Positions 1-64,000 of a stretch of DNA of 64,000 nucleotides are shown one piece after another. This DNA comes from Halobaculum sp. MBLA0143 (lineage in GTDB: Archaea > Halobacteriota > Halobacteria > Halobacteriales > Haloferacaceae): positions 2,046,001 through 2,110,000 of the forward strand of contig NZ_JBGKAC010000001.1 of the NCBI RefSeq assembly GCF_041361465.1. Reading direction: 5' to 3'. The notes below the pieces were generated by a model, which was given only the letters and a program-made list of their open reading frames with translations, was not told the DNA's origin and did not search any database. How positions within the stretch are numbered: position 1 is the first letter of the stretch; the number at the start of each line of letters is the position of its first letter. The position numbers and the translations under genes were made by a program.

Positions 1-26
1 GACACCCGTCCGCGTCGGTAGCGACG

Positions 27-1067
27 CTAGATCCAGCCTTCCGTCGCCAGCAACTCCCCGTTGAGCAGCGACGCCCCGGCGGCACCCCGGATCGTGTTGT
101 GTGCCAGACAGTTGTACTTCACACCCGTCTCCGTCGCGGTCACGCCGCCGGCCGACACCGTCATCCCGCCGCCACGGTTCCGGTCCATCCGCGGCTGTGG
201 CCGCTCGGGGGCGTCCTCGCCGAACACGTGGACCAGCGTCTCCGGAGACGAGGGGAGGTCGCCGCTCGGGACGTTCGCCATCGCCTCACGCACCTCGGCT
301 GCCGTCGGGTCGTCCGCGAGCGAGACGAACACGTTCTCCAGGTGGCCGTCCAGCGTCGGAATTCGGTTACAGGAGGCCGCCACGTCCGCGTCTAGTCGCG
401 TCAGTTCGCCCCCGTCGAACGACCCCAGCAGCTTCCGGCTCTCCGTCTCCATCTTGTCCTCCTCGCCGCCGATGTGAGGCACCGCGTTGTCGATGATCTC
501 CATCGACGTGACGCCGGAGTAGCCCGCGCCGGAGACGGCCTGGAGGGTGGACACCTGGACGCTCTCGACGCCGAACTGCGTCAGCGCCGAGAGCGTCGGC
601 ACCATCGTGATCGTCGAACAGTTGGGGTTCTTCACGAGCGCGCCGTCCCACCCTCGCTCCTCGCGCTGGACCTCGATCAGCCCCAGGTGTTCCGGGTTGA
701 TCTCCGGGATGGTCAGCGGTACGTCCGGCGCCAGCCTGTCGTTCGAGGAGTTCGACGAGACCACGTAGCCCGCCTCACACAGCGCCGACTCCACGTTCGC
801 CGCCACCGACGACGGCAGCGACGAGAACAACAGATCCAGGTCGTCCGGCAACGCCTCCGGTGCCGTCTCCCGAACGGTCAGCTCGCCGACCGCCTCGGGA
901 ATCTCCGTGTCCAGCCGCCACTTGGCCGCCTCGTGGTAACGCTTCCCCACGCTGTCCGGACTCGCCGTCACCGCACCGATCTCGAAGGCCGGCGTCCGCT
1001 CGATCAACTGGACGAACCGCTGGCCGACCGCCCCCGTGGCGCCGAGTACACCCACTGTGTGTGTCAT
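27..1067 (-). CDS. asd: Aspartate-semialdehyde dehydrogenase
   Basis: Reduces aspartyl phosphate to aspartate semialdehyde with NADPH in the cytoplasm, the branch point to lysine, threonine and methionine. The 346-residue protein opens with a Rossmann motif (GVLGATGAVGQRF) and carries the catalytic-cysteine motif NPNCST near the middle, plus the SGAGYSG and HIGGEEDK segments typical of the family. The reading frame stays open upstream, but the ATG at 1067 fits the family N-terminus and has a TATA-like box about 27 bp upstream, as expected of a leaderless transcript. metX and metY, about 37 kb away in this window, use a downstream product of this pathway. Confidence 0.96.
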   Translation of the reverse strand: MTHTVGVLGATGAVGQRFVQLIERTPAFEIGAVTASPDSVGKRYHEAAKWRLDTEIPEAVGELTVRETAPEALPDDLDLLFSSLPSSVAANVESALCEAGYVVSSNSSNDRLAPDVPLTIPEINPEHLGLIEVQREERGWDGALVKNPNCSTITMVPTLSALTQFGVESVQVSTLQAVSGAGYSGVTSMEIIDNAVPHIGGEEDKMETESRKLLGSFDGGELTRLDADVAASCNRIPTLDGHLENVFVSLADDPTAAEVREAMANVPSGDLPSSPETLVHVFGEDAPERPQPRMDRNRGGGMTVSAGGVTATETGVKYNCLAHNTIRGAAGASLLNGELLATEGWI

Positions 1068-1485
1068 TGCCGGGGGTTGGGCGCTACTGGGGTAAACTGG
1101 TTCCGTTTCGGTTCTGTGCGTCGCCCCGGTTCGGGTTCGTGCGTGGCCGGCTCTCCGACCCCGCGAGCGCCCTGCGACGGGTGGTCGATTCGGGAGGCTG
1201 TCCACACACACCGCTCGAACGGGGAAACAGACGGATCCCGGGACATCGACCCAGTGAGAACACACGGGACAGGCCGACGAGAGCGCGCGAGTCGAACGGG
1301 GGCGAACACGAGCGGAGAACAGCCGAGACAGACGGAGGCGGGCGGAGAGTCGGCAGAACACCGACACACGGACGGCCGAGACGGGCGGAGACGCGCCGAG
1401 AGACACCTCTCGCGGGCTCTCCGCCGCCGAGACCGATCCGTGAAGGGGAACCCTTAGGTGGCTCCGGTCGGAAATCCAGTGTACT
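1068..1485. other. Intergenic region with divergent promoters of asd and rpsL
   Basis: No convincing gene in about 420 bases. A box reading GTTTACC on the minus strand (1091-1097) lies about 27 bp before the asd ATG. A weaker AACCCTTAGG-like box near 1449-1458 lies about 30 bp before the rpsL ATG. The centre (about 1290-1400) is strongly purine-rich on the plus strand. Open frames across it show no recognisable protein. The nusA-like gene that commonly precedes rpsL in haloarchaea is absent here. Confidence 0.6.
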
Positions 1486-1914
1486 ATGTCGAACGGTAAG
1501 TACGCCGCGCGGAAGCTGAAGAAGGACCGCCAGAAGCGGCGGTGGTCCGACTCGGAGTACGCGCGCCGAGAGCGGGGGCTCGACGAGGCCTCCGACCCGT
1601 TGGAGGGGGCCCCGCAGGGGCGTGGTATCGTACTGGAGAAGGTCGGGATCGAGGCCAAACAACCCAACTCTGCGATCCGGAAGTGCGTTCGGGTCCAGCT
1701 CATCAAGAACGGCAAACAGGTCACGGCGTTCTGTCCGGGCGACGGCGCGATCTCCTTCATCGACGAACACGACGAGGTCACGATCGCCGGTATCGGCGGC
1801 GCCAAGGGCCGCGCGATGGGGGACCTCGGCGGTGTGAACTACAAGGTGGAGAAGGTCAACGGTGTGTCGCTGATCGAACTGGTCCGCGGGAACGCAGAGA
1901 AGCCGGTGCGCTGA
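1486..1914 (+). CDS. rpsL: 30S ribosomal protein S12 (uS12)
   Basis: Component of the ribosomal decoding centre. The 142-residue length is normal for archaeal uS12. The conserved loop [15 protein letters not shown] and the [14 protein letters not shown] segment are diagnostic. The ATG at 1486 is followed by the typical basic N-terminus. Its stop codon lies one base from the rpsG start, so the two are co-transcribed. The pair stands alone here: the flanking gene is asd, not the nusA/RNA polymerase genes that usually precede it in this group. Confidence 0.98.
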
Positions 1915-1915
1915 T

Positions 1916-2530
1916 ATGTCCGACGCAGAACAACCCGACCCCGACGCCCCCGCCGGCGGCGAGCAGGCCACGGAGAACGCCCTGTTGTTCGGCGAGTGGG
2001 ACGTGAGCGAGATCGAGTACGACGACCCGAGCACGCGCGACTACATCACCGTCACGCCCATCGCCCACACGATGGGTCGCCACGCCGACAAGCAGTTCCA
2101 GAAGTCGGAGCTGTCCGTCGTCGAGCGGCTCATCAACCGGCTGATGCAGACGGACGAGAACACGGGCAAGAAGCAACAGGCGACCCGGATCGTCAAGGAC
2201 GCGTTCGACGAGATCCACAGTCGGGAAGACGAGAACCCGATCCAGACGCTCGTGACGGCCGTCGAGAACGCGGCGCCGCGCGAGGAGACCGTCCGCCTGA
2301 AGTACGGCGGGATCTCGGTGCCGAAGGCGGTCGACGTGGCCCCACAGCGCCGTGTCGACCAGGCACTGAAGTTCATCGCCGACGGCGTCCAGTCCGGCTC
2401 CTACAAGACGACGACCGACGTGTCGACCGTGCTCGCCGAGCAGTTGATCGGCGCCGCCAGCAACGACGTCAACACCTACGCGATCAACCAGAAAGAGGAG
2501 AACGAGCGCGTCGCCGCCGCCGCGCGGTAA
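1916..2530 (+). CDS. rpsG: 30S ribosomal protein S7 (uS7)
   Basis: Head protein of the small subunit that binds the 3' domain of 16S rRNA near the exit site. The 204 residues have the acidic N-terminal extension typical of halophiles, then the S7 core with TPIAHTMGRHADKQFQKSEL, the NPIQTLVTAVENAAPREET loop and the DVAPQRRVDQALKFI helix. It begins one base after rpsL. EF-2 (fusA) is not nearby, so the str-type operon is reduced to these two genes. Confidence 0.98.
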   Translation: MSDAEQPDPDAPAGGEQATENALLFGEWDVSEIEYDDPSTRDYITVTPIAHTMGRHADKQFQKSELSVVERLINRLMQTDENTGKKQQATRIVKDAFDEIHSREDENPIQTLVTAVENAAPREETVRLKYGGISVPKAVDVAPQRRVDQALKFIADGVQSGSYKTTTDVSTVLAEQLIGAASNDVNTYAINQKEENERVAAAAR

Positions 2531-2635
2531 CGTCTCTCTGTCTCTGTTCTCGGGGAATCGTCCCCGTATCTCTCACCCGGTGTCGTGTGACGATTGTGTC
2601 GAGGATTTACACTTGTGGCGGGAGACAGGTCGCTC

Positions 2636-3214
2636 GTGAGCGAACGGAACGGGATCGACCTGATCCGGGAGGCAGACGGCTTGTAGTCTGCCGTCGATCA
2701 GACGACGGGCGTCGCCAGTCGGGGAGCGACACGAGCGGCCGCGTCGTCGAATCTGGACGAAGCGGTCGCCGTCACACAGGAAGTGCGTGAGGGCGCGACG
2801 AGCGAGCAGCGCGATCAGCTAACTCCGGCAGTCCTGTGTGCAGACTACGCGGACAGCGTCACCACACTCCGAGAGTCACTCCTGCCGACGACCCGGACGG
2901 ACGCGCTCGCGGCGCAGTGCGAGGCGATCCAGACGGCGCTGCAGAGTGAGGGCGCGGCCTCGCCCGCGGCGGTGGCGACCCTGACCAGGGTCGTCGCCGA
3001 GGCCGTCGCGGATCTGGCGTCGGCGACGGTGGTGCGAGCAGACGGCGACGTGCCCGCAGAGCGGGCGACGACCGCCGCCGCACCCCGGGAGGCGTACGTC
3101 GTCACCGTCGCCGAGCGCGAGGCGTGTCTCGCGGCGCTGTCGGAGTTGCTGTTCACGGCCGTCGAGACGCCCACCGGCGACGCCGACGCGACGGTCGAGG
3201 CACGCGCGGACTGA
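2636..3214 (+). pseudogene. Alanine-rich hypothetical protein interrupted by an in-frame TAG
   Basis: A GTG at 2636 opens a frame reading MSERNGIDLIREADGL, then TAG (2684-2686). The same frame continues open without another stop to 3214. Between the TAG and the next possible start (GTG 2783) the codons still favour G or C at the third position, which suggests the whole stretch was once one gene of about 192 codons. If translation starts only at 2783, the product is a 143-residue Ala-rich helical protein of no recognised family. GGAG lies about 12 bases before the GTG at 2636. Function unknown. A sequencing error at the TAG is a simple alternative. Confidence 0.5.
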
Positions 3215-3314
3215 ACGCGGTCGCGGTGCAGTGCGGCGACGCCGTTCTTTCGGGTGAGGTCGTCCGGTGTCGACGCCCGTAACTGCTTTTGCTACACAAC
3301 TTCGACACAGGGGC

Positions 3315-3581
3315 ATGGCAGAGACAGAGAAGACACCAGACAAGAAGACCGTCAACATTCGGATGACCGAGACGTTCCTCGCGGACATCGATGCGACCTG
3401 GAAGGAACTCGGCTACAACAGCCGCAGCGAGTTCGTCCGCGACACGCTGCGCGACGCGGTCAAACACCCGGAGTTCGACCGCGCCGACCTGAAGGCGATG
3501 CTCGCCGGCGAGGTCGAGATCCAGCAGGGGCGGACCCACACGGCCGAAGAAATCCGCGAAGACCTCGTACCGGAGGAGTAG
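3315..3581 (+). CDS. Ribbon-helix-helix antitoxin / transcriptional repressor
   Basis: Likely antitoxin and autorepressor of the adjacent RelE-type toxin. The 88 residues show a CopG/ParD-like core: a basic strand (KKTVNIRMTETFLADID) followed by two helices (WKELGYNSRSEFVRDTLRDAV). The C-terminal part would wrap the toxin. ATG 3315 is preferred over an upstream in-frame ATG because a TATA-like box near 3282-3290 places the transcript start almost on it. The stop codon directly abuts the toxin ATG with no spacer. Confidence 0.85.
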   Translation: MAETEKTPDKKTVNIRMTETFLADIDATWKELGYNSRSEFVRDTLRDAVKHPEFDRADLKAMLAGEVEIQQGRTHTAEEIREDLVPEE

Positions 3582-3869
3582 ATGCCCGGAGAGGAGTGGC
3601 GGTGGCAGTTCACCGACGGGTGCCGACGTGATCTCGAAGGACTCGACGAGTACGCTCGTGAGCGAATCGTCTCGAAACCGGACGAAATCGTCACGGATCA
3701 GTGGCGCGATCCGGGCGACTATCTCGAACCACTCGCCGGGGCAGCACACCGGAAGCTCCGCGTCGGGGCGTTTCGGCTGGGCTGTCGTGTCGATCAGTCA
3801 CAGCGAATCGTGTACGTCATGCGGATTAGACGGCGCGGCGGCGACGCCTATCGCAGTGACGACGACTGA
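3582..3869 (+). CDS. RelE/ParE-family toxin
   Basis: A 95-residue protein resembling haloarchaeal RelE-like toxins, which act on ribosome-bound mRNA or gyrase; which applies here is not known. Visible family features are WRWQFTDGCRRDLEGLD at the N-terminus, DPGDYLEPLAG in the middle and the basic strand KLRVGAFRLGCRVD followed by IVYVMRIRRRGGDAYR. It follows the antitoxin stop immediately. The segment ERIVSKPDEIV carries a proline inside what should be a helix, which may weaken the fold. Confidence 0.85.
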   Translation: MPGEEWRWQFTDGCRRDLEGLDEYARERIVSKPDEIVTDQWRDPGDYLEPLAGAAHRKLRVGAFRLGCRVDQSQRIVYVMRIRRRGGDAYRSDDD

Positions 3870-4151
3870 ACCAGACACGGGGGAGATACAGTCTTTTACT
3901 CCCGAATCGCCCGAGACTGCCGTATCGGTCGTAGCCAGCGGCGTCGTGATCGGAGCCGGACCCCATCGACGCTGGCACGAAGTCCTCGAACGCGCCGTAC
4001 TCTTCTCCAGCCCGACGGGAACGAGTCTGTCGTCGTCCACGCGCCATTCGATAACGTTGCCAGGCTCGACGTCGACCCGACGGCGAAGAACGCTGGCGAC
4101 GGGGACGGCGCTCGTCCAGTCGTCGTCGATTCGAGTCTCCCCCGCCGCCAC
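3826..4151 (-). pseudogene. Frameshifted AbrB/SpoVT-type antitoxin remnant
   Basis: From a GTG at 4151 the minus strand reads an AbrB-like swapped-hairpin half: RIDDDWTSAVPVASVLRRRV, then DVEPGNVIEWRVDDDRLVPVGLE. The recognisable continuation of haloarchaeal AbrB antitoxins (EEYGAFEDFVPASMG) is in a different frame. The frame switches at about 4001-4010 and is restored if one base is missing there. The downstream frame runs to 3826 and overlaps the toxin gene tail. No partner toxin is beside it, so this looks like a decayed second toxin-antitoxin module. A sequencing error is possible. Confidence 0.7.
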
Positions 4152-4357
4152 GGCAAATGATATCGCGCCATGAGGTTTACATCACGAGGGCGGCGGGTCG
4201 ACACCCCGACACCGCTCGATCGACAGCTGTCGACGCCCGTCGCCGAGTGAGTCGCGCCGCCGACAGTTCGAGCGACGAGACCGACGGGACACGACTCCGA
4301 GCAGCCACCCGTTCGACAGGGTCGTACTACGAAACTCCAACTCCGTCATAAGACGGG

Positions 4358-4364
4358 ACTTATC
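4358..4364 (+). promoter_or_regulatory. TATA-like box of the MFS transporter gene
   Basis: ACTTATC, 24-30 bp upstream of the GTG at 4388. This spacing predicts a leaderless transcript and supports that start. The rest of 4152-4387 shows no convincing gene. Confidence 0.55.
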
Positions 4365-4387
4365 TCCGGGGCGTCGTCACGGTCGGT

Positions 4388-5605
4388 GTGGTCGTCTCGC
4401 AGGAGTCACCGGATCTTCCGCCGGCGAGTGTTCTGAAGTACTACCTGTACAAGTCGACGGAGGCGGTCGAGTTCTACCGCCCGATCATGTACCTCTTCTT
4501 CCTGGCACAGGGGCTCAGCTTCACGCAGATCGCGGCGCTGGAGGCCATCTACAATCTGACGACGCTGGTCGGCGAGATCCCCACGGGCTACGTCGGCGAC
4601 CGTGTCGGACGGCGCAACAGCCTGTTGTTCGGGACGGTGCTCATCTCGGTCACGCTGTTGGGGATCGGGCTGTCCGGATCGTTCTGGGCGTTCGCGGCGC
4701 TGTACGCCTGTTGGTCGATGGGGTACAACTTCCGGTCGGGCAGCGAAGACGCCTGGCTGTACGACACACTCACCGACGACCTCTCGGAAGACCAGTTCGC
4801 ACACGTCCGAGGGCGCGGGGAGTCCGTCGCCTTGGCGGTCGGCGCCAGCGCAGCCGTCGTCGGGGGGTACCTGGGGAGTGTCGACCTGTCGTACCCGTGG
4901 TTCGTCGCCGCGGGGGTGACGGCGGTCGGGGTAGCCGTGCTCCTGACCGTCGAGGAGTCCGAGACGTACGAACGGGCCGACACCGCGACGCCGGGGTTCC
5001 GTCGCACGCTCTCGATCGTCCGCGAGGCGATCACACGGCACAACGTCCGGGCGTTCGTGTTGTACTACTACGTGCTCTACGCGGCGGCGACGTACCTGGT
5101 GTTCGTGTTTCTCCAGCCCATCTTCGAGACGGTCGTCACCGACTTCGGCGTCTCGGAGTCACGGGTACGGTCGCTGCTCGGGTGGTTCTACGCGGCGTAC
5201 AGTCTCTTCGGAGCCGGGCTGAGCTACTACACCGGCGCGATCCGCGACCGACTGGGACTCCGGCGGTGGTTCCTGTGGCTCCCGTTCGTCGTGGGCGGTG
5301 CGTTGGTGGGCGCGTACCTCGTCCCCGTGTTGGCCCTGCCGGCGTTCCTGGTGATCCGTGGACTCTCCGACGTGACACGGTCGTTCGCCGGGCAGTACGT
5401 CAACGACCGCGTCGAGACGACGGGCCGTGCGACCGTGCTCAGCGCGATGGCGATGGTCAGCGGACTCGCCGTCGTCCCGTTCCAACTCGGGAGCGGCGTC
5501 GTCTCCGACGCCGTCTCGCCGTTGTTCGCGCTCGCGCTCGCGGGAGCCGTGTTGATCGTCGGGTCGGCCGGAGTCCTCCTCTGGGAGGCACCCGTCGCGG
5601 AGTAG
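4388..5605 (+). CDS. Major facilitator superfamily transporter
   Basis: A 405-residue inner-membrane protein with about 12 hydrophobic segments, likely a proton-coupled exporter. The loop after the second helix reads GEIPTGYVGDRVGRRNSLL, the classical MFS motif A (GxxxDRxGRR). A related repeat (GAIRDRLGLRRWF) follows the seventh segment at the half-way point. The substrate cannot be read from sequence. It stands alone between the decayed toxin-antitoxin patch and the convergent thermosome gene. Confidence 0.88.
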   Translation: MVVSQESPDLPPASVLKYYLYKSTEAVEFYRPIMYLFFLAQGLSFTQIAALEAIYNLTTLVGEIPTGYVGDRVGRRNSLLFGTVLISVTLLGIGLSGSFWAFAALYACWSMGYNFRSGSEDAWLYDTLTDDLSEDQFAHVRGRGESVALAVGASAAVVGGYLGSVDLSYPWFVAAGVTAVGVAVLLTVEESETYERADTATPGFRRTLSIVREAITRHNVRAFVLYYYVLYAAATYLVFVFLQPIFETVVTDFGVSESRVRSLLGWFYAAYSLFGAGLSYYTGAIRDRLGLRRWFLWLPFVVGGALVGAYLVPVLALPAFLVIRGLSDVTRSFAGQYVNDRVETTGRATVLSAMAMVSGLAVVPFQLGSGVVSDAVSPLFALALAGAVLIVGSAGVLLWEAPVAE

Positions 5606-5719
5606 TAGCACCCACCGTCGGCTCACGGGAGCTACGGGTCGGATCGAAGAAGCGTGAACGTCGGGAGCTCGGCGAGTCGGTGCGGCAGTCGTAGAGGGGG
5701 GAGAGTGACCGGACGTGGT

Positions 5720-7393
5720 CTACATCGCACCGCCCATGCCACCCATGCCGCCCATACCGCCCATGCCGCCACCGGGACCGCCGGGACCTTCGTCGTCGTC
5801 ACCCTCGGTGGAGAGGTCGTCCGCGGCGATGATGTCGTCGATTTTCAGCACGAGGTTCGCGGCCTCGGCGGCAGACGACAGCGCCTGTTCCTTCGAGTGG
5901 GCCGGCTCGACGACGCCGGCCTCCAGCGTGTCTTCGACCTCCGAGCTGAACACGTTCAGCCCGGCGCGTCCGCGGCCGTCGTCGTGAGCGGCCCGCAGGT
6001 CGACCAGCGTGTCGATGGAGTCCAGGCCGGCGTTTCCGGCGAGCACCCGCGGGACGAGCTCCAACGAGTCGGCGAACGCCTCGACGGCCAGCTGTTCGCG
6101 GCCCTCGACGGAGTCGGCGAAGTCACGCAGCCGGCGGGCGACCTCCACCTCGACGGCACCGCCGCCGGGGAGGACACGCCCGTCGGAGACGGTCGTGGAG
6201 ACGACGTCGAGCGCGTCCTGGAGCCCGCGCTCAAGTTCGTCGACGACGTGGTCCGTGGAGCCACGCAGGAGGAGGGTGACGCCGTGAGCGGCCTCCGCCT
6301 CGGACTCGACGTAGAACATCTCGTCGTCGTCGTCGCGCGTGACGGCGCCGGTGGCGACGTCGCCCTGGGTCACGGAGCCGAGATCGGAGACGATCCCGGT
6401 GTCGAGGATGTTGGCCAGGAACTCCAGGTCGGACTTCTTGGCACGCCGGACGGCCAGGATGCCCTCCTTGGCGAGGTAGTGCTGGGCGAGGTCGTCGATC
6501 CCCTTCTGACAGAACACGACGTTCGCGCCCGTGTCGACGATCTGTTGGACCTTCTCCTGGAGCTGTTGTTCCTCCTGGTCGAGGAACTGCTCCAGCTGGT
6601 CGGGCGACTCGATGTTGACCTGCGTGTCGACGTCGGCCTCCTCGACCTCGATCGGGTCGTTGAGCAGGAGGACCTGGGCGTCCTCGACGCTGCCGGTCAT
6701 GTCGTCGTGGACCGGGTCCTTGTCGACGACGGCGCCCTCGAGCAGTTCGGACTCGCCGGCGCCGCGGCCGGTCTGGGTCTCGATCTTCACGTTGGCGAGG
6801 TCGACGACGTGGGAGCCGTCGTCGGCCTCGACGGTGACGCCCTGGACGGCACGGTAGACGAGGTCCGCGAGCACGTCCTTCTCCAGTTCGGCGCCCTTAC
6901 CGGTCATCGAAGTCTCGGCGACCTTCCGGATCGTCTCCTCGTCGTCCGGCTCGACCGGCTCCGCGACGGCGTCGACCTCCTCGCGAGCCTGCTCGGACGC
7001 GAGCGAGAAGCCTTTGATGACCGCGGACGGGTGGATGTCCTGCTCCAACAGGTCCTCCGCGTTCTTCAGGAGCTCCCCGGCGATGGCGACGGCCGTCGTC
7101 GTTCCGTCACCGGCCTCGTCCTCCTGCGTCTCGGCGACCTCGACGATCATCTCGGCCGTCGGGTTGTCGATGTCCATCTCCGTGAGGATGGTGACGCCGT
7201 CGTTCGTGATGGTCACGTCACCCATCGAGTCGACGAGCATCTTGTCCATCCCCTTCGGGCCGAGGGTGGAACGTACGGACTCCGCCACCGCACGCGCGGC
7301 GGAGATGTTGTACTCCTGAGCGTCCTTGTCCTTGACCCGCTGGGAGTCTTCACCCATGATGATCATGGGCTGACCCTGCATTCGCTGGCTCAT
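5720..7393 (-). CDS. Thermosome subunit (group II chaperonin)
   Basis: Subunit of the double-ring ATP-dependent chaperonin that folds proteins in the cytosol. The 557 residues include the ATP-binding segments [15 protein letters not shown] and [15 protein letters not shown], and the apical helical protrusion region. The [17 protein letters not shown] tail is typical of haloarchaeal CCT/thermosome subunits. The length is normal. A strong TATA box lies about 30 bp before the ATG. Haloarchaea often carry several paralogues, so I do not assign thsA or thsB. Confidence 0.97.
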
Positions 7394-7417
7394 ACTCAGT
7401 CGAAATGTGGTCGTAGT

Positions 7418-7428
7418 TCTATATAAAC
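7418..7428 (-). promoter_or_regulatory. Thermosome gene core promoter
   Basis: On the minus strand a TTTATATA box preceded by the purine-rich stretch CGAAAGCAAAGG, matching TFB-recognition plus TATA. It lies 25-35 bp before the ATG at 7393, implying a leaderless transcript. The CGAAA element resembles that described for haloarchaeal heat-induced cct promoters; heat control here is inferred. Confidence 0.75.
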
Positions 7429-7639
7429 CTTTGCTTTCGTCCGCTCGCGGGCCACGCGGCCGTCCCCCCGCAGAGCGAGGAAATCGCCTGCTCGCGGGCG
7501 ATCGAGCGTGTGTGGCGGGTTCACACGGGGCGACCGTTCCGACCCGTTCACCGGCTCGGAACGTGCGTTTAAGTAGTGTGGTGTGAGGGGAGATCCGCCA
7601 GAAGCTTCATATGTGTGTGAGACGTTCACACGGATGCAG

Positions 7640-7822
7640 ATGTCAGACACGAAGCGCGGCCGCGAACGTCAGGGGCGCAAGAAGCGTGAACAGCTCGAGA
7701 CGCAGCTTGCCCAGCGAGAGGTAGAGGCGCTGGACGAGGAGGGTAATCTCCCCGAGTACCCCCCGGAGAACGTCGACTCCGAGTTCGTCGACCCCGAGGC
7801 CGCCGGCACGGACTACAACTGA
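7640..7822 (+). CDS. Small charged hypothetical protein
   Basis: A 60-residue protein with a basic first third (KRGRERQGRKKREQLE) and an acidic, proline-containing second half ending in DPEAAGTDYN. This bipartite charge suggests nucleic-acid or protein binding, but no family is recognised. ATG 7640 is preferred to ATG 7634 because a CTTCATATG box at 7605-7613 lies 27-35 bp upstream. It is divergent from the thermosome gene. Confidence 0.65.
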   Translation: MSDTKRGRERQGRKKREQLETQLAQREVEALDEEGNLPEYPPENVDSEFVDPEAAGTDYN

Positions 7823-7832
7823 CGCGACCCGG

Positions 7833-7982
7833 TCACTCTTCTGTCGTCTCGCGCAGCTCGGAGAGCGCCGACTCCAGCCGCGACAGCGCCGCGTCGGCGT
7901 CCATGTACCCCTGTTCGTACTCGCCGTACACCGTGTCTGCCTCCGCGAGGAACGTCTCGACCGCCTCGTCAGTCTGTGTCAT
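7833..7982 (-). CDS. Short acidic helical protein (49 aa)
   Basis: Starts MTQTDEAVETFLAEADTVYG and ends ALSELRETTEE. It is almost wholly helical by composition and strongly acidic. It overlaps the upstream gene by four bases (ATGA), so it is the second gene of a two-gene operon. The overlap plus G/C-rich third codon positions support its reality. No function can be assigned; the length would suit a small partner of the upstream protein. Confidence 0.6.
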   Translation of the reverse strand: MTQTDEAVETFLAEADTVYGEYEQGYMDADAALSRLESALSELRETTEE

Positions 7983-8422
7983 CGGTCACTCCTTGGCCGC
8001 GCCGCTACCTCCGTGTTGTGGTCTGGGTGTCGCGTAGTGCCGGACTGCAGCTCCACCGTACACCGTGGTGTCGGGTCGTCTGCCGTCGCCGTCTCGCGCT
8101 CCTCGCGGGTGATCGAGAACCGGTACTGATCCGTCACTGATCCGTCTGGGCGGGTGGAGTGGTGGCGGAGCGAGCCCTCCCGTCGCTCTCCGTAGTCGTC
8201 GACGTACCCCCGGATCGGCCGTCGGGGGCGGCTGTCGTCCGCGTGACAGGTGGCGTGGTAGGCGTCCGGGTCGTACCGTTCGAACCACGGCACGTGCCTC
8301 GTCGCTCGTTCGCGCCGACCCGGGCTGTCGAACGACCCCCACGGCTCCCAGAGGTCTGTCTCGCCCAGCCGCACCACCACCAGTCGTTCCGTCTCGATTC
8401 GCCGCGGAGACAGTCCGGTCAC
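7979..8422 (-). CDS. Hypothetical protein with acetyltransferase-like N-terminus
   Basis: 147 residues from a GTG at 8422. The opening PRRIETERLVVVRL resembles the first strand of RimJ/RimL-type GNAT N-acetyltransferases, and RHVPWFERYDP recalls haloarchaeal members. The acetyl-CoA loop (R/QxxGxG/A) is not visible, and the remainder is unusually Arg/Asp/Thr-rich, so it may be a diverged or inactive homologue. Third-position GC supports coding. Overlaps the 49-residue downstream gene by ATGA. Confidence 0.5.
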   Translation of the reverse strand: MTGLSPRRIETERLVVVRLGETDLWEPWGSFDSPGRRERATRHVPWFERYDPDAYHATCHADDSRPRRPIRGYVDDYGERREGSLRHHSTRPDGSVTDQYRFSITREERETATADDPTPRCTVELQSGTTRHPDHNTEVAARPRSDR

Positions 8423-8513
8423 CGGTTCGACCGGGGTCACACGAGTCTGCCGGCCGTCACAGTCTGCGTGAGGAGCCGAGAGAACTTTACCAGACGGCGG
8501 CGTCACCTCGGGC

Positions 8514-9029
8514 GTGCCCTCCAGACGTGACACCGTCGGCACCGTCGCGGCGGGCGTAGTGGTCGCACTCGCCGGCTGTAGCCAACTCCAGACGAGCACA
8601 GACGCGACGACGGCCGACGACACGAGCACAGACGCGACGACAGCCGACGAGACGAACCGGACGGCGGAACGGTCGTCGTTCACGCTCGAACTCGTCGGTC
8701 CCGAGGAACGACAGACGTTGTTCACCGAGGCCGACACCGCCGACGTCGGCGAGGTGCGCCAGCAGGGAGAGATCTGGATGGTCCCCGTCCGGCTGACGCC
8801 GTCGGCGACGACCGCCCTCTCCGAGACGTTCGAGACCGCCGGCGTCGCCGACGACCCCGAGGCGTTCGAGGCCGTCGTCCGGGTCGACGGCGAGACGATC
8901 AACCGTTTCGGCTTCGCGCCGTCGCTCGCGTCCGCGGTCGCCTCGGGCGACTACGACGGCTCGTTCGTCGTGACCTTCCCCGAGGAGGACGCTGCCGACC
9001 GGGCCAGACGCGCCCTGGCGAGCGACTGA
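8514..9029 (+). CDS. Tat-type lipoprotein of unknown function
   Basis: 171 residues from GTG 8514. An SRRD twin-arginine pair, a hydrophobic stretch and the lipobox LAGC point to export and lipid anchoring outside the cell membrane. A Thr/Asp/Ala linker with a doubled ten-residue unit (TSTDATTADD) follows. The folded domain (FTLELVGPEERQTLFTEAD to the C-terminus) faintly recalls the periplasmic part of SecD-like proteins (ALSETFETAGVADDPEAFEA) but carries no membrane helices. Function unknown. Confidence 0.75.
   Translation: MPSRRDTVGTVAAGVVVALAGCSQLQTSTDATTADDTSTDATTADETNRTAERSSFTLELVGPEERQTLFTEADTADVGEVRQQGEIWMVPVRLTPSATTALSETFETAGVADDPEAFEAVVRVDGETINRFGFAPSLASAVASGDYDGSFVVTFPEEDAADRARRALASD
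8592..8651 (+). repeat. Two tandem 30-bp units in the lipoprotein linker
   Basis: Two near-perfect 30-bp copies (8592-8621 and 8622-8651) encode a doubled TSTDATTADD/E segment just after the lipidated cysteine. In-frame, so it only lengthens the spacer between membrane anchor and domain. Confidence 0.85.
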
Positions 9030-9067
9030 CCGCGCCCGTGTGAGGACTCGGAGAACGGCGGCGCCGG

Positions 9068-9895
9068 CTACTCGGCGGCGGCGTGGGCGTACACGAACGC
9101 CCGTAGGAGCTTCCCAGCCAGCGCGGCCGCCTGACCGTCGTCGCGGTCGTTCACCTCCACCGTGTCGAACCCGACACAGTGGGGCGCGACCGCCCGGACG
9201 ATTCGGTGGACCTCGCGGGGCGTGAGCCCGAACGGCTCCATCGTCCCCGTGCCGGGGGCGAACCCGGGGTCCAAGCCGTCGATGTCGACGGAGAGGTACG
9301 CCGGCCCCTCGACGGACGGCTCCCAGTCGGCCGCCTCCGCCGGCGGGACGACGGTCACGTCCATCGCCGCTGCCCGCTCCCACTCCGCCGGCGACCCCGT
9401 CCGGGCGCCGATCACGACCACCTCGTCGACGGTCGGGTAGTCGCCGTCCGCGAGCCCGTCCAACGCACGACGGGTGACGCAGGCGTGGCTGAGCGGGTTG
9501 CCGTCGTAGTCGTCCCGGAGGTCGAGGTGGGCGTCGACGACGACCAGCGTCGTCGGCTCTGTGGCGCGAACGCCGGCCCACGACACCGTGTGCTCGCCGC
9601 CGACGAGCACCGGAACGGCGTCGTCGACGACGGCCGCCCGTAGCTCCGCCGTCAGGTGGTCGAGGTACGCCGCCGTGTCGTCCCAGGCGGACACGTCCCC
9701 GGCGTCGTGGACCGCGAGCTCGGAGAAACGAGTGTCGGTGTGGTGGTCGTAGTCGTCGAACGTCTCGGCGAACCGCCGGACGCGGTCGGGGCCGAACCGG
9801 GCGCCGGGTTGGAACGTGGTCGTCGCGTCCAAGGGCCCGCCGGTGAGGACGTACGCCGCGTCCGACCGCTCTGCGGTCGCGCCGGGAAACGACAT
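9068..9895 (-). CDS. Agmatinase/arginase-family ureohydrolase
   Basis: A 275-residue binuclear manganese hydrolase. Metal-ligand motifs are present in order: GGEHTVSW, VDAHLDLRDDY and SVDIDGLDPGFAPGTG. In Haloferax, an agmatinase-like gene next to aIF5A was shown to be required for hypusine-type modification of aIF5A, an unusual route using agmatine. The same arrangement here (ATG overlapping the aIF5A stop codon as TGATG) suggests the same role. A GTG one codon earlier is an alternative start. Confidence 0.9.
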   Translation of the reverse strand: MSFPGATAERSDAAYVLTGGPLDATTTFQPGARFGPDRVRRFAETFDDYDHHTDTRFSELAVHDAGDVSAWDDTAAYLDHLTAELRAAVVDDAVPVLVGGEHTVSWAGVRATEPTTLVVVDAHLDLRDDYDGNPLSHACVTRRALDGLADGDYPTVDEVVVIGARTGSPAEWERAAAMDVTVVPPAEAADWEPSVEGPAYLSVDIDGLDPGFAPGTGTMEPFGLTPREVHRIVRAVAPHCVGFDTVEVNDRDDGQAAALAGKLLRAFVYAHAAAE

Positions 9896-10272
9896 CACCC
9901 GACGACCTTACGCTGGCCTTCGTACTCCAGGAACTCGATATTCTGGTCGGCCTCGAACTCCCCGTCGTCCGGGGCGAGCATGGTGAACGTGTCGTACGTC
10001 TCCAGGTCCATCACCTGCACCTCGTCGTCGGCGACGGAGACGACCTGCCCCTTCTTCCGTTCGATGATCGGCACCCAGACCTTCGCGTCCACCGGCTGGG
10101 ACAGCGTCCGTTTCTTCCCGTCGAACACGCCCTTCCCCTCGATGCGAGCCTTGGCGCTGCCGTGTTTGCCCGGCTTGGCCGTGCTGTAGCCGTCGATCTC
10201 GCACGGCGAGTCCTCCATCATGAGGTAGCTCCCCTCTTGGAGTTCGCGGACCTCCTTCTGTTCTCGTGGCAT
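9895..10272 (-). CDS. eif5A: Translation initiation factor aIF5A (hypusine-containing)
   Basis: 125 residues. Promotes peptide bond formation at difficult sequences after a lysine is converted to (deoxy)hypusine. The modification loop reads [14 protein letters not shown], with Lys36 as the expected modified residue. An OB-fold C-terminal domain follows. Co-transcribed with the overlapping agmatinase-like gene downstream. A GTTTATACT box 26-34 bp before the ATG implies a leaderless mRNA. Confidence 0.97.
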
Positions 10273-10297
10273 TCTATCCCGAGTTTCCGGCGGCGGC

Positions 10298-10306
10298 AGT
10301 ATAAAC
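10298..10306 (-). promoter_or_regulatory. TATA box of the aIF5A-agmatinase operon
   Basis: AGTATAAAC on the plus strand, read as GTTTATACT toward aIF5A, 26-34 bp upstream of its ATG. The PHP-domain gene diverges from the same spacer. Confidence 0.7.
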
Positions 10307-10366
10307 GGTTTGATACCGCCGAAGGCGACCGGACCGCTTTTCTGCCGGCCTCGCCAACGCGAGAGC

Positions 10367-11050
10367 GTGTTGGCCGCCGAGCTGCACTGTCACTCCGCGC
10401 TGTCACACGACGGCCGCGACCCCGTCGAACTCCTGGTAGAACAGGCCGCGGCCGTCGGACTGGACGTGCTCGCCGTCACCGACCACGACGAGATCGACGC
10501 CAGCCGCGAAGCCGCCGCACTCGCCGAGGAGTACGGCCTCGTCGGTGTCGTCGGCACCGAGGTCTCCAGTGCGGCCGGGCACGTCCTCGGGCTCGGCGTC
10601 CGAGAGGCGATCCCCGCGGGACTCTCCTTCGACGAGACGCTCGACCGTATCCACGACGCCGGCGGCATCGCCGTCGTCCCACACGCCTACCAGAAGTCGC
10701 GCCACGGGGTCGCACCCCACATCACGGACGAACAACTCGCCCACGCCGACGCCATCGAGGTGTTCAACTCCAGGCTCCTCACCGGTCGCGGCAACCGGAA
10801 GGCCGAGGCGTTCGCCGTCGAACGCGGGCTGCCGGCCGTCGCCGGCAGCGACGCCCACGTCTCCGAGATGGTCGGACAGGCCGTCACCCAGATCGGCACG
10901 GACGAACGCACCCCCGAGGCGGTGTTGGACGCCGTCCACGAGGGGAAGACGAGCGTCGTCGGTCGACGGACCCCCTGGCACGTCTCGTTCCGGCAGGCCG
11001 CCGGAGGGGCGAAACGTCGGGTCCAGCGCCGACTCGGCGAACTCCTGTGA
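10367..11050 (+). CDS. PHP-domain metal-dependent phosphoesterase
   Basis: 227 residues from GTG 10367, chosen because the family starts just before the first metal motif [12 protein letters not shown]. Further PHP motifs follow: [27 protein letters not shown] and [13 protein letters not shown], covering the usual trinuclear metal ligands. Such stand-alone PHP proteins hydrolyse phosphomonoesters or short nucleic acids; the substrate here is unknown. Its stop overlaps the start of the asparagine-synthase-like gene (GTGA), so the two form an operon. Confidence 0.85.
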
Positions 11051-12168
11051 GTGACTCACGCCTCGACGGCGCCGCGCCCACGACCGTTCGCGGGGCGCTG
11101 GCGAGCGGCGACCCGTTGCCCGGCACCGTCGGCTTCGCCGGCCGGGTGGACGACTGTCTCGTCCGCGACGTGCTCGGTCGCCGGCCCGTCTTCGTCGACG
11201 CGACCGACCCCGAACGGTGGGCGTTCGACCCCACGGACCTGACCGACGCAGAGCTACTCCCGGCGGGCTGTCGGCTGCCCGTCGGGGAGCCCGTCGCCGC
11301 CGCCGAGAGCGTCTGGTCGCTGCCGGACCCCGACCCTCGCCGGCGGGAGGAGGCAGTCGCGGCCGTCGAGCGTACCGTCCACGAACGGGTGGTGACGGAG
11401 TCTGCGCCCGCTGCGGTCGCCTTCTCCGGCGGCGTCGACTCCGCCGTCGTCGCCGCCGGCCGTCCGGACGCGCCGCTGTACGTCGCCGGCTTCGAGGGCT
11501 GTCACGACGTGACAGCGGCCCACGAGGCCGCCACTGCCGCCGACCGTGCCGCCGACCTCCAGACGGTCGAACTGGACCACGAGACGCTCCGCGAGGCCGT
11601 CCGCGCGGTCGTCGCCGCGACCGGCCGGTCGAACCCGATGGACGTGAGCATCGCCGTCCCGTTGTTCTGTGTCGCCCGGCGGGCCGCCGCCGACGGCCAC
11701 GACCGCCTGGCCGTCGGCCAGGGCGCAGACGAACTGTTCGGCGGCTACGCCAAGGTCCGGACGCCCGAGGAAGACGACCGCGTGGACGCGACGACCGTCC
11801 GCGGTGCTCGTCGGGAGACGGTGCTGTCGCTGCCGGACCAGCTCGCTCGTGACGTGGTGACGCTACGGGCCGCCGGCGTGGAGCCGGTCGCGCCGTTCCT
11901 CCACGACGACGTGATCGCGGCCGCGCTCCGACTCCCCGGCGACGCGCTCGTCGCCGACGGCGTCGGGAAGGTCGCGCTGCGCGAGACTGCCGACGGGGTC
12001 GTCCCGGAACCCGCCCGCGTCGCCGACAAGAAGGCCGTCCAGTACGGAACCTACGTCTCGCGGGAGTTGGACCGACTGGCGCGGCGTGCGGGGTTCAAGC
12101 GGCGTATGAACGACCACGTCGGGCGGTACGTCGCCGCGCTGACCGCGGGCGATCTCGATCGGGGGTGA
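11047..12168 (+). CDS. Asparagine synthase C-terminal-domain protein
   Basis: 373 residues. The ATP-pyrophosphatase domain is clear: PP-loop AVAFSGGVDSAVVA near residue 120, then GQGADELFGGYAKV and the late DKKAVQYGTY segment of class-B asparagine synthetases. There is no N-terminal cysteine-nucleophile glutaminase domain. The first 100 residues instead keep only a short beta-rich region. It may use free ammonia or a separate amide donor, or adenylate another substrate. GTG 11047 overlaps the PHP stop by four bases. Confidence 0.82.
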   Translation: MSDSRLDGAAPTTVRGALASGDPLPGTVGFAGRVDDCLVRDVLGRRPVFVDATDPERWAFDPTDLTDAELLPAGCRLPVGEPVAAAESVWSLPDPDPRRREEAVAAVERTVHERVVTESAPAAVAFSGGVDSAVVAAGRPDAPLYVAGFEGCHDVTAAHEAATAADRAADLQTVELDHETLREAVRAVVAATGRSNPMDVSIAVPLFCVARRAAADGHDRLAVGQGADELFGGYAKVRTPEEDDRVDATTVRGARRETVLSLPDQLARDVVTLRAAGVEPVAPFLHDDVIAAALRLPGDALVADGVGKVALRETADGVVPEPARVADKKAVQYGTYVSRELDRLARRAGFKRRMNDHVGRYVAALTAGDLDRG

Positions 12169-12256
12169 CTGGGTCGCTGGACGGTGGCGGTTGGACGCAC
12201 GTCGGGGACGGTGAACACACCGAAAGACTACGCCCGTAGCGCAGTCACGGACGGGC

Positions 12257-13465
12257 GTGACCCCGGAACGACGAGACCGCCGTCGGTCACGCCGTCGACT
12301 CCTCGCTGCGCTCGGCGCATCCCTGTCGACTGGACTCGCCGGCTGCAACACAGGGACGGAGCGGTCGCGCACGGACACGTCGACGAACACGTGGACACGG
12401 CCGCCGACGGAGCCACCGACAGAAACGCCAACTCCGCTGGCGACGGACGACCCCACCGAGACGAGGGCGTCGCCGACGGCGCTGCCGGCAGTGTCGGGTG
12501 ATACCGAACTCCTGTGGGAGGTCGCCGTCGGGAGCGGCGCGGAGGCGTACTCGCTCACGACCGACGACGGTCGGATCTTCCTCGCGGCGAACGACGGAGG
12601 ACTGGTCAGACTCGGCGCGGACGGGCAAGTCGTCTGGGAAGCGCTCGACCGCTCGGAGTCGGTTCGGGCGTCACCGCTCGTCGACGGCGACACGGTGTAC
12701 ACGGCGGGCCGAACGGTGTTCGCCGTCTCGGCGGGGACGGGCGCGACACGGTGGACGGCCGGCGAGACGTACGGGTCAGTGGAACTGTTCTTGCGTGACG
12801 ACACGCTGTACGCCGTCGGCGGCGGCGTGTTCGCCGTCGATCTCGACACGCACCGAGTCGAGAAACGGAGCGATGTTCCGACATCGCCGCAGTCGCTGGG
12901 GACGGTCGGTGCCACCGTCTTCGACGGGGTCGCCTACGTGGCCACAGATGGCGGACTGCTGATGAACCGCCGGCTGGCCGACGGCGAGCCGATCTGGCGG
13001 GAACGAACGTTCGGATACAGTAGCGTCACTCCGCCCGTCGCCGGCGACGAGACCCTGTTCGTCGGGACGGACGACGGAGTCCGAGCGGTCGACCCGGCGA
13101 CCGGCGCGGATCGTTGGGTCGCGGCCGGCACCACGAGCGGCGACGCCCTCTCACAGCGCGTCACCGACGGAACACTGTACGGCTTCGGCGCCGGGACGCT
13201 CCACGCGGTGACGACCGACGGGACTGTCCAGTGGTCGACGCCCGTCAAGGCGAAGTACGGGGTCGACCTCGCCGTCGGCGACGACCGCGTGTTCCTGGCG
13301 ACCGCCGACCGCGTCACCGCGTTCGACCGGGCGACCGGGCGACAGCAGTGGCGCGTGACGTTCGGCGGCGGGGAGTTCGGCAGTGTCGAGTCGGTCGCGT
13401 TCCTGCCGGACCCGCCGGTCGTCGTCGTCGTCAGCCGGGCCGACGCCGTCGGACTCCGGGCGTGA
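12257..13465 (+). CDS. Exported PQQ-like beta-propeller lipoprotein
   Basis: 402 residues from GTG 12257. The N-terminus has a twin-arginine pair (RRRLLAALGASLSTGLAGC) with lipobox LAGC, so it is a probable Tat lipoprotein. A Thr/Pro-rich linker of about 45 residues follows, then repeated propeller blades marked by W and GxT/GxL turns (AVSAGTGATRWTAG, AVDPATGADRWVAAG, AFDRATGRQQWRV). No enzymatic cofactor residues can be identified; such propellers often act as scaffolds or binding proteins at the surface. Confidence 0.8.
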   Translation: MTPERRDRRRSRRRLLAALGASLSTGLAGCNTGTERSRTDTSTNTWTRPPTEPPTETPTPLATDDPTETRASPTALPAVSGDTELLWEVAVGSGAEAYSLTTDDGRIFLAANDGGLVRLGADGQVVWEALDRSESVRASPLVDGDTVYTAGRTVFAVSAGTGATRWTAGETYGSVELFLRDDTLYAVGGGVFAVDLDTHRVEKRSDVPTSPQSLGTVGATVFDGVAYVATDGGLLMNRRLADGEPIWRERTFGYSSVTPPVAGDETLFVGTDDGVRAVDPATGADRWVAAGTTSGDALSQRVTDGTLYGFGAGTLHAVTTDGTVQWSTPVKAKYGVDLAVGDDRVFLATADRVTAFDRATGRQQWRVTFGGGEFGSVESVAFLPDPPVVVVVSRADAVGLRA

Positions 13466-13468
13466 GTT

Positions 13469-13936
13469 TCACCCCTCGACGGCCCGAATCGCCTCCAGCC
13501 CGATCTCGACGGTGTCGCGGTCGAGGTCGGCGTCGCGCAGTTCTGGCGCGGTGTACCACGTCCAGGCCGTCGCCGGCTCTTCGCCGTCTGCGGGGTCGAT
13601 CTCCCGACTGTCGGCCTGGGCGAAGAAGACGTGATCGACGTGTTGGTGGCTCACGAAGCCGTCGTCGTGGACGTTCACGTCGTACAACATCGTGTGTCTG
13701 GGCGTCGGGAGCGTCTCGCCGTTGGGCGCCGGGACGGCGTCCGTGTCGTCGACGAGCGTCGGCTCCAAGCCAGTCTCCTCGCGCACTTCGCGGAGCCCAC
13801 ACTCGTGGGGGAGTTCGTCGCGCTCTACGTGGCCGCCGGGCGGAATCTCGATCCCGAGGCCAGGGTGTTCGTGTAAGGCGACCGCGCCGTCGGAGACGAC
13901 GTAGACGGTCGCGGTGTGGTGGCGTGTCGTCTCCAC
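13469..13936 (-). CDS. Nudix hydrolase
   Basis: 155 residues. The Nudix box is complete: G-x5-E-x7-REVREETGL starting at GGHVERDE, with both catalytic glutamates present. It probably cleaves a nucleoside diphosphate derivative or oxidised nucleotide; the substrate is not readable. It converges on the propeller gene, ending three bases after its stop. Confidence 0.88.
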   Translation of the reverse strand: METTRHHTATVYVVSDGAVALHEHPGLGIEIPPGGHVERDELPHECGLREVREETGLEPTLVDDTDAVPAPNGETLPTPRHTMLYDVNVHDDGFVSHQHVDHVFFAQADSREIDPADGEEPATAWTWYTAPELRDADLDRDTVEIGLEAIRAVEG

Positions 13937-13997
13937 GACCGGACGTAGACGGCGGCAGTAATGCGTCTTGGGGAGACGGTACCACCCCCACCCAGTG

Positions 13998-14993
13998 TCA
14001 GGGCATCTGGACCTTCTCTTCGGCCTCCAACAGCTCGTGGTAGCGGTTGCGGATCGTCACCTCGGAGATGTTCGCCACCTCGCTCACCTCGCTCTGGGTC
14101 ACCTTCTCGTTGGTGAGCAGGGAGGCGGCGTAGACGGCCGCAGCGGCGAGTCCGACCGGGGACTTCCCGGAGTGGACCCCCTGTTCTTTCGCCGTCGATA
14201 GGAGCTGACGGGCGCGTCGCTCGGACTCCTCGGACAGTTCCAGATCGGAGGCGAATCGCGGGACGTAGCTCTCCGGGTCCGCCGGCTGGATCTCCAGGTT
14301 GAGCTCCCGGACGATGTAACGGTACGTCCGGGCGATCTCGTCTTTCTCCACCCGCGAGACGTTGGCGATCTCGTCGAGAGACCGGGGCGTGCCGGCCTGC
14401 CGGGCGGCGGCGTACAGCGAGGAGGTGGACACCCCCTCGATGGAGCGGCCGGGCAGCAGGTCCTCGTCTAAGGCGCGCCGGTAGATGACGGAGGCCGTCT
14501 CCCGGACGTTCTCCGGGAGCCCCAGGGCCGACGCCATCCGGTCGATCTCCCCCAGCGCCTGCTTCAGGTTCCGTTCCTTCGAGTCACGGGTGCGGAACCG
14601 CTCGTTCCAGGTACGGAGCCGTTGCATCTTCTCGCGCTGTCGGCTGGACAGCTGCTTGCCGTAGGCGTCCTTGTCCTGCCAGCCGATGTTCGTCGACAGC
14701 CCCTTGTCGTGCATCATGTTGGTCGTCGGGGCACCGACACGGGACTTCTCGTCTTTCTCCTTGGCGTCGAACGCGCGCCACTCCGGCCCGCGGTCGATCT
14801 CGTCTTCCTCCACGACGAGCCCACAGTCCCGACACAGGGTCTCGCCGCGCTCGGAGTCGTTCACTAGGTTCCCGCTACACTCCGGACACTCCAACGTCTC
14901 CTCTTCCTCGTCCGACTCCTCTCGCTCGGTGTCGCGTTGGCTCCCTCGGGTGCGGGTTCGCTCGCTCGTGTAGTTGCGGACGTTCTCACTCAT
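13998..14993 (-). CDS. tfb: Transcription initiation factor TFB
   Basis: 331 residues. Bridges TBP, the BRE element and RNA polymerase. A zinc ribbon (Cys36/Cys39 and Cys54/Cys57) is followed by the B-finger region (GPEWRAFDAKEKDEKSR) and two cyclin-like repeats, the second ending in EVANISEVTIRNRYHELL. ATG 14993 was chosen over an upstream in-frame start because the acidic N-terminus matches the family. Haloarchaea have many TFB paralogues, so the number is left unassigned. Confidence 0.96.
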   Translation of the reverse strand: MSENVRNYTSERTRTRGSQRDTEREESDEEEETLECPECSGNLVNDSERGETLCRDCGLVVEEDEIDRGPEWRAFDAKEKDEKSRVGAPTTNMMHDKGLSTNIGWQDKDAYGKQLSSRQREKMQRLRTWNERFRTRDSKERNLKQALGEIDRMASALGLPENVRETASVIYRRALDEDLLPGRSIEGVSTSSLYAAARQAGTPRSLDEIANVSRVEKDEIARTYRYIVRELNLEIQPADPESYVPRFASDLELSEESERRARQLLSTAKEQGVHSGKSPVGLAAAAVYAASLLTNEKVTQSEVSEVANISEVTIRNRYHELLEAEEKVQMP

Positions 14994-15374
14994 GATTGAC
15001 TGGGTGGGGTGGTGCCGTCGGGAGAGAAACTGCTCCCTCCTTGTCTCACCGTAGACAGTTACTGGGGCGACAGCCTTATGAATCTGACGTATGATTCCAT
15101 CTAACACCCCAGTTGTAATTGCCAGACGGCGTCGGGGCGATTCTGGCGGCTACAAGAGGATTTCGGACCCTCTCGAGAGTCACGGGGTTTCCCGCCGCCC
15201 TCCGGCGGTTCTCGCCACACTGAGGCGAGATCTGACCCCGCGCAAACTATCGAAAGCGATAATGGTGTGAGGCCACACTGGCGGCAGGGTCGTCGCCCGT
15301 CGACGGCGGTGGTCGGGTCGTCGCCCGTCGGCGGCATCGAAACGCTTACTCGCCGGACGGGCGACGCTGTGGGT
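14994..15374. other. Intergenic region between tfb and gatC
   Basis: About 380 bases with no supported gene. A CATAAGG-type box (TTCATAAG on the minus strand, about 15072-15085) is the likely tfb promoter and gives a 5' leader of around 60 bases, unlike the mostly leaderless genes nearby. CTCTCGAGAG near 15171 is a perfect palindrome. CCGCC/GGCGG arms near 15193-15209 could form a hairpin. A 16-bp direct repeat (GGGTCGTCGCCCGTCG) occurs twice around 15285-15330. gatC probably uses an AT-richer stretch near 15340-15350. Confidence 0.5.
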
Positions 15375-15671
15375 ATGAGCGAGACGCCGGCAGACGGCGA
15401 CGGGGTCGTCACCGCCGACGACGTGCGCCATGTCGCCGACCTGGCACGGGTGGACTTAGCCGACGAGGAGGTCGCCGAGTTCACCGAGCAGTTCGGCGAG
15501 ATTCTCGACTACTTCGCGGCCCTAGACGAGGTCCCGGAGACGGACGCCGAGCCGGACCTGGTCAACGTGATGCGGGCCGACGAGGTCCGGGAGGGGCTGG
15601 ATCGAGAGGCGGCGCTGTCGAACGCACCGGAGTCGGAGGCGGGCTACTTCCGTGGCCCGCGGGTGTCGTAG
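15375..15671 (+). CDS. gatC: Asp-tRNA(Asn)/Glu-tRNA(Gln) amidotransferase subunit C
   Basis: 98 residues. Small stabilising belt subunit of GatCAB. The two-helix core VRHVADLARVDLADEEVAEF and FGEILDYFAALDEVPET, followed by the extended NAPESEAGYFRGPRV tail, is characteristic. The ATG at 15375 and the gatA ATG immediately after the stop codon show one transcription unit. gatB is not in this window. Confidence 0.93.
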   Translation: MSETPADGDGVVTADDVRHVADLARVDLADEEVAEFTEQFGEILDYFAALDEVPETDAEPDLVNVMRADEVREGLDREAALSNAPESEAGYFRGPRVS

Positions 15672-16991
15672 ATGTCGGCAGACGAGTTCGACGCCTTCCT
15701 GGCGCAGACGACGGTCGAGGGCGCGGACGACGGCCCGCTCGCCGGCCGGACGGTCGCAGTCAAGGACAACATCTCGACGGCCGGCGTGGCGACGACGTGT
15801 GGCTCTGCGATGCTCTCGGAGTACGAGCCGCCGTTCGACGCGACCGTCGTAGAACGCCTGAAGGAGGCCGGGGCCACCCTCGTCGGCAAGACCAACATGG
15901 ACGAGTTCGGGATGGGCGGGACGACGGAGACGTCCGCGTTCGGCCCGACGAAGAACCCGGTGGACCCCGACCGGGTCCCCGGGGGTTCGTCGGGCGGCTC
16001 CGCGGCCGCCGTCGCCGCCGGCGAGGCCGACCTCGCGCTCGGCACGGACACCGGCGGCTCCGTCCGCAACCCCGCAGCGTTCTGTGGAGTCGTCGGGCTC
16101 AAGCCCACCTACGGGCTCGTCTCCCGGTACGGGCTGATCGCGTACGCCAACTCCCTCGAACAGGTCGGCCCCATCGCCGACAGCGTCGCCGACACCGCCG
16201 CACTCCTGGACGTGATCGCCGGCCCGGACGAGCGTGACGCCACCACTCGCTACGACGCCGCCGACGGCGGCCCCGACGACCACCCCGCGGAGACGACGAC
16301 GTACGCCGACGCCGTCGCCCCCGACGCCGCCGACTTCACTGTCGGGCTGCCGACGGAACTCGTTGAGGGCGCAAGCGACCCCGTCCGGGAGACGTTCACC
16401 GACGCCGTCGACGCCCTCCGCGACCGCGGCGTCGACACGGTCGAGGTGTCGCTCCCGTCCGTCGAGCACGCCGTCCAGGCGTACTACGTGATCGCCACGA
16501 GCGAGGCCTCCTCGAACCTCGCCCGCTTCGACGGCGTCCGCTACGGTCCCGACACGGACGCGGACGGGGACTGGAACGAGCAGTTCGCCGCCGTCCGCGA
16601 GGACGGGTTCGGGCCGGAGGTGAAGCGTCGGGTCCTGCTGGGGACGTTCGCGCTGTCTGCGGGCTACCACGACCAGTACTACGAGAAGGCCCAGGACGCA
16701 CGCGCCTGGGTGAAGCAGGACTTCGACGAGGCGCTGTCGGAGGCGGACGTGTTGGCGACGCCGACGATGCCGGTCGTCCCGCCCGAGCGCGGCGAGAGCC
16801 TGGACGACCCGCTCCAGCTGTACCTGATGGACGCCAACACGGTCCCGGTGAACCTGGCGAACCTCCCGGCGATCTCCGTGCCCGCCGGCACCGCCGACGG
16901 GCTGCCGGTCGGCTGTCAGTTCGTCGGGCCCGCGTTCGGCGAGCCGGCGATCATCCGGGCCGCCAGCGCGCTGGAGGACGCCGTCGCCTGA
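15672..16991 (+). CDS. gatA: Asp-tRNA(Asn)/Glu-tRNA(Gln) amidotransferase subunit A
   Basis: 439 residues. The amidase subunit releases ammonia from glutamine for transamidation of mischarged tRNA. The amidase-signature triad is visible: Lys31 in VAVKDNI, the cis-serine in GGSSGGSAAAVAAG and the nucleophile serine in GTDTGGSVRNPAAFCG. The length is a little shorter than bacterial GatA (about 480). It starts directly after the gatC TAG. Confidence 0.95.
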   Translation: MSADEFDAFLAQTTVEGADDGPLAGRTVAVKDNISTAGVATTCGSAMLSEYEPPFDATVVERLKEAGATLVGKTNMDEFGMGGTTETSAFGPTKNPVDPDRVPGGSSGGSAAAVAAGEADLALGTDTGGSVRNPAAFCGVVGLKPTYGLVSRYGLIAYANSLEQVGPIADSVADTAALLDVIAGPDERDATTRYDAADGGPDDHPAETTTYADAVAPDAADFTVGLPTELVEGASDPVRETFTDAVDALRDRGVDTVEVSLPSVEHAVQAYYVIATSEASSNLARFDGVRYGPDTDADGDWNEQFAAVREDGFGPEVKRRVLLGTFALSAGYHDQYYEKAQDARAWVKQDFDEALSEADVLATPTMPVVPPERGESLDDPLQLYLMDANTVPVNLANLPAISVPAGTADGLPVGCQFVGPAFGEPAIIRAASALEDAVA

Positions 16992-17041
16992 CGCGACACA
17001 CACCCCAACGTACAATACGTCTCGAACGACACACGACGAGC

Positions 17042-17659
17042 GTGTCAAACACGCTCTGGCGGCTGTTCGACCCTGCCGTGTTCGCCACCGGCACGTTCGG
17101 CGTCGCGCTGACGCTGTTCGTCGTCGGCGCCGGTCGCCCCGCTCTGATCGCGCTCGTCGTCGGCTGGTTCCTCCTCACTCCGTTGTCGGGCGTCCTCAAA
17201 GAGGAGGTGTTCGACGAGGAGTTGGACGAGGCCGCCAACTCCGTGTCGAACGCCGCCGAGGTCGAGACGGACGCGGACGACCCCCTCGAACGACTCCGCG
17301 AGCGCTACGCGGCCGGCGAGATCGACGAGGCCGAGTTCGAGCGCCGGCTGGACGCCCTGATCGAGACGGAGGACGCCGACCCCGAGACCGCCCGCGACCG
17401 ACTCGACCGGACGCCCGCGGACGGCGGCCTCGACGACCTAGACATGTCCGACCTGGACGAGGCGACGGACGACGACCTAGACATGTCCGACCTGGACGAG
17501 GCGACGGACGACGACCTAGACATGTCCGACCTGGACGAGGCGACGGACGACGACCTAGACATGTCCGACCTGGACGAGGCGACGGACGACGACCTAGACA
17601 TGTCCGACCTGGACGAGGCGACGGACGACGGGCGAGACCGGGAACTGGAGCGGGAGTGA
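17042..17659 (+). CDS. Membrane protein with SHOCT-like domain and acidic repeat tail
   Basis: 205 residues from GTG 17042. Two hydrophobic helices (about residues 12-30 and 33-50) are followed by an acidic linker. A SHOCT-type short domain comes next (LERLRERYAAGEIDEAEFERRLDALI, quoted only as ending motif GEIDEAEFERRLD). The C-terminal third is five identical copies of a 13-residue acidic unit (DLDMSDLDEATDD). SHOCT domains mediate oligomerisation; the repeat tail may be a flexible, strongly negative cytoplasmic arm. Function unknown. Confidence 0.8.
   Translation: MSNTLWRLFDPAVFATGTFGVALTLFVVGAGRPALIALVVGWFLLTPLSGVLKEEVFDEELDEAANSVSNAAEVETDADDPLERLRERYAAGEIDEAEFERRLDALIETEDADPETARDRLDRTPADGGLDDLDMSDLDEATDDDLDMSDLDEATDDDLDMSDLDEATDDDLDMSDLDEATDDDLDMSDLDEATDDGRDRELERE
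17435..17629 (+). repeat. Five perfect 39-bp tandem repeats in coding sequence
   Basis: Five identical 39-bp copies, each encoding DLDMSDLDEATDD in frame. There is no synonymous difference among copies, including the rare CTA leucine codon, so the array expanded recently or is homogenised. Copy number should vary between strains. Confidence 0.97.
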
Positions 17660-17674
17660 ACGGAGGAGAGACAG

Positions 17675-17848
17675 TCAGCGGAACAGCGACCGAAGCCGAC
17701 CGGCCACACTCTTGATTCGGCCGTTCACCGGGTCCTTCAGGTCCGTCCCGTACGTCTCACGGCGTTCCTCGTCCGTTCGGTCGGCCGTGTAGATGGCGAA
17801 CCCGCTCTGGTCGGACGCCTCCCTCTCTTTCGCGTCGTTACGGCTCAT
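17675..17848 (-). CDS. Small hypothetical protein (57 aa)
   Basis: Reads MSRNDAKEREASDQSGFAIY at the N-terminus and ends in a basic amphipathic helix (NGRIKSVAGRLRSLFR). The basic tail in an otherwise acidic proteome suggests membrane or nucleic-acid contact. CTCTTATGAC (17871-17880) lies 23-32 bp before the ATG, so it seems to have its own leaderless promoter, placed over the last codons of the upstream gene. No family recognised. Confidence 0.6.
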   Translation of the reverse strand: MSRNDAKEREASDQSGFAIYTADRTDEERRETYGTDLKDPVNGRIKSVAGRLRSLFR

Positions 17849-17871
17849 ACCACGACATCGTTCTCCTTTCG

Positions 17872-18609
17872 TCATAAGAGTATCCCAACTTTCTCGCTGT
17901 ACTCGGTCGCCAGGTTGCAGACTCGTGTGTTCTTGATCTCGATCTCGCTCGTCGCTCGCTCCTCTGGGATGTCGAGCACGTCTGTCACCTCGGACTCGGA
18001 GTCGATCACGAAGACTGCTGCCGGGTTCGCCTCCGCAGGGTCGTCGTTCGGTCGGTACACCGGGGTGCCGATTATCACCTGGAGGTGGTCTGTCGCGTTG
18101 TCCTGTCTCGGCGTCGTCTCGAAGCCGTCCGGCCACTCCCCTCGCCGCTCTCTGACTGCGATCTGCTGTTTCCCCTGTCGGTAGACTGCGCCGGCACAGC
18201 CCTGCCCGGGCTTGAACTCGAGTTCGAGTTCGTCTGGACGGTACTCTCCCCGGTCTGCAGTGAAGCTGATCTCCAGTCTGTCGTCCCCGACCACCCCTCC
18301 GGCAGTTGGTCGCATGACGTTGCACCTGACCTCGACGTCGTCACCAGCGACGCTCTCGATTTCTTCGCCCGCCTTCCCGAGGTAGTCGTCGAAGAAGGTA
18401 CTCAGCTGTTGGTCTCGCTTCTGTACCGGGGGGCGGTATGTGAGGTAGTACTGTGTACCGAGGACGACTCCCAGGGAGACGGTTGCCAGCCCGGCAGCCA
18501 CCCACCCAATCCCGACGAACCCCAGGACTCCGATCAGGACACCTGTGAAGTTCACGACGACGTTCGCCAAGAACTTCTTCGTCGACTGGCGGACGCTCTC
18601 CGGTAACAT
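17872..18609 (-). CDS. Membrane-anchored protein with GAF-like sensor domain
   Basis: 245 residues from ATG 18609. Two adjacent transmembrane helices near the N-terminus (about residues 14-57) are followed by a cytoplasmic domain that looks GAF-like: GQGCAGAVYRQGKQQIAV, then HLQVIIGTPVYRP and AAVFVIDSES. No kinase or output domain follows. An upstream in-frame ATG at 18657 would add 16 residues, but those codons are AT-rich and more like promoter sequence. It diverges from hyuA across a spacer containing a perfect dyad. Base composition is less GC-rich than its neighbours. Confidence 0.65.
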   Translation of the reverse strand: MLPESVRQSTKKFLANVVVNFTGVLIGVLGFVGIGWVAAGLATVSLGVVLGTQYYLTYRPPVQKRDQQLSTFFDDYLGKAGEEIESVAGDDVEVRCNVMRPTAGGVVGDDRLEISFTADRGEYRPDELELEFKPGQGCAGAVYRQGKQQIAVRERRGEWPDGFETTPRQDNATDHLQVIIGTPVYRPNDDPAEANPAAVFVIDSESEVTDVLDIPEERATSEIEIKNTRVCNLATEYSEKVGILL

Positions 18610-18672
18610 CTCTTCTTCCCTCGCCGGTTGCTTTCGATTTGATTTCAGTTTTTGCATACGAACTGTGGCCAA

Positions 18673-18689
18673 GTGACAGGATCTGTCAC
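18673..18689. promoter_or_regulatory. Perfect 7-3-7 inverted repeat between divergent genes
   Basis: GTGACAG-GAT-CTGTCAC, a perfect dyad in the spacer between the GAF-like membrane protein gene and hyuA. Position and symmetry suit a dimeric repressor or activator site. No clear TATA box is visible for hyuA, so the role is inference. Confidence 0.45.
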
Positions 18690-18734
18690 ACCCAGAAGGC
18701 CAACGCATACGTCGGTGGCGCGAGACCGGCCGGT

Positions 18735-20828
18735 GTGCAACGAGACACGCGTGTCGGCGTCGACGTGGGCGGGACGTTCACGGACCTGGTGACGGTCGGG
18801 GACGACCGCGTCCGGGTCGACAAGGTGCCGTCGACGCCGGACGCGCCCGAGACGGGGGTGTTGGACGGGCTGGCGGGGCTGTCGGTCGACACGGAGCGGA
18901 TCGGCTTCCTGGGCCACGGGACGACCGTCGCAACGAACGCGGTGTTGGAGGGCACCTGGGCCGACACGGCGCTCGTGACGACCGCGGGGTTCCGGGACGC
19001 CGTCGAGATCGGCAGACAGACCCGCCCGGACATCTACGACTTCCGGGCCTCGAAGCCCGAGCCGGTCGTCCCACGGGACCGTCGCCACGAGGTGCCCGAA
19101 CGGATCGACGAGCGGGGGTCGGTGTTGGAGGCGTTAGACGAGTCGGCCGTCCGGGCGCTGGCGCAGGACCTCGCGGCCGCCGAGACGGACGCCGTCGCCG
19201 TCGCGTTCCTGTTCGCGTTCGAGAACCCCAGCCACGAGCGCCGGGTGCGGGAACTGCTGCGCGAGGAGGGAGTGACGGCCGCAGTGTCGCTGTCGTCGGA
19301 CGTGTTGCCGGAGATCCGCGAGTACGAGCGCTCCGTGACGACCGCGCTCAACGCCGGGCTCGTCCCGGTGGTCGACGACTACGTCGCCGCAGTCGCCGAC
19401 GGGATCGACCGACTGGGAGTCGCGGCGCCGCTCCGGCTGATGGGCTCGGACGGCGGGCTCGTGACCGCGGCGACCGCCCGCGAGCGACCCGTCGAGACGT
19501 TACTCTCCGGGCCGGCGGCGGGCGTCCGCGGGGCCGCACACGTCGCCGGCGAGGCCGGGTCGCCTCCGGGGGGGACGGCGACGGCCGAGTCGACCCGCGG
19601 CTACGACGACCTCTTGACGATGGACGTCGGCGGCACGTCGTGTGACGTGTCACTCGTCCGCGACGGCGAGCCGTTGGTGTCGACAGAGACGAGCGTCGGC
19701 GACTACCCGGTCGCGGTGCCGTCCGTCGACGTCCACACCGTCGGCGCCGGCGGCGGCTCCGTCGCCCGGGTGGACGACGGCGGCGCGCTCCGGGTGGGGC
19801 CCGACTCCGCCGGTGCCGACCCCGGGCCAGTGTGCTACGGCCGCGGCGGGACGGAGCCGACCGTCACGGACGCCCACTTCCTGCTGGGGCGGATCGACCC
19901 CGGGGCGTTCCTCGGCGACGACGTAGCCGCCGACCGCGAGGCCGTCCGGGCGGCGTTCGAGCCGTTGGCCGAGGAGCTAGGCCGGTCCGTCCGAGGCGTC
20001 GCCGAGGGGGTGCTGGCGGTCGCGGACGCCGAGACGGAGCGGGCGCTACGTGTCGTCTCCGTCGAGCGGGGTCACGACCCTCGGGAGCTGGCGTTGGTCG
20101 CGTACGGCGGCGCCGGGCCGTTGCACGCGACTGCCGTCGCCGACCGACTAGACGTGCCGACGGTGATCGTCCCCCGCGCTGCCGGCGTCCTGTCCGCGCT
20201 GGGGCTGCTCGTCGCCGACGTGACGACGGACCGCTCGGCGTCGATGGTCCGGCCGTTGACGGCGGTCGACGCCGACCGGCTCCGAGAGACGTTCGCCAGA
20301 CTGGAGTCGGAGGGGCGGGACCGACTCGCCGGCGCGGAGCGGGCGACCGAGGACGTGCGGATCGAGCGCTCGCTCGACCTCCGGTACGAGGGTCAGTCGT
20401 TCGAGCTCCAGGTGCCGGCGCCGGACCCCGCCGAGACGGCGCCGGCGGCGTTCCGGGAGACCGTCCGCGAACGGTTCCACGAACGGCACCGGCAGCGCTA
20501 CGGCCACGCGGAGTCGGGCGAGCCGGTGGAACTGGTCACCGTCAGGCTGCGGGCACGCGGCGTGGTCGAGCCGCCGACGCTGTCGCCGGGCGACCGGGCC
20601 GCGACCGTCGGCGACGCCGTCCGTGGGTCACGGTCCGTCGTCTTCGACGGCACGGACCGCGAGACGACGGTGTACGACCGCGAACGGCTCCCCGTCGGCG
20701 GGGAGTTCGACGGGCCGGCCGTCGTCGCCGGCGGCGAGAGCACGCTCGTCGTCCACCCCGGCCAGACGGCTCGGGTGGACGACCGCGGCAACCTCGTCGT
20801 CGCGGTGGACGGGGGTGTGTCGGCGTGA
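18735..20828 (+). CDS. hyuA: Hydantoinase/oxoprolinase family protein, subunit A
   Basis: 697 residues. ATP-dependent ring-opening of a hydantoin or 5-oxoproline-like lactam, as the HyuA subunit. The actin-like ATPase motifs are VGVDVGGTFTDLVTVG at the start, LGHGTTVATNAVLEG and LTMDVGGTSCDVSLV. GTG 18735 was chosen because the first motif follows within seven residues. Its stop overlaps the start of hyuB (GTGA). Whether it acts on N-methylhydantoin, oxoproline or acetone-like substrates cannot be told from sequence. Confidence 0.9.
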   Translation: MQRDTRVGVDVGGTFTDLVTVGDDRVRVDKVPSTPDAPETGVLDGLAGLSVDTERIGFLGHGTTVATNAVLEGTWADTALVTTAGFRDAVEIGRQTRPDIYDFRASKPEPVVPRDRRHEVPERIDERGSVLEALDESAVRALAQDLAAAETDAVAVAFLFAFENPSHERRVRELLREEGVTAAVSLSSDVLPEIREYERSVTTALNAGLVPVVDDYVAAVADGIDRLGVAAPLRLMGSDGGLVTAATARERPVETLLSGPAAGVRGAAHVAGEAGSPPGGTATAESTRGYDDLLTMDVGGTSCDVSLVRDGEPLVSTETSVGDYPVAVPSVDVHTVGAGGGSVARVDDGGALRVGPDSAGADPGPVCYGRGGTEPTVTDAHFLLGRIDPGAFLGDDVAADREAVRAAFEPLAEELGRSVRGVAEGVLAVADAETERALRVVSVERGHDPRELALVAYGGAGPLHATAVADRLDVPTVIVPRAAGVLSALGLLVADVTTDRSASMVRPLTAVDADRLRETFARLESEGRDRLAGAERATEDVRIERSLDLRYEGQSFELQVPAPDPAETAPAAFRETVRERFHERHRQRYGHAESGEPVELVTVRLRARGVVEPPTLSPGDRAATVGDAVRGSRSVVFDGTDRETTVYDRERLPVGGEFDGPAVVAGGESTLVVHPGQTARVDDRGNLVVAVDGGVSA

Positions 20829-22666
20829 GCGACCGGAGCGACGCAGGTGGCGACGAGGACGCCACCGGAGTCGACTCGGTGACGCTGTCCGTGATCCGCA
20901 ACGGGCTGGAGGCGGTCGCCGAGGAGATGAACGCCGATCTCGTTCGGACGGCCTACTCCCCGAACGTGACGGAGCGACGGGACTGCTCGACGGCGTTGTT
21001 CGACGCCGACGGCGAGATGGTCGCACAGGCGGAGACGATCCCGGTCCACCTCGGCGCGATGCCGTTCTCCGTCGCGGCCGCGGTGGAGGCGTTCCCGCGG
21101 TCGGAACTCCGGCCGGGCGACTCGATCCTCCTGAACGACCCGTTCCGCGGCGGCGCCCACCTCCCGGATCTCACGCTCGTGACGCCGATCTTCGACCGGC
21201 CGGGCGACGAGATCGTCGCCTTTGCCGCCAACCGTGCACACCACGCCGACGTGGGAGGCACGACCGGGGGCAGCGTCGGAGCGACGACGACGGAGATCTA
21301 CCAAGAGGGACTGCGGGTCCCGCCGGTGAAGTACGAGGTCGGCGAGGGGCGCACCACCGGGCCGGAGGGACAGCCCCGCGCCGACTCTGTCGTCGCCGAG
21401 GACGTACAGGCGTTGCTGCTGGCGAACGTCCGGACGCCGGACGAGCGCCGTGGGGACCTCCGGGCCCAGACGGCCGCGAACGCGACCGGTCGACGCCGCT
21501 ACCACGACCTCTTGGCGGAGCACGGCGACACCCTGTCGCGGGCGACGAGCGCGATCCAGGACTACTCCGAGCGACGGATGCGGGCGGCGCTGGCGGAGCT
21601 GCCGGACGGTCGCTTCGAGTTCGAGACACACCTGGAAGACGACGGCCGCGGCAACGGCCCGCTCCCGATCCGGGTCGCGGTCGTGATCGACGACACGGAC
21701 GTGACCGTCGACTTCGCCGGCACGGCCGACCAGACGGACGGACCGGTCAACGCCGTCCGGGCAGTGACGGCGTCGGCGACGTACTACGCGCTCCGGTGCG
21801 TGACGGACCCGGAGATCCCGCCAAACGCGGGCTGTTACCGACCGATTCGGATCGAGACGCCGACCGGGAGTCTCGTCGACGCCGAGCCGCCCGCGGCGGT
21901 CGTCGGCGGCAACTTAGAGACCTCACAACGGGTCGTCGACTGCGTGTTCGGCGCGCTCGCCGAGGCCGACCCGACGGCCGTGCCGGCGGCCGGCCAGGGG
22001 ACGATGAACAACGTCACCTTCGGCGGGACCGACCCCCGACCCGACCGTGACGGGGAGTACGCCTTCTACGAGACGGAGGCCGGCGGCGCCGGTGCCCACG
22101 CCGGCGGCGACGGCGACGACGCCGTCCACGTCCACATGTCGAACACGCTCAACACGCCGGCGGAGGTGGTCGAGACCGCCTACCCCCTCCGCGTCGAGCG
22201 GTACGCGCTCCGCCCCGACACCGGCGGCGCCGGCCGCCACCGCGGGGGGCTGGGGCTCCGCCGGGACGTGCGCGTCCGCGACCACGCCGCACGGTGTAGT
22301 CTGTTGGCCGAGCGCCGGACGAGCCGCCCGTACGGTCTCGGCGGCGGCGAGCCCGGCGCGACCGGGGGGGCCGCCCTCGTCGACGACGACGGCCGAGACC
22401 TGGAGTCGCTGCCGGCCAAGACCACGCTGGAGCTCGACCCCGGGAGCGTCGTCAGCGTCCGGACGCCCGGTGGCGGCGGCTTCGGCGACCCCGAAGACCG
22501 CGACCCGGCGGCCGTCGTCCGCGACCTCCGTCTGGGGAAGCTGTCCGTCGACCGAGCGCGAGAGGTGTACGGGATCGACGCCGACGATGTCGTCGCCGCC
22601 GAGACGGGGTCGGGAACGGGCGGCGGTACGGTGGGCAGCGACGAGGGAGACGACGGCGAAGAGTGA
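20825..22666 (+). CDS. hyuB: Hydantoinase B/oxoprolinase family protein
   Basis: 613 residues; partner of HyuA. Recognised by [25 protein letters not shown] near the start (quoted in part as [21 protein letters not shown]), [35 protein letters not shown], the [11 protein letters not shown] loop and the glycine-rich [15 protein letters not shown] end. Both subunits are complete, so a functional heteromer is likely. The last 20 residues are a Gly/Asp/Glu tail. Confidence 0.92.
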
Positions 22667-22784
22667 GTCGTGGGTGAGCGGGGTTCGGCGTCGGGGTGTA
22701 GCTCGTCGCGTGTGTCACCGAGCGTGACTGCCGGGAGTACGTGACTGTCGTTCTCTCGTTAGTAATTAGCCGTGATTGGACAAT

Positions 22785-22792
22785 CTTATATC
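22785..22792 (+). promoter_or_regulatory. TATA box of the exported protease gene
   Basis: CTTATATC, 24-31 bp upstream of ATG 22816, within a local AT-rich stretch. It supports that start over an upstream in-frame ATG and predicts a leaderless mRNA. Confidence 0.65.
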
Positions 22793-22815
22793 GAAGTGTT
22801 CTAGAAACCTCGGCC

Positions 22816-23889
22816 ATGCCTCGGAAGATCCCGACGGGAACGACGCTCCAGCTCGGTCAGAAGCTCCGGTCCACCTCGCGCCGCTCCGTGTTGCGCGGGC
22901 TCGCCGCCGCCGCGACCACCTCCGGCGCGGCGCTGTCGACGGCCGTCGAGCGGGCCTACGGGAAGAAGCCCGACGGCCGCGTGATCGTCCACACGGACGA
23001 CGTTCACGGCCAGCCGGACGAGGTGCGCGTGATCCCGAAGGAACGCTACCGCCGGCTGAAGGTGTACGAACGACTTCCGATCCAGAAGTTCACGGCCCGT
23101 GACGGGATTCAGGCCGTCACGATCACCCAGCAGTCCGACGATCCGACGGACCTCGCGCTGAAGTTCCTCGTGGAGACGAACGACCGCGCGACCCGTCGGA
23201 ACGTGCCGAACAACTACAGTCAGGTGCCGACTGTGGTGGAGGAACAGCCCGTGGAGACGACGCCGGAGGCGATCGAGGGGGGCAGTTCCGTCGATAATCC
23301 CAACAAGGGTGGAGAAGCCAACGGTACAGTTTGTATCGTCGGGTACGATGCAGATATGGATGGAGAGCTGATCCTCACTGCCGATCACGTCATGGAGGGC
23401 GACGATATGTACTTCGCCGGCGACAAAATCGCAGAACTCCACGAACGGGACCAGTCACTCGACGTGACATCGTACGAACTGACGAGCAGTATCGATACCG
23501 ATCCACTGGACACCTACAGTAGTAAGGTAGAACCAGTGTCTGGTGCGTGGCAGTTCGCAGGGCTCGCCGACAAGGTCGGACAGACGGACGACGGCGACAC
23601 CGTGTCCGACGGTGAGACAGTCGATGTTGACATGTACGGCAGCACGAGCCAGCACGTGAGTGACAAGTGTAACAACACCAAGCGGTCAGATCAGATCGAG
23701 TATCAGGCAGACATGGAGCACTGGCGGACGGATAGTGGAGACTCTGGAGGTCCTTGGGTCGATCAGAACGGCAAATTACTCGGAGTCCACCATGGGTCGG
23801 ACAGTTATTTCCTGACCGGAGAGAAGTGGAGCACAGCCACCGTTGGTCGACCCGCGTTAGATGCAGTAGAGGTGTCGCTGTCGAGCTAG
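22816..23889 (+). CDS. Tat-exported trypsin-like (S1-fold) serine protease
   Basis: 357 residues. A twin-arginine signal (TSRRSVLRGLAAAATTSGAAL) directs folded export. After a pro-like region of about 110 residues comes a chymotrypsin-fold domain. The catalytic triad is plausible: His191 in LILTADHVMEG, Asp216 in SLDVTSYEL and Ser310 in SGDSGGPWVDQNG. Cys173 and Cys285 could pair. From about base 23300 the GC content drops well below that of neighbours, suggesting the protease domain was acquired or evolves differently. It converges on the lipoprotein array with a nine-base gap. Confidence 0.85.
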   Translation: MPRKIPTGTTLQLGQKLRSTSRRSVLRGLAAAATTSGAALSTAVERAYGKKPDGRVIVHTDDVHGQPDEVRVIPKERYRRLKVYERLPIQKFTARDGIQAVTITQQSDDPTDLALKFLVETNDRATRRNVPNNYSQVPTVVEEQPVETTPEAIEGGSSVDNPNKGGEANGTVCIVGYDADMDGELILTADHVMEGDDMYFAGDKIAELHERDQSLDVTSYELTSSIDTDPLDTYSSKVEPVSGAWQFAGLADKVGQTDDGDTVSDGETVDVDMYGSTSQHVSDKCNNTKRSDQIEYQADMEHWRTDSGDSGGPWVDQNGKLLGVHHGSDSYFLTGEKWSTATVGRPALDAVEVSLSS

Positions 23890-23897
23890 CAGCCGAC

Positions 23898-24404
23898 TCA
23901 GATGGAAACAGTACCGGAGAGCTGCACCTCGTCTCTGTGTGAGTAGTGTTCGACGTGGACTCGTTCGATTTCGTGTTCCCCGCCAGTCAGAACAGTGACG
24001 AGGTACTGAACGGTGGAGGCGTTTTCCTCACAGCCACCAGGACCGAGATCGATCCCGTTCCGAATGGTCACACGTAGCGTGTCGTCGCGGAGTTCGATCC
24101 GGGAGACACGGGTCTCCCGGCAGTCTGGGTCACCGATTCCGGTCGTCGCACCTCTGATTAGAATTCGATCTTCCCTCCGCTCGGCTCCGGAGGTTCCATC
24201 AAGACGACCCGAAACGTCGCTCGGCACCTCCGATGGATACTCTATTCCATCGATAGACCTGCAGGGCCGTCCGATCACCTCCCCACAGTAGACGATTTCC
24301 ACTCTCCGCCGTGGGATCCCGACGATCGTCGCCGGGCGACGCTCGGTCAGACACCCCGCGAGCCCGCCGACCGCGACCGCCGACAGCAACGCACGTCGCT
24401 TCAC
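23898..24404 (-). CDS. Array lipoprotein 1 (cysteine-containing paralogue)
   Basis: 168 residues from GTG 24404. First of five tandem paralogues. The shared signal MKRRALLSAVAVGGLAGC carries a twin-arginine pair and lipobox. Four cysteines after the lipidated one match the array pattern: CGEVIGRPC, GDPDC and GGCEEN, enough for two disulfides outside the cell. The core ILIRGATTGIGDPDCRETRV and the VEHYSHRDEVQLSG end are family hallmarks. It is the most diverged copy in its middle segment (DVSGRLDGTSGAERRED). No known family recognised. Confidence 0.75.
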   Translation of the reverse strand: MKRRALLSAVAVGGLAGCLTERRPATIVGIPRRRVEIVYCGEVIGRPCRSIDGIEYPSEVPSDVSGRLDGTSGAERREDRILIRGATTGIGDPDCRETRVSRIELRDDTLRVTIRNGIDLGPGGCEENASTVQYLVTVLTGGEHEIERVHVEHYSHRDEVQLSGTVSI

Positions 24405-24425
24405 ACTCGTTATTTCATCGACTTA

Positions 24426-24437
24426 CATATAAGTCTA
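24426..24437 (-). promoter_or_regulatory. Conserved promoter box of array lipoprotein 1
   Basis: TAGACTTATATG on the minus strand, its TAGA end 33 bp before the start codon. It matches the boxes of the other four copies (consensus TAGAYYYAT). Confidence 0.6.
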
Positions 24438-24440
24438 TCC

Positions 24441-24962
24441 TTATCCACGTTGACTCTCTGGCGGATAGATGATGTCCGACATCATCTCTTCACCCTCCGT
24501 AGAGTAGTGGACGATCCAGACTCGCTCGACGCGCTCGGTGTCTTCTGGACCGATAGCGACGCGGTAATTGATTTCCTTGGAGTACTCGATACACCCAGGC
24601 GGGAGCGGGCTCTCACTGTTCCGAACCAACACCCACAGCACTCCATCGGTCAGTTCGATCGTCCAAACACACTTCGCGCGACAGTTCTGGTCTCCACTGC
24701 CGGGAATGTACCCTCTAACGACGAGACGACCGTCTTCCAAGTACGCCGTTGCGCCGCCGGCGGACTGAATCTGTACCTGAAGCTCCCGGTCAACGGGCCG
24801 TTCCATCGAGTTGACCTGAGCGCACGGTCGTCTGATCACCTCGCCGCACGTCTGCACGTCGACCGGCTGATTTAATCCCACGACGGTGGGCGGCTTCCGG
24901 ACGGACAGACACCCCGCGAGCCCGCCGGCCGCGACCGCCGACAGCAACGCACGTCGCTTCAT
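24441..24962 (-). CDS. Array lipoprotein 2 (cysteine-containing paralogue)
   Basis: 173 residues. Start ATG 24962 is preferred to ATG 24971 because it matches the other copies exactly and the promoter box spacing. Signal and lipobox as in copy 1. The cysteine motifs are CGEVIRRPC, GDQNCRAKC and PPGCIEY; the extra cysteine in RAKC is shared only with copy 3. Closest relative in the array is copy 3 (GGATAY, DGRLVVRGYI, WTIEL, GPEDTERVE shared). Confidence 0.75.
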   Translation of the reverse strand: MKRRALLSAVAAGGLAGCLSVRKPPTVVGLNQPVDVQTCGEVIRRPCAQVNSMERPVDRELQVQIQSAGGATAYLEDGRLVVRGYIPGSGDQNCRAKCVWTIELTDGVLWVLVRNSESPLPPGCIEYSKEINYRVAIGPEDTERVERVWIVHYSTEGEEMMSDIIYPPESQRG

Positions 24963-24981
24963 GCCCGTCATTCCGCAAACG

Positions 24982-24995
24982 CATGAATAAGTCTA
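24982..24995 (-). promoter_or_regulatory. Conserved promoter box of array lipoprotein 2
   Basis: TAGACTTATTCATG on the minus strand, its TAGA end 33 bp before the ATG at 24962. This spacing decides that start. Confidence 0.6.
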
Positions 24996-25009
24996 GGGAA
25001 CTGCCGGCG

Positions 25010-25522
25010 TTAGGCTGCCGACCGGTAGACGATGTCTGACATTATTTTCTCACCGTTCGTGGAGTAGAGGACGACCCAGACTTTCTCGACGCGTTCGGTG
25101 TCTTCTGGCCCGAGAGAAACGCGATAATTAATCGTCCCGATGTCCTCTGTACAGCCGGTCGAAAGCGGATTCTCTCTGTTCTGGACCGATACCCACAGCA
25201 CTCCGTCGATCAGTTCGATAGTCCAGTCGCAGTTCGTTCGGCAGTTCGGATCCCCGTTACCGAGGATGTACCCTCTGACGACGAGACGGCCGTCCGCTGT
25301 GTACGCCGTCGCCCCACCGACGAACTGAATACGGACCTGAAGCTCCTCCTCGGTGAGCCGTTCCATCGAGTCGACCCGAGCGCACGGTCGGCCAATCTCT
25401 TTGCTACACGTCTCCACGTCGACCGTCTGATCCAGCCCGACGACGGTCGGTGGCGTCCGGACGGACACACACCCCGCGAGCCCGCCGACCGCGACCGCCG
25501 ACAGCAACGCACGTCGCTTCAT
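25010..25522 (-). CDS. Array lipoprotein 3 (cysteine-containing paralogue)
   Basis: 170 residues from ATG 25522. Cysteine motifs are CSKEIGRPC, GDPNCRTNC and STGCTED. The body resembles copy 2, while the stretch after the lipobox (VSVRTPPTVVGLDQTV) is identical to copy 4. This mosaic pattern indicates recombination or gene conversion within the array. Confidence 0.75.
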   Translation of the reverse strand: MKRRALLSAVAVGGLAGCVSVRTPPTVVGLDQTVDVETCSKEIGRPCARVDSMERLTEEELQVRIQFVGGATAYTADGRLVVRGYILGNGDPNCRTNCDWTIELIDGVLWVSVQNRENPLSTGCTEDIGTINYRVSLGPEDTERVEKVWVVLYSTNGEKIMSDIVYRSAA

Positions 25523-25546
25523 ACCAGATCAACTCGAATCGGGGCC

Positions 25547-25556
25547 GATAGGTCTA
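25547..25556 (-). promoter_or_regulatory. Conserved promoter box of array lipoprotein 3
   Basis: TAGACCTATC on the minus strand, its TAGA end 34 bp before ATG 25522. It is the most GC-rich variant of the array box. Confidence 0.5.
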
Positions 25557-25572
25557 GGGAAGATTCACAGTC

Positions 25573-26085
25573 CTACGCCGCCGCGATGTCGATCGTACCG
25601 GATAAGATTACACCCCGTTTGTCTGAACGGTGTTCGACGTGGACAGCCTCGACACAATCACTCTCTCCCGTGTCGAGTCCAATCCGGTACTGTACCGCTC
25701 CAGCGCTCTCCTCGCACAGAACTGGAAAGACGCTCGCGCCGTCCCGAACGACGACGGCCAGCGTCTGTCCTCGTAGCTCGATCCGTGAGACGTGCGCTGC
25801 ACGGCACTCCACGTCTTCGACCCCAGTCACGAATCCTCTGACGACGAGTGAGTCGTCCGTGCGGTAGACGGCGACCCCGCCACCGACCGCCTCGCGTATC
25901 TGAATGGGCCGGTCGATGAAGCGGTCGATTCCGCGGACGGAGTCACAGGGCCGATCGATCGGCTTCCCACAGCGGGACATTTCGACCGTCTGATCCAGCC
26001 CGACGACGGTCGGTGGCGTCCGAACGGACACACACCCCGCGAGCCCGCCGACCGCGACCGCCGACAGCAACGCTCGTCGCTTCAC
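25573..26085 (-). CDS. Array lipoprotein 4 (cysteine-containing paralogue)
   Basis: 170 residues from GTG 26085, chosen by comparison with the other copies and promoter spacing; ATG 26091 would add two residues. Cysteine motifs are CGKPIDRPC, EDVEC and PVLCEES; an additional cysteine lies in ESDCVEAV. The N-terminal 30 residues match copy 3, but the body (VRGFVTGVEDVECRAAHVSR, VEHRSDKRGVILSG) is closer to copies 1 and 5. Confidence 0.75.
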   Translation of the reverse strand: MKRRALLSAVAVGGLAGCVSVRTPPTVVGLDQTVEMSRCGKPIDRPCDSVRGIDRFIDRPIQIREAVGGGVAVYRTDDSLVVRGFVTGVEDVECRAAHVSRIELRGQTLAVVVRDGASVFPVLCEESAGAVQYRIGLDTGESDCVEAVHVEHRSDKRGVILSGTIDIAAA

Positions 26086-26108
26086 ACCCATATCAGTTCA
26101 ACCGAGAG

Positions 26109-26120
26109 TAAATGAATCTA
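26109..26120 (-). promoter_or_regulatory. Conserved promoter box of array lipoprotein 4
   Basis: TAGATTCATTTA on the minus strand, its TAGA end 35 bp before GTG 26085. Confidence 0.55.
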
Positions 26121-26137
26121 GGCAACAACGGCCAGCC

Positions 26138-26647
26138 TCACGCCGGAGACACGTCGACGGTGCCAGAGAGAATCTCGTCGCCGTCGTCGGCGTAGTGCGT
26201 CACCCGGACGCGCCGGATTGCCGCGTCCTCGTCGGCGACGGCGACGCGGTAGTGGACCGAGCCGGCGTCCTCCTCACAGCCCCCCGAGAGGTCAGTCTCG
26301 TCGTGGACCGACACGGAGAGCGTTCCGTCGCTCAGTTCGACCGTCGAGACGCCCCCCTCCCGACAGCTTGGGTCGCCGATACCGACGATCCGCCCTCTGA
26401 CGACGAGTCGATCCGTGGCTCGGTACACCGTGACGACGCCGCCGAGTTGCTCTCGGATGTCGATCTCGCGGTCGATGGAGTTACGCATCCCCACGGCGAG
26501 GCCGCACGGCCGGCCGATCAGCGTCCCGCAGTGGGTGGTGTCGACCCGTCGGTCGTCGATTCCGCTGACCCGCGGCGACGGCTGGCCGGTCAGACACCCC
26601 GCGAGCCCGCCGGCCGCGACCGCCGACAGCAACGCTCGTCGCTTCAC
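26138..26647 (-). CDS. Array lipoprotein 5 (cysteine-containing paralogue)
   Basis: 169 residues from GTG 26647. Signal MKRRALLSAVAAGGLAGC as in copy 2. Cysteine motifs are CGTLIGRPC, GDPSC and SGGCEED. The core is the most GC-rich and regular of the five (RLVVRGRIVGIGDPSC, YRVAVADEDAAIRRVRVTHY, GDEILSGTVDV), so it may be the ancestral copy. The array ends here; an unrelated redox gene follows on the other strand. Confidence 0.75.
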   Translation of the reverse strand: MKRRALLSAVAAGGLAGCLTGQPSPRVSGIDDRRVDTTHCGTLIGRPCGLAVGMRNSIDREIDIREQLGGVVTVYRATDRLVVRGRIVGIGDPSCREGGVSTVELSDGTLSVSVHDETDLSGGCEEDAGSVHYRVAVADEDAAIRRVRVTHYADDGDEILSGTVDVSPA

Positions 26648-26670
26648 ACCCCACCAGTCCGCACGGCCAC

Positions 26671-26681
26671 AGATGAATCTA
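26671..26681 (-). promoter_or_regulatory. Conserved promoter box of array lipoprotein 5
   Basis: TAGATTCATCT on the minus strand, its TAGA end 34 bp before GTG 26647. Confidence 0.55.
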
Positions 26682-26750
26682 CGCCAGATTCACGTCGACC
26701 GGTCGGGGCCGACAGAACAGTGAAACCGCTCGGGAACCAGAGACACACCC

Positions 26751-27830
26751 GTGTCACGACTCGACGGACTCGTTCGGGCCGCGCCGCCGCCGGCAGTCGT
26801 CGACTGGCTGATCGGCGGCTGTGTCGCGTTCGAGGTCGGCTCCGGGCTCGTCTCCTTCACCGTGGGGACGCCCGACGGCGCGTGGCTCGTCTGGCTCCAC
26901 GCGCTCGTCGGGGTGACGCTCGTCGGACTCCTCGCGTTCAAGCTCGCACGAGTGCGCCACCGCGTGCTGGGACGGGTGTCGTGGGACCGCCAGACCCCCC
27001 TCTCGATCCTGATGGCCGTCGTCGCCCTGGCCTCGCTCGCCACGGGGGTCTTCTGGACCGTCGGCGGCAACGTCCCGATCTGGGGGTGGACGACGCTCAA
27101 CCTCCACGTCGGGCTGGGGCTGTTGCTCGCTCCGTTGCTCCTCGTCCACCTCCGGGCCCGGTTCCGGCTCCCGCGGCGGACGGATCTGGACCGGCGGGCC
27201 GCGATGCGGACGGGGGCGACGCTGGCGGCCGGTGCGGTCGCCTGGCGCGTGACGGAGACGACGGACAGACTGCTCGACGGCGCGAGCCGACGCTTCACCG
27301 GGTCGAAGCCGACGGCGGACCTGTACGACACGGAGACGGAGGGCGGGCGATTCCCGGTCACCTCTTGGGTGGCGGACGATCCGGACCCGGTCGACCGCGA
27401 CGCGTGGCGGCTCCGCGTCGACGGTCACGTCGCCGACCCGGTGTCGCTGTCGGCCGACGACCTGGCGCCGGATCGGTCGTTGACCGCGACACTCGACTGC
27501 ACGAGCGGCTGGTACACGGTCCAGGAGTGGCGCGGTGTCCGGGTCGGGGACCTCCTCGCGTCCGTCGAACCCACCGACGAGGCGCGGTACGTCCGGTTCG
27601 TCTCCGTCACGGGCTACCGGTGGTCGCTGCCGTTGGAGGAGGCGCGCGACGCCCTCCTGGCGACGCACGTCGGCGACGACCGGCTGTCACACGGCCACGG
27701 CGCGCCGGCGCGGCTCGTCGCTCCCGGTCGCCGCGGGTTCCAGTGGGTGAAGTGGATCGAACGGGTGGAGGTACGCCGCGAGCCCGACCCGGCACAGTGG
27801 GTGGTGACGCTCGTCAGTGGGTTCGACTGA
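26751..27830 (+). CDS. Membrane-fused molybdopterin oxidoreductase (sulfite-oxidase fold)
   Basis: 359 residues from GTG 26751. The N-terminal half has about four transmembrane helices (roughly 14-35, 48-68, 84-106, 114-135) with histidines at H50, H70, H119 and H133, resembling a cytochrome b561-type haem module. After a basic segment (RRAAMRTGATLAAGAVAW) comes a sulfite oxidase/YedY-type molybdopterin domain with the ligand cysteine in TATLDCTSGWYTVQEW (Cys250) and GxRRGFQWVKWIERVEV at the end. It probably passes electrons between the membrane pool and an extracytoplasmic substrate. The Rieske gene follows 45 bases later. Confidence 0.85.
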   Translation: MSRLDGLVRAAPPPAVVDWLIGGCVAFEVGSGLVSFTVGTPDGAWLVWLHALVGVTLVGLLAFKLARVRHRVLGRVSWDRQTPLSILMAVVALASLATGVFWTVGGNVPIWGWTTLNLHVGLGLLLAPLLLVHLRARFRLPRRTDLDRRAAMRTGATLAAGAVAWRVTETTDRLLDGASRRFTGSKPTADLYDTETEGGRFPVTSWVADDPDPVDRDAWRLRVDGHVADPVSLSADDLAPDRSLTATLDCTSGWYTVQEWRGVRVGDLLASVEPTDEARYVRFVSVTGYRWSLPLEEARDALLATHVGDDRLSHGHGAPARLVAPGRRGFQWVKWIERVEVRREPDPAQWVVTLVSGFD

Positions 27831-27875
27831 CCGCCGGCGAGGCGTTGAAGTCGCTCCCGACCGGACTCGACTCCG

Positions 27876-28319
27876 ATGGACGACGGCACACGACTGACGA
27901 CGGCCGCGGACGTGGACGACAGCTACCTGTTCACCGTCAGCGGTCCGAGCGGGCTCGAAGAGGAGGTGTTTCTCGCACGGACGGACGCCGGTCGAGACGA
28001 GTCGACGGACGGGCCGGTCGTTCGGGCCTGGAAGAACTTCTGTATGCACGAACCGGACCAGCCGTTCCACCGGGGCGACGGCGTCGGCGTCGCGTTCCGG
28101 GACGGGCAGGCAATCTGCCCTCGCCACGGCTCGATGTTCGACCTCGACACCGGGGACTGTGACAACGGTCCCGCGGCCGGCCAGAGTATGGTCGAGGTGG
28201 ACGTGACCGTCGACGACGGGGTCGTCTACCTCACGGACGACAATCTCACGTTCGAACACGAGGGTGGACTGGACGACGACGACGGAATGCCGAGCTCCAC
28301 CTCGCACCTGGGGCTGTGA
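27876..28319 (+). CDS. Rieske [2Fe-2S] domain protein
   Basis: 147 residues. The cluster ligands are Cys56-x-His58 (FCMHEPDQPFH) and Cys81-x2-His84 (AICPRHGSMFDLDTG), with a 22-residue spacing, longer than the usual 15-17. It is soluble with no signal peptide and an Asp-rich C-terminal tail. Its position just after the molybdopterin oxidoreductase suggests it serves as an electron-transfer partner, though many haloarchaeal Rieske proteins of this type stand alone. Confidence 0.87.
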   Translation: MDDGTRLTTAADVDDSYLFTVSGPSGLEEEVFLARTDAGRDESTDGPVVRAWKNFCMHEPDQPFHRGDGVGVAFRDGQAICPRHGSMFDLDTGDCDNGPAAGQSMVEVDVTVDDGVVYLTDDNLTFEHEGGLDDDDGMPSSTSHLGL

Positions 28320-28374
28320 GCCCTCCGTGACGGCGACGTGGTGACGTGATAGCGTGACGGCGTGGTGCCCGGGC

Positions 28375-29592
28375 TCACTCCAGTGTCGACGCGAGGTGGT
28401 CACAGACGACCGGCCAGTGGTCGGCGGCGCGGGCGTTCGCCGCCGGCGTGCCGCCGAGCGCCAGCCCGCCGGCGACGGTCGCCGTCGTCGGCGGCGCGTG
28501 TGGGAGTCCGATTCCGTGGCCAGCGTCCGAGTACTGGCGCGTCTCCACGGTCGTGCCCGCGTCGGCGAGCGCCTCGGCGTCGGTCGCGCTGGGCCACATC
28601 TGGTCGTCGCCGCCGGCGACGAGCAACGCCGGGGCGTCGACGGCTGCCGCGTCGATCCGAGCGTCGGCCAGCCGGTCGGGAGAGACCCGCTCGCGGGAGT
28701 CGGCGTACGTGTCCCGGAAGACGGTGGCGCCGTCGTCGGTTTCGCCGGGGGCAGCGCGGAACGGGACGAACGGGAGCGGGTCACCGTCGTCGGTCCACGA
28801 GCTGCGGGGTGTCTCGCCGCCGTCCAACGCCTGCCACCGGTACTGTGTGGGGGCGACCGCGACGACGGTCGCCGGCCACGACCGACGGGCGACGGTCACG
28901 AGCGCGAGCTCTGCGCCCTTCGACCGGCCGAACAGGGCGACCGACTCCCCGACTGCCGGCCGTTCGCGGAGGTGTCGGGCGGCGTCGTCGACCGTCTCGA
29001 CCGGGACTCCCGCGAGCGCGTCCGGCAGCGGCGCCGGATCGCCGAAGTACTGGACGGCGAGCGTGGCGTAGCCGCGCGACGCGAGCGCCGCAGCGACGCC
29101 ACGCAGCGGTCGGCCGGCGGAGCCGTGGAGGGCGACGACGCCGGGGTGTGGCCCGTCGCCCGCCGGCTCGAACAGGTCGCCGACGACACGCGCCGTCTCG
29201 ACACGCTCGTGGGTGACGCCGCCGGCGGCCCGTCGCCGGATCGTCTCCGTCTCTGCGACGACGTCGCCGCCGACCCGAACGGTCACTGTGACCGTCGGAT
29301 CGCTCGCGTCGCCGGTCGGTCGACCGCCGCCCGGGCCGTCCGTCTCGCTCGGCGCCCACAGCCAGCCCGTCGGGGCGAGCCCGTCGTAGTCGCCGTCGAC
29401 CGGCGCTCGCTCGGCCGTGTCGACGACGCCGTCGCCGTCCGCCCGGAACTGGAGGTCGGCGGTCCCGGTGCCGTCGAACCACGCGGTCGCACGCGACTCG
29501 ACGGTCACCACCGTGTCCGGCGGGAGACCGGTTACGCGGAGGGCTGTCGGCTCGTCCCGACGAGTCTCGTCGGGGAGGTGGACGGTCGCCAC
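28375..29592 (-). CDS. Acyl-CoA thioesterase/BAAT-type alpha/beta hydrolase
   Basis: 405 residues. The two-domain layout matches acyl-CoA thioester hydrolases and bile-acid-CoA amino acid transferases. A beta-rich N-terminal domain (about 1-130) precedes an alpha/beta hydrolase domain with HPGVVALHGSAGRPLRGVAA, the nucleophile elbow FGRSKGAELAL and a final SDAGHGIGLPH carrying the catalytic histidine. The nucleophile is serine, not the cysteine of mammalian BAAT, so hydrolysis is more likely than amino-acid transfer. Substrate unknown. Confidence 0.82.
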   Translation of the reverse strand: MATVHLPDETRRDEPTALRVTGLPPDTVVTVESRATAWFDGTGTADLQFRADGDGVVDTAERAPVDGDYDGLAPTGWLWAPSETDGPGGGRPTGDASDPTVTVTVRVGGDVVAETETIRRRAAGGVTHERVETARVVGDLFEPAGDGPHPGVVALHGSAGRPLRGVAAALASRGYATLAVQYFGDPAPLPDALAGVPVETVDDAARHLRERPAVGESVALFGRSKGAELALVTVARRSWPATVVAVAPTQYRWQALDGGETPRSSWTDDGDPLPFVPFRAAPGETDDGATVFRDTYADSRERVSPDRLADARIDAAAVDAPALLVAGGDDQMWPSATDAEALADAGTTVETRQYSDAGHGIGLPHAPPTTATVAGGLALGGTPAANARAADHWPVVCDHLASTLE

Positions 29593-29658
29593 GGATCGTT
29601 GCGTGGCGAGGGTCGTACTAGTAGCTACGCCAATCGTGAGAACAGTTCCCGAAGCAGG

Positions 29659-30480
29659 TCAGGCCGTTTGGATCTCCATCACGCGGGTGCCACAGTCCTC
29701 GCAGTCGTAGGTGAACACCTCGGCGACACTACAACAGGACTCGACGGTGTCTTCTCCCAGCGCCATCGGGCCGCCACAGTCCGGACACGACTCCGCGAAC
29801 ACGCGGAGCCCGGCGAGCAGTTGGCCGGCGTCGGCGCGGTCCATCGCCTCCACGTCGACCCCGTGGTCCGCGAGCGCGTCGATGGCGCCGAGGTCGGCCG
29901 CGAGCGCGGCCTCGGACGGCCACTGTGCCACCCGCGTGTCGCCGTCGTAGACGGTGCACCCCCCGCCGGTCTCGCCGGCCGACTCGATCTCGCCGCCGGG
30001 GTCGACACGCGGCTCGTCCAACTCGAGTAGGTCGCCGACGGCGTCCGCGAGGTTCGCGTCCGCCTCGTCGATGGCGGCGTCCCAGACCGGCCAGAACCCT
30101 TCGACCAACTCGACGTCCTCACCGTCCGGCGTCTCGGTGATGATCCCGTGTTCGAGGAGGTACGTCTCCGGGTCCACGTCCCCTTCGTACGCCGGGGCGT
30201 CCGTCGCGCCGGCTGGTTCTTTCCCGAACAGCTCCAACAGCCACGGCGGGAAGTACCGTTTCGTCAGCTCCGGTGTCCCGGGGACGAGGTACCCCCGGAC
30301 CGCGACAGAGGCGACGCCGAGGACGGCGAAGGCCACTGCGACGGCTGGCTGAATCACTGCCAGCCCCGCAGCCACGACCGCGGTGATGAGGAGATTCGTC
30401 ACCGTACACGGGGTACACCTGTTCTCACCGGTGTACTCCGGCTGCCGAACCTCGTCGTAGAGTCGGTTCACGACTGACAT
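29659..30480 (-). CDS. Membrane protein with C-terminal zinc ribbon
   Basis: 273 residues from ATG 30480. An N-terminal CTPC pair precedes two hydrophobic segments (about 28-65). A long acidic cytoplasmic region follows, and the C-terminus has a likely zinc ribbon: CPDCGGPM, then CCSVAEVF and CEDCGTRVME. Function unknown; such proteins are common in haloarchaea as uncharacterised membrane proteins. A TATGTTTAC box about 25 bp upstream supports the start. Confidence 0.7.
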   Translation of the reverse strand: MSVVNRLYDEVRQPEYTGENRCTPCTVTNLLITAVVAAGLAVIQPAVAVAFAVLGVASVAVRGYLVPGTPELTKRYFPPWLLELFGKEPAGATDAPAYEGDVDPETYLLEHGIITETPDGEDVELVEGFWPVWDAAIDEADANLADAVGDLLELDEPRVDPGGEIESAGETGGGCTVYDGDTRVAQWPSEAALAADLGAIDALADHGVDVEAMDRADAGQLLAGLRVFAESCPDCGGPMALGEDTVESCCSVAEVFTYDCEDCGTRVMEIQTA

Positions 30481-30592
30481 ACGAGAAGCTACTGTGTCTC
30501 GTAAACATAGTTCTTTCGCGAGAAATTCGACACAGAGGCGTGGAAGAAGGACGACCGACGCGCTTGAGTGGTCCGGTCCCGGACGGTCTCGT

Positions 30593-30820
30593 GTGGCTTG
30601 GGACCAGACGGAGACGGTGGACACGGTGACGGAGTGGGAACGGACGGACGGTACCGCGACCGTCCGGATCCGCGAACGGCCGGACGGCCGGTTCGTCGTC
30701 CGGGTGGACAGACTCCAACAGGCCCCGGAGGGGCCGGCCTACGAGCGAGCGACCGCCGACGACCGCGACGACGCGGAGACGCTCGCCGAGACGTTTCGGG
30801 AGCAGTTCGACGTTCAGTAG
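30593..30820 (+). CDS. Small conserved haloarchaeal protein (75 aa)
   Basis: Starts with GTG 30593; an upstream in-frame ATG is less likely because its extra residues are basic and unlike the rest. The compact body (TEWERTDGTATVRIRERPDG, then FVVRVDRLQQAPEG and a C-terminal helix) looks like a small beta-beta-beta-alpha fold seen in uncharacterised haloarchaeal proteins. Its end overlaps the convergent permease gene by a few bases. Confidence 0.65.
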   Translation: MAWDQTETVDTVTEWERTDGTATVRIRERPDGRFVVRVDRLQQAPEGPAYERATADDRDDAETLAETFREQFDVQ

Positions 30821-31680
30821 TCGCCCAACACCCCCCGCCGGCGGGCGCGTCCGAGACAGACCCGGAACACCGCGTACCCCGCGGCGAGATAGCCGCCGGC
30901 GGCCGCGAGCGCGACGGCGTGATCGGTGAGCGAGAAGGCCGACAGCCCGACCCCCTCCCGCATCGCCCGCCCGAGCATGACGTTGGCCTGGACGACCGGT
31001 AGCGCCCGTAGCCAGGGGAACTCTCCGACCGGCGCAGCGATCAGCGCGACCAGCGCGAACGTGAACAGCGTGGTCGCGCTCTCCAACCGCTTGACCAGAA
31101 GCGCCACGCCGCCGACGGCGAAGCCGACACCGAGAAACGGCGCCGCCGCGAGGACGACCAATGGGACGACGGTGAACGGGTCGATCACCAGGGTTTCCCC
31201 GGTGATGAGGAGCGCCAACACGAGGTGCGCGAGGATCTGGAACGACGACCAGAGGAACTCAGCGGCGACGGTCGCCCCGAGGACGGAGCCGAAGCCGAGC
31301 GGCGAGAGGTAGAGCCGTTCCAGCGTCCCCCACTGTGCCTCCTGTGTGACGATCGACGAAGCGGCGCCGAACGCGGTCTGTGCGACGAAGAAGACGAAGT
31401 AGCCGACGACGACTCCGCCGAGCTGTTCGCCGAACGAGGGGCCGGCGATGCGGCGACCGCCGGCGACGATCCCGACGAGCACGAACAGGAATCCGACCTG
31501 ACCGAGCAGAAAGTTCGTCGCGTACCGGAGCGTCGTCGTCACCTCCTTGCGAAACACACTCGTGAACAGCCGCCAAGCCGACACGAGCCGTCGAGGGTCG
31601 TCCGGCCGAGCGGGGTCGTCCGGCCGAGCGGTGCCCAGGAACCCCGTCTCGGAGCCGTCCCCGCGGCCGTCGTCACTCAC
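30814..31680 (-). CDS. ABC-2 type transporter permease
   Basis: 288 residues, about six transmembrane helices. Partner of the ATPase gene just upstream. The fold follows ABC-2 exporters: an N-terminal interface helix (RLFTSVFRKEVTTTLRYATN), membrane helices, and the conserved EAQWGTLERLYLSPL loop. It overlaps the ATPase gene; GTG 31680 is preferred, GTG 31689 adds three residues. The divergently placed secreted peptide 1.2 kb away is a candidate cargo or a regulated neighbour. Confidence 0.85.
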   Translation of the reverse strand: MSDDGRGDGSETGFLGTARPDDPARPDDPRRLVSAWRLFTSVFRKEVTTTLRYATNFLLGQVGFLFVLVGIVAGGRRIAGPSFGEQLGGVVVGYFVFFVAQTAFGAASSIVTQEAQWGTLERLYLSPLGFGSVLGATVAAEFLWSSFQILAHLVLALLITGETLVIDPFTVVPLVVLAAAPFLGVGFAVGGVALLVKRLESATTLFTFALVALIAAPVGEFPWLRALPVVQANVMLGRAMREGVGLSAFSLTDHAVALAAAGGYLAAGYAVFRVCLGRARRRGVLGDY

Positions 31681-32665
31681 CCTCTTCACCCCCGGTGAGC
31701 CGCAGGAACACCTCTTCGAAGTCCGGTTCGACCGACTCTACCCGGGCGAGTCGGCCGTCCGCGGCCGCGAGATACGAGACCGTCTCCGCGAACGCGTCCT
31801 CGTCGCCGACGGTGACGGTCGCGGTGACTCGGTCGTCCGTCTCGTCGTACACCGTCACCGTACACCGGCGTTCGAGCCCGTCGCGGAGTCCGTTGCCCGG
31901 CGTCTCGAGTGTGAACTCGTACGTCTGGGTGCGAAACAGGTCCAAGAGTGCGTCCACGCTGTCGTCGGCGACGACCTCGCCGTCCGACAGCACAACCACA
32001 CGGTCACACAGATCCTGAATCACGTCCATGTCGTGACTCGACAACACCACCGCCAGGTCCTCCTCGGCGACGAGCGAGGCGAGTTCCCGTCGAAGTTCGA
32101 GGGAACTCTCTACGTCCAGCCCCAGCGTCGGCTCGTCTAAGAACACTACGTCTACGTCGCGCGCAAGTGTCGTCGCCAGCGACACCTTCTGTTTCATTCC
32201 GCGCGAGAGTTCTCGCACCGGATCGTCGGCCCTGTCGGCGAGTCCGAACCGCTTCAGCAGTTCGTCGTGGCGGTCACGGAGCCGGTCCGTGTCCCGCCCC
32301 GCGACGCCAGCGAAGAACTCCAGGTTCTCCCGGGGCGTGAGTCGCCAGTAGACGTTTCGCGCCCCCTCCAGCATCGCCGCGGTGTGTCTGTGGACGACCC
32401 GCGGGTTCGCCTGCGCGTTGACGCCCGCGACGGCCACGTCCCCGCCCGTCGGCTCTACGAGCCCGAGCAGACAGCTCAGACACGTCGTCTTGCCCGCGCC
32501 GTTCGGCCCGAGCAGTCCGACGACCTCGCCGGGGCGGATCTCGAAGGAGACGCCGTCTAACGCACGGAATTCGTCGTACTCTTTCCGGAGATCGCGGACG
32601 GCGACAATAGGCACATCCGATTTCTTACTGGTTTCCAAATCGTACTGATCTTTTGCTGACATCAT
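31673..32665 (-). CDS. ABC transporter ATP-binding protein
   Basis: 330 residues. Complete ATPase motifs: Walker A LLGPNGAGKTTCLS, signature LSRGMKQKVSLA, Walker B DVVFLDEPTLGLD and the switch histidine in LSSHDMD. The C-terminal 100 residues form the extra domain typical of drug or peptide ABC-2 exporters. Two adjacent ATGs start it (32665 and 32662). The first 20 residues (KDQYDLETSKKSD) are less GC-rich than usual for this genome. First gene of a two-gene operon. Confidence 0.9.
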   Translation of the reverse strand: MMSAKDQYDLETSKKSDVPIVAVRDLRKEYDEFRALDGVSFEIRPGEVVGLLGPNGAGKTTCLSCLLGLVEPTGGDVAVAGVNAQANPRVVHRHTAAMLEGARNVYWRLTPRENLEFFAGVAGRDTDRLRDRHDELLKRFGLADRADDPVRELSRGMKQKVSLATTLARDVDVVFLDEPTLGLDVESSLELRRELASLVAEEDLAVVLSSHDMDVIQDLCDRVVVLSDGEVVADDSVDALLDLFRTQTYEFTLETPGNGLRDGLERRCTVTVYDETDDRVTATVTVGDEDAFAETVSYLAAADGRLARVESVEPDFEEVFLRLTGGEEGE

Positions 32666-32856
32666 GGGGCCTCTTCGTCCTTCTGTGAGAACTTAGTTGT
32701 ATACTAATGAGTGTTATGAAACTGAAAATATGAAAAATAACTCTCAGATACTAGTTACTACTTATTTCTCTGAATTGAACGTCTTTTTTCTGTTATTTTA
32801 TTCTTACACTGTTGATATTCATTTATAATGCTTCGTGGGAGATTCATGTGTGCACT
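32666..32856. promoter_or_regulatory. AT-rich divergent spacer between ABC exporter and peptide genes
   Basis: About 190 bases that are strikingly AT-rich compared with the surrounding sequence. Toward the exporter, ATTAGTATACAAC (32697-32709, minus strand) contains a TATA-like palindrome roughly 32-44 bp before its ATG. Toward the peptide gene, TTTATAAT lies 28-35 bp before its ATG. Poly-T tracts near 32785 add curvature potential. The composition suggests imported DNA. Confidence 0.65.
32822..32829 (+). promoter_or_regulatory. TATA box of the secreted peptide gene
   Basis: TTTATAAT, 28-35 bp upstream of ATG 32857. The spacing makes that ATG the leaderless start and excludes the in-frame ATG at 32812, which lies before the box. 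Confidence 0.7.
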
Positions 32857-33099
32857 ATGTCAGAGAGCACTCGACTCGGTACGCTCCTTCGACTGACGCT
32901 AGTAGTTTCGCTCATCCTCTCGTTCACAGGGGCTGGTGTTGCAGCGCCGGCAACGGACACTGGTGAACTGGACGCACAGCCGACTCTGTCTGAGTCGCTC
33001 ACTCAGGTGACTCCGAGTGCGGCCACCGAACAGGTCGCCAACCCGGAGGCAATCTGTATCAAGATAAGCAAGGGGAAGATAGTGATCGTCACATGCTGA
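32857..33099 (+). CDS. Small secreted peptide precursor with two-cysteine hairpin core
   Basis: 80 residues. A basic start and hydrophobic stretch (LRLTLVVSLILSFTGAGVAA) form a signal peptide, likely cleaved near Ala30. A Thr/Ser/Glu-rich propeptide-like section of about 35 residues follows. The C-terminus reads EAICIKISKGKIVIVTC, with Cys67 and Cys80 flanking alternating hydrophobic and polar residues around an SKGK turn. That is the pattern of a disulfide-closed beta-hairpin, cationic in its loop. It faces an ABC exporter across an AT-rich spacer. A halocin-like or signalling peptide is possible; no known family recognised. Confidence 0.65.
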   Translation: MSESTRLGTLLRLTLVVSLILSFTGAGVAAPATDTGELDAQPTLSESLTQVTPSAATEQVANPEAICIKISKGKIVIVTC

Positions 33100-33126
33100 C
33101 CTGAGTGGTCAAGCACAGCCTCGTTA

Positions 33127-33954
33127 CTACAACTCCGGCGGCTCGTCGTCCTGGAACCGTTTCGTCGTCTCGACGAGCGGGTGGCGGGCGTAGTCGACCA
33201 CTTCCACGTCGCCGATGCCGGTGAGGCCCTCCTTGCGCGCGGTGCGTTCCATCCCCAGTTCCACGCCGTCGGCGGCGTCGATGACGATCACGTACGCGTC
33301 CATCTGGTCGACGCCGACGCGGTCGCCGGCGAGCACGCGGTGGTGGCCGTCCGCGAGCACGAGTGTGCCGGCGTTGTCGATCACGACCAACGGCTCCGCG
33401 AGCCCACGCTCCAGTTCGTACGTCCGACCGGCCAGTTCGTCGGCGTACACCCGGGCCTGCGTGGGGACGAGCGTCGACAGCGACACCTCCCGGCGCTCCT
33501 GGCTCACGGTCACGTCGTGGATCTCCTCCAACGTCCGCATGAGCTTGCCCACCTTCTCCGGGGTGGCGCGTTCGATCTGGCTGCGGATCACGTCCGTGTT
33601 GGAGATGATACCGACGAGGTGGCCGGCGTCGTCGACGACCGGGAGCTTCTGGATGCCGGACCGGAGGATCACCCGCGCGGCGTCCGTCACGTTCATCTCC
33701 GGGTGCGCGACGATGATGTCGTCGGACATCGCCGTGAACAGGGGCGCCGAGCGGTCCGCCAACAGGAGGTCGCGGGCGGAGACGAAGCCGACGACCTGGC
33801 GGCCGTCCGTCACCGGGAACCCGTTGTGGCCCTCGCTCTCGGCGATTCGCTCGGCCACCTCGCGGACGGTGTCGTCCGGCGACACCGTCGCTACGTCGCG
33901 GGTCATGTACTCCGCGACCTGCGCCTTCGACGTGTCGCTCCGGGAGTCGCTCAT
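33127..33954 (-). CDS. CBS-pair protein with ParB-like C-terminal domain
   Basis: 275 residues from ATG 33954. Two CBS motifs occupy about 12-150 (VAEYMTRDVATVSPDDTVRE and DDIIVAHPEMNVTDAARVIL), usually an adenosyl-nucleotide sensor. The rest resembles a ParB/sulfiredoxin-type nuclease-like domain: EEIHDVTVSQERREVSLSTL, then LVLADGHHRVLAG. There is no helix-turn-helix, so it is probably not a chromosome-partition protein. This combination recurs in haloarchaea; its substrate is unknown. Confidence 0.82.
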   Translation of the reverse strand: MSDSRSDTSKAQVAEYMTRDVATVSPDDTVREVAERIAESEGHNGFPVTDGRQVVGFVSARDLLLADRSAPLFTAMSDDIIVAHPEMNVTDAARVILRSGIQKLPVVDDAGHLVGIISNTDVIRSQIERATPEKVGKLMRTLEEIHDVTVSQERREVSLSTLVPTQARVYADELAGRTYELERGLAEPLVVIDNAGTLVLADGHHRVLAGDRVGVDQMDAYVIVIDAADGVELGMERTARKEGLTGIGDVEVVDYARHPLVETTKRFQDDEPPEL

Positions 33955-34007
33955 CGTCTCTGATTCGGTTGGCCGCCCGAAAGAGTTTGTGACCCTGCCG
34001 TCCGCCG

Positions 34008-35246
34008 TCACACGTCGTCGACACCGGTCGTCGGCGGATCGCCCGCCGTCACGACCTCGAACCGGACGCCACAGTCCGCCATCGGGCCGTCGTCGGTGTC
34101 ACCGAGCCGGATCGTCCAGCCGTGCGCGTCCACCACCTCCGCGACGATGGAGAGCCCGAACCCGGTGCCGTCGCTGTCGGTGGTGTACCCACGGCGGAAC
34201 ACCGCCTCGCCGGCGTCCGCCGGGAGTCCCGGCCCGTCGTCGGCGACGTAGAAGCCCGGCTCGTCCGGGAGGTCGCCGACGGCGACGCACACTCCCTCGC
34301 CGCCGTGGTCGACGGCGTTGCGGAACAGGTTCTCGAACAGCGTTCGGAGTCGTTCGCGGTCGGCCGACACGACGAGCTCCGTGTCCACGGTCAGCGTCGC
34401 GTCGTCCGTCGGCGAGGTGCTCCAGGCCGCCGACACCACCTCGCTGACCGGGACCGGAGCGGTCGCCTCCACCGGCGTGCCGCTGCGGGCCAGCGTGAGC
34501 AGCCGGTCGATCATCTGTTCCATCCGTTCGAGCGCCCCCTCGGCGGCCGCCAAGTCCTCTGGGTCGTCCCGTTGTGTCGCCAACTGGACTCGCCCCTGGG
34601 CCGTGTTGAGCGGGCTCCGGAGGTCGTGACCGAGGATACCGGCAAACTCGTCGAGCCGGTCGTTCTGGCGGGCCAACTCCGCCGTCCGGCGGCGCAGTCG
34701 CTCGTCGCGCTCGGCGCGGTCCAACGCCGCCGCGACGTTGGCCGCGAACACCGCCAGCAGCTCCTCGTCGCCCGCCGTCACCGTCTCGCCGGACCGCGAG
34801 CCCACGGTCAACACCCCGCGCCCGTCCAACGGGGCGACGAGCAGACTCCCGGCACCGGCGCGTTCGACGTCGTCGTCGACCTCCGACACGTCCGAGAACA
34901 CGAGCAGTTCGTCCTCGTCCAGCGCACGCCACTGGACCGACTCACCACGGTCGTACGGCTCGCGTTCCCCCAACAGCTCCTCGACCGCCGGCGACACCGC
35001 CGCCGGCTCCAGTGTCTCCGTCTCCTCGTCGTACAGCCGGACGGTGTTGAGCTCGAACCCCAGCACGGACTCGGCCTGCTCGGCGGCCACCTCGCAGACG
35101 CCACACTGGTTGCCGGCGCGCAACAGCTCCCGCGTCGCCGCGTGGAGCGCGTGGAGTCGGTCGTCCGTCTCCGGGTCGTCTGCTCCCGACGCCTCCGGAT
35201 CCGGGTCGTCTACCCCCGACGCCTCCGGATCCGAGTCGTCTGTCAC
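34008..35246 (-). CDS. GAF-domain sensor histidine kinase
   Basis: 412 residues, cytoplasmic. After an Asp/Glu-rich head with a doubled DPEASG(V/A)DD unit comes a GAF domain (about 35-180). A HisKA dimerisation helix follows with the phospho-acceptor in GILGHDLRSPLNTAQG, then HATPase_c with the N box LFRNAVDHGGEG, G1 VADDGPGLP and G2 GTGFGLSI. All key residues are present. Its ATG overlaps the end of the upstream kinase gene (ATGA), so the two kinases are co-translated. No receiver gene is adjacent. Confidence 0.92.
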   Translation of the reverse strand: MTDDSDPEASGVDDPDPEASGADDPETDDRLHALHAATRELLRAGNQCGVCEVAAEQAESVLGFELNTVRLYDEETETLEPAAVSPAVEELLGEREPYDRGESVQWRALDEDELLVFSDVSEVDDDVERAGAGSLLVAPLDGRGVLTVGSRSGETVTAGDEELLAVFAANVAAALDRAERDERLRRRTAELARQNDRLDEFAGILGHDLRSPLNTAQGRVQLATQRDDPEDLAAAEGALERMEQMIDRLLTLARSGTPVEATAPVPVSEVVSAAWSTSPTDDATLTVDTELVVSADRERLRTLFENLFRNAVDHGGEGVCVAVGDLPDEPGFYVADDGPGLPADAGEAVFRRGYTTDSDGTGFGLSIVAEVVDAHGWTIRLGDTDDGPMADCGVRFEVVTAGDPPTTGVDDV

Positions 35247-36625
35247 GGCCGCTCACCTCCGTCGCCGTCCGGGTTGCTTCCGTCACCGTCCGAGTCGTCT
35301 CTGTCGCCGGTCGGCCGGTCGATGGCGTGTTCGACGGACCGGTCTGCCGCCGACGGCTCCGGCTGGTCGACGGTCGTCGGCACGAGTCGCAGGCTCACAC
35401 ACGTCCCGCCGGCGGCCAGCAGCGTCGACAGCCTCTCGTCGTCGCCCGCGGCGTCAGGCAGCCTCGCTGGGTCGTCGCCCGTCGTCACTCGCACTTCCCC
35501 GCGGGCGTACCGGACGAGCGTGGCGACGAGATACAGCCCGAGCCCCTGGTCGCCGGTCGTCCCCGGAGACAACAACGCCTCCGTCGGGCCGTCTACGCCC
35601 GGGCCGTCGTCGGCGACGTGGAGCCAGACATCGTCGTCCGTCTCCGTCACTCGGACGTGGACCCGTGGCTCGTCGCCGTCGTTGTGGACGATTCCGTTGT
35701 CGACGAGCTCCCAGACGACCGCGTCCGCCCCGCCGGCACACCACACCTCCGTCGGGCCGTCGGCCGCGACTGTCACCGTCGCCCCCGAGTGTTGCTCCGT
35801 GGCCCGTTCTCGAACCCGGTGTACCACCGCCGTCAGGTCCGTCGGCGTCAGCTCCGGGTCGCCGGCGAACACGTCCGCGACCGAACGGACGTTGTCGACG
35901 ACCGTCGTCATCGTCGCCACACGGTCCCGGATCACCTGCGCGGCACGCTCCTCGTCCGTCTCGTCGGTCGCCAGCCTGGCGGCGTAGCCGTCCACCACGT
36001 TCAGCCCGTTGAGGACGTGGTGGCGCAACAGGTTGTTGAGGAAGTAGAAGGCACGCTTCTGTTCTGCCACCCGACCGCCCGCCTCCCCGCTCCGCCCGGG
36101 CGCAGTCTCGTGGTCCGTCCGTTCGTTTGCCGTCGTCTCCTCGCTCGGATTGGGTCGTTCGCCCGCCATCGTCTCCTCGCTCGGATTGGGTCGTTCGCCC
36201 GCCATCGTCTCCTCGCTCGGATTGGGTCGTTCGCCCGCCATCGTCTCCTCGCTCGGTGAGGGTGTGTCGACGGCGTCCGTCAGCCGCACGCCGTAGTAGC
36301 CCGCGCCGGCGCCGGCGATCACGGCCACGCCGGTCCCGACAGTCGCCGTCGCTAGCAGCGCCGACGACAGCGGCGTCGCCGCGAACCGTCCGGGCTCACC
36401 CAACACGACCCCCCAGCCGGCGGCCGCCAGCGCACCGACGGTCGTCAGCGCCGCCGCAGCGGCCCGACTGTGGCGCGGCCGGTCGTGCCGGTACCAGTAC
36501 AGCGCCGTCGCCACCGCGCCGGCACCGACCACGGCCGCGACGGTTACGTCGGCGTCCGCGAGCGTCGCTACTCCCGCTCCCGCGAGCCCCGCGAGGACCG
36601 CGTACCCGTGTCTCGAACGTCTCAC
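35243..36625 (-). CDS. Membrane-bound histidine kinase with repeat linker
   Basis: 460 residues from GTG 36625. About five transmembrane helices (residues 8-115) without an obvious extracellular sensor are followed by a linker. The linker holds three perfect and one partial copy of a 12-residue unit (PSEETMAGERPN). The kinase core has an H-box-like NNLLRHHVLNGLNVVDGYA, N box ELVDNGIVHNDGDE and G1 VADDGPGVDGP. The C-terminal 60 residues are Asp-rich and disordered. A TACTTATTG-type box near 36678-36690 is the probable operon promoter. Confidence 0.85.
   Translation of the reverse strand: MRRSRHGYAVLAGLAGAGVATLADADVTVAAVVGAGAVATALYWYRHDRPRHSRAAAAALTTVGALAAAGWGVVLGEPGRFAATPLSSALLATATVGTGVAVIAGAGAGYYGVRLTDAVDTPSPSEETMAGERPNPSEETMAGERPNPSEETMAGERPNPSEETTANERTDHETAPGRSGEAGGRVAEQKRAFYFLNNLLRHHVLNGLNVVDGYAARLATDETDEERAAQVIRDRVATMTTVVDNVRSVADVFAGDPELTPTDLTAVVHRVRERATEQHSGATVTVAADGPTEVWCAGGADAVVWELVDNGIVHNDGDEPRVHVRVTETDDDVWLHVADDGPGVDGPTEALLSPGTTGDQGLGLYLVATLVRYARGEVRVTTGDDPARLPDAAGDDERLSTLLAAGGTCVSLRLVPTTVDQPEPSAADRSVEHAIDRPTGDRDDSDGDGSNPDGDGGERP
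36134..36256 (-). repeat. Tandem 36-bp repeats in the kinase linker
   Basis: Three perfect copies (36134-36169, 36170-36205, 36206-36241) plus a 15-bp partial. Each encodes a 12-residue PSEETMAGERPN-type unit in frame between the membrane domain and the dimerisation helix. Confidence 0.95.
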
Positions 36626-36794
36626 GCTTCCTGCCTCCGTGTGTCGCAGTCGCGTCGTTCCCCGATGTGCGGCCACCAATAAGTATCGTTCGCCATTCGT
36701 CGACACGATCGGCGCCGGGCGGCCACCCGGCGAGTGAACGCCCACATTCGCCACAACCGCGCGGTATTTCAGGCTCCGACGCCACGGTCGGGAC

Positions 36795-37823
36795 GTGATA
36801 GACCTGCGCTCGGACACGGTCACGCGACCGTCCGACCGGATGCGCCAGTCCGCCGCGGACGCCCCGGTCGGTGACGACGTCTACCGGGACGACCCGACGG
36901 TGAACGAACTGGAGGCCCGCGCCGCCGACCTCGTCGGAACGGAGGCCGCGATGTTCGTGCCGACGGGAACCATGGGCAATCAGGTCGCCATCCGGACGCA
37001 CACGGACCGAGGGCAGGAGCTGCTGTGTGACGAACAGGCACACGTCTACAAGTGGGAGCTGGGCGGGATCGCACAGCTGTCGAGCGTCCAGCCACGGATC
37101 GTCGACGCCGGCGACCGCGCGGTGCCGACCCCGGCACAGATCCGCGAGGGGTTCGTCGCCGAGGACCTCCACCGCCCCGGGACGGGGTTGGTGACGCTGG
37201 AGAACACTCACAACTCCCGCGGCGGGGTCGCCGTCCCGAAGGAACACCTCGACGCCGCCGCCGACGAGGCCCACGACCTCGGCGTGTCGGTCCACCTGGA
37301 CGGCGCCAGACTACCCAACGCCTGCGTGGCGACGGGCACGGACCCCGCCGAGATGACAGACCGGGTCGACACCGTCATGTTCTGTCTCTCGAAGGGGCTC
37401 GGTGCACCGATCGGCTCGATCCTCGCCGGTCCCGAGGAGTTCGTCGCCGACGCCCGACGCATCCGGAAGCTGTTCGGCGGCGGGATGCGACAGGCCGGGA
37501 TGGTCGCCGCTCCCGGGCTGGACGCCCTGGAGAACCTCGGCCGGCTGGCCGACGACCACGCCAACGCCGAGCGGCTCGCCGCCGGCTTGGACGAGATCGA
37601 CGGCCTCGCCGCGCCGACGCCGGACACCAACATCGTCATGCTCCACACCGACGGGCTGGGCGTCACCGGCGAGACGTTCGCCGACGCGTGTGGCGACCGC
37701 GACGTCGCCTTCTCCGCGTTCGGCGACTACACCTGTCGGCTGTGTACCCACCTCGACGTGGACGCCGACGACGTGGACGAGGCGGTCGACCGAATCGCCG
37801 CCGTCGTCGCCGACCTGCGGTAG
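36795..37823 (+). CDS. ltaE: Low-specificity L-threonine aldolase
   Basis: 342 residues from GTG 36795. PLP enzyme cleaving threonine (and allo-threonine) to glycine and acetaldehyde. It begins with the invariant IDLRSDTVTRP. The PLP lysine is Lys200 in FCLSKGLGAPIGS, the cofactor aspartate lies in HLDGARLPNA, and RKLFGGGMRQAG follows. The length fits the family. It diverges from the kinase operon. Confidence 0.94.
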   Translation: MIDLRSDTVTRPSDRMRQSAADAPVGDDVYRDDPTVNELEARAADLVGTEAAMFVPTGTMGNQVAIRTHTDRGQELLCDEQAHVYKWELGGIAQLSSVQPRIVDAGDRAVPTPAQIREGFVAEDLHRPGTGLVTLENTHNSRGGVAVPKEHLDAAADEAHDLGVSVHLDGARLPNACVATGTDPAEMTDRVDTVMFCLSKGLGAPIGSILAGPEEFVADARRIRKLFGGGMRQAGMVAAPGLDALENLGRLADDHANAERLAAGLDEIDGLAAPTPDTNIVMLHTDGLGVTGETFADACGDRDVAFSAFGDYTCRLCTHLDVDADDVDEAVDRIAAVVADLR

Positions 37824-37925
37824 GGCGGCGACCCGGAGACCGGCGAGGTCTCGGCGGTGCTCGACTGAGCCTTGGCGGCGCTTGACTGAGCCTTCTCGCT
37901 GGCTGTCACCCTGGGGTACGACCTG

Positions 37926-38216
37926 GTGCTAGTGGAGGAGAGCCTGCAGGGCAGGCAGTGGCGTCTCCTGCCAGACACACCCGACGGCGCAGGCGTCGTC
38001 CGGCCGGCGCTCCTCGACGGATACTGTGTCGTCCGGTCCGACGGGGTCCGTCGGGAGCTCGACGGCTACCGTGACCGCTACGAACTGCTCTCGCTGGCAC
38101 GCTCGACGGGCAGCTTCGAGACGTGGCTGGAGTCGGACGGAGCCGTGACGGACGAGCGAGTGGCGGGGGCTGCCGAGACGATACGGGAGGAGGCTCGGGC
38201 ACACTGCTCCGGGTAG
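37926..38216 (+). CDS. Hypothetical protein (96 aa)
   Basis: Starts at GTG 37926 or two codons later at GTG 37932. The sequence (GRQWRLLPDTPDGAGVVRPA, then a helical EARAHCSG end) has mixed strand and helix character and no recognised motif. It lies between ltaE and the convergent metX gene; the two genes do not overlap. Third-position GC is high, which supports coding but not strongly in so GC-rich a genome. Confidence 0.45.
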   Translation: MLVEESLQGRQWRLLPDTPDGAGVVRPALLDGYCVVRSDGVRRELDGYRDRYELLSLARSTGSFETWLESDGAVTDERVAGAAETIREEARAHCSG

Positions 38217-38265
38217 CCGGCGGCGAAACGACCCCAGAGCCGTGGGAGCGTTCCAGTCGGGCCGC

Positions 38266-39459
38266 TCACGGCCCGTACAGTCCGGCGTGGACGGGCGCGA
38301 CCGACTCGGACGCGGACCGGGTCCGTCCGGGTCGCTCCGGCGGGTCGGCGCCGTCGTCGCCGTCGAACAGGCTCGACAACGGCGACGCGAGCGTCGACTG
38401 GTCTGCGAGGAAGGCGTCGTGACCGTACTCCGACTCGACGGTGTGGTGGGTGACGGAGACGTCGGCCGCGCGAGCGGCGTCGGCGACGGCCTCGGAGGCG
38501 GCGACGGGGAAGTGGCGGTCACCGGTGTAGGAGACGAGCAGGAGGTCCCCGTCGAACGCCGCGAGCGCCGCCGTCGACGATTCGGCGCCGTCGGCGAGGT
38601 CCCACTCCTCCATCGCCCGGAGCAGCGAGAGGTAGCTGACGGCGTCGAACCGCTCGGCGAACCGCTCGGCGTTGTAGTCGAGGTACGACGCCACGGCGCG
38701 GTACGTGCCGTCGTCGGCGGTCGGGTCGTCCGTCGGCTCGGCGCGGCCGGCGGGCTCTCGGCCGAACTGGTCGTCGAGTGACGCCTTCGACCGGTACGAG
38801 AGGTGGCCCAGCCGGCGGGCCTGTGCCAGCCCGTGTGTCGGCCGGCGGCCCGTCCCGTGGTAGTCGCCGCCCTGCCAGTCCGGGTCGCCCGTGATCGCTC
38901 GGCGGGCGACGGCGTTCGTCGCGGTCATCTCCGCGTCCAGCCGCGGGCCGGCGGCGACTGCGGCGACGTGGTCGACACGCTCCGGGTAGCGACGCGCCCA
39001 CTCTAGGGCGTTCATGCCGCCGACGCTGCCGCCGACGACCGCCGACAGTCGCCGGACACCCAAGTGGTCCAGCAGTCGGGCCTGGGCACGCGCCCAGTCG
39101 CCGACGGTTACCGTCGGGAACGCCGACCCCCAGACGCCGTCACCGTCGAGCCGCGCGGTCGTCGGCCCCGTCGAGCCGTGACACGACCCCGGGACGTTCA
39201 CACAGATCACGTACTGTTCGGTCGTGTCGATCGGACCGCCGGGGGCGACCACCTCGTCCCACCAGCCGAACGCCGACGGCGGCCCGTCGGGCTCCTCGTC
39301 GGTCGGCGACCGGACGTGGTGGCTGCCGGTGAGGGCGTGACACACCAACACCGCGTTCGAGCCGTCGTACCGACCGTACGTCTCGTACGCGAGTTCCAGG
39401 TCCGGGACCCGCTCGCCGTTCTCGAACCGGAACGGGCCGAGGGAGGCGCGTCGTGTCAC
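38266..39459 (-). CDS. metX: Homoserine O-acetyltransferase
   Basis: 397 residues. Transfers acetyl from acetyl-CoA to homoserine, the activating step of methionine synthesis. The alpha/beta hydrolase fold shows [14 protein letters not shown], the nucleophile Ser145 in [15 protein letters not shown], and the catalytic histidine in [15 protein letters not shown] 39459 overlaps the metY stop by four bases (GTGA), so metY-metX is an operon. The closing 40 residues are a disordered Asp/Arg/Pro-rich tail. Some members use succinyl-CoA instead; the sequence does not settle this. Confidence 0.93.
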
Positions 39460-40799
39460 GACTGCCCCCCGTCTGTCGCCCCTGTCCGTTCGGGGGCGTC
39501 CGTCTCGCTCGTCGCCCGTTCGATCGCCTGGTCCACATCCGCCAGGAGGTCCGCCGGGTCCTCCAGCCCGACGGAGAAGCGCAGGAGATCCGGCGTCACG
39601 CCGGCGGCGCGTTGTTCCGCTTCGTCGAGTTGGGCGTGGGTCGTGCTCGCCGGGTGGACGACGAGCGAACGGGTGTCGCCGATGTTCGCCAGGAACGACA
39701 CGTCCTCGACGGCCTCGCAGAACCGGACGCCGGCGTCGTAGCCGCCGGTCAGCCCGAACACGACGACGCTGCCGAAGTCGTCGAGGTAGTCCGCGGCGGC
39801 GTCGTGGGTCGGGTGGTCGTCGAACCCGGGGTAACGCACCCAGGCTACGTCCGGGTGGTCTCGGAGGTGTTCGGCGACGATTCGAGTGTTCTCGCAGTGG
39901 CGCTCCATCCGCAGCGGGAGGGTGGCGACACCCTGGAGCGTCTGCCAGGCGTCGAACGGTGACTGGCCGTTCCCCAGCGGTCGGACGCCGCGGTGACGTG
40001 CGACCTCCGCGAACGCCGTGTCGCCGAACCGCTCCACGAAGTCGAAGCCGAACGCGGGGTTGTCGCCGTTCAGTTCCTCGTAGTCGGCGTCCGAGTGGTC
40101 CCAGGGGAAGGTGCCGCCGTCGACGACGACACCGCCGACGGTGGTGCCGGCGCCGTGGAGCCACTTGGTCGTGGAGCTCCACACCACGTCTGCGCCGTGG
40201 TCGACCGGGCGACACAGCGCCGGGGTGGCGAACGTGTTGTCGACGACCAACGGGACGGCCTCGTCGTGGGCGACGGCCGCGACGGCCTCCAGATCCGGCG
40301 TCGACAGCGACGGGTTGGCGAGCGTCTCGACGTGGACGTACGCCGTCCGGTCGTCGACGGCGTCGGCGTACGCCGCCGGGTCCGTGGTGTCGACCGTCCG
40401 GAGCTCCACCCCCCGGCGGGAGGCCGTCCGGGCGAGGTAGCTGCTCGTACCGCCGTACATCTCCGCGGACGCGACGACGTTGTCGCCGGCCCGGGCGAGG
40501 ACGGTGGTGATCGTGTCGATCGCGGCCATCCCGGAGTTGGTCGCCACCGCGTCCGTCCCGCCGGCCAGCGCGGCCAGTCGGCGCTCCAACGCCCGCGTCG
40601 TCGGGTTGGAGATCCGAGTGTACACGTCTCGATCCTCTCGGAGGGCGTACGCCTCCGCGGCCGCCTCCGCGCTCGGGAACTCGAAGGAAGCCGTCTGGTG
40701 GATCGGCGGCGACCGCGAGCCCGCCGCCGACCCGGCGTCGTGGCCCGCGTGGATCGCCCTCGTCTGCCGTCCGACCGACTCCTGACTGTCCCCGCTCAT
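39456..40799 (-). CDS. metY: O-acetylhomoserine aminocarboxypropyltransferase (sulfhydrylase)
   Basis: 447 residues. PLP enzyme that combines O-acetylhomoserine with sulfide to give homocysteine. Cys/Met metabolism motifs are present: [20 protein letters not shown], the PLP aspartate region [11 protein letters not shown] and the PLP lysine in [13 protein letters not shown]. The length and the [10 protein letters not shown] insertion favour the OAH sulfhydrylase branch over cystathionine gamma-synthase. First gene of the operon with metX. Confidence 0.93.
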
Positions 40800-40825
40800 G
40801 TTTCTCGTGTATACTGTGACTCAGA

Positions 40826-40837
40826 GATATGCATAAG
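40826..40837 (-). promoter_or_regulatory. TATA-like box of the metY-metX operon
   Basis: CTTATGCATATC on the minus strand, 27-38 bp upstream of ATG 40799, implying a very short leader or none. Confidence 0.6.
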
Positions 40838-40877
40838 AGTAACGAATCGGTGTCGGCGAACGGTGGGTGCGCGGTGG

Positions 40878-40893
40878 GGGTAATCTATATACC
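40878..40893 (+). promoter_or_regulatory. TATA box inside an imperfect dyad, metallophosphatase promoter
   Basis: GGGTAATCTATATACCC: the TATA core CTATATAC is flanked by GGGTA and TACCC arms. Occupation of such a dyad would block TBP, so it may be an operator as well as a promoter. It predicts a transcript start near 40915. Confidence 0.5.
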
Positions 40894-40946
40894 CACACAG
40901 AGACGACATACGAACGCTATTGTCCGCGAACGCCCTTCTCGAAGCT

Positions 40947-41657
40947 ATGCGACGCAGCCAACGGCCCGAACTGTCAGTCGAGACCGTCCACGTCGACCCC
41001 GAGGAGTGGTCGGAGATCTACCTCGTGGGCGACGTTCACGGCTGTCCCGGGGCGCTGGAGGAGCTGCTGGAGTCGGAGCTGGCCGTCGACGACGACGATC
41101 TCGTCGTGTTCGTCGGCGACCTCGTCCGGAAGGGGCCCGACAGCGCGGCCGTCGTGGACCGAGTGCGGGAGGCGGACAACCTCCTCACGGTTCGCGGGAA
41201 CAACGAACAGAAGCTGTTGGACGGGGACGACAGCCTGCCCGAGCTGTCGGAGTCGGATCTGGCGTGGATGGCCGATCTCCCGTTGGCGGTTACGCTCCCG
41301 GGGACACTCGTCGTCCACGGCGGCGTGGACGCGGACGTCCCGCTCGCGGACCACACCCCCCGGGAGCTGATGACGATGCGTGCGACGCCCCACGGCAGCG
41401 GCGACCGACCGTACTGGTTCGAGACCCGGACGACCCGCCCGACGGTCGTCTTCGGTCACACCGTCCTAGAGGAGCCCCACCACACGGGCGGGGCCGTCGG
41501 CCTGGACACCGGCTGTGTCCACGGTCGCGCGCTGACGTACTACGACTGGCGGGCCGACGAGGTCGGCCAGCTCCCCGTCGACACCGTCTACGAGGAACGC
41601 CCGCCGTCGAAGCTGTTGGACGCGGAGACGCCGACCGCCGCCCGCGCCGACGACTGA
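40947..41657 (+). CDS. Calcineurin-like metallophosphoesterase
   Basis: 236 residues from ATG 40947; a TTG at 40920 nearer the predicted transcript start is an alternative. Metal-binding motifs occur in order: LVGDVHGCPGAL, VFVGDLVRKGPDS, VRGNNEQKLL (GNHE variant with Asn for His), VVHGGVD and VVFGHTVLEEPHH. It resembles Ser/Thr phosphatase or bis(nucleosyl)tetraphosphatase ApaH-like enzymes. It sits beside ppk1, but the link is only positional. Confidence 0.88.
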   Translation: MRRSQRPELSVETVHVDPEEWSEIYLVGDVHGCPGALEELLESELAVDDDDLVVFVGDLVRKGPDSAAVVDRVREADNLLTVRGNNEQKLLDGDDSLPELSESDLAWMADLPLAVTLPGTLVVHGGVDADVPLADHTPRELMTMRATPHGSGDRPYWFETRTTRPTVVFGHTVLEEPHHTGGAVGLDTGCVHGRALTYYDWRADEVGQLPVDTVYEERPPSKLLDAETPTAARADD

Positions 41658-41727
41658 CCGCCTGCGGTGGCCGTAAACGTTTCTCGTTCGCGCCGAGACG
41701 ACTCACGGGACGACGCGCCCACACGAC

Positions 41728-44211
41728 ATGACAGACAGAGAGAACGAACTGCGACGAGCCGACGACGACCGCTGGCCGACGGGGCTGGACGTCGACGCCC
41801 CCGCACACGAGCCCGAGACGGACGTGGACCTGCGGGATCCGGAGCTGTACGTCAACCGCGAGCTGTCGGAGCTGGCCTTCCAACGGCGCGTGCTGGAGGA
41901 GGCGCTGGACGACTCGAACCCGTTGTTGGAGCGGGTCCGGTTCCTCGCCATCGTCACGAAGAACCTCGACGAGTTCGTGATGAAGCGGGTCGGCGGGCTG
42001 AAACAACAGGTCGAGGCCGGCGTCGAGACGGTCACCGCCGACGGCCGCACGCCCCGCGAGCAGTGGGCGGAGGTCCACGAGACGCTCCGGCCGTTGCTCG
42101 CCCGCCAGGATCGGTGTTACCACGAGGCGGTGCAGCCGGCGCTGGCGGACGCCGGCGTCCGGATCGAGTCGTACGACGCGTTAGACGACGGCGAACGGGC
42201 GGCGCTGCGGACGTACTTCGAGGAGTCCGTCCTGCCGACGCTGACGCCGTTGTCGTTCGACCCAGCTCACCCGTTCCCGTTCATCTCCAACCGGTCGTTG
42301 TCGCTGGCAGTGTTGACGCGACGCGACGACGACGACCTCACCTTCACCCGGGTGAAGGTGCCGCCGAACCGTCCCCGGCTCGTCCCGTTGTCTCCCGACG
42401 GGACGGTGGGTGAGCTCGGCGACCCCGCACGGTACGTCCGGATCGAGGAGGTGATCCGGGAGAACGTCGACTTACTGCTCCCGAACGCGGAGATCGTCGA
42501 CGCCGCCCCGTTCCGGCTCACCCGCAACGCCGAGGTGCGCCGCGACGAGGAGGTGGCCGAGGATCTCACGGAGATGATCGAGGAGGTGATCGAGGAACGC
42601 CGGTTCGCCTCCGTCGTCCGCCTGGAGGTCGACGCGGACATGCACCCCCACAGCCGCGAACTCCTCGCCACCCAACTGTCGCTGTCCGACCGCGAGGTGT
42701 ACGAGCGCGAGGGGCCGCTCGACTACCGGGACTTCGACGTGCTCACGGAACTGGAGCGGCCGGAGCTGAAGCTAGAGTCGTGGACGCCACAGCCCCACCC
42801 TCGACTCCACCACCACACGCCGGACGGGCTGGACGACGACGGCGACCCCGGGGAGATCTTCGCCGACATCCGCGAGGACGACGTGTTGCTCCACCACCCG
42901 TACCACGACTTCGGCGAGACCGTCCAACGGTTCCTGGACGCCGCCGCCAGCGACCCACAGGTGCTGGCGGTGAAGGCCGCGATCTACCGCACCGCCAGCG
43001 ACTCACAGGTGATCGAGTCGCTGATCCGCGCGGCCGAGAACGGCAAACAGGTCGCCGTGATGGTAGAGCTGAAGGCCCGCTTCGACGAACAGAACAACTT
43101 AGAGTGGGTTCGGAAGCTGGAGGAACACGGCATCCACGTCGCCTACGGCACCATCGGACTGAAGACTCACACCAAGACGGCGTTGGTCGTCCGCGAGGAC
43201 GACGACGGCGTCCGTCAGTACGCCCACATCGGTACCGGCAACTACCACTCCGAGACCGCGAAGGGGTACGTCGACCTGGGGCTACTCACCGCCGACTCCG
43301 ACGTCGGCCGCGATCTGGTGAAGGTGTTCAACTTCTTCACCGGGCCGGCCCTGGACGACGACTTCCGGAAGCTCCTGATCGCTCCGGTGACGATGCGGGA
43401 GGCGTTCACCGAGAAGATCCGCCGGGAGGCACAGCACGCCCGCGCCGGCCGGGACGCTCGGATCGTGGTCAAGGTGAACGGGCTGGAGGACCCCGGAATC
43501 GTGGAAGAGCTGTACCGCGCGTCCGCGGCCGGCGTCGAGATCGACCTGATCGTCCGAGACATCTGCCGGCTCCGACCCGGACTCGACGACATCTCCGAGA
43601 CGGTGAACGTGTACAGCGTCGTCGGGCGCTTCCTCGAACACTCCCGGATCTACTACTTCGAGAACGACGGCGAGCCGGAGTACTTCATCGGCAGCGCCGA
43701 CTGGATGCACCGCAACCTGGACAATCGGGTGGAGGCCGTCACCCCCGTCGAGGACCCGACGCTCCGTCGACAGTTGAAGTTCAACCTGGAGCTCCTCCTG
43801 TCGGACACGGTCAAGCGCTGGGAGATGCAGCCGGACGGTAGCTACGAGCGGTGTGGCCCCGAAGACGGCGTCCCGGGTCTGAACACCCAGGCGGCGCTGA
43901 TGCGAGCCGCTCGCCGGGCTGCCGACGCCGAGAAGGTGCCCGTCGGCACCCCGCCGGCGTTCGACGGCGACATCGACGCCGGACTGCTCGTCGGCGACGA
44001 GACGGGGCGGGACGGGGACGAGACGGACCGGACGACCGACGACGGGACGACACAGACGGCCGACGGCGAGACGAGTCGAACGGACGGCGTCGGCGCGCTC
44101 CAGTCCGGCCACGACACGGAGCGTCCGGTCGGCCGCTTCGGCGACGACGCGCGGGACGGCGGGGCGTCCGGCACGCCCGGCGCCGGCGAGGCGGACTCGG
44201 AGCCGGAGTAG
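41728..44211 (+). CDS. ppk1: Polyphosphate kinase 1
   Basis: 827 residues. Makes long-chain polyphosphate from ATP. The N domain starts NRELSELAFQRRVLEEA, and the catalytic domain carries the autophosphorylated histidine His481 in GLKTHTKTALV. The second phospholipase-D-like half includes YFIGSADWMHRNLDNRVE. The core of about 700 residues matches bacterial PPK1; the last 120 residues are a low-complexity Asp/Thr/Gly-rich tail. PPK1 is patchily distributed in haloarchaea, which suggests ancient transfer from bacteria. Confidence 0.96.
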   Translation: MTDRENELRRADDDRWPTGLDVDAPAHEPETDVDLRDPELYVNRELSELAFQRRVLEEALDDSNPLLERVRFLAIVTKNLDEFVMKRVGGLKQQVEAGVETVTADGRTPREQWAEVHETLRPLLARQDRCYHEAVQPALADAGVRIESYDALDDGERAALRTYFEESVLPTLTPLSFDPAHPFPFISNRSLSLAVLTRRDDDDLTFTRVKVPPNRPRLVPLSPDGTVGELGDPARYVRIEEVIRENVDLLLPNAEIVDAAPFRLTRNAEVRRDEEVAEDLTEMIEEVIEERRFASVVRLEVDADMHPHSRELLATQLSLSDREVYEREGPLDYRDFDVLTELERPELKLESWTPQPHPRLHHHTPDGLDDDGDPGEIFADIREDDVLLHHPYHDFGETVQRFLDAAASDPQVLAVKAAIYRTASDSQVIESLIRAAENGKQVAVMVELKARFDEQNNLEWVRKLEEHGIHVAYGTIGLKTHTKTALVVREDDDGVRQYAHIGTGNYHSETAKGYVDLGLLTADSDVGRDLVKVFNFFTGPALDDDFRKLLIAPVTMREAFTEKIRREAQHARAGRDARIVVKVNGLEDPGIVEELYRASAAGVEIDLIVRDICRLRPGLDDISETVNVYSVVGRFLEHSRIYYFENDGEPEYFIGSADWMHRNLDNRVEAVTPVEDPTLRRQLKFNLELLLSDTVKRWEMQPDGSYERCGPEDGVPGLNTQAALMRAARRAADAEKVPVGTPPAFDGDIDAGLLVGDETGRDGDETDRTTDDGTTQTADGETSRTDGVGALQSGHDTERPVGRFGDDARDGGASGTPGAGEADSEPE

Positions 44212-44702
44212 CTACGCGAACGAGTCGTCGCCCGCGTCCGGGCGTGCGACGCCGGAGAACTCGAAGCGCCCCCCGCCGACCCACGACTCCGTCACGAACA
44301 CCGTCCAGTCGTTGGCGTCCACAACCGTCTCCACGGCCGTCCGGAGTGTCCCCGGCAGCGGTTCCGAGACGGGTGTGCCGGACAGTTCGGCGAACGTCTC
44401 CGTCCGGTGGGTCGCCTCGGCGCGCCCCTCGTCGACACGGCAGGACACGACGGCGCGGTGGCCGAGGTAGTCGGCGACCGACGTCGCCGCCCGCGCACCG
44501 CCGGACCCGTCTCGGCGTCGAACAGCCGCCCCGCGGCCTCGTGGAGCGCCGCGTGGCCCGTGCGGGGCGTCGCCGGTGTCTCGCCTCCCTCCGTCTCGCC
44601 GTCGCGCTCGTGCTCGAACTGTATCTGGGTGTCCGCGTGCGACTGGGAACGTGAGCCTGACTACGAGCGGGCGTGTGAGAGGTGTCGACGGAGGTAGCTC
44701 AC
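44212..44702 (-). pseudogene. Hypothetical gene broken by a stop codon and a frameshift
   Basis: A GTG at 44702 overlaps the stop of the upstream hydrolase gene (GTGA), the usual operon junction here. Its frame reads VSYLRRHLSHARS, hits TAG at codon 14 (44661-44663), then continues with coding character through QIQFEHERDG and ALHEAAGRLFDAETG to about 44510. There it loses sense. The same protein appears to resume in the frame ending at 44212: ATSVADYLGHRAVVSCRVDE, then NDWTVFVTESWVGGGRFEFS. Two lesions argue for a true pseudogene. No family identified. Confidence 0.6.
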
Positions 44703-45739
44703 GGGTCGGGGAGGAACTCTCGGAGGAGCCCCGCCACGTCGTTGCCGGCCTCCAGCCAGACGGTGTGGCCGTGGCCGGGCAGTCGCTCGAACCGGGCGTT
44801 CGCCATGTCCGCCGCGACCGGCTCACCCACGGACGGCGGCCGGTAGCTGTCCTCCGTCCCCCAGGCGAACAACGTCGGGCAGTCGAGCGCTCGGACGCGG
44901 TCGGGGAACACGAACCGGTCGCGGGTGCCCGACAACGGCGACCACAGCGACTCCGCCAGCGTCGCCTGCGTCTCGACCCGACCGGGCAACGCCTCGTTGG
45001 CCACCTGCACCGCCAACAGCTCCGTCGGCACCTCGCTCGCGTCGGCGACGACGCTCCCCTCCCAGTCCGACCGGACCCCCTCCGGGTCGTCGTGACGGCT
45101 CGCACGGATCAGCAGTCGGTTGAGGTACGGCACCGCCAACAACCGGAACAACACCGGGCCGGCACTCGTCAGCCCGCCGGGCGCGCCCAGCAACGCCAGC
45201 CGCCGGAGCCGTTCCGGGCGGTCGAACGCCAGGTGGAACGCCTGGAACCCACCCTGCGAGTGGGCGAGAACGTGTGCGTCGTCGACTCCGAGCGCGTCCA
45301 GGACGGCGGGGTACAACGTCCGATTCAGCTCCCGGTAGTCGACGCGACTGTAGTCGATCATGTCGGTCGACCCCTCGCCCGGCCGGTCGACCGCCACCGT
45401 CCGGTAGCCGTCCAACGCCGCCGCCAACGGGAGGAACACCGCCGCCGGCTGAGTCGCCCCCGGGAGACAGAGCACGGGCTCACCGTCCGGCGGGCCGGTC
45501 TCGACGACGCCGACCGTCGACACCGGGGACGCGTCGACCCGGAGCTCGTGGCTCCGGACCGGGACAGAGAGACTGTCGGCCAACTGCGCCTGTGCCGTCC
45601 GAAACGTCTCGCGTGGCTCCACGCTCGCCCCGACGGCGGCGGCCGACCAGAAAGTTCCGCTCGTCGGCGACCCGGCGCCGTCGGCCGTCGCCTCGCTCCA
45701 GCACGCGAACGTCCGTAGTTCGGGTCGACTGGAACACAC
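44699..45739 (-). CDS. Alpha/beta-fold hydrolase
   Basis: 346 residues from GTG 45739. The fold is clear: oxyanion-side PVLCLPGATQPAAVF, the RPGEGST strand, the nucleophile elbow VLAHSQGGFQAFH, the acid in FAWGTEDSYRPP and the catalytic histidine in LPGHGHTVWLE. The first 60 residues are outside the fold. Substrate cannot be predicted. It is followed, with a four-base overlap, by the broken gene. Confidence 0.85.
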   Translation of the reverse strand: MCSSRPELRTFACWSEATADGAGSPTSGTFWSAAAVGASVEPRETFRTAQAQLADSLSVPVRSHELRVDASPVSTVGVVETGPPDGEPVLCLPGATQPAAVFLPLAAALDGYRTVAVDRPGEGSTDMIDYSRVDYRELNRTLYPAVLDALGVDDAHVLAHSQGGFQAFHLAFDRPERLRRLALLGAPGGLTSAGPVLFRLLAVPYLNRLLIRASRHDDPEGVRSDWEGSVVADASEVPTELLAVQVANEALPGRVETQATLAESLWSPLSGTRDRFVFPDRVRALDCPTLFAWGTEDSYRPPSVGEPVAADMANARFERLPGHGHTVWLEAGNDVAGLLREFLPDP

Positions 45740-45821
45740 TCACCGGCGTGTGATGGACCCGCAGACCAGTTCGAAGAGAGAGTGCGTCAGAGAGTGTGAC
45801 TCCGACGACAGACCGGCGACG

Positions 45822-48452
45822 CTACGACGGGTCGACGGGGGTCGCCGGACGCTCGTCCCCGTGGGGGAGTTCGAGCACGATCTCCGTGCCGTCTTCGTCG
45901 TTCTGTCGGAGCCGGAGGTCGCCGCCGTGGTCGTCGATCACCCACCTGACGAGCCACAGTCCGATCCCACTGCCGTGTTGCAGTTGAGTGATCTCTCGTT
46001 GGTCGGTGACGACCGCCCACTCCATCTCCGGGATCGGAGGACCGTCGTCGCCGATCGACACCGTCGTCACCTCCGGCGTCCGTTCGACGGACACCCGGAG
46101 CGTCGGCTCCGCCGACGGATTGTGGCTCACGGCGTTGTCGAACAGCTCCGCGAGGGCGTGCTCCAGGTACTCCGTCGCCGCGATCGTCTCCGCCGGAGCC
46201 GTGTCCAGTTCCGTCCTGACGTCGTCGTACCCCGACAACGTGTCGGAGACGGCCTGGTGGATCATCCCCTCCAAGTCTACGGGGCGTTTCTTCGGTTCCT
46301 CCGACTGGAGGATCTCCTGGACCACTCCGGCCGTCTCCGAGAGGTTGGCGAGGTGTTCGGCCGCCTCGTTGATTCGCGTGATCGCCGTGTCGTTGCCGTC
46401 CAGCTTGCGGTCGAGCTGGTCCACGAACCCGCGGACGACCGAGATCTCGTTGCGGAGGTTGTGGCGGAGGACCCGGGTCAACACCGCCGTGTGGGTCTCC
46501 CGCCGCTTCAGCGCCGTCACCTCCGTGAACACGACGAATGTGTGCGTCTGGTCGTTCACCTCGTAGGGCACGTCCCTGACGACGAAGTGACGGGTCTGGC
46601 CGCCGGTCTGGAGCGTGACCTCCGCGCGTTCACCCTCGGCGCCGACCGTCGCCCGTCGGGCCGCCGTCAGCAGTTGGTCGTACACCCGGCTGTCGACGGA
46701 GAGGTTCGACAGCGTCGTCCCCGTCACCTCGCCGACCTCCAACAGGGCGTCGAACTCGTCGTTCACCCTGACGAGCTCCGCGTCGGTCGACTCACCCGTC
46801 GACGGGAGGCGGAGCTCCACCACCGGGTCCGTCAGGGCGTCGAACAACCCCCCGAACCGGTCGCGGGTGCGTTCTGCCGCCTGGCGGGCCGACAACAGGT
46901 CGGAGATGTTGTCGACGGAGACGACCGCGCCGTCGAACGCCGTGGTCGACACCGGGGTCGCGTGGATTCGAACCGGAATCTCCTCGCCCGTGTAGCGTCT
47001 GAGCTGCCCCTCCCTGACGACCACCCCCGTCCCGTCCGCCTGGAACATCGTGTCGAGGGCGTCCGAGACGACCCCGGTGTCCACCTCGTCGACCGTCGAG
47101 CCGACGAGCTGATCGGAGTCGTACCCCACGGCCTCCGCGAACGGGTCCGTCGCCAGCGTGAACTCGCGGTCCTCGTCGACGGCGAACGCCAGGTCGTCGA
47201 TCTGCTCGACGAGCGCCTGGTAGCGCCGCAGCGACTGCTCGCGGGTCGCCCGGTCCAGCGCGCGTTCCGTCGTCGCCGCCAGCAGCTCCGCGAAGTACCG
47301 GTCCTGACCCGCCAGCGATCCGTCCCGGCAGCCGACGGTGATCGTGCCGCGGTCCCCCATCGGGACGTACAACGCCGTGTCGAGCCCCTCTGGCGTCGCG
47401 GCGTTCCCGCGTTCTACCGTCTCACCGCGCTCGAACGCCTCGCCGACACCCCCCTCGCCCGGTTCGTACGCCGGTCGTGGCGGGAGTGACTCCCGGGTCG
47501 ACTCCGTCGACGCGACCGGGGAGAGCTCCCCGTCGGCGTGGAACCGGACGGTCGTCAGCTCCTGTTCCAGCGTCTCTGCGGCCGTCTCGGCTGCGATCCC
47601 GGCGATCGCCACCGGGTCGTCGGTGGCCATCATCCGGTGGGTGGCGGTGAGCAGTCCGTCGAACATCGCCTCCCGGCGACGTTGGTCCGTCACGTCGCGC
47701 AACACACCCACCGTCCCGCGGAGCCGATCCTCGTACGGCAACAGTGTCATGTGGTCTTCCACCGGAACCCGAGAGTCGTCCGCACAGAAGATCTCCAGTT
47801 CCACCGACGCCCAGGAGGGCCCCTCGGAGGAGAGCATCCCCCGCAGGGCGTCTTCGGCGTCCTCCACGGCGTCCTCCGGCTTGATGAACCCCGGCGGCTG
47901 GCCGACAATCTCCTCGCGCTCGTAGCCGGTCAGCTCCGTCATCGCCTCGTTGACGTAGACGAATCGCCCCTCGTCGTCCAGAACGTACACTGCGTCGCCC
48001 ACGGAGTTCATCAGCTGCTCGTAGGAGGCCAGCCGCGCCTCCGGGCCGTCCGACTCCCCCGGCACCGGAACGGGCTCGTGGCCGACCCTCGTGTCGCTGT
48101 CCCCGTCGATTGACAGTTCGTCCGTGCGTCGCTCGACGGCAGCCTCGACGCGGGCCGTCAGGAACGACCACGGCGGGTCGTCGTAGTCCCACCTGACGAC
48201 TGGCACGTCGGCCGTCGTCACCGTCGCCGCGACCGCCGACTCCGTCGTGACCACGACCAACGCCCCCTCGGTCGCCGCCGCGTCCGCTTCCCCCGGATCG
48301 TCGGTGAACACCGCACTCACCTCGACGGGTGCGTCCGGCGTCACCTCCCAGGCGAGTCGGTCCCCTACTTCGGAGACGACCTCGTCCGTGTCGCGCTCGA
48401 ACCCCCGAACCCGAACACCGGCTGTCGTCTTCTCGGCCGTTGCTCCGCTCAT
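45822..48452 (-). CDS. Multi-PAS/GAF sensor histidine kinase
   Basis: 876 residues, no membrane helices. Order: a short receiver-like or degenerate N-terminal region (about 10-110), a PAS domain (about 140-265, NSVGDAVYVLDDEGRFVYVN), a GAF domain (about 270-430), two further PAS domains (about 440-680), HisKA with LTRVLRHNLRNEISVVRGF and HATPase_c with N box ALAELFDNAVSHNPS and G2 GSGIGLWLVRW. A cytosolic redox or ligand sensor is likely. No receiver is fused; the HalX regulator 0.75 kb away is a candidate partner. Confidence 0.93.
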   Translation of the reverse strand: MSGATAEKTTAGVRVRGFERDTDEVVSEVGDRLAWEVTPDAPVEVSAVFTDDPGEADAAATEGALVVVTTESAVAATVTTADVPVVRWDYDDPPWSFLTARVEAAVERRTDELSIDGDSDTRVGHEPVPVPGESDGPEARLASYEQLMNSVGDAVYVLDDEGRFVYVNEAMTELTGYEREEIVGQPPGFIKPEDAVEDAEDALRGMLSSEGPSWASVELEIFCADDSRVPVEDHMTLLPYEDRLRGTVGVLRDVTDQRRREAMFDGLLTATHRMMATDDPVAIAGIAAETAAETLEQELTTVRFHADGELSPVASTESTRESLPPRPAYEPGEGGVGEAFERGETVERGNAATPEGLDTALYVPMGDRGTITVGCRDGSLAGQDRYFAELLAATTERALDRATREQSLRRYQALVEQIDDLAFAVDEDREFTLATDPFAEAVGYDSDQLVGSTVDEVDTGVVSDALDTMFQADGTGVVVREGQLRRYTGEEIPVRIHATPVSTTAFDGAVVSVDNISDLLSARQAAERTRDRFGGLFDALTDPVVELRLPSTGESTDAELVRVNDEFDALLEVGEVTGTTLSNLSVDSRVYDQLLTAARRATVGAEGERAEVTLQTGGQTRHFVVRDVPYEVNDQTHTFVVFTEVTALKRRETHTAVLTRVLRHNLRNEISVVRGFVDQLDRKLDGNDTAITRINEAAEHLANLSETAGVVQEILQSEEPKKRPVDLEGMIHQAVSDTLSGYDDVRTELDTAPAETIAATEYLEHALAELFDNAVSHNPSAEPTLRVSVERTPEVTTVSIGDDGPPIPEMEWAVVTDQREITQLQHGSGIGLWLVRWVIDDHGGDLRLRQNDEDGTEIVLELPHGDERPATPVDPS

Positions 48453-48841
48453 TCAATTACTCTACCGTCTCTGGAGGCAAAACCGTTCGCAACCTTGCCT
48501 CGCGTGCCGGAACTGGGTGGACGCATGTGTGTCTCGGCACCACCATAAGATCCACTCGTAATAAAATTGTCCCACAACTGATTGGTACCAACGACGTGTG
48601 GAGGGCCGAAGCCGGGGTCGTGTGGAGGGCCGAAGCCGTGGTCGTGTGGGGGGCCGAAGCGGGGTCGTGTGGAGGGCCGAAGCGGGGTCGTGTGGAGGGC
48701 CGAGGCCGGGGTCGTGTGGAGGGCCGAAGCCGGGGTCGTGTGGAGGGCCGAAGCCGTGGTCGTGTGGGGGGCCGAGGCCGGGGTCGTGTGGAGGGCCGAA
48801 GCCGGGATCGTCTGGGGGAACGCGGTGTCGTGATGGTGTCG
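48453..48841. other. Intergenic region carrying a minisatellite
   Basis: About 390 bases without a supported gene. The left part holds the presumed promoter of the PAS kinase; an AT-rich TAATAAAATTG at about 48560-48570 is the likeliest TATA-containing segment but lies far upstream. The right part is the tandem array described separately. Open frames here arise from the repeats. Confidence 0.6.
48596..48809 (+). repeat. Nine-copy 24-bp minisatellite
   Basis: Nine direct copies of a unit typified by GTGTGGAGGGCC plus GAAGCCGGGGTC, seven of 24 bp and two (third and fourth) of 23 bp, with a degenerate tenth after 48809. Variants recur in order: copies 1-2-3 resemble 6-7-8, a higher-order pattern expected from unequal exchange. 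The two 23-bp copies break any reading frame, so the array is noncoding. Confidence 0.95.
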
Positions 48842-49021
48842 TCAGACGAAGTCGCGTCCACAGTCCGAGCAGGCGACCACGACGCTCCCGTCCACGGCGT
48901 CGCCGTGGAGGGAGCCCCCACACCACCCACAGGAGTTGGCGGCGGCGATCACACGGGCGTGTGTCAGGGTCGTCCCGTCGGTCGTCTCCGTCGTGTCTCG
49001 GCTGGGGGCTGTGGCTGCCAT
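48842..49021 (-). CDS. Small zinc-ribbon protein (59 aa)
   Basis: Two CxxC knuckles, CGWCGGSLHG and CSDCGRDFV, form a probable zinc site in the second half. The N-terminus (MAATAPSRDTTETTDGTT) is disordered. ATG 49021 is preferred; GTG 49024 adds one residue. Such mini zinc-finger proteins are abundant in haloarchaea and act in regulation where studied; no specific role is assigned. Its stop lies about 30 bp beyond the minisatellite. Confidence 0.72.
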   Translation of the reverse strand: MAATAPSRDTTETTDGTTLTHARVIAAANSCGWCGGSLHGDAVDGSVVVACSDCGRDFV

Positions 49022-49155
49022 CACGACCAGACGTACGCACCGGGCGGGTTTCGGTTGCGGGGCTAACTACCTAGTCACGCGTCTGGCGGGACTGTTGACT
49101 ACACAGACGCCGGCGCGTGTGCGTGTCGAGACGGTGACGCCGTAGTGTGTGGCAG

Positions 49156-49164
49156 ATTTATATG
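49156..49164 (+). promoter_or_regulatory. TATA box of the HalX regulator gene
   Basis: ATTTATATG, 35-43 bp upstream of GTG 49199, so a leader of about 10 bases is expected. Confidence 0.6.
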
Positions 49165-49198
49165 AGAGGGACAGACTGAGTACGTACGTGAGCCAGGA

Positions 49199-49783
49199 GT
49201 GACGGAAAGAGACACCGACGACATATCGGACGTTCGGGTGCTCGTCGTCGACGACGAGAAGGAGGTCGCGGACGCCTACGCGCTGCGGCTCCGCAACGTC
49301 TGTGACGTCGAGGCGGCGTACAGCGGGCCGGAGGCGCTGGCTACGGTGGACGAGGAGACCGTCGACATCGTCCTGCTCGACCGACGGATGCCGGAGATGT
49401 CCGGCGACGAAGTGCTACAGCGCCTGGACGAACGGGGGTTCGAGGGGCGGGTCATCATGCTGACGGCCGTCGACCCCGGGTTCGACGTGTTGGACCTCCC
49501 GTTCGACGACTACCTCCGCAAGCCCGTCGAGCGCGAGGGGCTCGAGGCCGCCATCGACCACCACCGGACCGTCCTCGCGTACGACCTCCTGGGGGAGTAC
49601 TTCAGCCAGGAGTCCAAGCGGGCCGTGATCGCTGCCGAGATCCCGGCGGAGGAACGCGACGGCAACGAGCGCTACTGCGAGGTGGCGGCGGCAGTCGACA
49701 CACTGGAGGCGCGGATCACTCGGCTGCTGGCCGACCCGGAGATTCTGGAGACGTTCGACGACGTCAGCCGCGAGGGGATCTGA
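49199..49783 (+). CDS. HalX-type response regulator
   Basis: 194 residues. A CheY-like receiver has the acidic pair Asp18/Asp19, phospho-acceptor Asp61 in VDIVLLDRRMPEMSG, and the lysine in DDYLRKPVER. It is followed by a haloarchaeal HalX domain (AIDHHRTVLAYDLLGEYFSQ onward) of helical character with no known DNA-binding motif. Probably receives phosphate from one of the nearby kinases. Confidence 0.93.
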   Translation: MTERDTDDISDVRVLVVDDEKEVADAYALRLRNVCDVEAAYSGPEALATVDEETVDIVLLDRRMPEMSGDEVLQRLDERGFEGRVIMLTAVDPGFDVLDLPFDDYLRKPVEREGLEAAIDHHRTVLAYDLLGEYFSQESKRAVIAAEIPAEERDGNERYCEVAAAVDTLEARITRLLADPEILETFDDVSREGI

Positions 49784-51322
49784 CTACCGCCCCTCGCGGG
49801 CCGGCTCCTCGAAGAACGACGACAACAACTTCCGTTGGCCCGCCCGCAGGTGGTACAACAGCGTCGGCGCCGTGATCCCGAGCGACCCCGCCACCTCCTC
49901 GGCCGTGCTCCCGCGTGGCGACTCGAAGTAGTCCGCGAAGTACGCCGTCCGCAGCGCCTCCGACTGTTTGTCCGTCAGGCGGTCGCCCAGCGCGTCCCGT
50001 ACGTCGCGTTCCGTCGTGACGGAGCGCTCCCGTTGTTGTTTGGCCGCCAGGTCCGCCGAGAACTCTCGTTTGATCGTCTCGGAGATTCGTCGCACGTCCT
50101 CGTTGGGCGACAGTTCGACCGCCATCCGCCCACGGCCGTCGGTGAACGACGCCGACGCGACCGTCCCGCCCAGGGCCGACGCCGCCACCAGCGGCGATTC
50201 GCCGACCAGTTCCACCTCGACGGAGCCGTCCGTCTCCCCGTCGTCGATCACGCGGGTGCGCTCGACCCCGGACTGGTCGGCCAGGTAGTCGGCGACGCCC
50301 GCGGGGTCGGCGTCCAACACGCTGACGTAACACAGCAGACGACTCTCCTCTTGGGGAACGACGCCGTCCAGCGACAGTTCCGTGCCGAACGTCGCCGAGG
50401 CGTCCGGCAGCGGCCCGGCGTCGGCGGTGTACTCCAGGGTCAGCTCCGTCACCGTGTCCGACAGGAGGAGGTTGCGGTGGCGAGCGGCGTTGATCGCGAA
50501 GCCGGCGACCCGGCCCAGCGTCCCGAAACTGGCCCGTTCTCGTCCGGAGAAGGCGTCCGCCTCCGTCGCGTACACGCCGACGACGCCGTACACCGTGTCG
50601 CCGTACACGAGCGGAATCGACAGCAACGACTGGATCCCGTCGGCGAACGCAGTCTGACGCACCGGCTCGGGCACGGACGGGTCGTCCGCGACCGGTTGGA
50701 CGAGCCGCACCTCCCCGGTCTCCATCGCGCGCTCCTCCGGACCGACTTCGCCGGCGTCGAGACTCTCCCGGATGCGCTCAATCGCGCCGTCCGTCGCCCC
50801 GGCCGACGCCCGGATCACTACGTCGTCGCCGCCGATCTCCCGCTCGCCGAACCAGGCGAAGGCGTACCGATCCGTCTCGCCCAGCCGGGTGACGACCGTC
50901 TCGGCGATTCCCTCGCGGGTCGTCGCGCCGACGAGTTCCACCAGAATCGCAGACACGAGGTCGGATATCACCGCCATCCGGTCCAGCTCCGCCCGGAGTC
51001 GGTCCGCTTCCTGTGCGTGTTCGCGTCTGTCCGTCACGTCCTCGACGTACACCCGGACGCGGTCGGGCCCCGGCGACACCGTCACCGAGAACCACTGCCC
51101 CAGTTCCGGGTAGTACTCCTCGAACGTTCGGTCGCTCGGCTCGTCGGCCTCGAACGTCCGTGGCAGGGTGCGTTCGACGGAGTGAGGAAACGCCTCGGTG
51201 ACGCCGTCGCCGACGGGGTCGTCCGCCGCCAGCAGGTCGACTGCCGTCCGGTTGGCTGCGGTCACTCGCCCGTCGTGAGTCACGTCGAGCACCCCGACGG
51301 GGCAGTCGGACAGCCCGTCCAT
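49784..51322 (-). CDS. Bacterio-opsin-activator-type regulator (PAS-GAF-BAT-HTH_10)
   Basis: 512 residues. Order: PAS (about 1-105), GAF (about 130-280, YAFAWFGEREIGGDDVVI), a BAT-type ligand-binding region (about 290-430) and a C-terminal HTH_10 DNA-binding domain (LTDKQSEALRTAYFADYF, then STAEEVAGSLGITAPTLLYH). Proteins of this layout regulate transcription in response to oxygen, light or metabolites. Converges on the HalX gene with no spacer. Confidence 0.92.
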   Translation of the reverse strand: MDGLSDCPVGVLDVTHDGRVTAANRTAVDLLAADDPVGDGVTEAFPHSVERTLPRTFEADEPSDRTFEEYYPELGQWFSVTVSPGPDRVRVYVEDVTDRREHAQEADRLRAELDRMAVISDLVSAILVELVGATTREGIAETVVTRLGETDRYAFAWFGEREIGGDDVVIRASAGATDGAIERIRESLDAGEVGPEERAMETGEVRLVQPVADDPSVPEPVRQTAFADGIQSLLSIPLVYGDTVYGVVGVYATEADAFSGRERASFGTLGRVAGFAINAARHRNLLLSDTVTELTLEYTADAGPLPDASATFGTELSLDGVVPQEESRLLCYVSVLDADPAGVADYLADQSGVERTRVIDDGETDGSVEVELVGESPLVAASALGGTVASASFTDGRGRMAVELSPNEDVRRISETIKREFSADLAAKQQRERSVTTERDVRDALGDRLTDKQSEALRTAYFADYFESPRGSTAEEVAGSLGITAPTLLYHLRAGQRKLLSSFFEEPAREGR

Positions 51323-51345
51323 CGTCGGGAACTGACCCGCGCAGC

Positions 51346-52359
51346 CTATGTGTCTGTCGGTGCCGCGAGCGACGGACAGGCCACCTCGAAGCGTGCGCCG
51401 GCGTCTGTGCCGTCCGTCACGCGGACGGACCAGTCGTGGACCGCGACGATTCGGGCGACGATGGCCAGCCCGAGTCCGGTCCCGTCGTCGCCGGAGTAAC
51501 CGGACTCGAACACGCGGTCGCGGGCCGCGGGCGGGACCCCCGGCCCGTCGTCTTCCACCGCGAAGCCGTCGGTCGTCTCGACCATCCGGACGGTCGGCGC
51601 CGGCCCGGCGTGCTCGATTGCGTTGCGGAACAGGTTCTCGAACAACCGTTCCAACGCCGCCGGGTCGCCCCGGGCCGACAGCGACGACGGCGCGACACGG
51701 AGCCGGGCGTCACCCGTGGCGACGGCGTCCCAGGCGCGCCGGGCGACCGCGACGAGGTCCACCGGCCGTGCGTCGATCCCGTTGGCTCCCGCCAGCGTCA
51801 ACACGCCGTCGACGATCGTCGCTATCCGGTCGTGGGCGTCCGCGACCGCCGCCAGCCGCTCCGTCTCCCCCGTCTCGCGGGCGACACGCAGGTTCGCCTT
51901 CGCCACGTCCAACGGGTTCCGGAGATCGTGGCCCAGGACGCTCGCCACCGCCTCGCCGTCCAGACCGTCGACCGTCTCCTCGGTCGTCGTCTCTCCCGTT
52001 CCCTCGTCGGCCCGTGCGGGCGGGGACGGCAGGTCGACGAACTGGACGCGGCCGCTCGTCGGCCCGTCGTGGGTCGGTCGGACGAGCAGGTCCGGGTCGT
52101 CCCCGTCGTCGGTGACGGCGTACCGGTCGTCGTCGTCGCCGGCCGCGATCTCGCGTGCGAGCGTCGCCGGCGCCGGCCGTTGCAGGATCTCCGCCAGCAC
52201 CGCAGACAGTCGACGCTCGCCGGGGTCGCCGTACCGGGTCCGGAACCGCTCGTCGGCCCCGACGACGGTCGCACGCCCGTCGGCGACGCGAAACGACAGC
52301 GTCGGGTCTGTCACGTCGCACGCCGGGGCCGTCTGTGGAGGGGTGTGGTCGCCCGTCAT
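51346..52359 (-). CDS. Cytosolic sensor histidine kinase
   Basis: 337 residues from ATG 52359; an upstream in-frame start would add 13 basic residues. A short, degenerate PAS-like head (about 15-110) is followed by HisKA with SVLGHDLRNPLDVAKANLR, N box LFRNAIEHAGPAP, G1 VEDDGPGVPP and G2 GTGLGLAIVA. It is separated by 23 bases from the Bat-type regulator gene downstream, so the two may be co-transcribed. The gene starts with a CTATTTGTAAC-type box about 45 bp upstream. Confidence 0.9.
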   Translation of the reverse strand: MTGDHTPPQTAPACDVTDPTLSFRVADGRATVVGADERFRTRYGDPGERRLSAVLAEILQRPAPATLAREIAAGDDDDRYAVTDDGDDPDLLVRPTHDGPTSGRVQFVDLPSPPARADEGTGETTTEETVDGLDGEAVASVLGHDLRNPLDVAKANLRVARETGETERLAAVADAHDRIATIVDGVLTLAGANGIDARPVDLVAVARRAWDAVATGDARLRVAPSSLSARGDPAALERLFENLFRNAIEHAGPAPTVRMVETTDGFAVEDDGPGVPPAARDRVFESGYSGDDGTGLGLAIVARIVAVHDWSVRVTDGTDAGARFEVACPSLAAPTDT

Positions 52360-52536
52360 CGTGTTGTATCGTTCGACACCGCAGCGTCGCGGCGTCACTG
52401 TGGTTACAAATAGTACGGTGGCCCGCTGTTTAATCGGGAGGGCTAACTACACAGAGACCACCGTTCGTGGCTAGCCCGGAGCGCGAACCGCCGCAATCGG
52501 AACCGACAGGTCGCTGGCGCCCGGAGCTACAGTCGA

Positions 52537-53208
52537 ATGGAGTACGACGCAGTCGTGTTCGACATGGACGGGGTGCTCGTAGAGCGGACACCGGGGTGGG
52601 TGTTCGACGAGGCGGCCGAGACCGCGCTCGCGGCCGCTGGAGTCGAGGAGCCGACGGAGTACGAGTTCCACGCCGTTCGGACACTCGACACCACGGTCGA
52701 GGCGGCGACCGACCACTTCGAGACGGAGCACGGCGTGACGTTCGCCGACCTGTGGACCCACCGGGACAGACTCGTGACCACCGGGCAGCGGACGGCCGTC
52801 GCTCGCGGAGAGAAGACGACGTACGAGGACACCCACAGAGTGACCGAACTGCCGGCGGCGACTGCCGTCGTCTCCAACAACCTCCAGGCGGCCGTCGAGC
52901 ACGTCCTGGGCGCGTTCGACCTCGCCGACCGGTTCGACGCGCTGTACGGGCTCGACCCACACCTCTCCGACCACGAGAACCGGAAGCCGGACCCGACGTA
53001 CCTCCGGCGCGCGCTCGCGGCCGTCGACGCCGACGACGCCGTCTACGTCGGCGACCGCCCGAGCGACGTGCGGGCGGCCCACCGCGCGGGCGTCGACAGC
53101 GCGTTCGTTCGGCGCCCGTTCGCCGAGGACACGACGTTCGAGGACGTGGAACCGACGTACGACGTGGCGTCGCTAGGGGCGTTCGAGGCGGCGATTCGCG
53201 GGTCGTGA
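52537..53208 (+). CDS. HAD-superfamily phosphatase
   Basis: 223 residues. All four HAD motifs are visible: FDMDGVLVE (nucleophile Asp), VVSNN, KPDPTYL and YVGDRPSDVRAA. The cap is helical, as in phosphoglycolate-phosphatase-like members. The usual Thr/Ser of motif II is serine here. Substrate unknown. Confidence 0.9.
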   Translation: MEYDAVVFDMDGVLVERTPGWVFDEAAETALAAAGVEEPTEYEFHAVRTLDTTVEAATDHFETEHGVTFADLWTHRDRLVTTGQRTAVARGEKTTYEDTHRVTELPAATAVVSNNLQAAVEHVLGAFDLADRFDALYGLDPHLSDHENRKPDPTYLRRALAAVDADDAVYVGDRPSDVRAAHRAGVDSAFVRRPFAEDTTFEDVEPTYDVASLGAFEAAIRGS

Positions 53209-53217
53209 ACGGGGCCA

Positions 53218-53426
53218 GTCACGCCACTGCCGCCTCGGGCAACTAACACCTCGGCGGCGTCACGCCACTGCCGCCTCGGGCAACTAACACCTCGGCGGCG
53301 TCACGCCACTGCCGCCTCGGGCAACTAACACCTCGGCGGCGTCACGCCACTGCCGCCTCGGGCAGTCCCAACACCTCGGCGGCGTCACGCCACTGCCGCC
53401 TCGGGCAGTCCCAACACCTCGACGGC
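53218..53426. repeat. Five tandem copies of the HD-gene terminus
   Basis: Five direct copies: 41 bp (53218-53258, 53259-53299, 53300-53340) then 43 bp (53341-53383, 53384-53426). The last overlaps the real end of the HD-domain gene, encoding EVLGLPEAAVA and the TGA. The other four are extra copies of that terminus lying downstream between convergent genes. The 41-bp type shares one variant (GTTAGTTGCC instead of GTTGGGACTGCC), so it expanded after that change. Confidence 0.95.
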
Positions 53427-54554
53427 GGCCGCGGCGACCTCCGGCACCTGGTCGGCGGGCGCGTACACCCCCATCCGCCAGCCGCCCCGGCGGGCCGCTC
53501 GGAGTCCGGACACCAGGTCCGAGGCGTCCTCCAGGCGTTGGACGACACCGTCGACGACGACCCGGCTGTTGGCCTCCTTGAACCGTGGCCGTGAGGGCAC
53601 GTCGACGACGACGGTGTGTTCTTCCACGTCGGCGCGCTCGGCGATCTCTCGTTCTGCGTCGCGTTCGTCCGCGTGGTCCATGTCGACCACCGTCGCCGGC
53701 ACCTCCTCGACGCCGGCCCACACGGCTCGCTTGAACAGATTCCGGTACTCGATCCGACGGCCCAGCTCCGGAACGGACTCCCGGAGTGCGACGAGCAGGT
53801 CGTGGTCGGCCATCCGCCGGAACGCCGCCACGTCCGTGTCCGTCCGTGCCAGGAGTCGCTCGGAGGCGCGTTCCAACATCGCGCCGGCGATCCGAGAGAC
53901 GTGGTGGCGGTAGACGGTCGAGTCCATCAGCGCCCGCGCCAGCAACAACGACTCCGCCGTGGCGACGTTCCCCTCCGCGAGCACGAGCTCCCCGTCTGCG
54001 TACTCCAGCTCCCGGACGAGCCGTTCGTGGTCGATGGTGCCGTACGGCACGCCGGTGTGGTGGGCGTCGCGCACGAGGTAGTCCATCCGGTCGACGTCCA
54101 GCTCCCCGGAGACGAGTTGACCGAGCTCTCCCTCGCCGCGGACGAGCGTGGCGACCCGGTCCGGCGAGAGGTCGTGGTCCCGGAGGACGGCCCCGATCTC
54201 CGTCGTCTGTAGGAGGTCACCCAGTTCGTCGTGGTCCCGACCGGTTCGCCGTTGGATCACCTCCTCCGTCTGGTGGCCGTACGGTCCGTGGCCGACGTCG
54301 TGGACGAGCGCGGCCGCGCGAACGTGGCGAGCGCGGTCCCCTTCGATCCCGAGCGACGACAGCGCGCGCGAGGCGAGGTGGTAGACACCCAACGAGTGTT
54401 CGAACCGCGTGTGTGACGCGGAGGGGTACACGAGCCGGACGGTCGACAGCTGTTTGATGTGGCGGAGTCGTTGGACGGCGTCCGTGTCGAGCAGGTCCGC
54501 GGCGACCGGACAGAGAGTGACGTAGTCGTGGACGGAGTCTTTGATCGCAGTCAC
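53385..54554 (-). CDS. HD-domain phosphohydrolase (SAMHD1/dGTPase-like)
   Basis: 389 residues from GTG 54554. The H...HD...D metal site is laid out as SASHTRFEHSLGVYHLASRA, AALVHDVGHGPYGHQTEE and GELDVDRMDYLVRDAHHTG. This matches SAMHD1-like deoxynucleotide triphosphohydrolases, so dNTP hydrolysis is a reasonable expectation. The C-terminal 130 residues are a second, mixed domain. The final 11 codons are repeated downstream. Confidence 0.9.
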   Translation of the reverse strand: MTAIKDSVHDYVTLCPVAADLLDTDAVQRLRHIKQLSTVRLVYPSASHTRFEHSLGVYHLASRALSSLGIEGDRARHVRAAALVHDVGHGPYGHQTEEVIQRRTGRDHDELGDLLQTTEIGAVLRDHDLSPDRVATLVRGEGELGQLVSGELDVDRMDYLVRDAHHTGVPYGTIDHERLVRELEYADGELVLAEGNVATAESLLLARALMDSTVYRHHVSRIAGAMLERASERLLARTDTDVAAFRRMADHDLLVALRESVPELGRRIEYRNLFKRAVWAGVEEVPATVVDMDHADERDAEREIAERADVEEHTVVVDVPSRPRFKEANSRVVVDGVVQRLEDASDLVSGLRAARRGGWRMGVYAPADQVPEVAAAAVEVLGLPEAAVA

Positions 54555-54633
54555 ACACTCGGGTGGTGGCGGTCGGGTGGAAACTCTGTCGTTGCGGCCG
54601 GGCGCCGTCGGAACGGTTCTGTACCCGTGACAA

Positions 54634-54641
54634 CATTTAAC
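54634..54641 (+). promoter_or_regulatory. TATA box of the rubrerythrin-like mini gene
   Basis: CATTTAAC, 26-33 bp before ATG 54667, predicting a leaderless message. It lends support to this very short gene. Confidence 0.6.
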
Positions 54642-54666
54642 ACGGTACGCGACTCAAGCGCACACG

Positions 54667-54813
54667 ATGTCGCAGCGTCCGTTCGTCTGTGTCGACTGCG
54701 GGTGCAGTGTGAGCGCCGCCTCCTTCCGGGCGGCGTGTCCCGACTGTGGCGGTACTCTCTCCGAGCAGTCGCTCGAGGAGGTACGAGCGGGCGGCCAGTA
54801 CCGCGAGGCGTAG
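54667..54813 (+). CDS. Mini zinc-ribbon (rubrerythrin-like domain) protein, 48 aa
   Basis: Reads FVCVDCGCSVSAASFRAACP followed by DCGGTLSEQS: paired CxxC motifs (CVDC, CPDC) form a rubredoxin/rubrerythrin-like knuckle that binds zinc or iron. A short acidic helix ends the protein. A promoter at the correct distance and compact motif spacing make it a real gene despite its size. Role unknown. Confidence 0.75.
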   Translation: MSQRPFVCVDCGCSVSAASFRAACPDCGGTLSEQSLEEVRAGGQYREA

Positions 54814-54861
54814 CGAGTTCGGTCGACAACGCTCTTCTCCGTGTGGCTCGGACGTGACCGC

Positions 54862-55242
54862 GTGAGCGACGACACAGCCACCGACGGGGACGACCCGACC
54901 GCGATCGACACGGTCGCGGTGACGGTCGCGGACGTGGTCGCGGCCGTAGAGGCGCGCGACCGGAACCGCCGGGACACGGTGTTGCGGATCACCCCGCCGT
55001 TCGCCGGCCGGATGCGCGCCAGACTCCACGTCGACGGCACGGAAGCGACGTACGACGAGCCCGCACCGCTCCACGTCCACCCCCGGAGGTTCGTGACGGA
55101 CGTGCCGCCGTACCCCGGGAGCGACCCGGAGACGTGGCGCTCTCGGGTCGCGGACTCGCTGCGAGAGACGACGACACTCGACACCGACCACGGGGAGGTC
55201 ACCGTCCGCGTGGTCGGTCTCGGTGCGTCTACAGCCGAGTGA
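54862..55242 (+). CDS. Conserved hypothetical protein (126 aa)
   Basis: GTG 54862 (VSDDTATDG) is favoured over GTG 54841. The body shows an alpha/beta pattern: DVVAAVEARDRNRRDTVLRI, then PPFAGRMRARLHV and the HVHPRRFVTDVPPYP segment. It resembles uncharacterised haloarchaeal proteins. Its 3' end overlaps the convergent cold-shock gene by 14 bases. Confidence 0.7.
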   Translation: MSDDTATDGDDPTAIDTVAVTVADVVAAVEARDRNRRDTVLRITPPFAGRMRARLHVDGTEATYDEPAPLHVHPRRFVTDVPPYPGSDPETWRSRVADSLRETTTLDTDHGEVTVRVVGLGASTAE

Positions 55243-55423
55243 GTTCCTTGGCTCGCGGTCCCTTCTCTGCCTGTTCGATCTCGAACTCCACCTCCTGCCC
55301 CTCCTCTAGGTCGGGGCCGCCGACGTCTTCCATGTGGAAGAACACGTCCTCGTCGGCGTCGTCCGTCTCGATGAAGCCGTAACCACCCGTGTCGTTGAAG
55401 AACGCGACCGTCCCTTGCGCCAT
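55229..55423 (-). CDS. cspA: Cold-shock domain protein
   Basis: 64 residues forming a single OB-fold that binds single-stranded RNA or DNA. RNP1-like GGYGFIETD and RNP2-like DVFFHMEDV are clear, with AQGTVAFFNDT at the start and GPRAKELTRL at the end. AGATATTTGTGG about 45 bp upstream is the probable promoter. Normal length. Confidence 0.95.
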   Translation of the reverse strand: MAQGTVAFFNDTGGYGFIETDDADEDVFFHMEDVGGPDLEEGQEVEFEIEQAEKGPRAKELTRL

Positions 55424-55684
55424 TCGCTGATACCTCACCGGGAACGTCTCCGCCGAACCACAAATATCTACGGGCCGACTCGCCGGCAGTTTTCGGCCGT
55501 GGGGCAGACCTCGATACAGACTGGGAGCGCGCTCGGGGTCTGTCGGGCACGAGCGAACCCGCACCCGGCTGCGTTCGCCCGGTTCACGGAGAGCGGTAGG
55601 GACTCGGCGCCGATCCACGACTCTCGGGAGGCCGGTGATCGACGGCTCGCCGAGTTTATCCCGCTCGGTCGTGGAGTCGGTCGT

Positions 55685-56323
55685 ATGAGCGAGACGAGCC
55701 GCGTGCCGGCGGACTGCCCGGCCTGCGGGACGGAGACGGTCCACGAACTGCTGAAGCCCGGGGGCCAGGCGACGGTGCGGTGTACGGAGTGTGACCACAC
55801 ACACAAGACGGAGCTGTCGGAGCCGGAGACGACGGAGGTGGAGGTGATCGTCTCCCAGGACGGGGAGTCCTGGCCGACGACGACGACCGTCGAGCCGGAC
55901 GAGGAGTTCGCCGTCGGCGACGAGTTCGTCGCCGAGACCAGCGAGGCGATCCAACAGGTCCGGGTGACGAGCGTCGAGGTGGAGAAGGGTCGCGCGGAGT
56001 CGGCGACCGCCGAGACGGCAGAGACCGTCTGGACCCGATCCGTCGACAACGTCGGTGTCGACATGACGATCCACCCGAACGACGGCCGGAAGCGAGAGAG
56101 CCGGAGCGAGAAGCTGTACGTCCCCGGGGAGTACGAGTTCGCCGTCGGGGCCGCGGAGACGTTCGGCGACGAGGAGGTGGAGATCGTCGGCGTCCACGTC
56201 CGCGACGACGCCGACGGCTACCCGTACGACAAAGCCGACTCCGAGGGCCAGAGCGTGTTCGCCAAAGACGTGAAACGAGTGTTCGCCCGCGACCAGGTGA
56301 CGAGCGCCTGGTCCGGGTGGTAG
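55685..56323 (+). CDS. HVO_0476-type zinc-finger protein
   Basis: 212 residues from ATG 55685, which lies about 28 bp after a GTTTATCCC box. The N-terminal zinc ribbon (CPACGTETVHELL, then CTECDHTHK) is followed by strand-rich regions (TTTTVEPDEEFAVGDEFV, IQQVRVTSVEVEKGRA). The protein type is conserved in haloarchaea next to radB, as here. Function unknown; a nucleic-acid-linked role is suggested by the ribbon and neighbour only. Confidence 0.85.
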   Translation: MSETSRVPADCPACGTETVHELLKPGGQATVRCTECDHTHKTELSEPETTEVEVIVSQDGESWPTTTTVEPDEEFAVGDEFVAETSEAIQQVRVTSVEVEKGRAESATAETAETVWTRSVDNVGVDMTIHPNDGRKRESRSEKLYVPGEYEFAVGAAETFGDEEVEIVGVHVRDDADGYPYDKADSEGQSVFAKDVKRVFARDQVTSAWSGW

Positions 56324-57025
56324 CTACGGCTCCGCGTCCGTCGCGTCCTCGATCCCGGCGTCCGTGATTCGGAAGCGGGCGCGCTCGCCGGCCGGCTCCG
56401 AGCGGTGTTTCTCCACGGTCGCACGGCGGTTGCCGCCGCGGAACCGTTCCAGCCGGACGACCACGCCGGTCCAGTGTTCCAGCGTGTTCCCGCCCAGCGG
56501 CCGCGTCCGGTCGCTCTCCGGGTCGGAGAACACCTGGTTGGTGACGATCACCGCGAGGTCGTGGCGACGGGCGAGCGACAGGAGGTGAGTCACCTGGCGG
56601 CCGACCGCCCGCAGCGTGTCGCCTTCCGACCCTTCGGCCGTGCGTTCGAGGCGGTAGAAGCCGGTCGCAGAGTCCAACACGATCAGTCCGACCTGCTCGG
56701 CGAACGCCTCCGTGTCGCGGACGGCCTCCGCCTGCTCGTCGAAGTCCGTCGCCTCCGTGACGATGAGCCGTTCCGCGACCGTCTCGACGGACGCCTCGTC
56801 CGTGCGGGCGGCGACGATGTCTCGGAACCGCGCCACGGACAGGTCCTCCGTGTCGACGTACAACACCCGCTCGCCGTCGACGGCAGCCGCCGCCGCGACC
56901 GTCAGCGCGACGTTCGTCTTCCCGGAGGCCGGCGGCCCGTACAACTGGGTGACGACACCCCGTTCTACCCCGCCGCCCAACAGGTCGTCGAACGCGTCAC
57001 AGCCGGTCGTGAGCAGGTCAGACAC
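56324..57025 (-). CDS. radB: DNA repair and recombination protein RadB
   Basis: 233 residues. RecA-family ATPase without the N-terminal DNA-binding domain of RadA; acts as a recombination mediator. Walker A is LYGPPASGKTNVAL and Walker B VGLIVLDSATGFYRL. GTG 57025 fits the family start (VSDLLTTGCDAFDDLLGGG); a TTG 27 bases upstream is also open. It meets the convergent zinc-finger gene tail to tail with no spacer. Confidence 0.94.
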   Translation of the reverse strand: MSDLLTTGCDAFDDLLGGGVERGVVTQLYGPPASGKTNVALTVAAAAAVDGERVLYVDTEDLSVARFRDIVAARTDEASVETVAERLIVTEATDFDEQAEAVRDTEAFAEQVGLIVLDSATGFYRLERTAEGSEGDTLRAVGRQVTHLLSLARRHDLAVIVTNQVFSDPESDRTRPLGGNTLEHWTGVVVRLERFRGGNRRATVEKHRSEPAGERARFRITDAGIEDATDAEP

Positions 57026-57130
57026 GGAATCGAGTGGGTCGTGCCGGTACAAGAACCTCCCGGACGGTGTGTACAGCGACGACTTGAGTCTCGGGAAACC
57101 TCAAGTCGGCAGCCGGAGTAGCGGGCGGCC

Positions 57131-58123
57131 GTGAGCCGATACACGACAGCTCTGACGATACTGTTGGTCGTCCTGGCCGGCTGTGCTGGCGGGAACTCCG
57201 TCCAGACCGGCGCAGAGTCCGGTGCCGGCGGCGGCTTCACCCTCACCGGCGAGGCCGACGCCGCCCGCGCGACGCCCGTGGAGTCGGGCGCGGCCGACGG
57301 TGCCGAGTACGGCGCCGCCGACGACACCGCACAGGTCGATCGGGGCCGCGAGCTGATCCGAACCGCACGGGTGGGGATCGTCGTCGACGACTTCGAGACC
57401 GCCCGCGAGCGGCTGGCGGCGTACGCCGAGTCCACCGGCGGGTTCGTCGGCGACTCCACCCGTCGCGTCGAGGGAGCGGGCAACCGGACCTGGACGGTGG
57501 GTCGCGTGACGCTCCGGGTTCCGACGAGCAACTACACGGAGGCGCTGGCGGTGGTCAACGAGACCGGGGAGGTGCGGGCCTCCGAGCAGTCCACCCGGGA
57601 CGTGACCGACCAAGTGGTGGATCTGGAGGCACGCCTGGAGAACCTCCGAGAGGAACGCGACCAGCTGCGGGCGCTCTACCGCCGAGCGAACACGACGGAG
57701 GACGTGCTCGCCGTACAACAGGAGCTGTCGCGGGTCCAGACGGAGATCGAACGCACGGAAGCACAGCTCCAACAGTTGGAACGACAGGTGGCGTTCACGA
57801 CGATCACCGTCGAGATCCGTGAGCCGCGGCCGGACCCCCCCGACGACCTCGGGACGGCGTGGTACGACACCCCCGTCACGAGCGCGTTCCTGGAGTCGAT
57901 CGACGGTGTCGTGGTGTTCCTCCAGAGCACGGTCGTGTTGACGGCGTACGCGCTGCCGTACCTGGTCGTCGTCGGGCTGCCGCTGGGAGGCGGACTGTAC
58001 GCAGTCCGGCGATACCGTCGTCGCCCGACGACGGAGTCGACGGCGAACGGCACGGGGACGGCCGACGGCGACTCCGGCGGCACCGTCGACCTAGAGAACG
58101 AGCCGGACGACGACGACAACTGA
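57131..58123 (+). CDS. DUF4349-type lipoprotein with coiled coil
   Basis: 330 residues from GTG 57131. Signal with lipobox LAGC (VVLAGCAGG). A DUF4349 domain spans about 70-250: LIRTARVGIVVDDFETARER, VTLRVPTSNYTEALAVV, then a coiled coil (VVDLEARLENLREERDQLRA and onward). A C-terminal transmembrane helix (about 268-292) is followed by a basic then acidic tail. The lipid at one end and the helix at the other would hold the domain at the membrane outside. Function unknown. Confidence 0.88.
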   Translation: MSRYTTALTILLVVLAGCAGGNSVQTGAESGAGGGFTLTGEADAARATPVESGAADGAEYGAADDTAQVDRGRELIRTARVGIVVDDFETARERLAAYAESTGGFVGDSTRRVEGAGNRTWTVGRVTLRVPTSNYTEALAVVNETGEVRASEQSTRDVTDQVVDLEARLENLREERDQLRALYRRANTTEDVLAVQQELSRVQTEIERTEAQLQQLERQVAFTTITVEIREPRPDPPDDLGTAWYDTPVTSAFLESIDGVVVFLQSTVVLTAYALPYLVVVGLPLGGGLYAVRRYRRRPTTESTANGTGTADGDSGGTVDLENEPDDDDN

Positions 58124-58329
58124 GACCACCCCGACGACTCGGCGACCGAGACCACCCCGACCACAAGCTATTTTCCGACGCTGTCCCGACGGCCGGGTGC
58201 GGGGACGGAACTACTCTCTCCACACCCACACACTCACCGTCCCCGGCCGCCGTGAGCGTCCGACCGGCGGAGCCGGTCACGACGACCGATAGCCTGTCAC
58301 TTACGTGACCGGGCACCGACTGGCCGGCG

Positions 58330-60555
58330 ATGGCCGTTCCCGAGCCGACACCGGTCCCCTTAGAGACCCACTACGACCTGACGAGAGTCGGATCGACCGC
58401 CCTCTCTCCGGACGGCGACCGCGTCGCCTTCACCGCCGTCGAGGCCGACCCGGACGAAGAGGAGAACGTCACCTCGTTGTTCGTCGTCCCGACGGACGGT
58501 TCGCGGGCGCCACACCGACTCACCCGCGTCGACGGCGCCAGCAGCCCCGCCTGGGGCCCCGACGGCGACCGACTCGCCTTCCTGGCGACCCGCGAGGAAG
58601 ACACCGACCGGCGGGTGGGACACGACACGGACGAGACGGACGACGACACGGCGGCGGACACCGCCGACGTAGACGACGCCGGCGACGACACGGACGAGAC
58701 AGACCCCGACGACACGGACACGGGCGACAGCGCGGGCGGCGACGAGCCGACACCACAGGTCTGGCTGTTCGACCTGGCGCTCGGCGGCGACGCCCGCCAG
58801 GTGACGGCGTTCGCGGAGGGCGCCCGGTCGTTCGACTGGGGGCCGGCGGGCGACCGACTCGTCGTCGCCGCCCGCGACCCGACCGAGGAGGAACGGGCGT
58901 ACCTGGACAGCCGCGAGGACGGCGGGCCGGTCGAGACGGAACGACTCCAACACAAGCTCGACGGGGTGGGCTACCTCGACACGGTGGACACCTACCTCCA
59001 CGTCGTCGAACTGGACGGCGAGACGGAGCGACTCGACGACGCCTACGGCGCGAACGGGGCGTTCGGCGAACTGTACGGGCTCCAGCCGGCGTGGGGCGAC
59101 GGCGGCCGGATCGCCTTCCTCTCGTGTCGGGGCGACCGACCGGACGACACGCTGGCGACCGACGTGTACACGATCCGGCCGGACGGCTCTGCTCTCCGGC
59201 GGGAGACGGACGGCGACGTCGCCGCGTCGGCGCCGGAGTGGGACCCGACGGGCGACCGGCTCGCGTTCGTCGGACGCGACCCGGAGAACTGGTGTATCCC
59301 GGCGCAGGTGTACGTCACCGGACCGGACGGCCCGCGGCCGCTGACGGCGGATCTCGACCGGACGGCCGGCGGCCGGTTCCACTGGACCGACGAGTCGACG
59401 CTCGTCGGCCAGATCGGCGACGAGGGGCGGACGCGGCTCGTCCGGGTGGGAACGGACGGGACGGTCGAACGGATCTTCGAGGCCCAGGGCACCGACCGCG
59501 CGCTCGCGGGGTTCGAGTACGGCGACGACCGGTGTGCGTTCGTGTTGTCCGACCCGTCGGACGGGCGGGACGTGTTCGCCGTCGACACGGCGGACCTGGA
59601 CGCGACGACGGAGCCAGCGTCACTCACCCGGCTGTCGGCCACCGACGAGTCGTTCCTCGCCGACCACTCCACGCCGGAGGTTCGGCGAGTGTCCTGGGAG
59701 AGTGACGACGCGGAGATCGAGGGCATCGTGTACAGCGATCCGGCGGTCGACCTCTCCGAGGGCGATCACCCAGTCGTCGTCGCCATCCACGGCGGTCCGG
59801 TGAGCTACGACGAGCCGGAGTTCTCACACGCCCACACCGTGTTGACCTCGCGGGGGTACGTCGTGTTCCGCCCGAACTACCGGGGCGGCTCCTCGTACGG
59901 CCGCGAGTTCGCCGAGACGCTGCGTGGCCAGTGGGGCACCCACGAGGTGACGGACATCGTCACCGGGGTGGAGTCGTTGGTCGACCGCGGCTGGGTCGAC
60001 CCCGACCGTGTGTTCGGCTACGGCTTCTCGTACGGCGGGATCGCACAGGGGTTCCTCGTCACGCAGACGGACCTGTTCACCGCCGCCGCCCCCGAGCACG
60101 GGATCTACGACCTCCGGGCGTCGTTCGGCGCCGACGACAGCCACGCGCTGGTGAGCGACGAGTTCGGCCTGCCGTGGGAGGAGCCGGAGACGTACGACGC
60201 CGCTTCCGCGATCACGGACGCCGGCGAGATCGACACCCCCCTGCTCGTCGCCGCCGGCGGCCGCGACTGGCGGTGTCCGCCCAGCCAGTCCGAACAGCTG
60301 TACGTCGCCGCCCGGAAACAGGACGTACCCGCGCGGCTCGTCGTCTACGAGGACGAACACCACAACGTCGGCGAGCCGGAGCGGGCGATCCACCGGATGG
60401 AGGAGGTGTTGGCGTGGTACGAACGGTTCGACCCCGCCGTCGACGGAGACGGTGAGGATCCGCACGGGCGGAGTGAGGACGACGACGCGGACGACGCCAC
60501 AGACGAAGACGACACAGACGGCGACACCGGCGGTGCCGAGGAGTCGGGAGCGTAG
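58330..60555 (+). CDS. S9-family prolyl-oligopeptidase-type serine peptidase
   Basis: 741 residues, cytosolic. A beta-propeller gate (about 15-450) with an unusually acidic insert near 95-140 precedes the peptidase domain. That domain shows HPVVVAIHGGPVSYDEPEFS, nucleophile FGYGFSYGGIAQGF and the catalytic histidine in DEHHNVGEPERAIHRM. Domain layout matches acylaminoacyl peptidases/dipeptidyl peptidases. The last 40 residues are an Asp-rich tail. Confidence 0.92.
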   Translation: MAVPEPTPVPLETHYDLTRVGSTALSPDGDRVAFTAVEADPDEEENVTSLFVVPTDGSRAPHRLTRVDGASSPAWGPDGDRLAFLATREEDTDRRVGHDTDETDDDTAADTADVDDAGDDTDETDPDDTDTGDSAGGDEPTPQVWLFDLALGGDARQVTAFAEGARSFDWGPAGDRLVVAARDPTEEERAYLDSREDGGPVETERLQHKLDGVGYLDTVDTYLHVVELDGETERLDDAYGANGAFGELYGLQPAWGDGGRIAFLSCRGDRPDDTLATDVYTIRPDGSALRRETDGDVAASAPEWDPTGDRLAFVGRDPENWCIPAQVYVTGPDGPRPLTADLDRTAGGRFHWTDESTLVGQIGDEGRTRLVRVGTDGTVERIFEAQGTDRALAGFEYGDDRCAFVLSDPSDGRDVFAVDTADLDATTEPASLTRLSATDESFLADHSTPEVRRVSWESDDAEIEGIVYSDPAVDLSEGDHPVVVAIHGGPVSYDEPEFSHAHTVLTSRGYVVFRPNYRGGSSYGREFAETLRGQWGTHEVTDIVTGVESLVDRGWVDPDRVFGYGFSYGGIAQGFLVTQTDLFTAAAPEHGIYDLRASFGADDSHALVSDEFGLPWEEPETYDAASAITDAGEIDTPLLVAAGGRDWRCPPSQSEQLYVAARKQDVPARLVVYEDEHHNVGEPERAIHRMEEVLAWYERFDPAVDGDGEDPHGRSEDDDADDATDEDDTDGDTGGAEESGA

Positions 60556-60558
60556 CGG

Positions 60559-61671
60559 CTACAACACCAAGTCCCGACACAGCGCGTCGAACTCTCCGTC
60601 GCCTGCGAGCCGGCGCTGCCGTGCGGCGCCGGACTCCCGCTCTAACAGCTCAACGAGCGCGTCCGTGCCCAGTCGGTCCGTCTCCCGTTCGACGTGGTCC
60701 GGCAGCGTGACGAGGCTGTCCCCGTCGCGGTCGAGGAAGTCCGCGTCGTGGCCGTACCGCATCGCGCGCCACTTGTTCTCGTCTAGGAGCTCCCGGCGGA
60801 GCCCGCGGCCGTCGCGGTCGACATCGACGGTCGGCGGGGCCGTCGGCTGCGTCTCGTCTTCGTACCGCTCGGCGAGGTCGACGACGAGCGCCCGGACGTA
60901 CTCCGCGACGGTCGTGACGACATCGGGGTCGGACTGGCCGTCTGGCACGCGCACCTCGACGGTGCCGTGTTCCGTGTGGGGTCGCACGTCGAACCAGAGC
61001 TCTCCTCGGTCGCGGACGCGGTCGGCCTCCAGCATCCGGCGCTCGAACCGGCGGAACGACTCGAAGTCGTCGAACCGGGTCGGGACGCCGGTGTTGGGCA
61101 GCGCCTCGAAGATCTTCGCCCGGGCGGACGCGAGCCCGGTGTCGAACCCGTTCCAGAACGGGGAGTTGGCACAGAGCGCCAGGAGCGGGCCGAGGAACCA
61201 CCGGGCTTGGTTGGCGACCCACACCGCCTTGTCCGCGTCGTCGACGCCGACGTGGACGTGGACGCCGGCGGTCGTGTTGCGGTGTTGGGGGAACTGGATG
61301 CGATCGAGCTGCGAGCGGTAGCGGGGCTTCTCCGCGTGGTCGAGCTCCCGCCACCGAGCGGCGGGGTGGAGGCCGGCGCCGGCAATCCGGTAGCCGTCGG
61401 CGGCGGCGTGGTCGACGAGCGCGTCGCGCGTCTCGTGCACCTCTGTGGCGATCCGGTCGGGGGTCGGCGTCTCGATCGTCGGCGTCTGCGTCTCGATCGT
61501 GAACGCGAACAGCTCGTGTGCGAGACGGTCGGCGAGCCGGGCGGGTGGCTCCCGGTCACCGTACACCAGGTCGTCGATCCCGGCGGTCGGTCGGCCGGCG
61601 TCGTCGACGATGTAGAACTCCTCTTCGACACCGAGACTGCCAGTGCGTGTGAACGCCTCCGACCCTTCCAT
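60559..61671 (-). CDS. gshA: Glutamate-cysteine ligase
   Basis: 370 residues. Makes gamma-glutamylcysteine, the main low-molecular thiol of haloarchaea. GCS2-type motifs are present: [13 protein letters not shown], then [20 protein letters not shown] and [17 protein letters not shown] 61671 is preferred over ATG 61692 because a GGTATTT box lies about 30 bp before it but only 10 bp before the latter. Faces the peptidase gene tail to tail. Confidence 0.9.
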
Positions 61672-61770
61672 CGCTGTGTGGTTCGGCGGCATCACTGAAA
61701 TACCCCCTGACTCGGCCACCGTCGGCGACGGAGCTTCTTTGAGTGTTCGGCCCGACCCGCCGAGAGACGG

Positions 61771-62349
61771 ATGACAGACGACGACCCAACGGACGGGAAC
61801 GTGGTCGACGGGCCGCCCGCGAGCGACGGCCACGAGCCGGCAGACACGGAGTTCGGCCGGATCATGGAGAAGTTCGCCGGCTCGCCCGGCCAGCAGACGG
61901 TGGTGAGACTCCTGTTGGAGCGGGGGTTCTCCGTCAACGCGGACGGCCGGGTCGTCTCCGGCGGCATCGAGATCCCGGACACGGGGATCGCCCGCGAGGC
62001 GGACGTCGACCGGCGTGTCGTGGACGCCACCACCGACGCGATCCTCCAGGACGACGAACTCCGGCGGATCTTCCGGAACATCACGGCCGTCCCGAGTCTG
62101 ATGGATCTCGCGCCCGTGCTCGGGCTGACCGTGCTGACGGTGGAGGTGGGGGAGCCGGAGGCGGCCGGCGTCGTCGCGGAGATCACCGGGCTGCTCGCCG
62201 AGCGAGACGTCCCGCTGCGACAGGTGCTGTCGGACGATCCGGAGTTCGCCGACGAGCCGGAGCTGTACCTCATCACGGACCGCGAGGTGCCCGGAGAGCT
62301 CCTCGTCGAGATCCGAGAGCTGTCGTACGTCCGGAGCGTCGAGTTCTGA
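61771..62349 (+). CDS. ACT-domain regulator of amino-acid metabolism
   Basis: 192 residues. An N-terminal winged-helix-like part ([20 protein letters not shown], then [17 protein letters not shown]) precedes an ACT domain ([35 protein letters not shown]). Archaeal proteins of this layout are predicted ligand-responsive transcription regulators. Ligand unknown; it lies 99 bp from gshA, which is divergent. Confidence 0.85.
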
Positions 62350-62393
62350 CCGGGAGCAGAACGCACTTGCGCCTCCGGACCGAGTCGTCGGGC

Positions 62394-63032
62394 GTGGAGC
62401 CGTACCGCACTGTCGCCGAGCGCGCGACCGCGAGCTTCGAGGTTCGCGGCTCGGAGTTCCTGGGTCACGTCGCGCCGGCGAGCGACCCCGGGGCCGCCGA
62501 GTCGTTCGTCGAGACCGTCCGGACGGAGTACGACGACGCCACCCACAACGTCCCCGTCTACCGGGTGCCCGCTGACGGGGAGTCGGGCGCCGAGGTCGGT
62601 GACACCCCGACCGGGGGCGGGCTGCTCCGAGAGTACGAGAGCGACGACGGGGAGCCGTCCGGCTCGGCGGGCAAGCCGGCGCTGAACGTGCTCCAGCAAC
62701 GAGACCTCCGTAGTCTCGTCTGTGTCGTCACGCGCTACTACGGCGGGACGAACCTCGGCGTCGGCGGGCTGGCCCGAGCGTACTCTCGGGCGGTCAAAGA
62801 CGCCGTCGACGCCGCCGGCGTGACGGAGCGGCGCCCGCGCGAGCGGTTCGCCGTGACCGTCGCGTACGACGACTCCGGGACGGTCCGGGGGTTGTTGGAG
62901 GGTGCCGACGCGGAGTTCGAGGCGGCGTACGCCGAGCGGGTCGCGTTCGACGTGGCCGCGCCGACGGAGACGGCCGCCGGGCTGCGCGACCGGATCAGGT
63001 CCGCCACCTCCGGCCGGGCGGAGATCGACTGA
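62394..63032 (+). CDS. YigZ/IMPACT-family protein
   Basis: 212 residues from GTG 62394. The IMPACT core reads [44 protein letters not shown] and [20 protein letters not shown], all diagnostic. Family members bind RNA or ribosome-linked factors; the archaeal role is not established. It may be co-transcribed with the ACT-domain gene 44 bases before. Confidence 0.92.
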
Positions 63033-63039
63033 CCGACGA

Positions 63040-63402
63040 CTACGGCTGTTCGTTCAGCTTCGTCCGGGCGATGCTCACGCCGGTCGGCGCGATGATCAGT
63101 TGGTCGTCACCCTTCCGGACGATGTCGCCGTCCACCTCCTTGGTCACCTGGCGGAGCTCGTCGATCAGGTGCTCGGTCGTCCCGTCGGAGGTGGAGTGGC
63201 GGGTGATGTCGGCGATGACGAAGTCACCGTCGTAGACCGCGTCTTTGATCTCGATCACGTCCGTCTGGTCACCCAGTTCCGCGATGTGGACCTGCATCGC
63301 CGCCGTCCCCCGTTGCGTGTCGAAGTCCTCGGCCTCGAGTTCCACGTAGTCCCCGGCGGACCGCCCGTCTTCCCCGCCGAGAATCTTGCTCATGATCCCC
63401 AT
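63040..63402 (-). CDS. sepF: Cell-division protein SepF (archaeal)
   Basis: 120 residues. Membrane anchor for FtsZ rings in archaea, as shown in Haloferax. The N-terminal amphipathic membrane-targeting helix (MGIMSKILGG) is followed by the SepF core: GTAAMQVHIAEL, DGDFVIADITRH, the LIDELRQVTKEVDGDIVRKG helix-strand and the DDQLIIAPTGVSIART end. Has its own promoter and is divergent from the last gene of the window. Confidence 0.94.
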   Translation of the reverse strand: MGIMSKILGGEDGRSAGDYVELEAEDFDTQRGTAAMQVHIAELGDQTDVIEIKDAVYDGDFVIADITRHSTSDGTTEHLIDELRQVTKEVDGDIVRKGDDQLIIAPTGVSIARTKLNEQP

Positions 63403-63423
63403 ACTCCACCCACGGGTACGGCG

Positions 63424-63435
63424 GTGTTAAGAACT
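63424..63435 (-). promoter_or_regulatory. sepF core promoter
   Basis: AGTTCTTAACAC on the minus strand, 22-33 bp before ATG 63402, implying a leaderless transcript. Confidence 0.6.
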
Positions 63436-63502
63436 TACGTCAGACACACACGAGTCACGGCGAGCGAAACCCCTACGACGCTGCGTCGCCGACGGACGGA
63501 CG

Positions 63503-64000
63503 ATGGAGCGCACGGCCGCACTGGACCGCGTGGAGGCGATTCTCGACACGATCGAATCCGAACCCACCCCGGTCCCGGTGAGAGAGGTGTGGGTGTACGG
63601 CGACGTCGCGTTGGGGCTGGACCCCGTCGACCGGCTGGACGTGTACGTGACGAAGGACCTCCACCTCCGTGGGGACGACGACGCGGCCGCGGAGTTCCGG
63701 GCCGAACACGGCGTCGACGGGGTCGGGCAGTCCGTCTCGGCGGAGTGGGCCCGGGCGTTCCCGGAGCACCTCCGGGCGAACGACACCGGCCACGCCGCCC
63801 CGGAGAAGTGTCTGGCGGCACACCTCCTGCCGGACGACGAGCCGATCCACCTGGAGGTGTGTAACGCGCCGTTCGACGACAACGTCACCCGTCGGCTGCA
63901 GGCCGCGCTGGACCGCGAGCAGTACGCCCAGGTGTTGGACCCTCGGGGGGTCCAGCTGTGGGCCGACGGCACGCGCGCGACGGAGACGCTGGAGAAGCTC
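63503..64000 (+). CDS. Conserved haloarchaeal protein, nucleotidyltransferase-like start (truncated by window end)
   Basis: At least 166 residues; no stop before the window edge. The segment VREVWVYGDVALGLDPVDRL recalls the GS-motif strand of nucleotidyltransferase-like folds, with Val-Ala in place of the Gly-Ser pair, so catalytic activity is doubtful. The remainder (HGVDGVGQSVSAEWARAFPE, then CLAAHLLPDDEPIHLEVCN) is of unknown type. Adjacent to sepF; this neighbourhood appears conserved in haloarchaea. Function unknown. Confidence 0.72.
   Translation, partial: MERTAALDRVEAILDTIESEPTPVPVREVWVYGDVALGLDPVDRLDVYVTKDLHLRGDDDAAAEFRAEHGVDGVGQSVSAEWARAFPEHLRANDTGHAAPEKCLAAHLLPDDEPIHLEVCNAPFDDNVTRRLQAALDREQYAQVLDPRGVQLWADGTRATETLEKL

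Follow-up and report, generated by a model that had tools for sequence, protein, structure and literature searches.

Organization of the locus

The locus lies in a 64-kb stretch of the genome of Halobaculum sp. MBLA0143 (hereafter the window, meaning the whole 64,000 nucleotides that were analysed). A small open reading frame (ORF) is transcribed divergently from the genes for the ATPase and permease of an ABC transporter and converges with a gene for a CBS-domain protein, from which it is separated by 27 bp. The following features were recognized:

30494-30820, plus strand: DUF7543 protein on the other flank of the ABC pair, conserved in the genus
30814-31689, minus strand: ABC-2 permease, orthologue of the CBS-linked permease in same-genus genomes, strongly accelerated
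31673-32665, minus strand: ATPase of an ABC-2 type exporter, DrrA-like (family match; Walker A and B, signature and H-loop seen by eye)
32666-32856: AT-rich spacer between the divergent genes, 33% GC, part of a lineage-specific segment that parts the CBS and ATPase genes
32822-32829, plus strand: TATA-like TTTATAAT upstream of the peptide ATG (consensus by eye only)
32857-33099, plus strand: 80-aa ORF for a putatively secreted two-Cys peptide precursor (ATG start, TGA stop)
32857-32946, plus strand: putative Sec signal peptide, residues 1-30 (from sequence; helix 3-24 in the model; cleavage predicted after VAA)
32947-33054, plus strand: acidic segment, residues 31-66, predicted to be mostly unstructured (from sequence; pLDDT 52-54 in residues 31-60)
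33055-33096, plus strand: C-x12-C ring CIKISKGKIVIVTC, a predicted beta-hairpin (AlphaFold2) with a putative disulfide
33127-34011, minus strand: CBS-domain protein, ancestral neighbour of the ABC pair

At 33% GC, the spacer (32666-32856) lies far below the 69.1% of the window, and of all 191-bp intervals in the 64 kb the 15 poorest in GC fall in the spacer region. The GC scan and the gene coordinates therefore agree with an earlier note on this DNA, which had described an AT-rich spacer unlike the rest of the window with a divergent ABC pair on one side. The AT-rich character extends past the spacer to cover ~20 codons at the start of the ATPase gene, so the new segment has probably replaced the start of that gene together with its promoter. 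On the other side, the TATA-like TTTATAAT would yield a nearly leaderless peptide transcript. Rfam was searched and gave no match, and neither a sigma-70-type promoter nor a terminator was found with models that are not apt for archaea. A second copy of the inserted DNA was present neither in the same genome nor in 24 relatives.

Two near-identical 11-mers (32751-32761 and 33120-33130, 369 bp apart) lie around the insert. They may be a trace of insertion, and are too short to claim as one. Elsewhere in the window (23898-26647, minus strand), a lower-GC stretch carries five tandem, paralogous-looking ORFs, lipoprotein-like, which begin (MTG/MGV)MKRRALLSAVA(V/A)GGLAGC.

The predicted peptide precursor

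The translation of the 80-aa ORF is MSESTRLGTLLRLTLVVSLILSFTGAGVAA-PATDTGELDAQPTLSESLTQVTPSAATEQVANPEAI-CIKISKGKIVIVTC, where the hyphens mark the likely end of the signal and then the start of the C-x12-C ring. Its C-terminus is EAICIKISKGKIVIVTC, with cysteines at residues 67 and 80. Judged by eye, the N-terminus is of the Sec type, having an n-region with Arg, a hydrophobic h-region and V-A-A preceding Pro31, and neither a twin Arg nor a lipobox was seen in it. The ring between Cys67 and Cys80 comprises 14 residues, many of them beta-branched, and includes three Lys. An 80-residue precursor with a signal peptide and a C-terminal two-Cys core, as described in the earlier note, is thus what the ORF, its Sec-type N-terminus (by eye) and its two cysteines present. 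Going by these residues, the peptide is apparently secreted, and would be cleaved and closed by a disulfide.

AlphaFold2, run on the single sequence without an alignment, placed a signal helix at residues 3-24 and a C-terminal hairpin with strands at 66-71 and 74-79. The pLDDT was about 86 over the last ten residues, with a mean of 68.9, and the hairpin was reproduced when the last 30 residues were modelled alone. These models support the two-Cys hairpin layout, with the disulfide itself putative, and the beta-hairpin proposed between Cys67 and Cys80 is accordingly backed by both sequence and single-sequence fold prediction. A PDB sequence search with the peptide gave no match, nor did a fold search against solved structures return any meaningful match to the model.

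Searches for homologues and coding potential

No homologue of the peptide was found among 60 relatives, in GTDB contigs, in plasmids or in viral contigs, and none of its last 33 residues in 293 genomes of the order. When the full peptide was compared with 392 order genomes, the best E value was 0.0016 and none among the matches listed was convincing; the matches listed for the peptide queries in order genomes lay mostly within the signal or low-complexity parts. Pfam, NCBIfam and PHROGs contained no family matching the peptide.

The core was also sought as the pattern C[IVM]x[IVM]xxGx[IVM]4xC-stop, with up to 2 mismatches, in 313 genomes, the reversed pattern serving as a control. The sole exact match was that of the window, and nine others had 2 mismatches, which is about the level of the reversed control. 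Viral contigs held no match to the pattern. Four bacterial stretches among the GTDB contigs matched it exactly and were judged to do so by chance: the frame that the pattern closes is open for only 25, 35 or 40 aa in three of them, and for the fourth (L164) no ORF with this ending reached 25 aa among those listed.

The earlier note had named a lack of homologues with conserved cysteines as evidence against its proposal, and indeed none was found in order genomes, GTDB contigs, plasmids or viral contigs; the cysteines are therefore without evolutionary support. A singleton peptide ORF can still be a real gene. It might also be a young or non-functional one, if the inserted AT-rich segment were open by chance and happened to include a signal-like start and a Cys pair. 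The failure to find homologues in the collections searched agrees with such an origin, and so does a codon usage atypical for the window (GC3 of 0.62, compared with 0.80-0.94 in most neighbours examined, and rare codons, among them two ATA). Moreover, alternating sequences may readily be predicted as beta-hairpins. However, the frame of the ORF has the top codon log-likelihood of all six frames across it, and the TATA-like element is situated at a leaderless distance. In 4000 dinucleotide shuffles of the 461-bp CBS-ATPase spacer, a signal-like ORF arose 87 times and one that also had a C-terminal Cys pair 3 times, counts that are indicative only because the criterion was chosen after the ORF had been seen. 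On balance, we regard a young or non-functional ORF as unlikely.

The ABC pair and the history of the locus

Two genomes of the same genus, G002 and G001, retain the order CBS - ATPase - permease - DUF7543 but have no peptide. The distance from the CBS gene to the ATPase gene is about 124 bp in G002 and about 105 bp in G001, versus 461 bp in the window. A CBS gene adjoining the ABC pair is found in other genera and families as well (e.g. L040, L042, L045, L054, L057 and L059); in a further same-genus genome, G003, no ATPase gene was detected within 1.5 kb of the CBS gene. Because this gene order occurs elsewhere without the peptide, we conclude that a segment of ~0.35-0.5 kb entered an older locus. 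Other members of the genus, and members of other families, have the ABC pair but lack the peptide, so it was not for the peptide that the transporter was acquired.

These comparisons bear on the link between peptide and exporter that had been proposed from their position. The two are divergent neighbours, as claimed, but the ABC pair keeps its syntenic position in peptide-free genomes of the genus and of other families, and across genomes we found a single instance of the peptide rather than co-occurrence with the pair. No gene for immunity or processing was found at the locus beyond the pre-existing ABC pair, which looks intact in that its ATPase retains the catalytic motifs (by eye).

What lies in the CBS-ABC spacer varies between genomes. 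Opposite-strand ORFs occupy it in other genomes, namely a 60-aa hydrophobic one in G175, a related one in G226 and a 256-aa membrane-like one in G021, and it looks as if the spacer were a site of repeated gene gain. The longer spacers of G175, G226, G021 and G135 hold other ORFs, none listed with the two-Cys layout. This variability, like the occurrence of the ABC pair without the peptide, speaks for an orphan peptide that is genuine and secreted and serves some structural, surface or other function; it would face the ABC pair across the spacer and be unrelated to it. We consider this almost as probable as the reading favoured below, at less than one half. Against it stands the permease, which is unusually accelerated in the window lineage alone, whereas the flanking genes are not.

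Differing opposite-strand ORFs between the CBS and ABC genes were noted across genera in L140, L155 and L160.

The acceleration was apparent from counts of private changes in the window, G001 and G002, with G021 as the outgroup. For the permease the counts were 41, 7 and 12, respectively, and for the ATPase 24, 11 and 10, and the flanking genes were not faster (CBS: 4, 6 and 18; DUF7543: 4, 5 and 1). The Tajima test gave p = 8e-5 against G001 and p = 0.007 against G002 for the permease; for the ATPase the values were 0.03 and 0.58, so that the case for its acceleration is weak. In the permease tree, the window, G001 and G002 form a clade with support 100/99, in which the end branch of the window is 1.32 long, versus 0.25 and 0.40 for the others. 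The ATPase branch of the window measures 0.48, versus 0.19 and 0.23 in the orthologues. Such a permease branch can equally come from relaxed constraint or from adaptation to a new substrate, which may be one other than the peptide, and the rates do not separate these causes. Nevertheless, its restriction to this lineage favours a link between peptide and ABC pair that arose later, and the transporter may be more than a bystander.

Such a link need not involve antagonism. The peptide could be a secreted signal sensed by its producer, with the ABC pair as its exporter or as a target of the response, and both the short core at the C-terminus of a small, putatively secreted precursor and the divergent promoter region common to peptide and transporter are in keeping with this. 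However, no receptor or regulator gene was seen directly adjoining, and there is no second copy with a conserved core, which makes signalling a distinctly unlikely role.

Related ABC pairs elsewhere in the genome

The genome contains seven ABC pairs of this type. In the permease tree, three of them (L067, L068 and L070, located in L102, L100 and L098) branch as sisters of the clade that holds the window pair (support 89/90). The ABC pairs of L100 and L102 each lie near a LanM scoring above the NCBIfam cutoff and are accompanied by small precursor-like ORFs; these loci are probable class II lanthipeptide clusters. Neighbours of the pair in L098 include a DUF4135 protein, a 48-aa ORF and a DUF6895 protein, and in L099 they include a DUF6895 protein together with a 45-aa ORF. 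The positions within these loci are:

L100 9421-12633; L102 9964-13092: LanM synthetases of the same genome
L100 8436-8561; L102 9124-9282 and 9417-9590: small precursor-like ORFs near LanM
L098 8200-9795, 10785-12734 and 12966-13112; L099 6631-6768 and 6939-8249: ORFs of the DUF6895 loci

Beside the paralogous pairs we picked out no secreted two-Cys ORF of a comparable kind. Their proximity to LanM or DUF4135 proteins and to precursor-like ORFs indicates that, in this genome, transporters of the subfamily tend to accompany peptide products, and a peptide-related role of the window pair is therefore plausible.

The same neighbourhoods raise the question of a lanthipeptide-like precursor, modified in trans by a LanM of the genome via Ser/Thr and Cys67/Cys80. 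LanM synthetases are at hand alongside the paralogous ABC pairs, and the precursor-like ORFs of L102 carry ITIxISK, which resembles ICIKISK of the window core. This likeness is not significant, however, since in the best case 436 of 5000 shuffles scored equally high. Furthermore, LanM leaders are not Sec signals, and no LanM was seen by eye among the ORFs listed at 24-42 kb of the window. We consider modification by LanM highly improbable. Compared with haloarchaeal lanthipeptide clusters (PMC10105419), this genome likewise has ABC pairs of the same subfamily near LanM, but the window locus differs in having no LanM and a Sec-type signal.

Comparison with known systems

Halocins and microhalocins (HalS8, HalC8 and HalH4) are secreted proteinaceous antagonists of haloarchaea that are made as precursors. 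Both PMC12893001 and PMC10105419 cite them. The window peptide is likewise encoded as a precursor with a putative secretion signal, recognized by sequence only, but it has no Pfam or NCBIfam match up to E = 1 and only two Cys. As no known halocin family matches and its antagonism is conjectural, we do not file it as a halocin.

In Haloferax mediterranei, HFX_0892 (HmHapP) is a secreted precursor activated by a protease, which releases an antagonistic part that is N-terminal and alpha-helical (PMC12893001). The precursor plan is alike, whereas the candidate active part of the window peptide is C-terminal and predicted to be a hairpin. The animal beta-hairpin antimicrobials arenicin-1 and thanatin have one disulfide and are cut from larger precursors (PMC13001179). 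Their layout resembles the predicted one, in which the disulfide is putative, but we detected no relation in sequence or fold to solved structures.

For the ABC pair, the relevant precedents are bacteriocin transporters that serve self-protection, such as AS-48 EFGH, the one of aureocin A53, and LanFEG (PMC8538875). Like them, the window locus has a putatively secreted peptide beside an ABC pair that could expel it from the membrane, but the window pair predates the peptide and its protective role is putative. By analogy with AS-48 and aureocin A53, the locus would at best work like a Sec-secreted bacteriocin with an accessory ABC pair.

A possible model and its significance

Based on these observations, we tentatively favour a halocin-like hairpin peptide, secreted and specific to this lineage, for which the ABC pair was recruited as a means of protection or export; to this reading we give the highest probability of those considered, though one below even. 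A lineage-specific peptide gene would have entered the CBS-ABC-2 spacer, bringing an AT-rich divergent promoter region of its own. The precursor would exit the cell via Sec and be cut after VAA, and its acidic segment would be either removed or kept as a tail. Cys67 and Cys80 would close the 14-residue hairpin, which, once outside, would act on competing cells much as a small halocin does. Recruitment and retuning would have fitted the ABC pair to expel the peptide from the membrane of the producer (self-protection) or to aid its export. Protection, rather than secretion, by the ABC pair, as the earlier note suggested, would fit a Sec signal. On the other hand, three Lys would work poorly by charge in molar salt, which counts against the antagonistic reading that we favour.

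A more far-reaching version is that a new archaeal hairpin antimicrobial, arising beside an ancient ABC-2 transporter, drove the retuning of the membrane subunit into a self-protection pump, and that the birth of a toxin-immunity pair has been caught here at an early stage. This version we consider quite unlikely. To our knowledge, few antagonistic peptides of haloarchaea are known at the gene level. Even if the peptide proves inert, the locus still provides a case of an orphan ORF for a secreted product at an intergenic site of variable content. If it is active, the single-copy insert beside the transporter, together with the peptide-free state in sister species, would provide a before-and-after view of the origin of a peptide-transporter pair.
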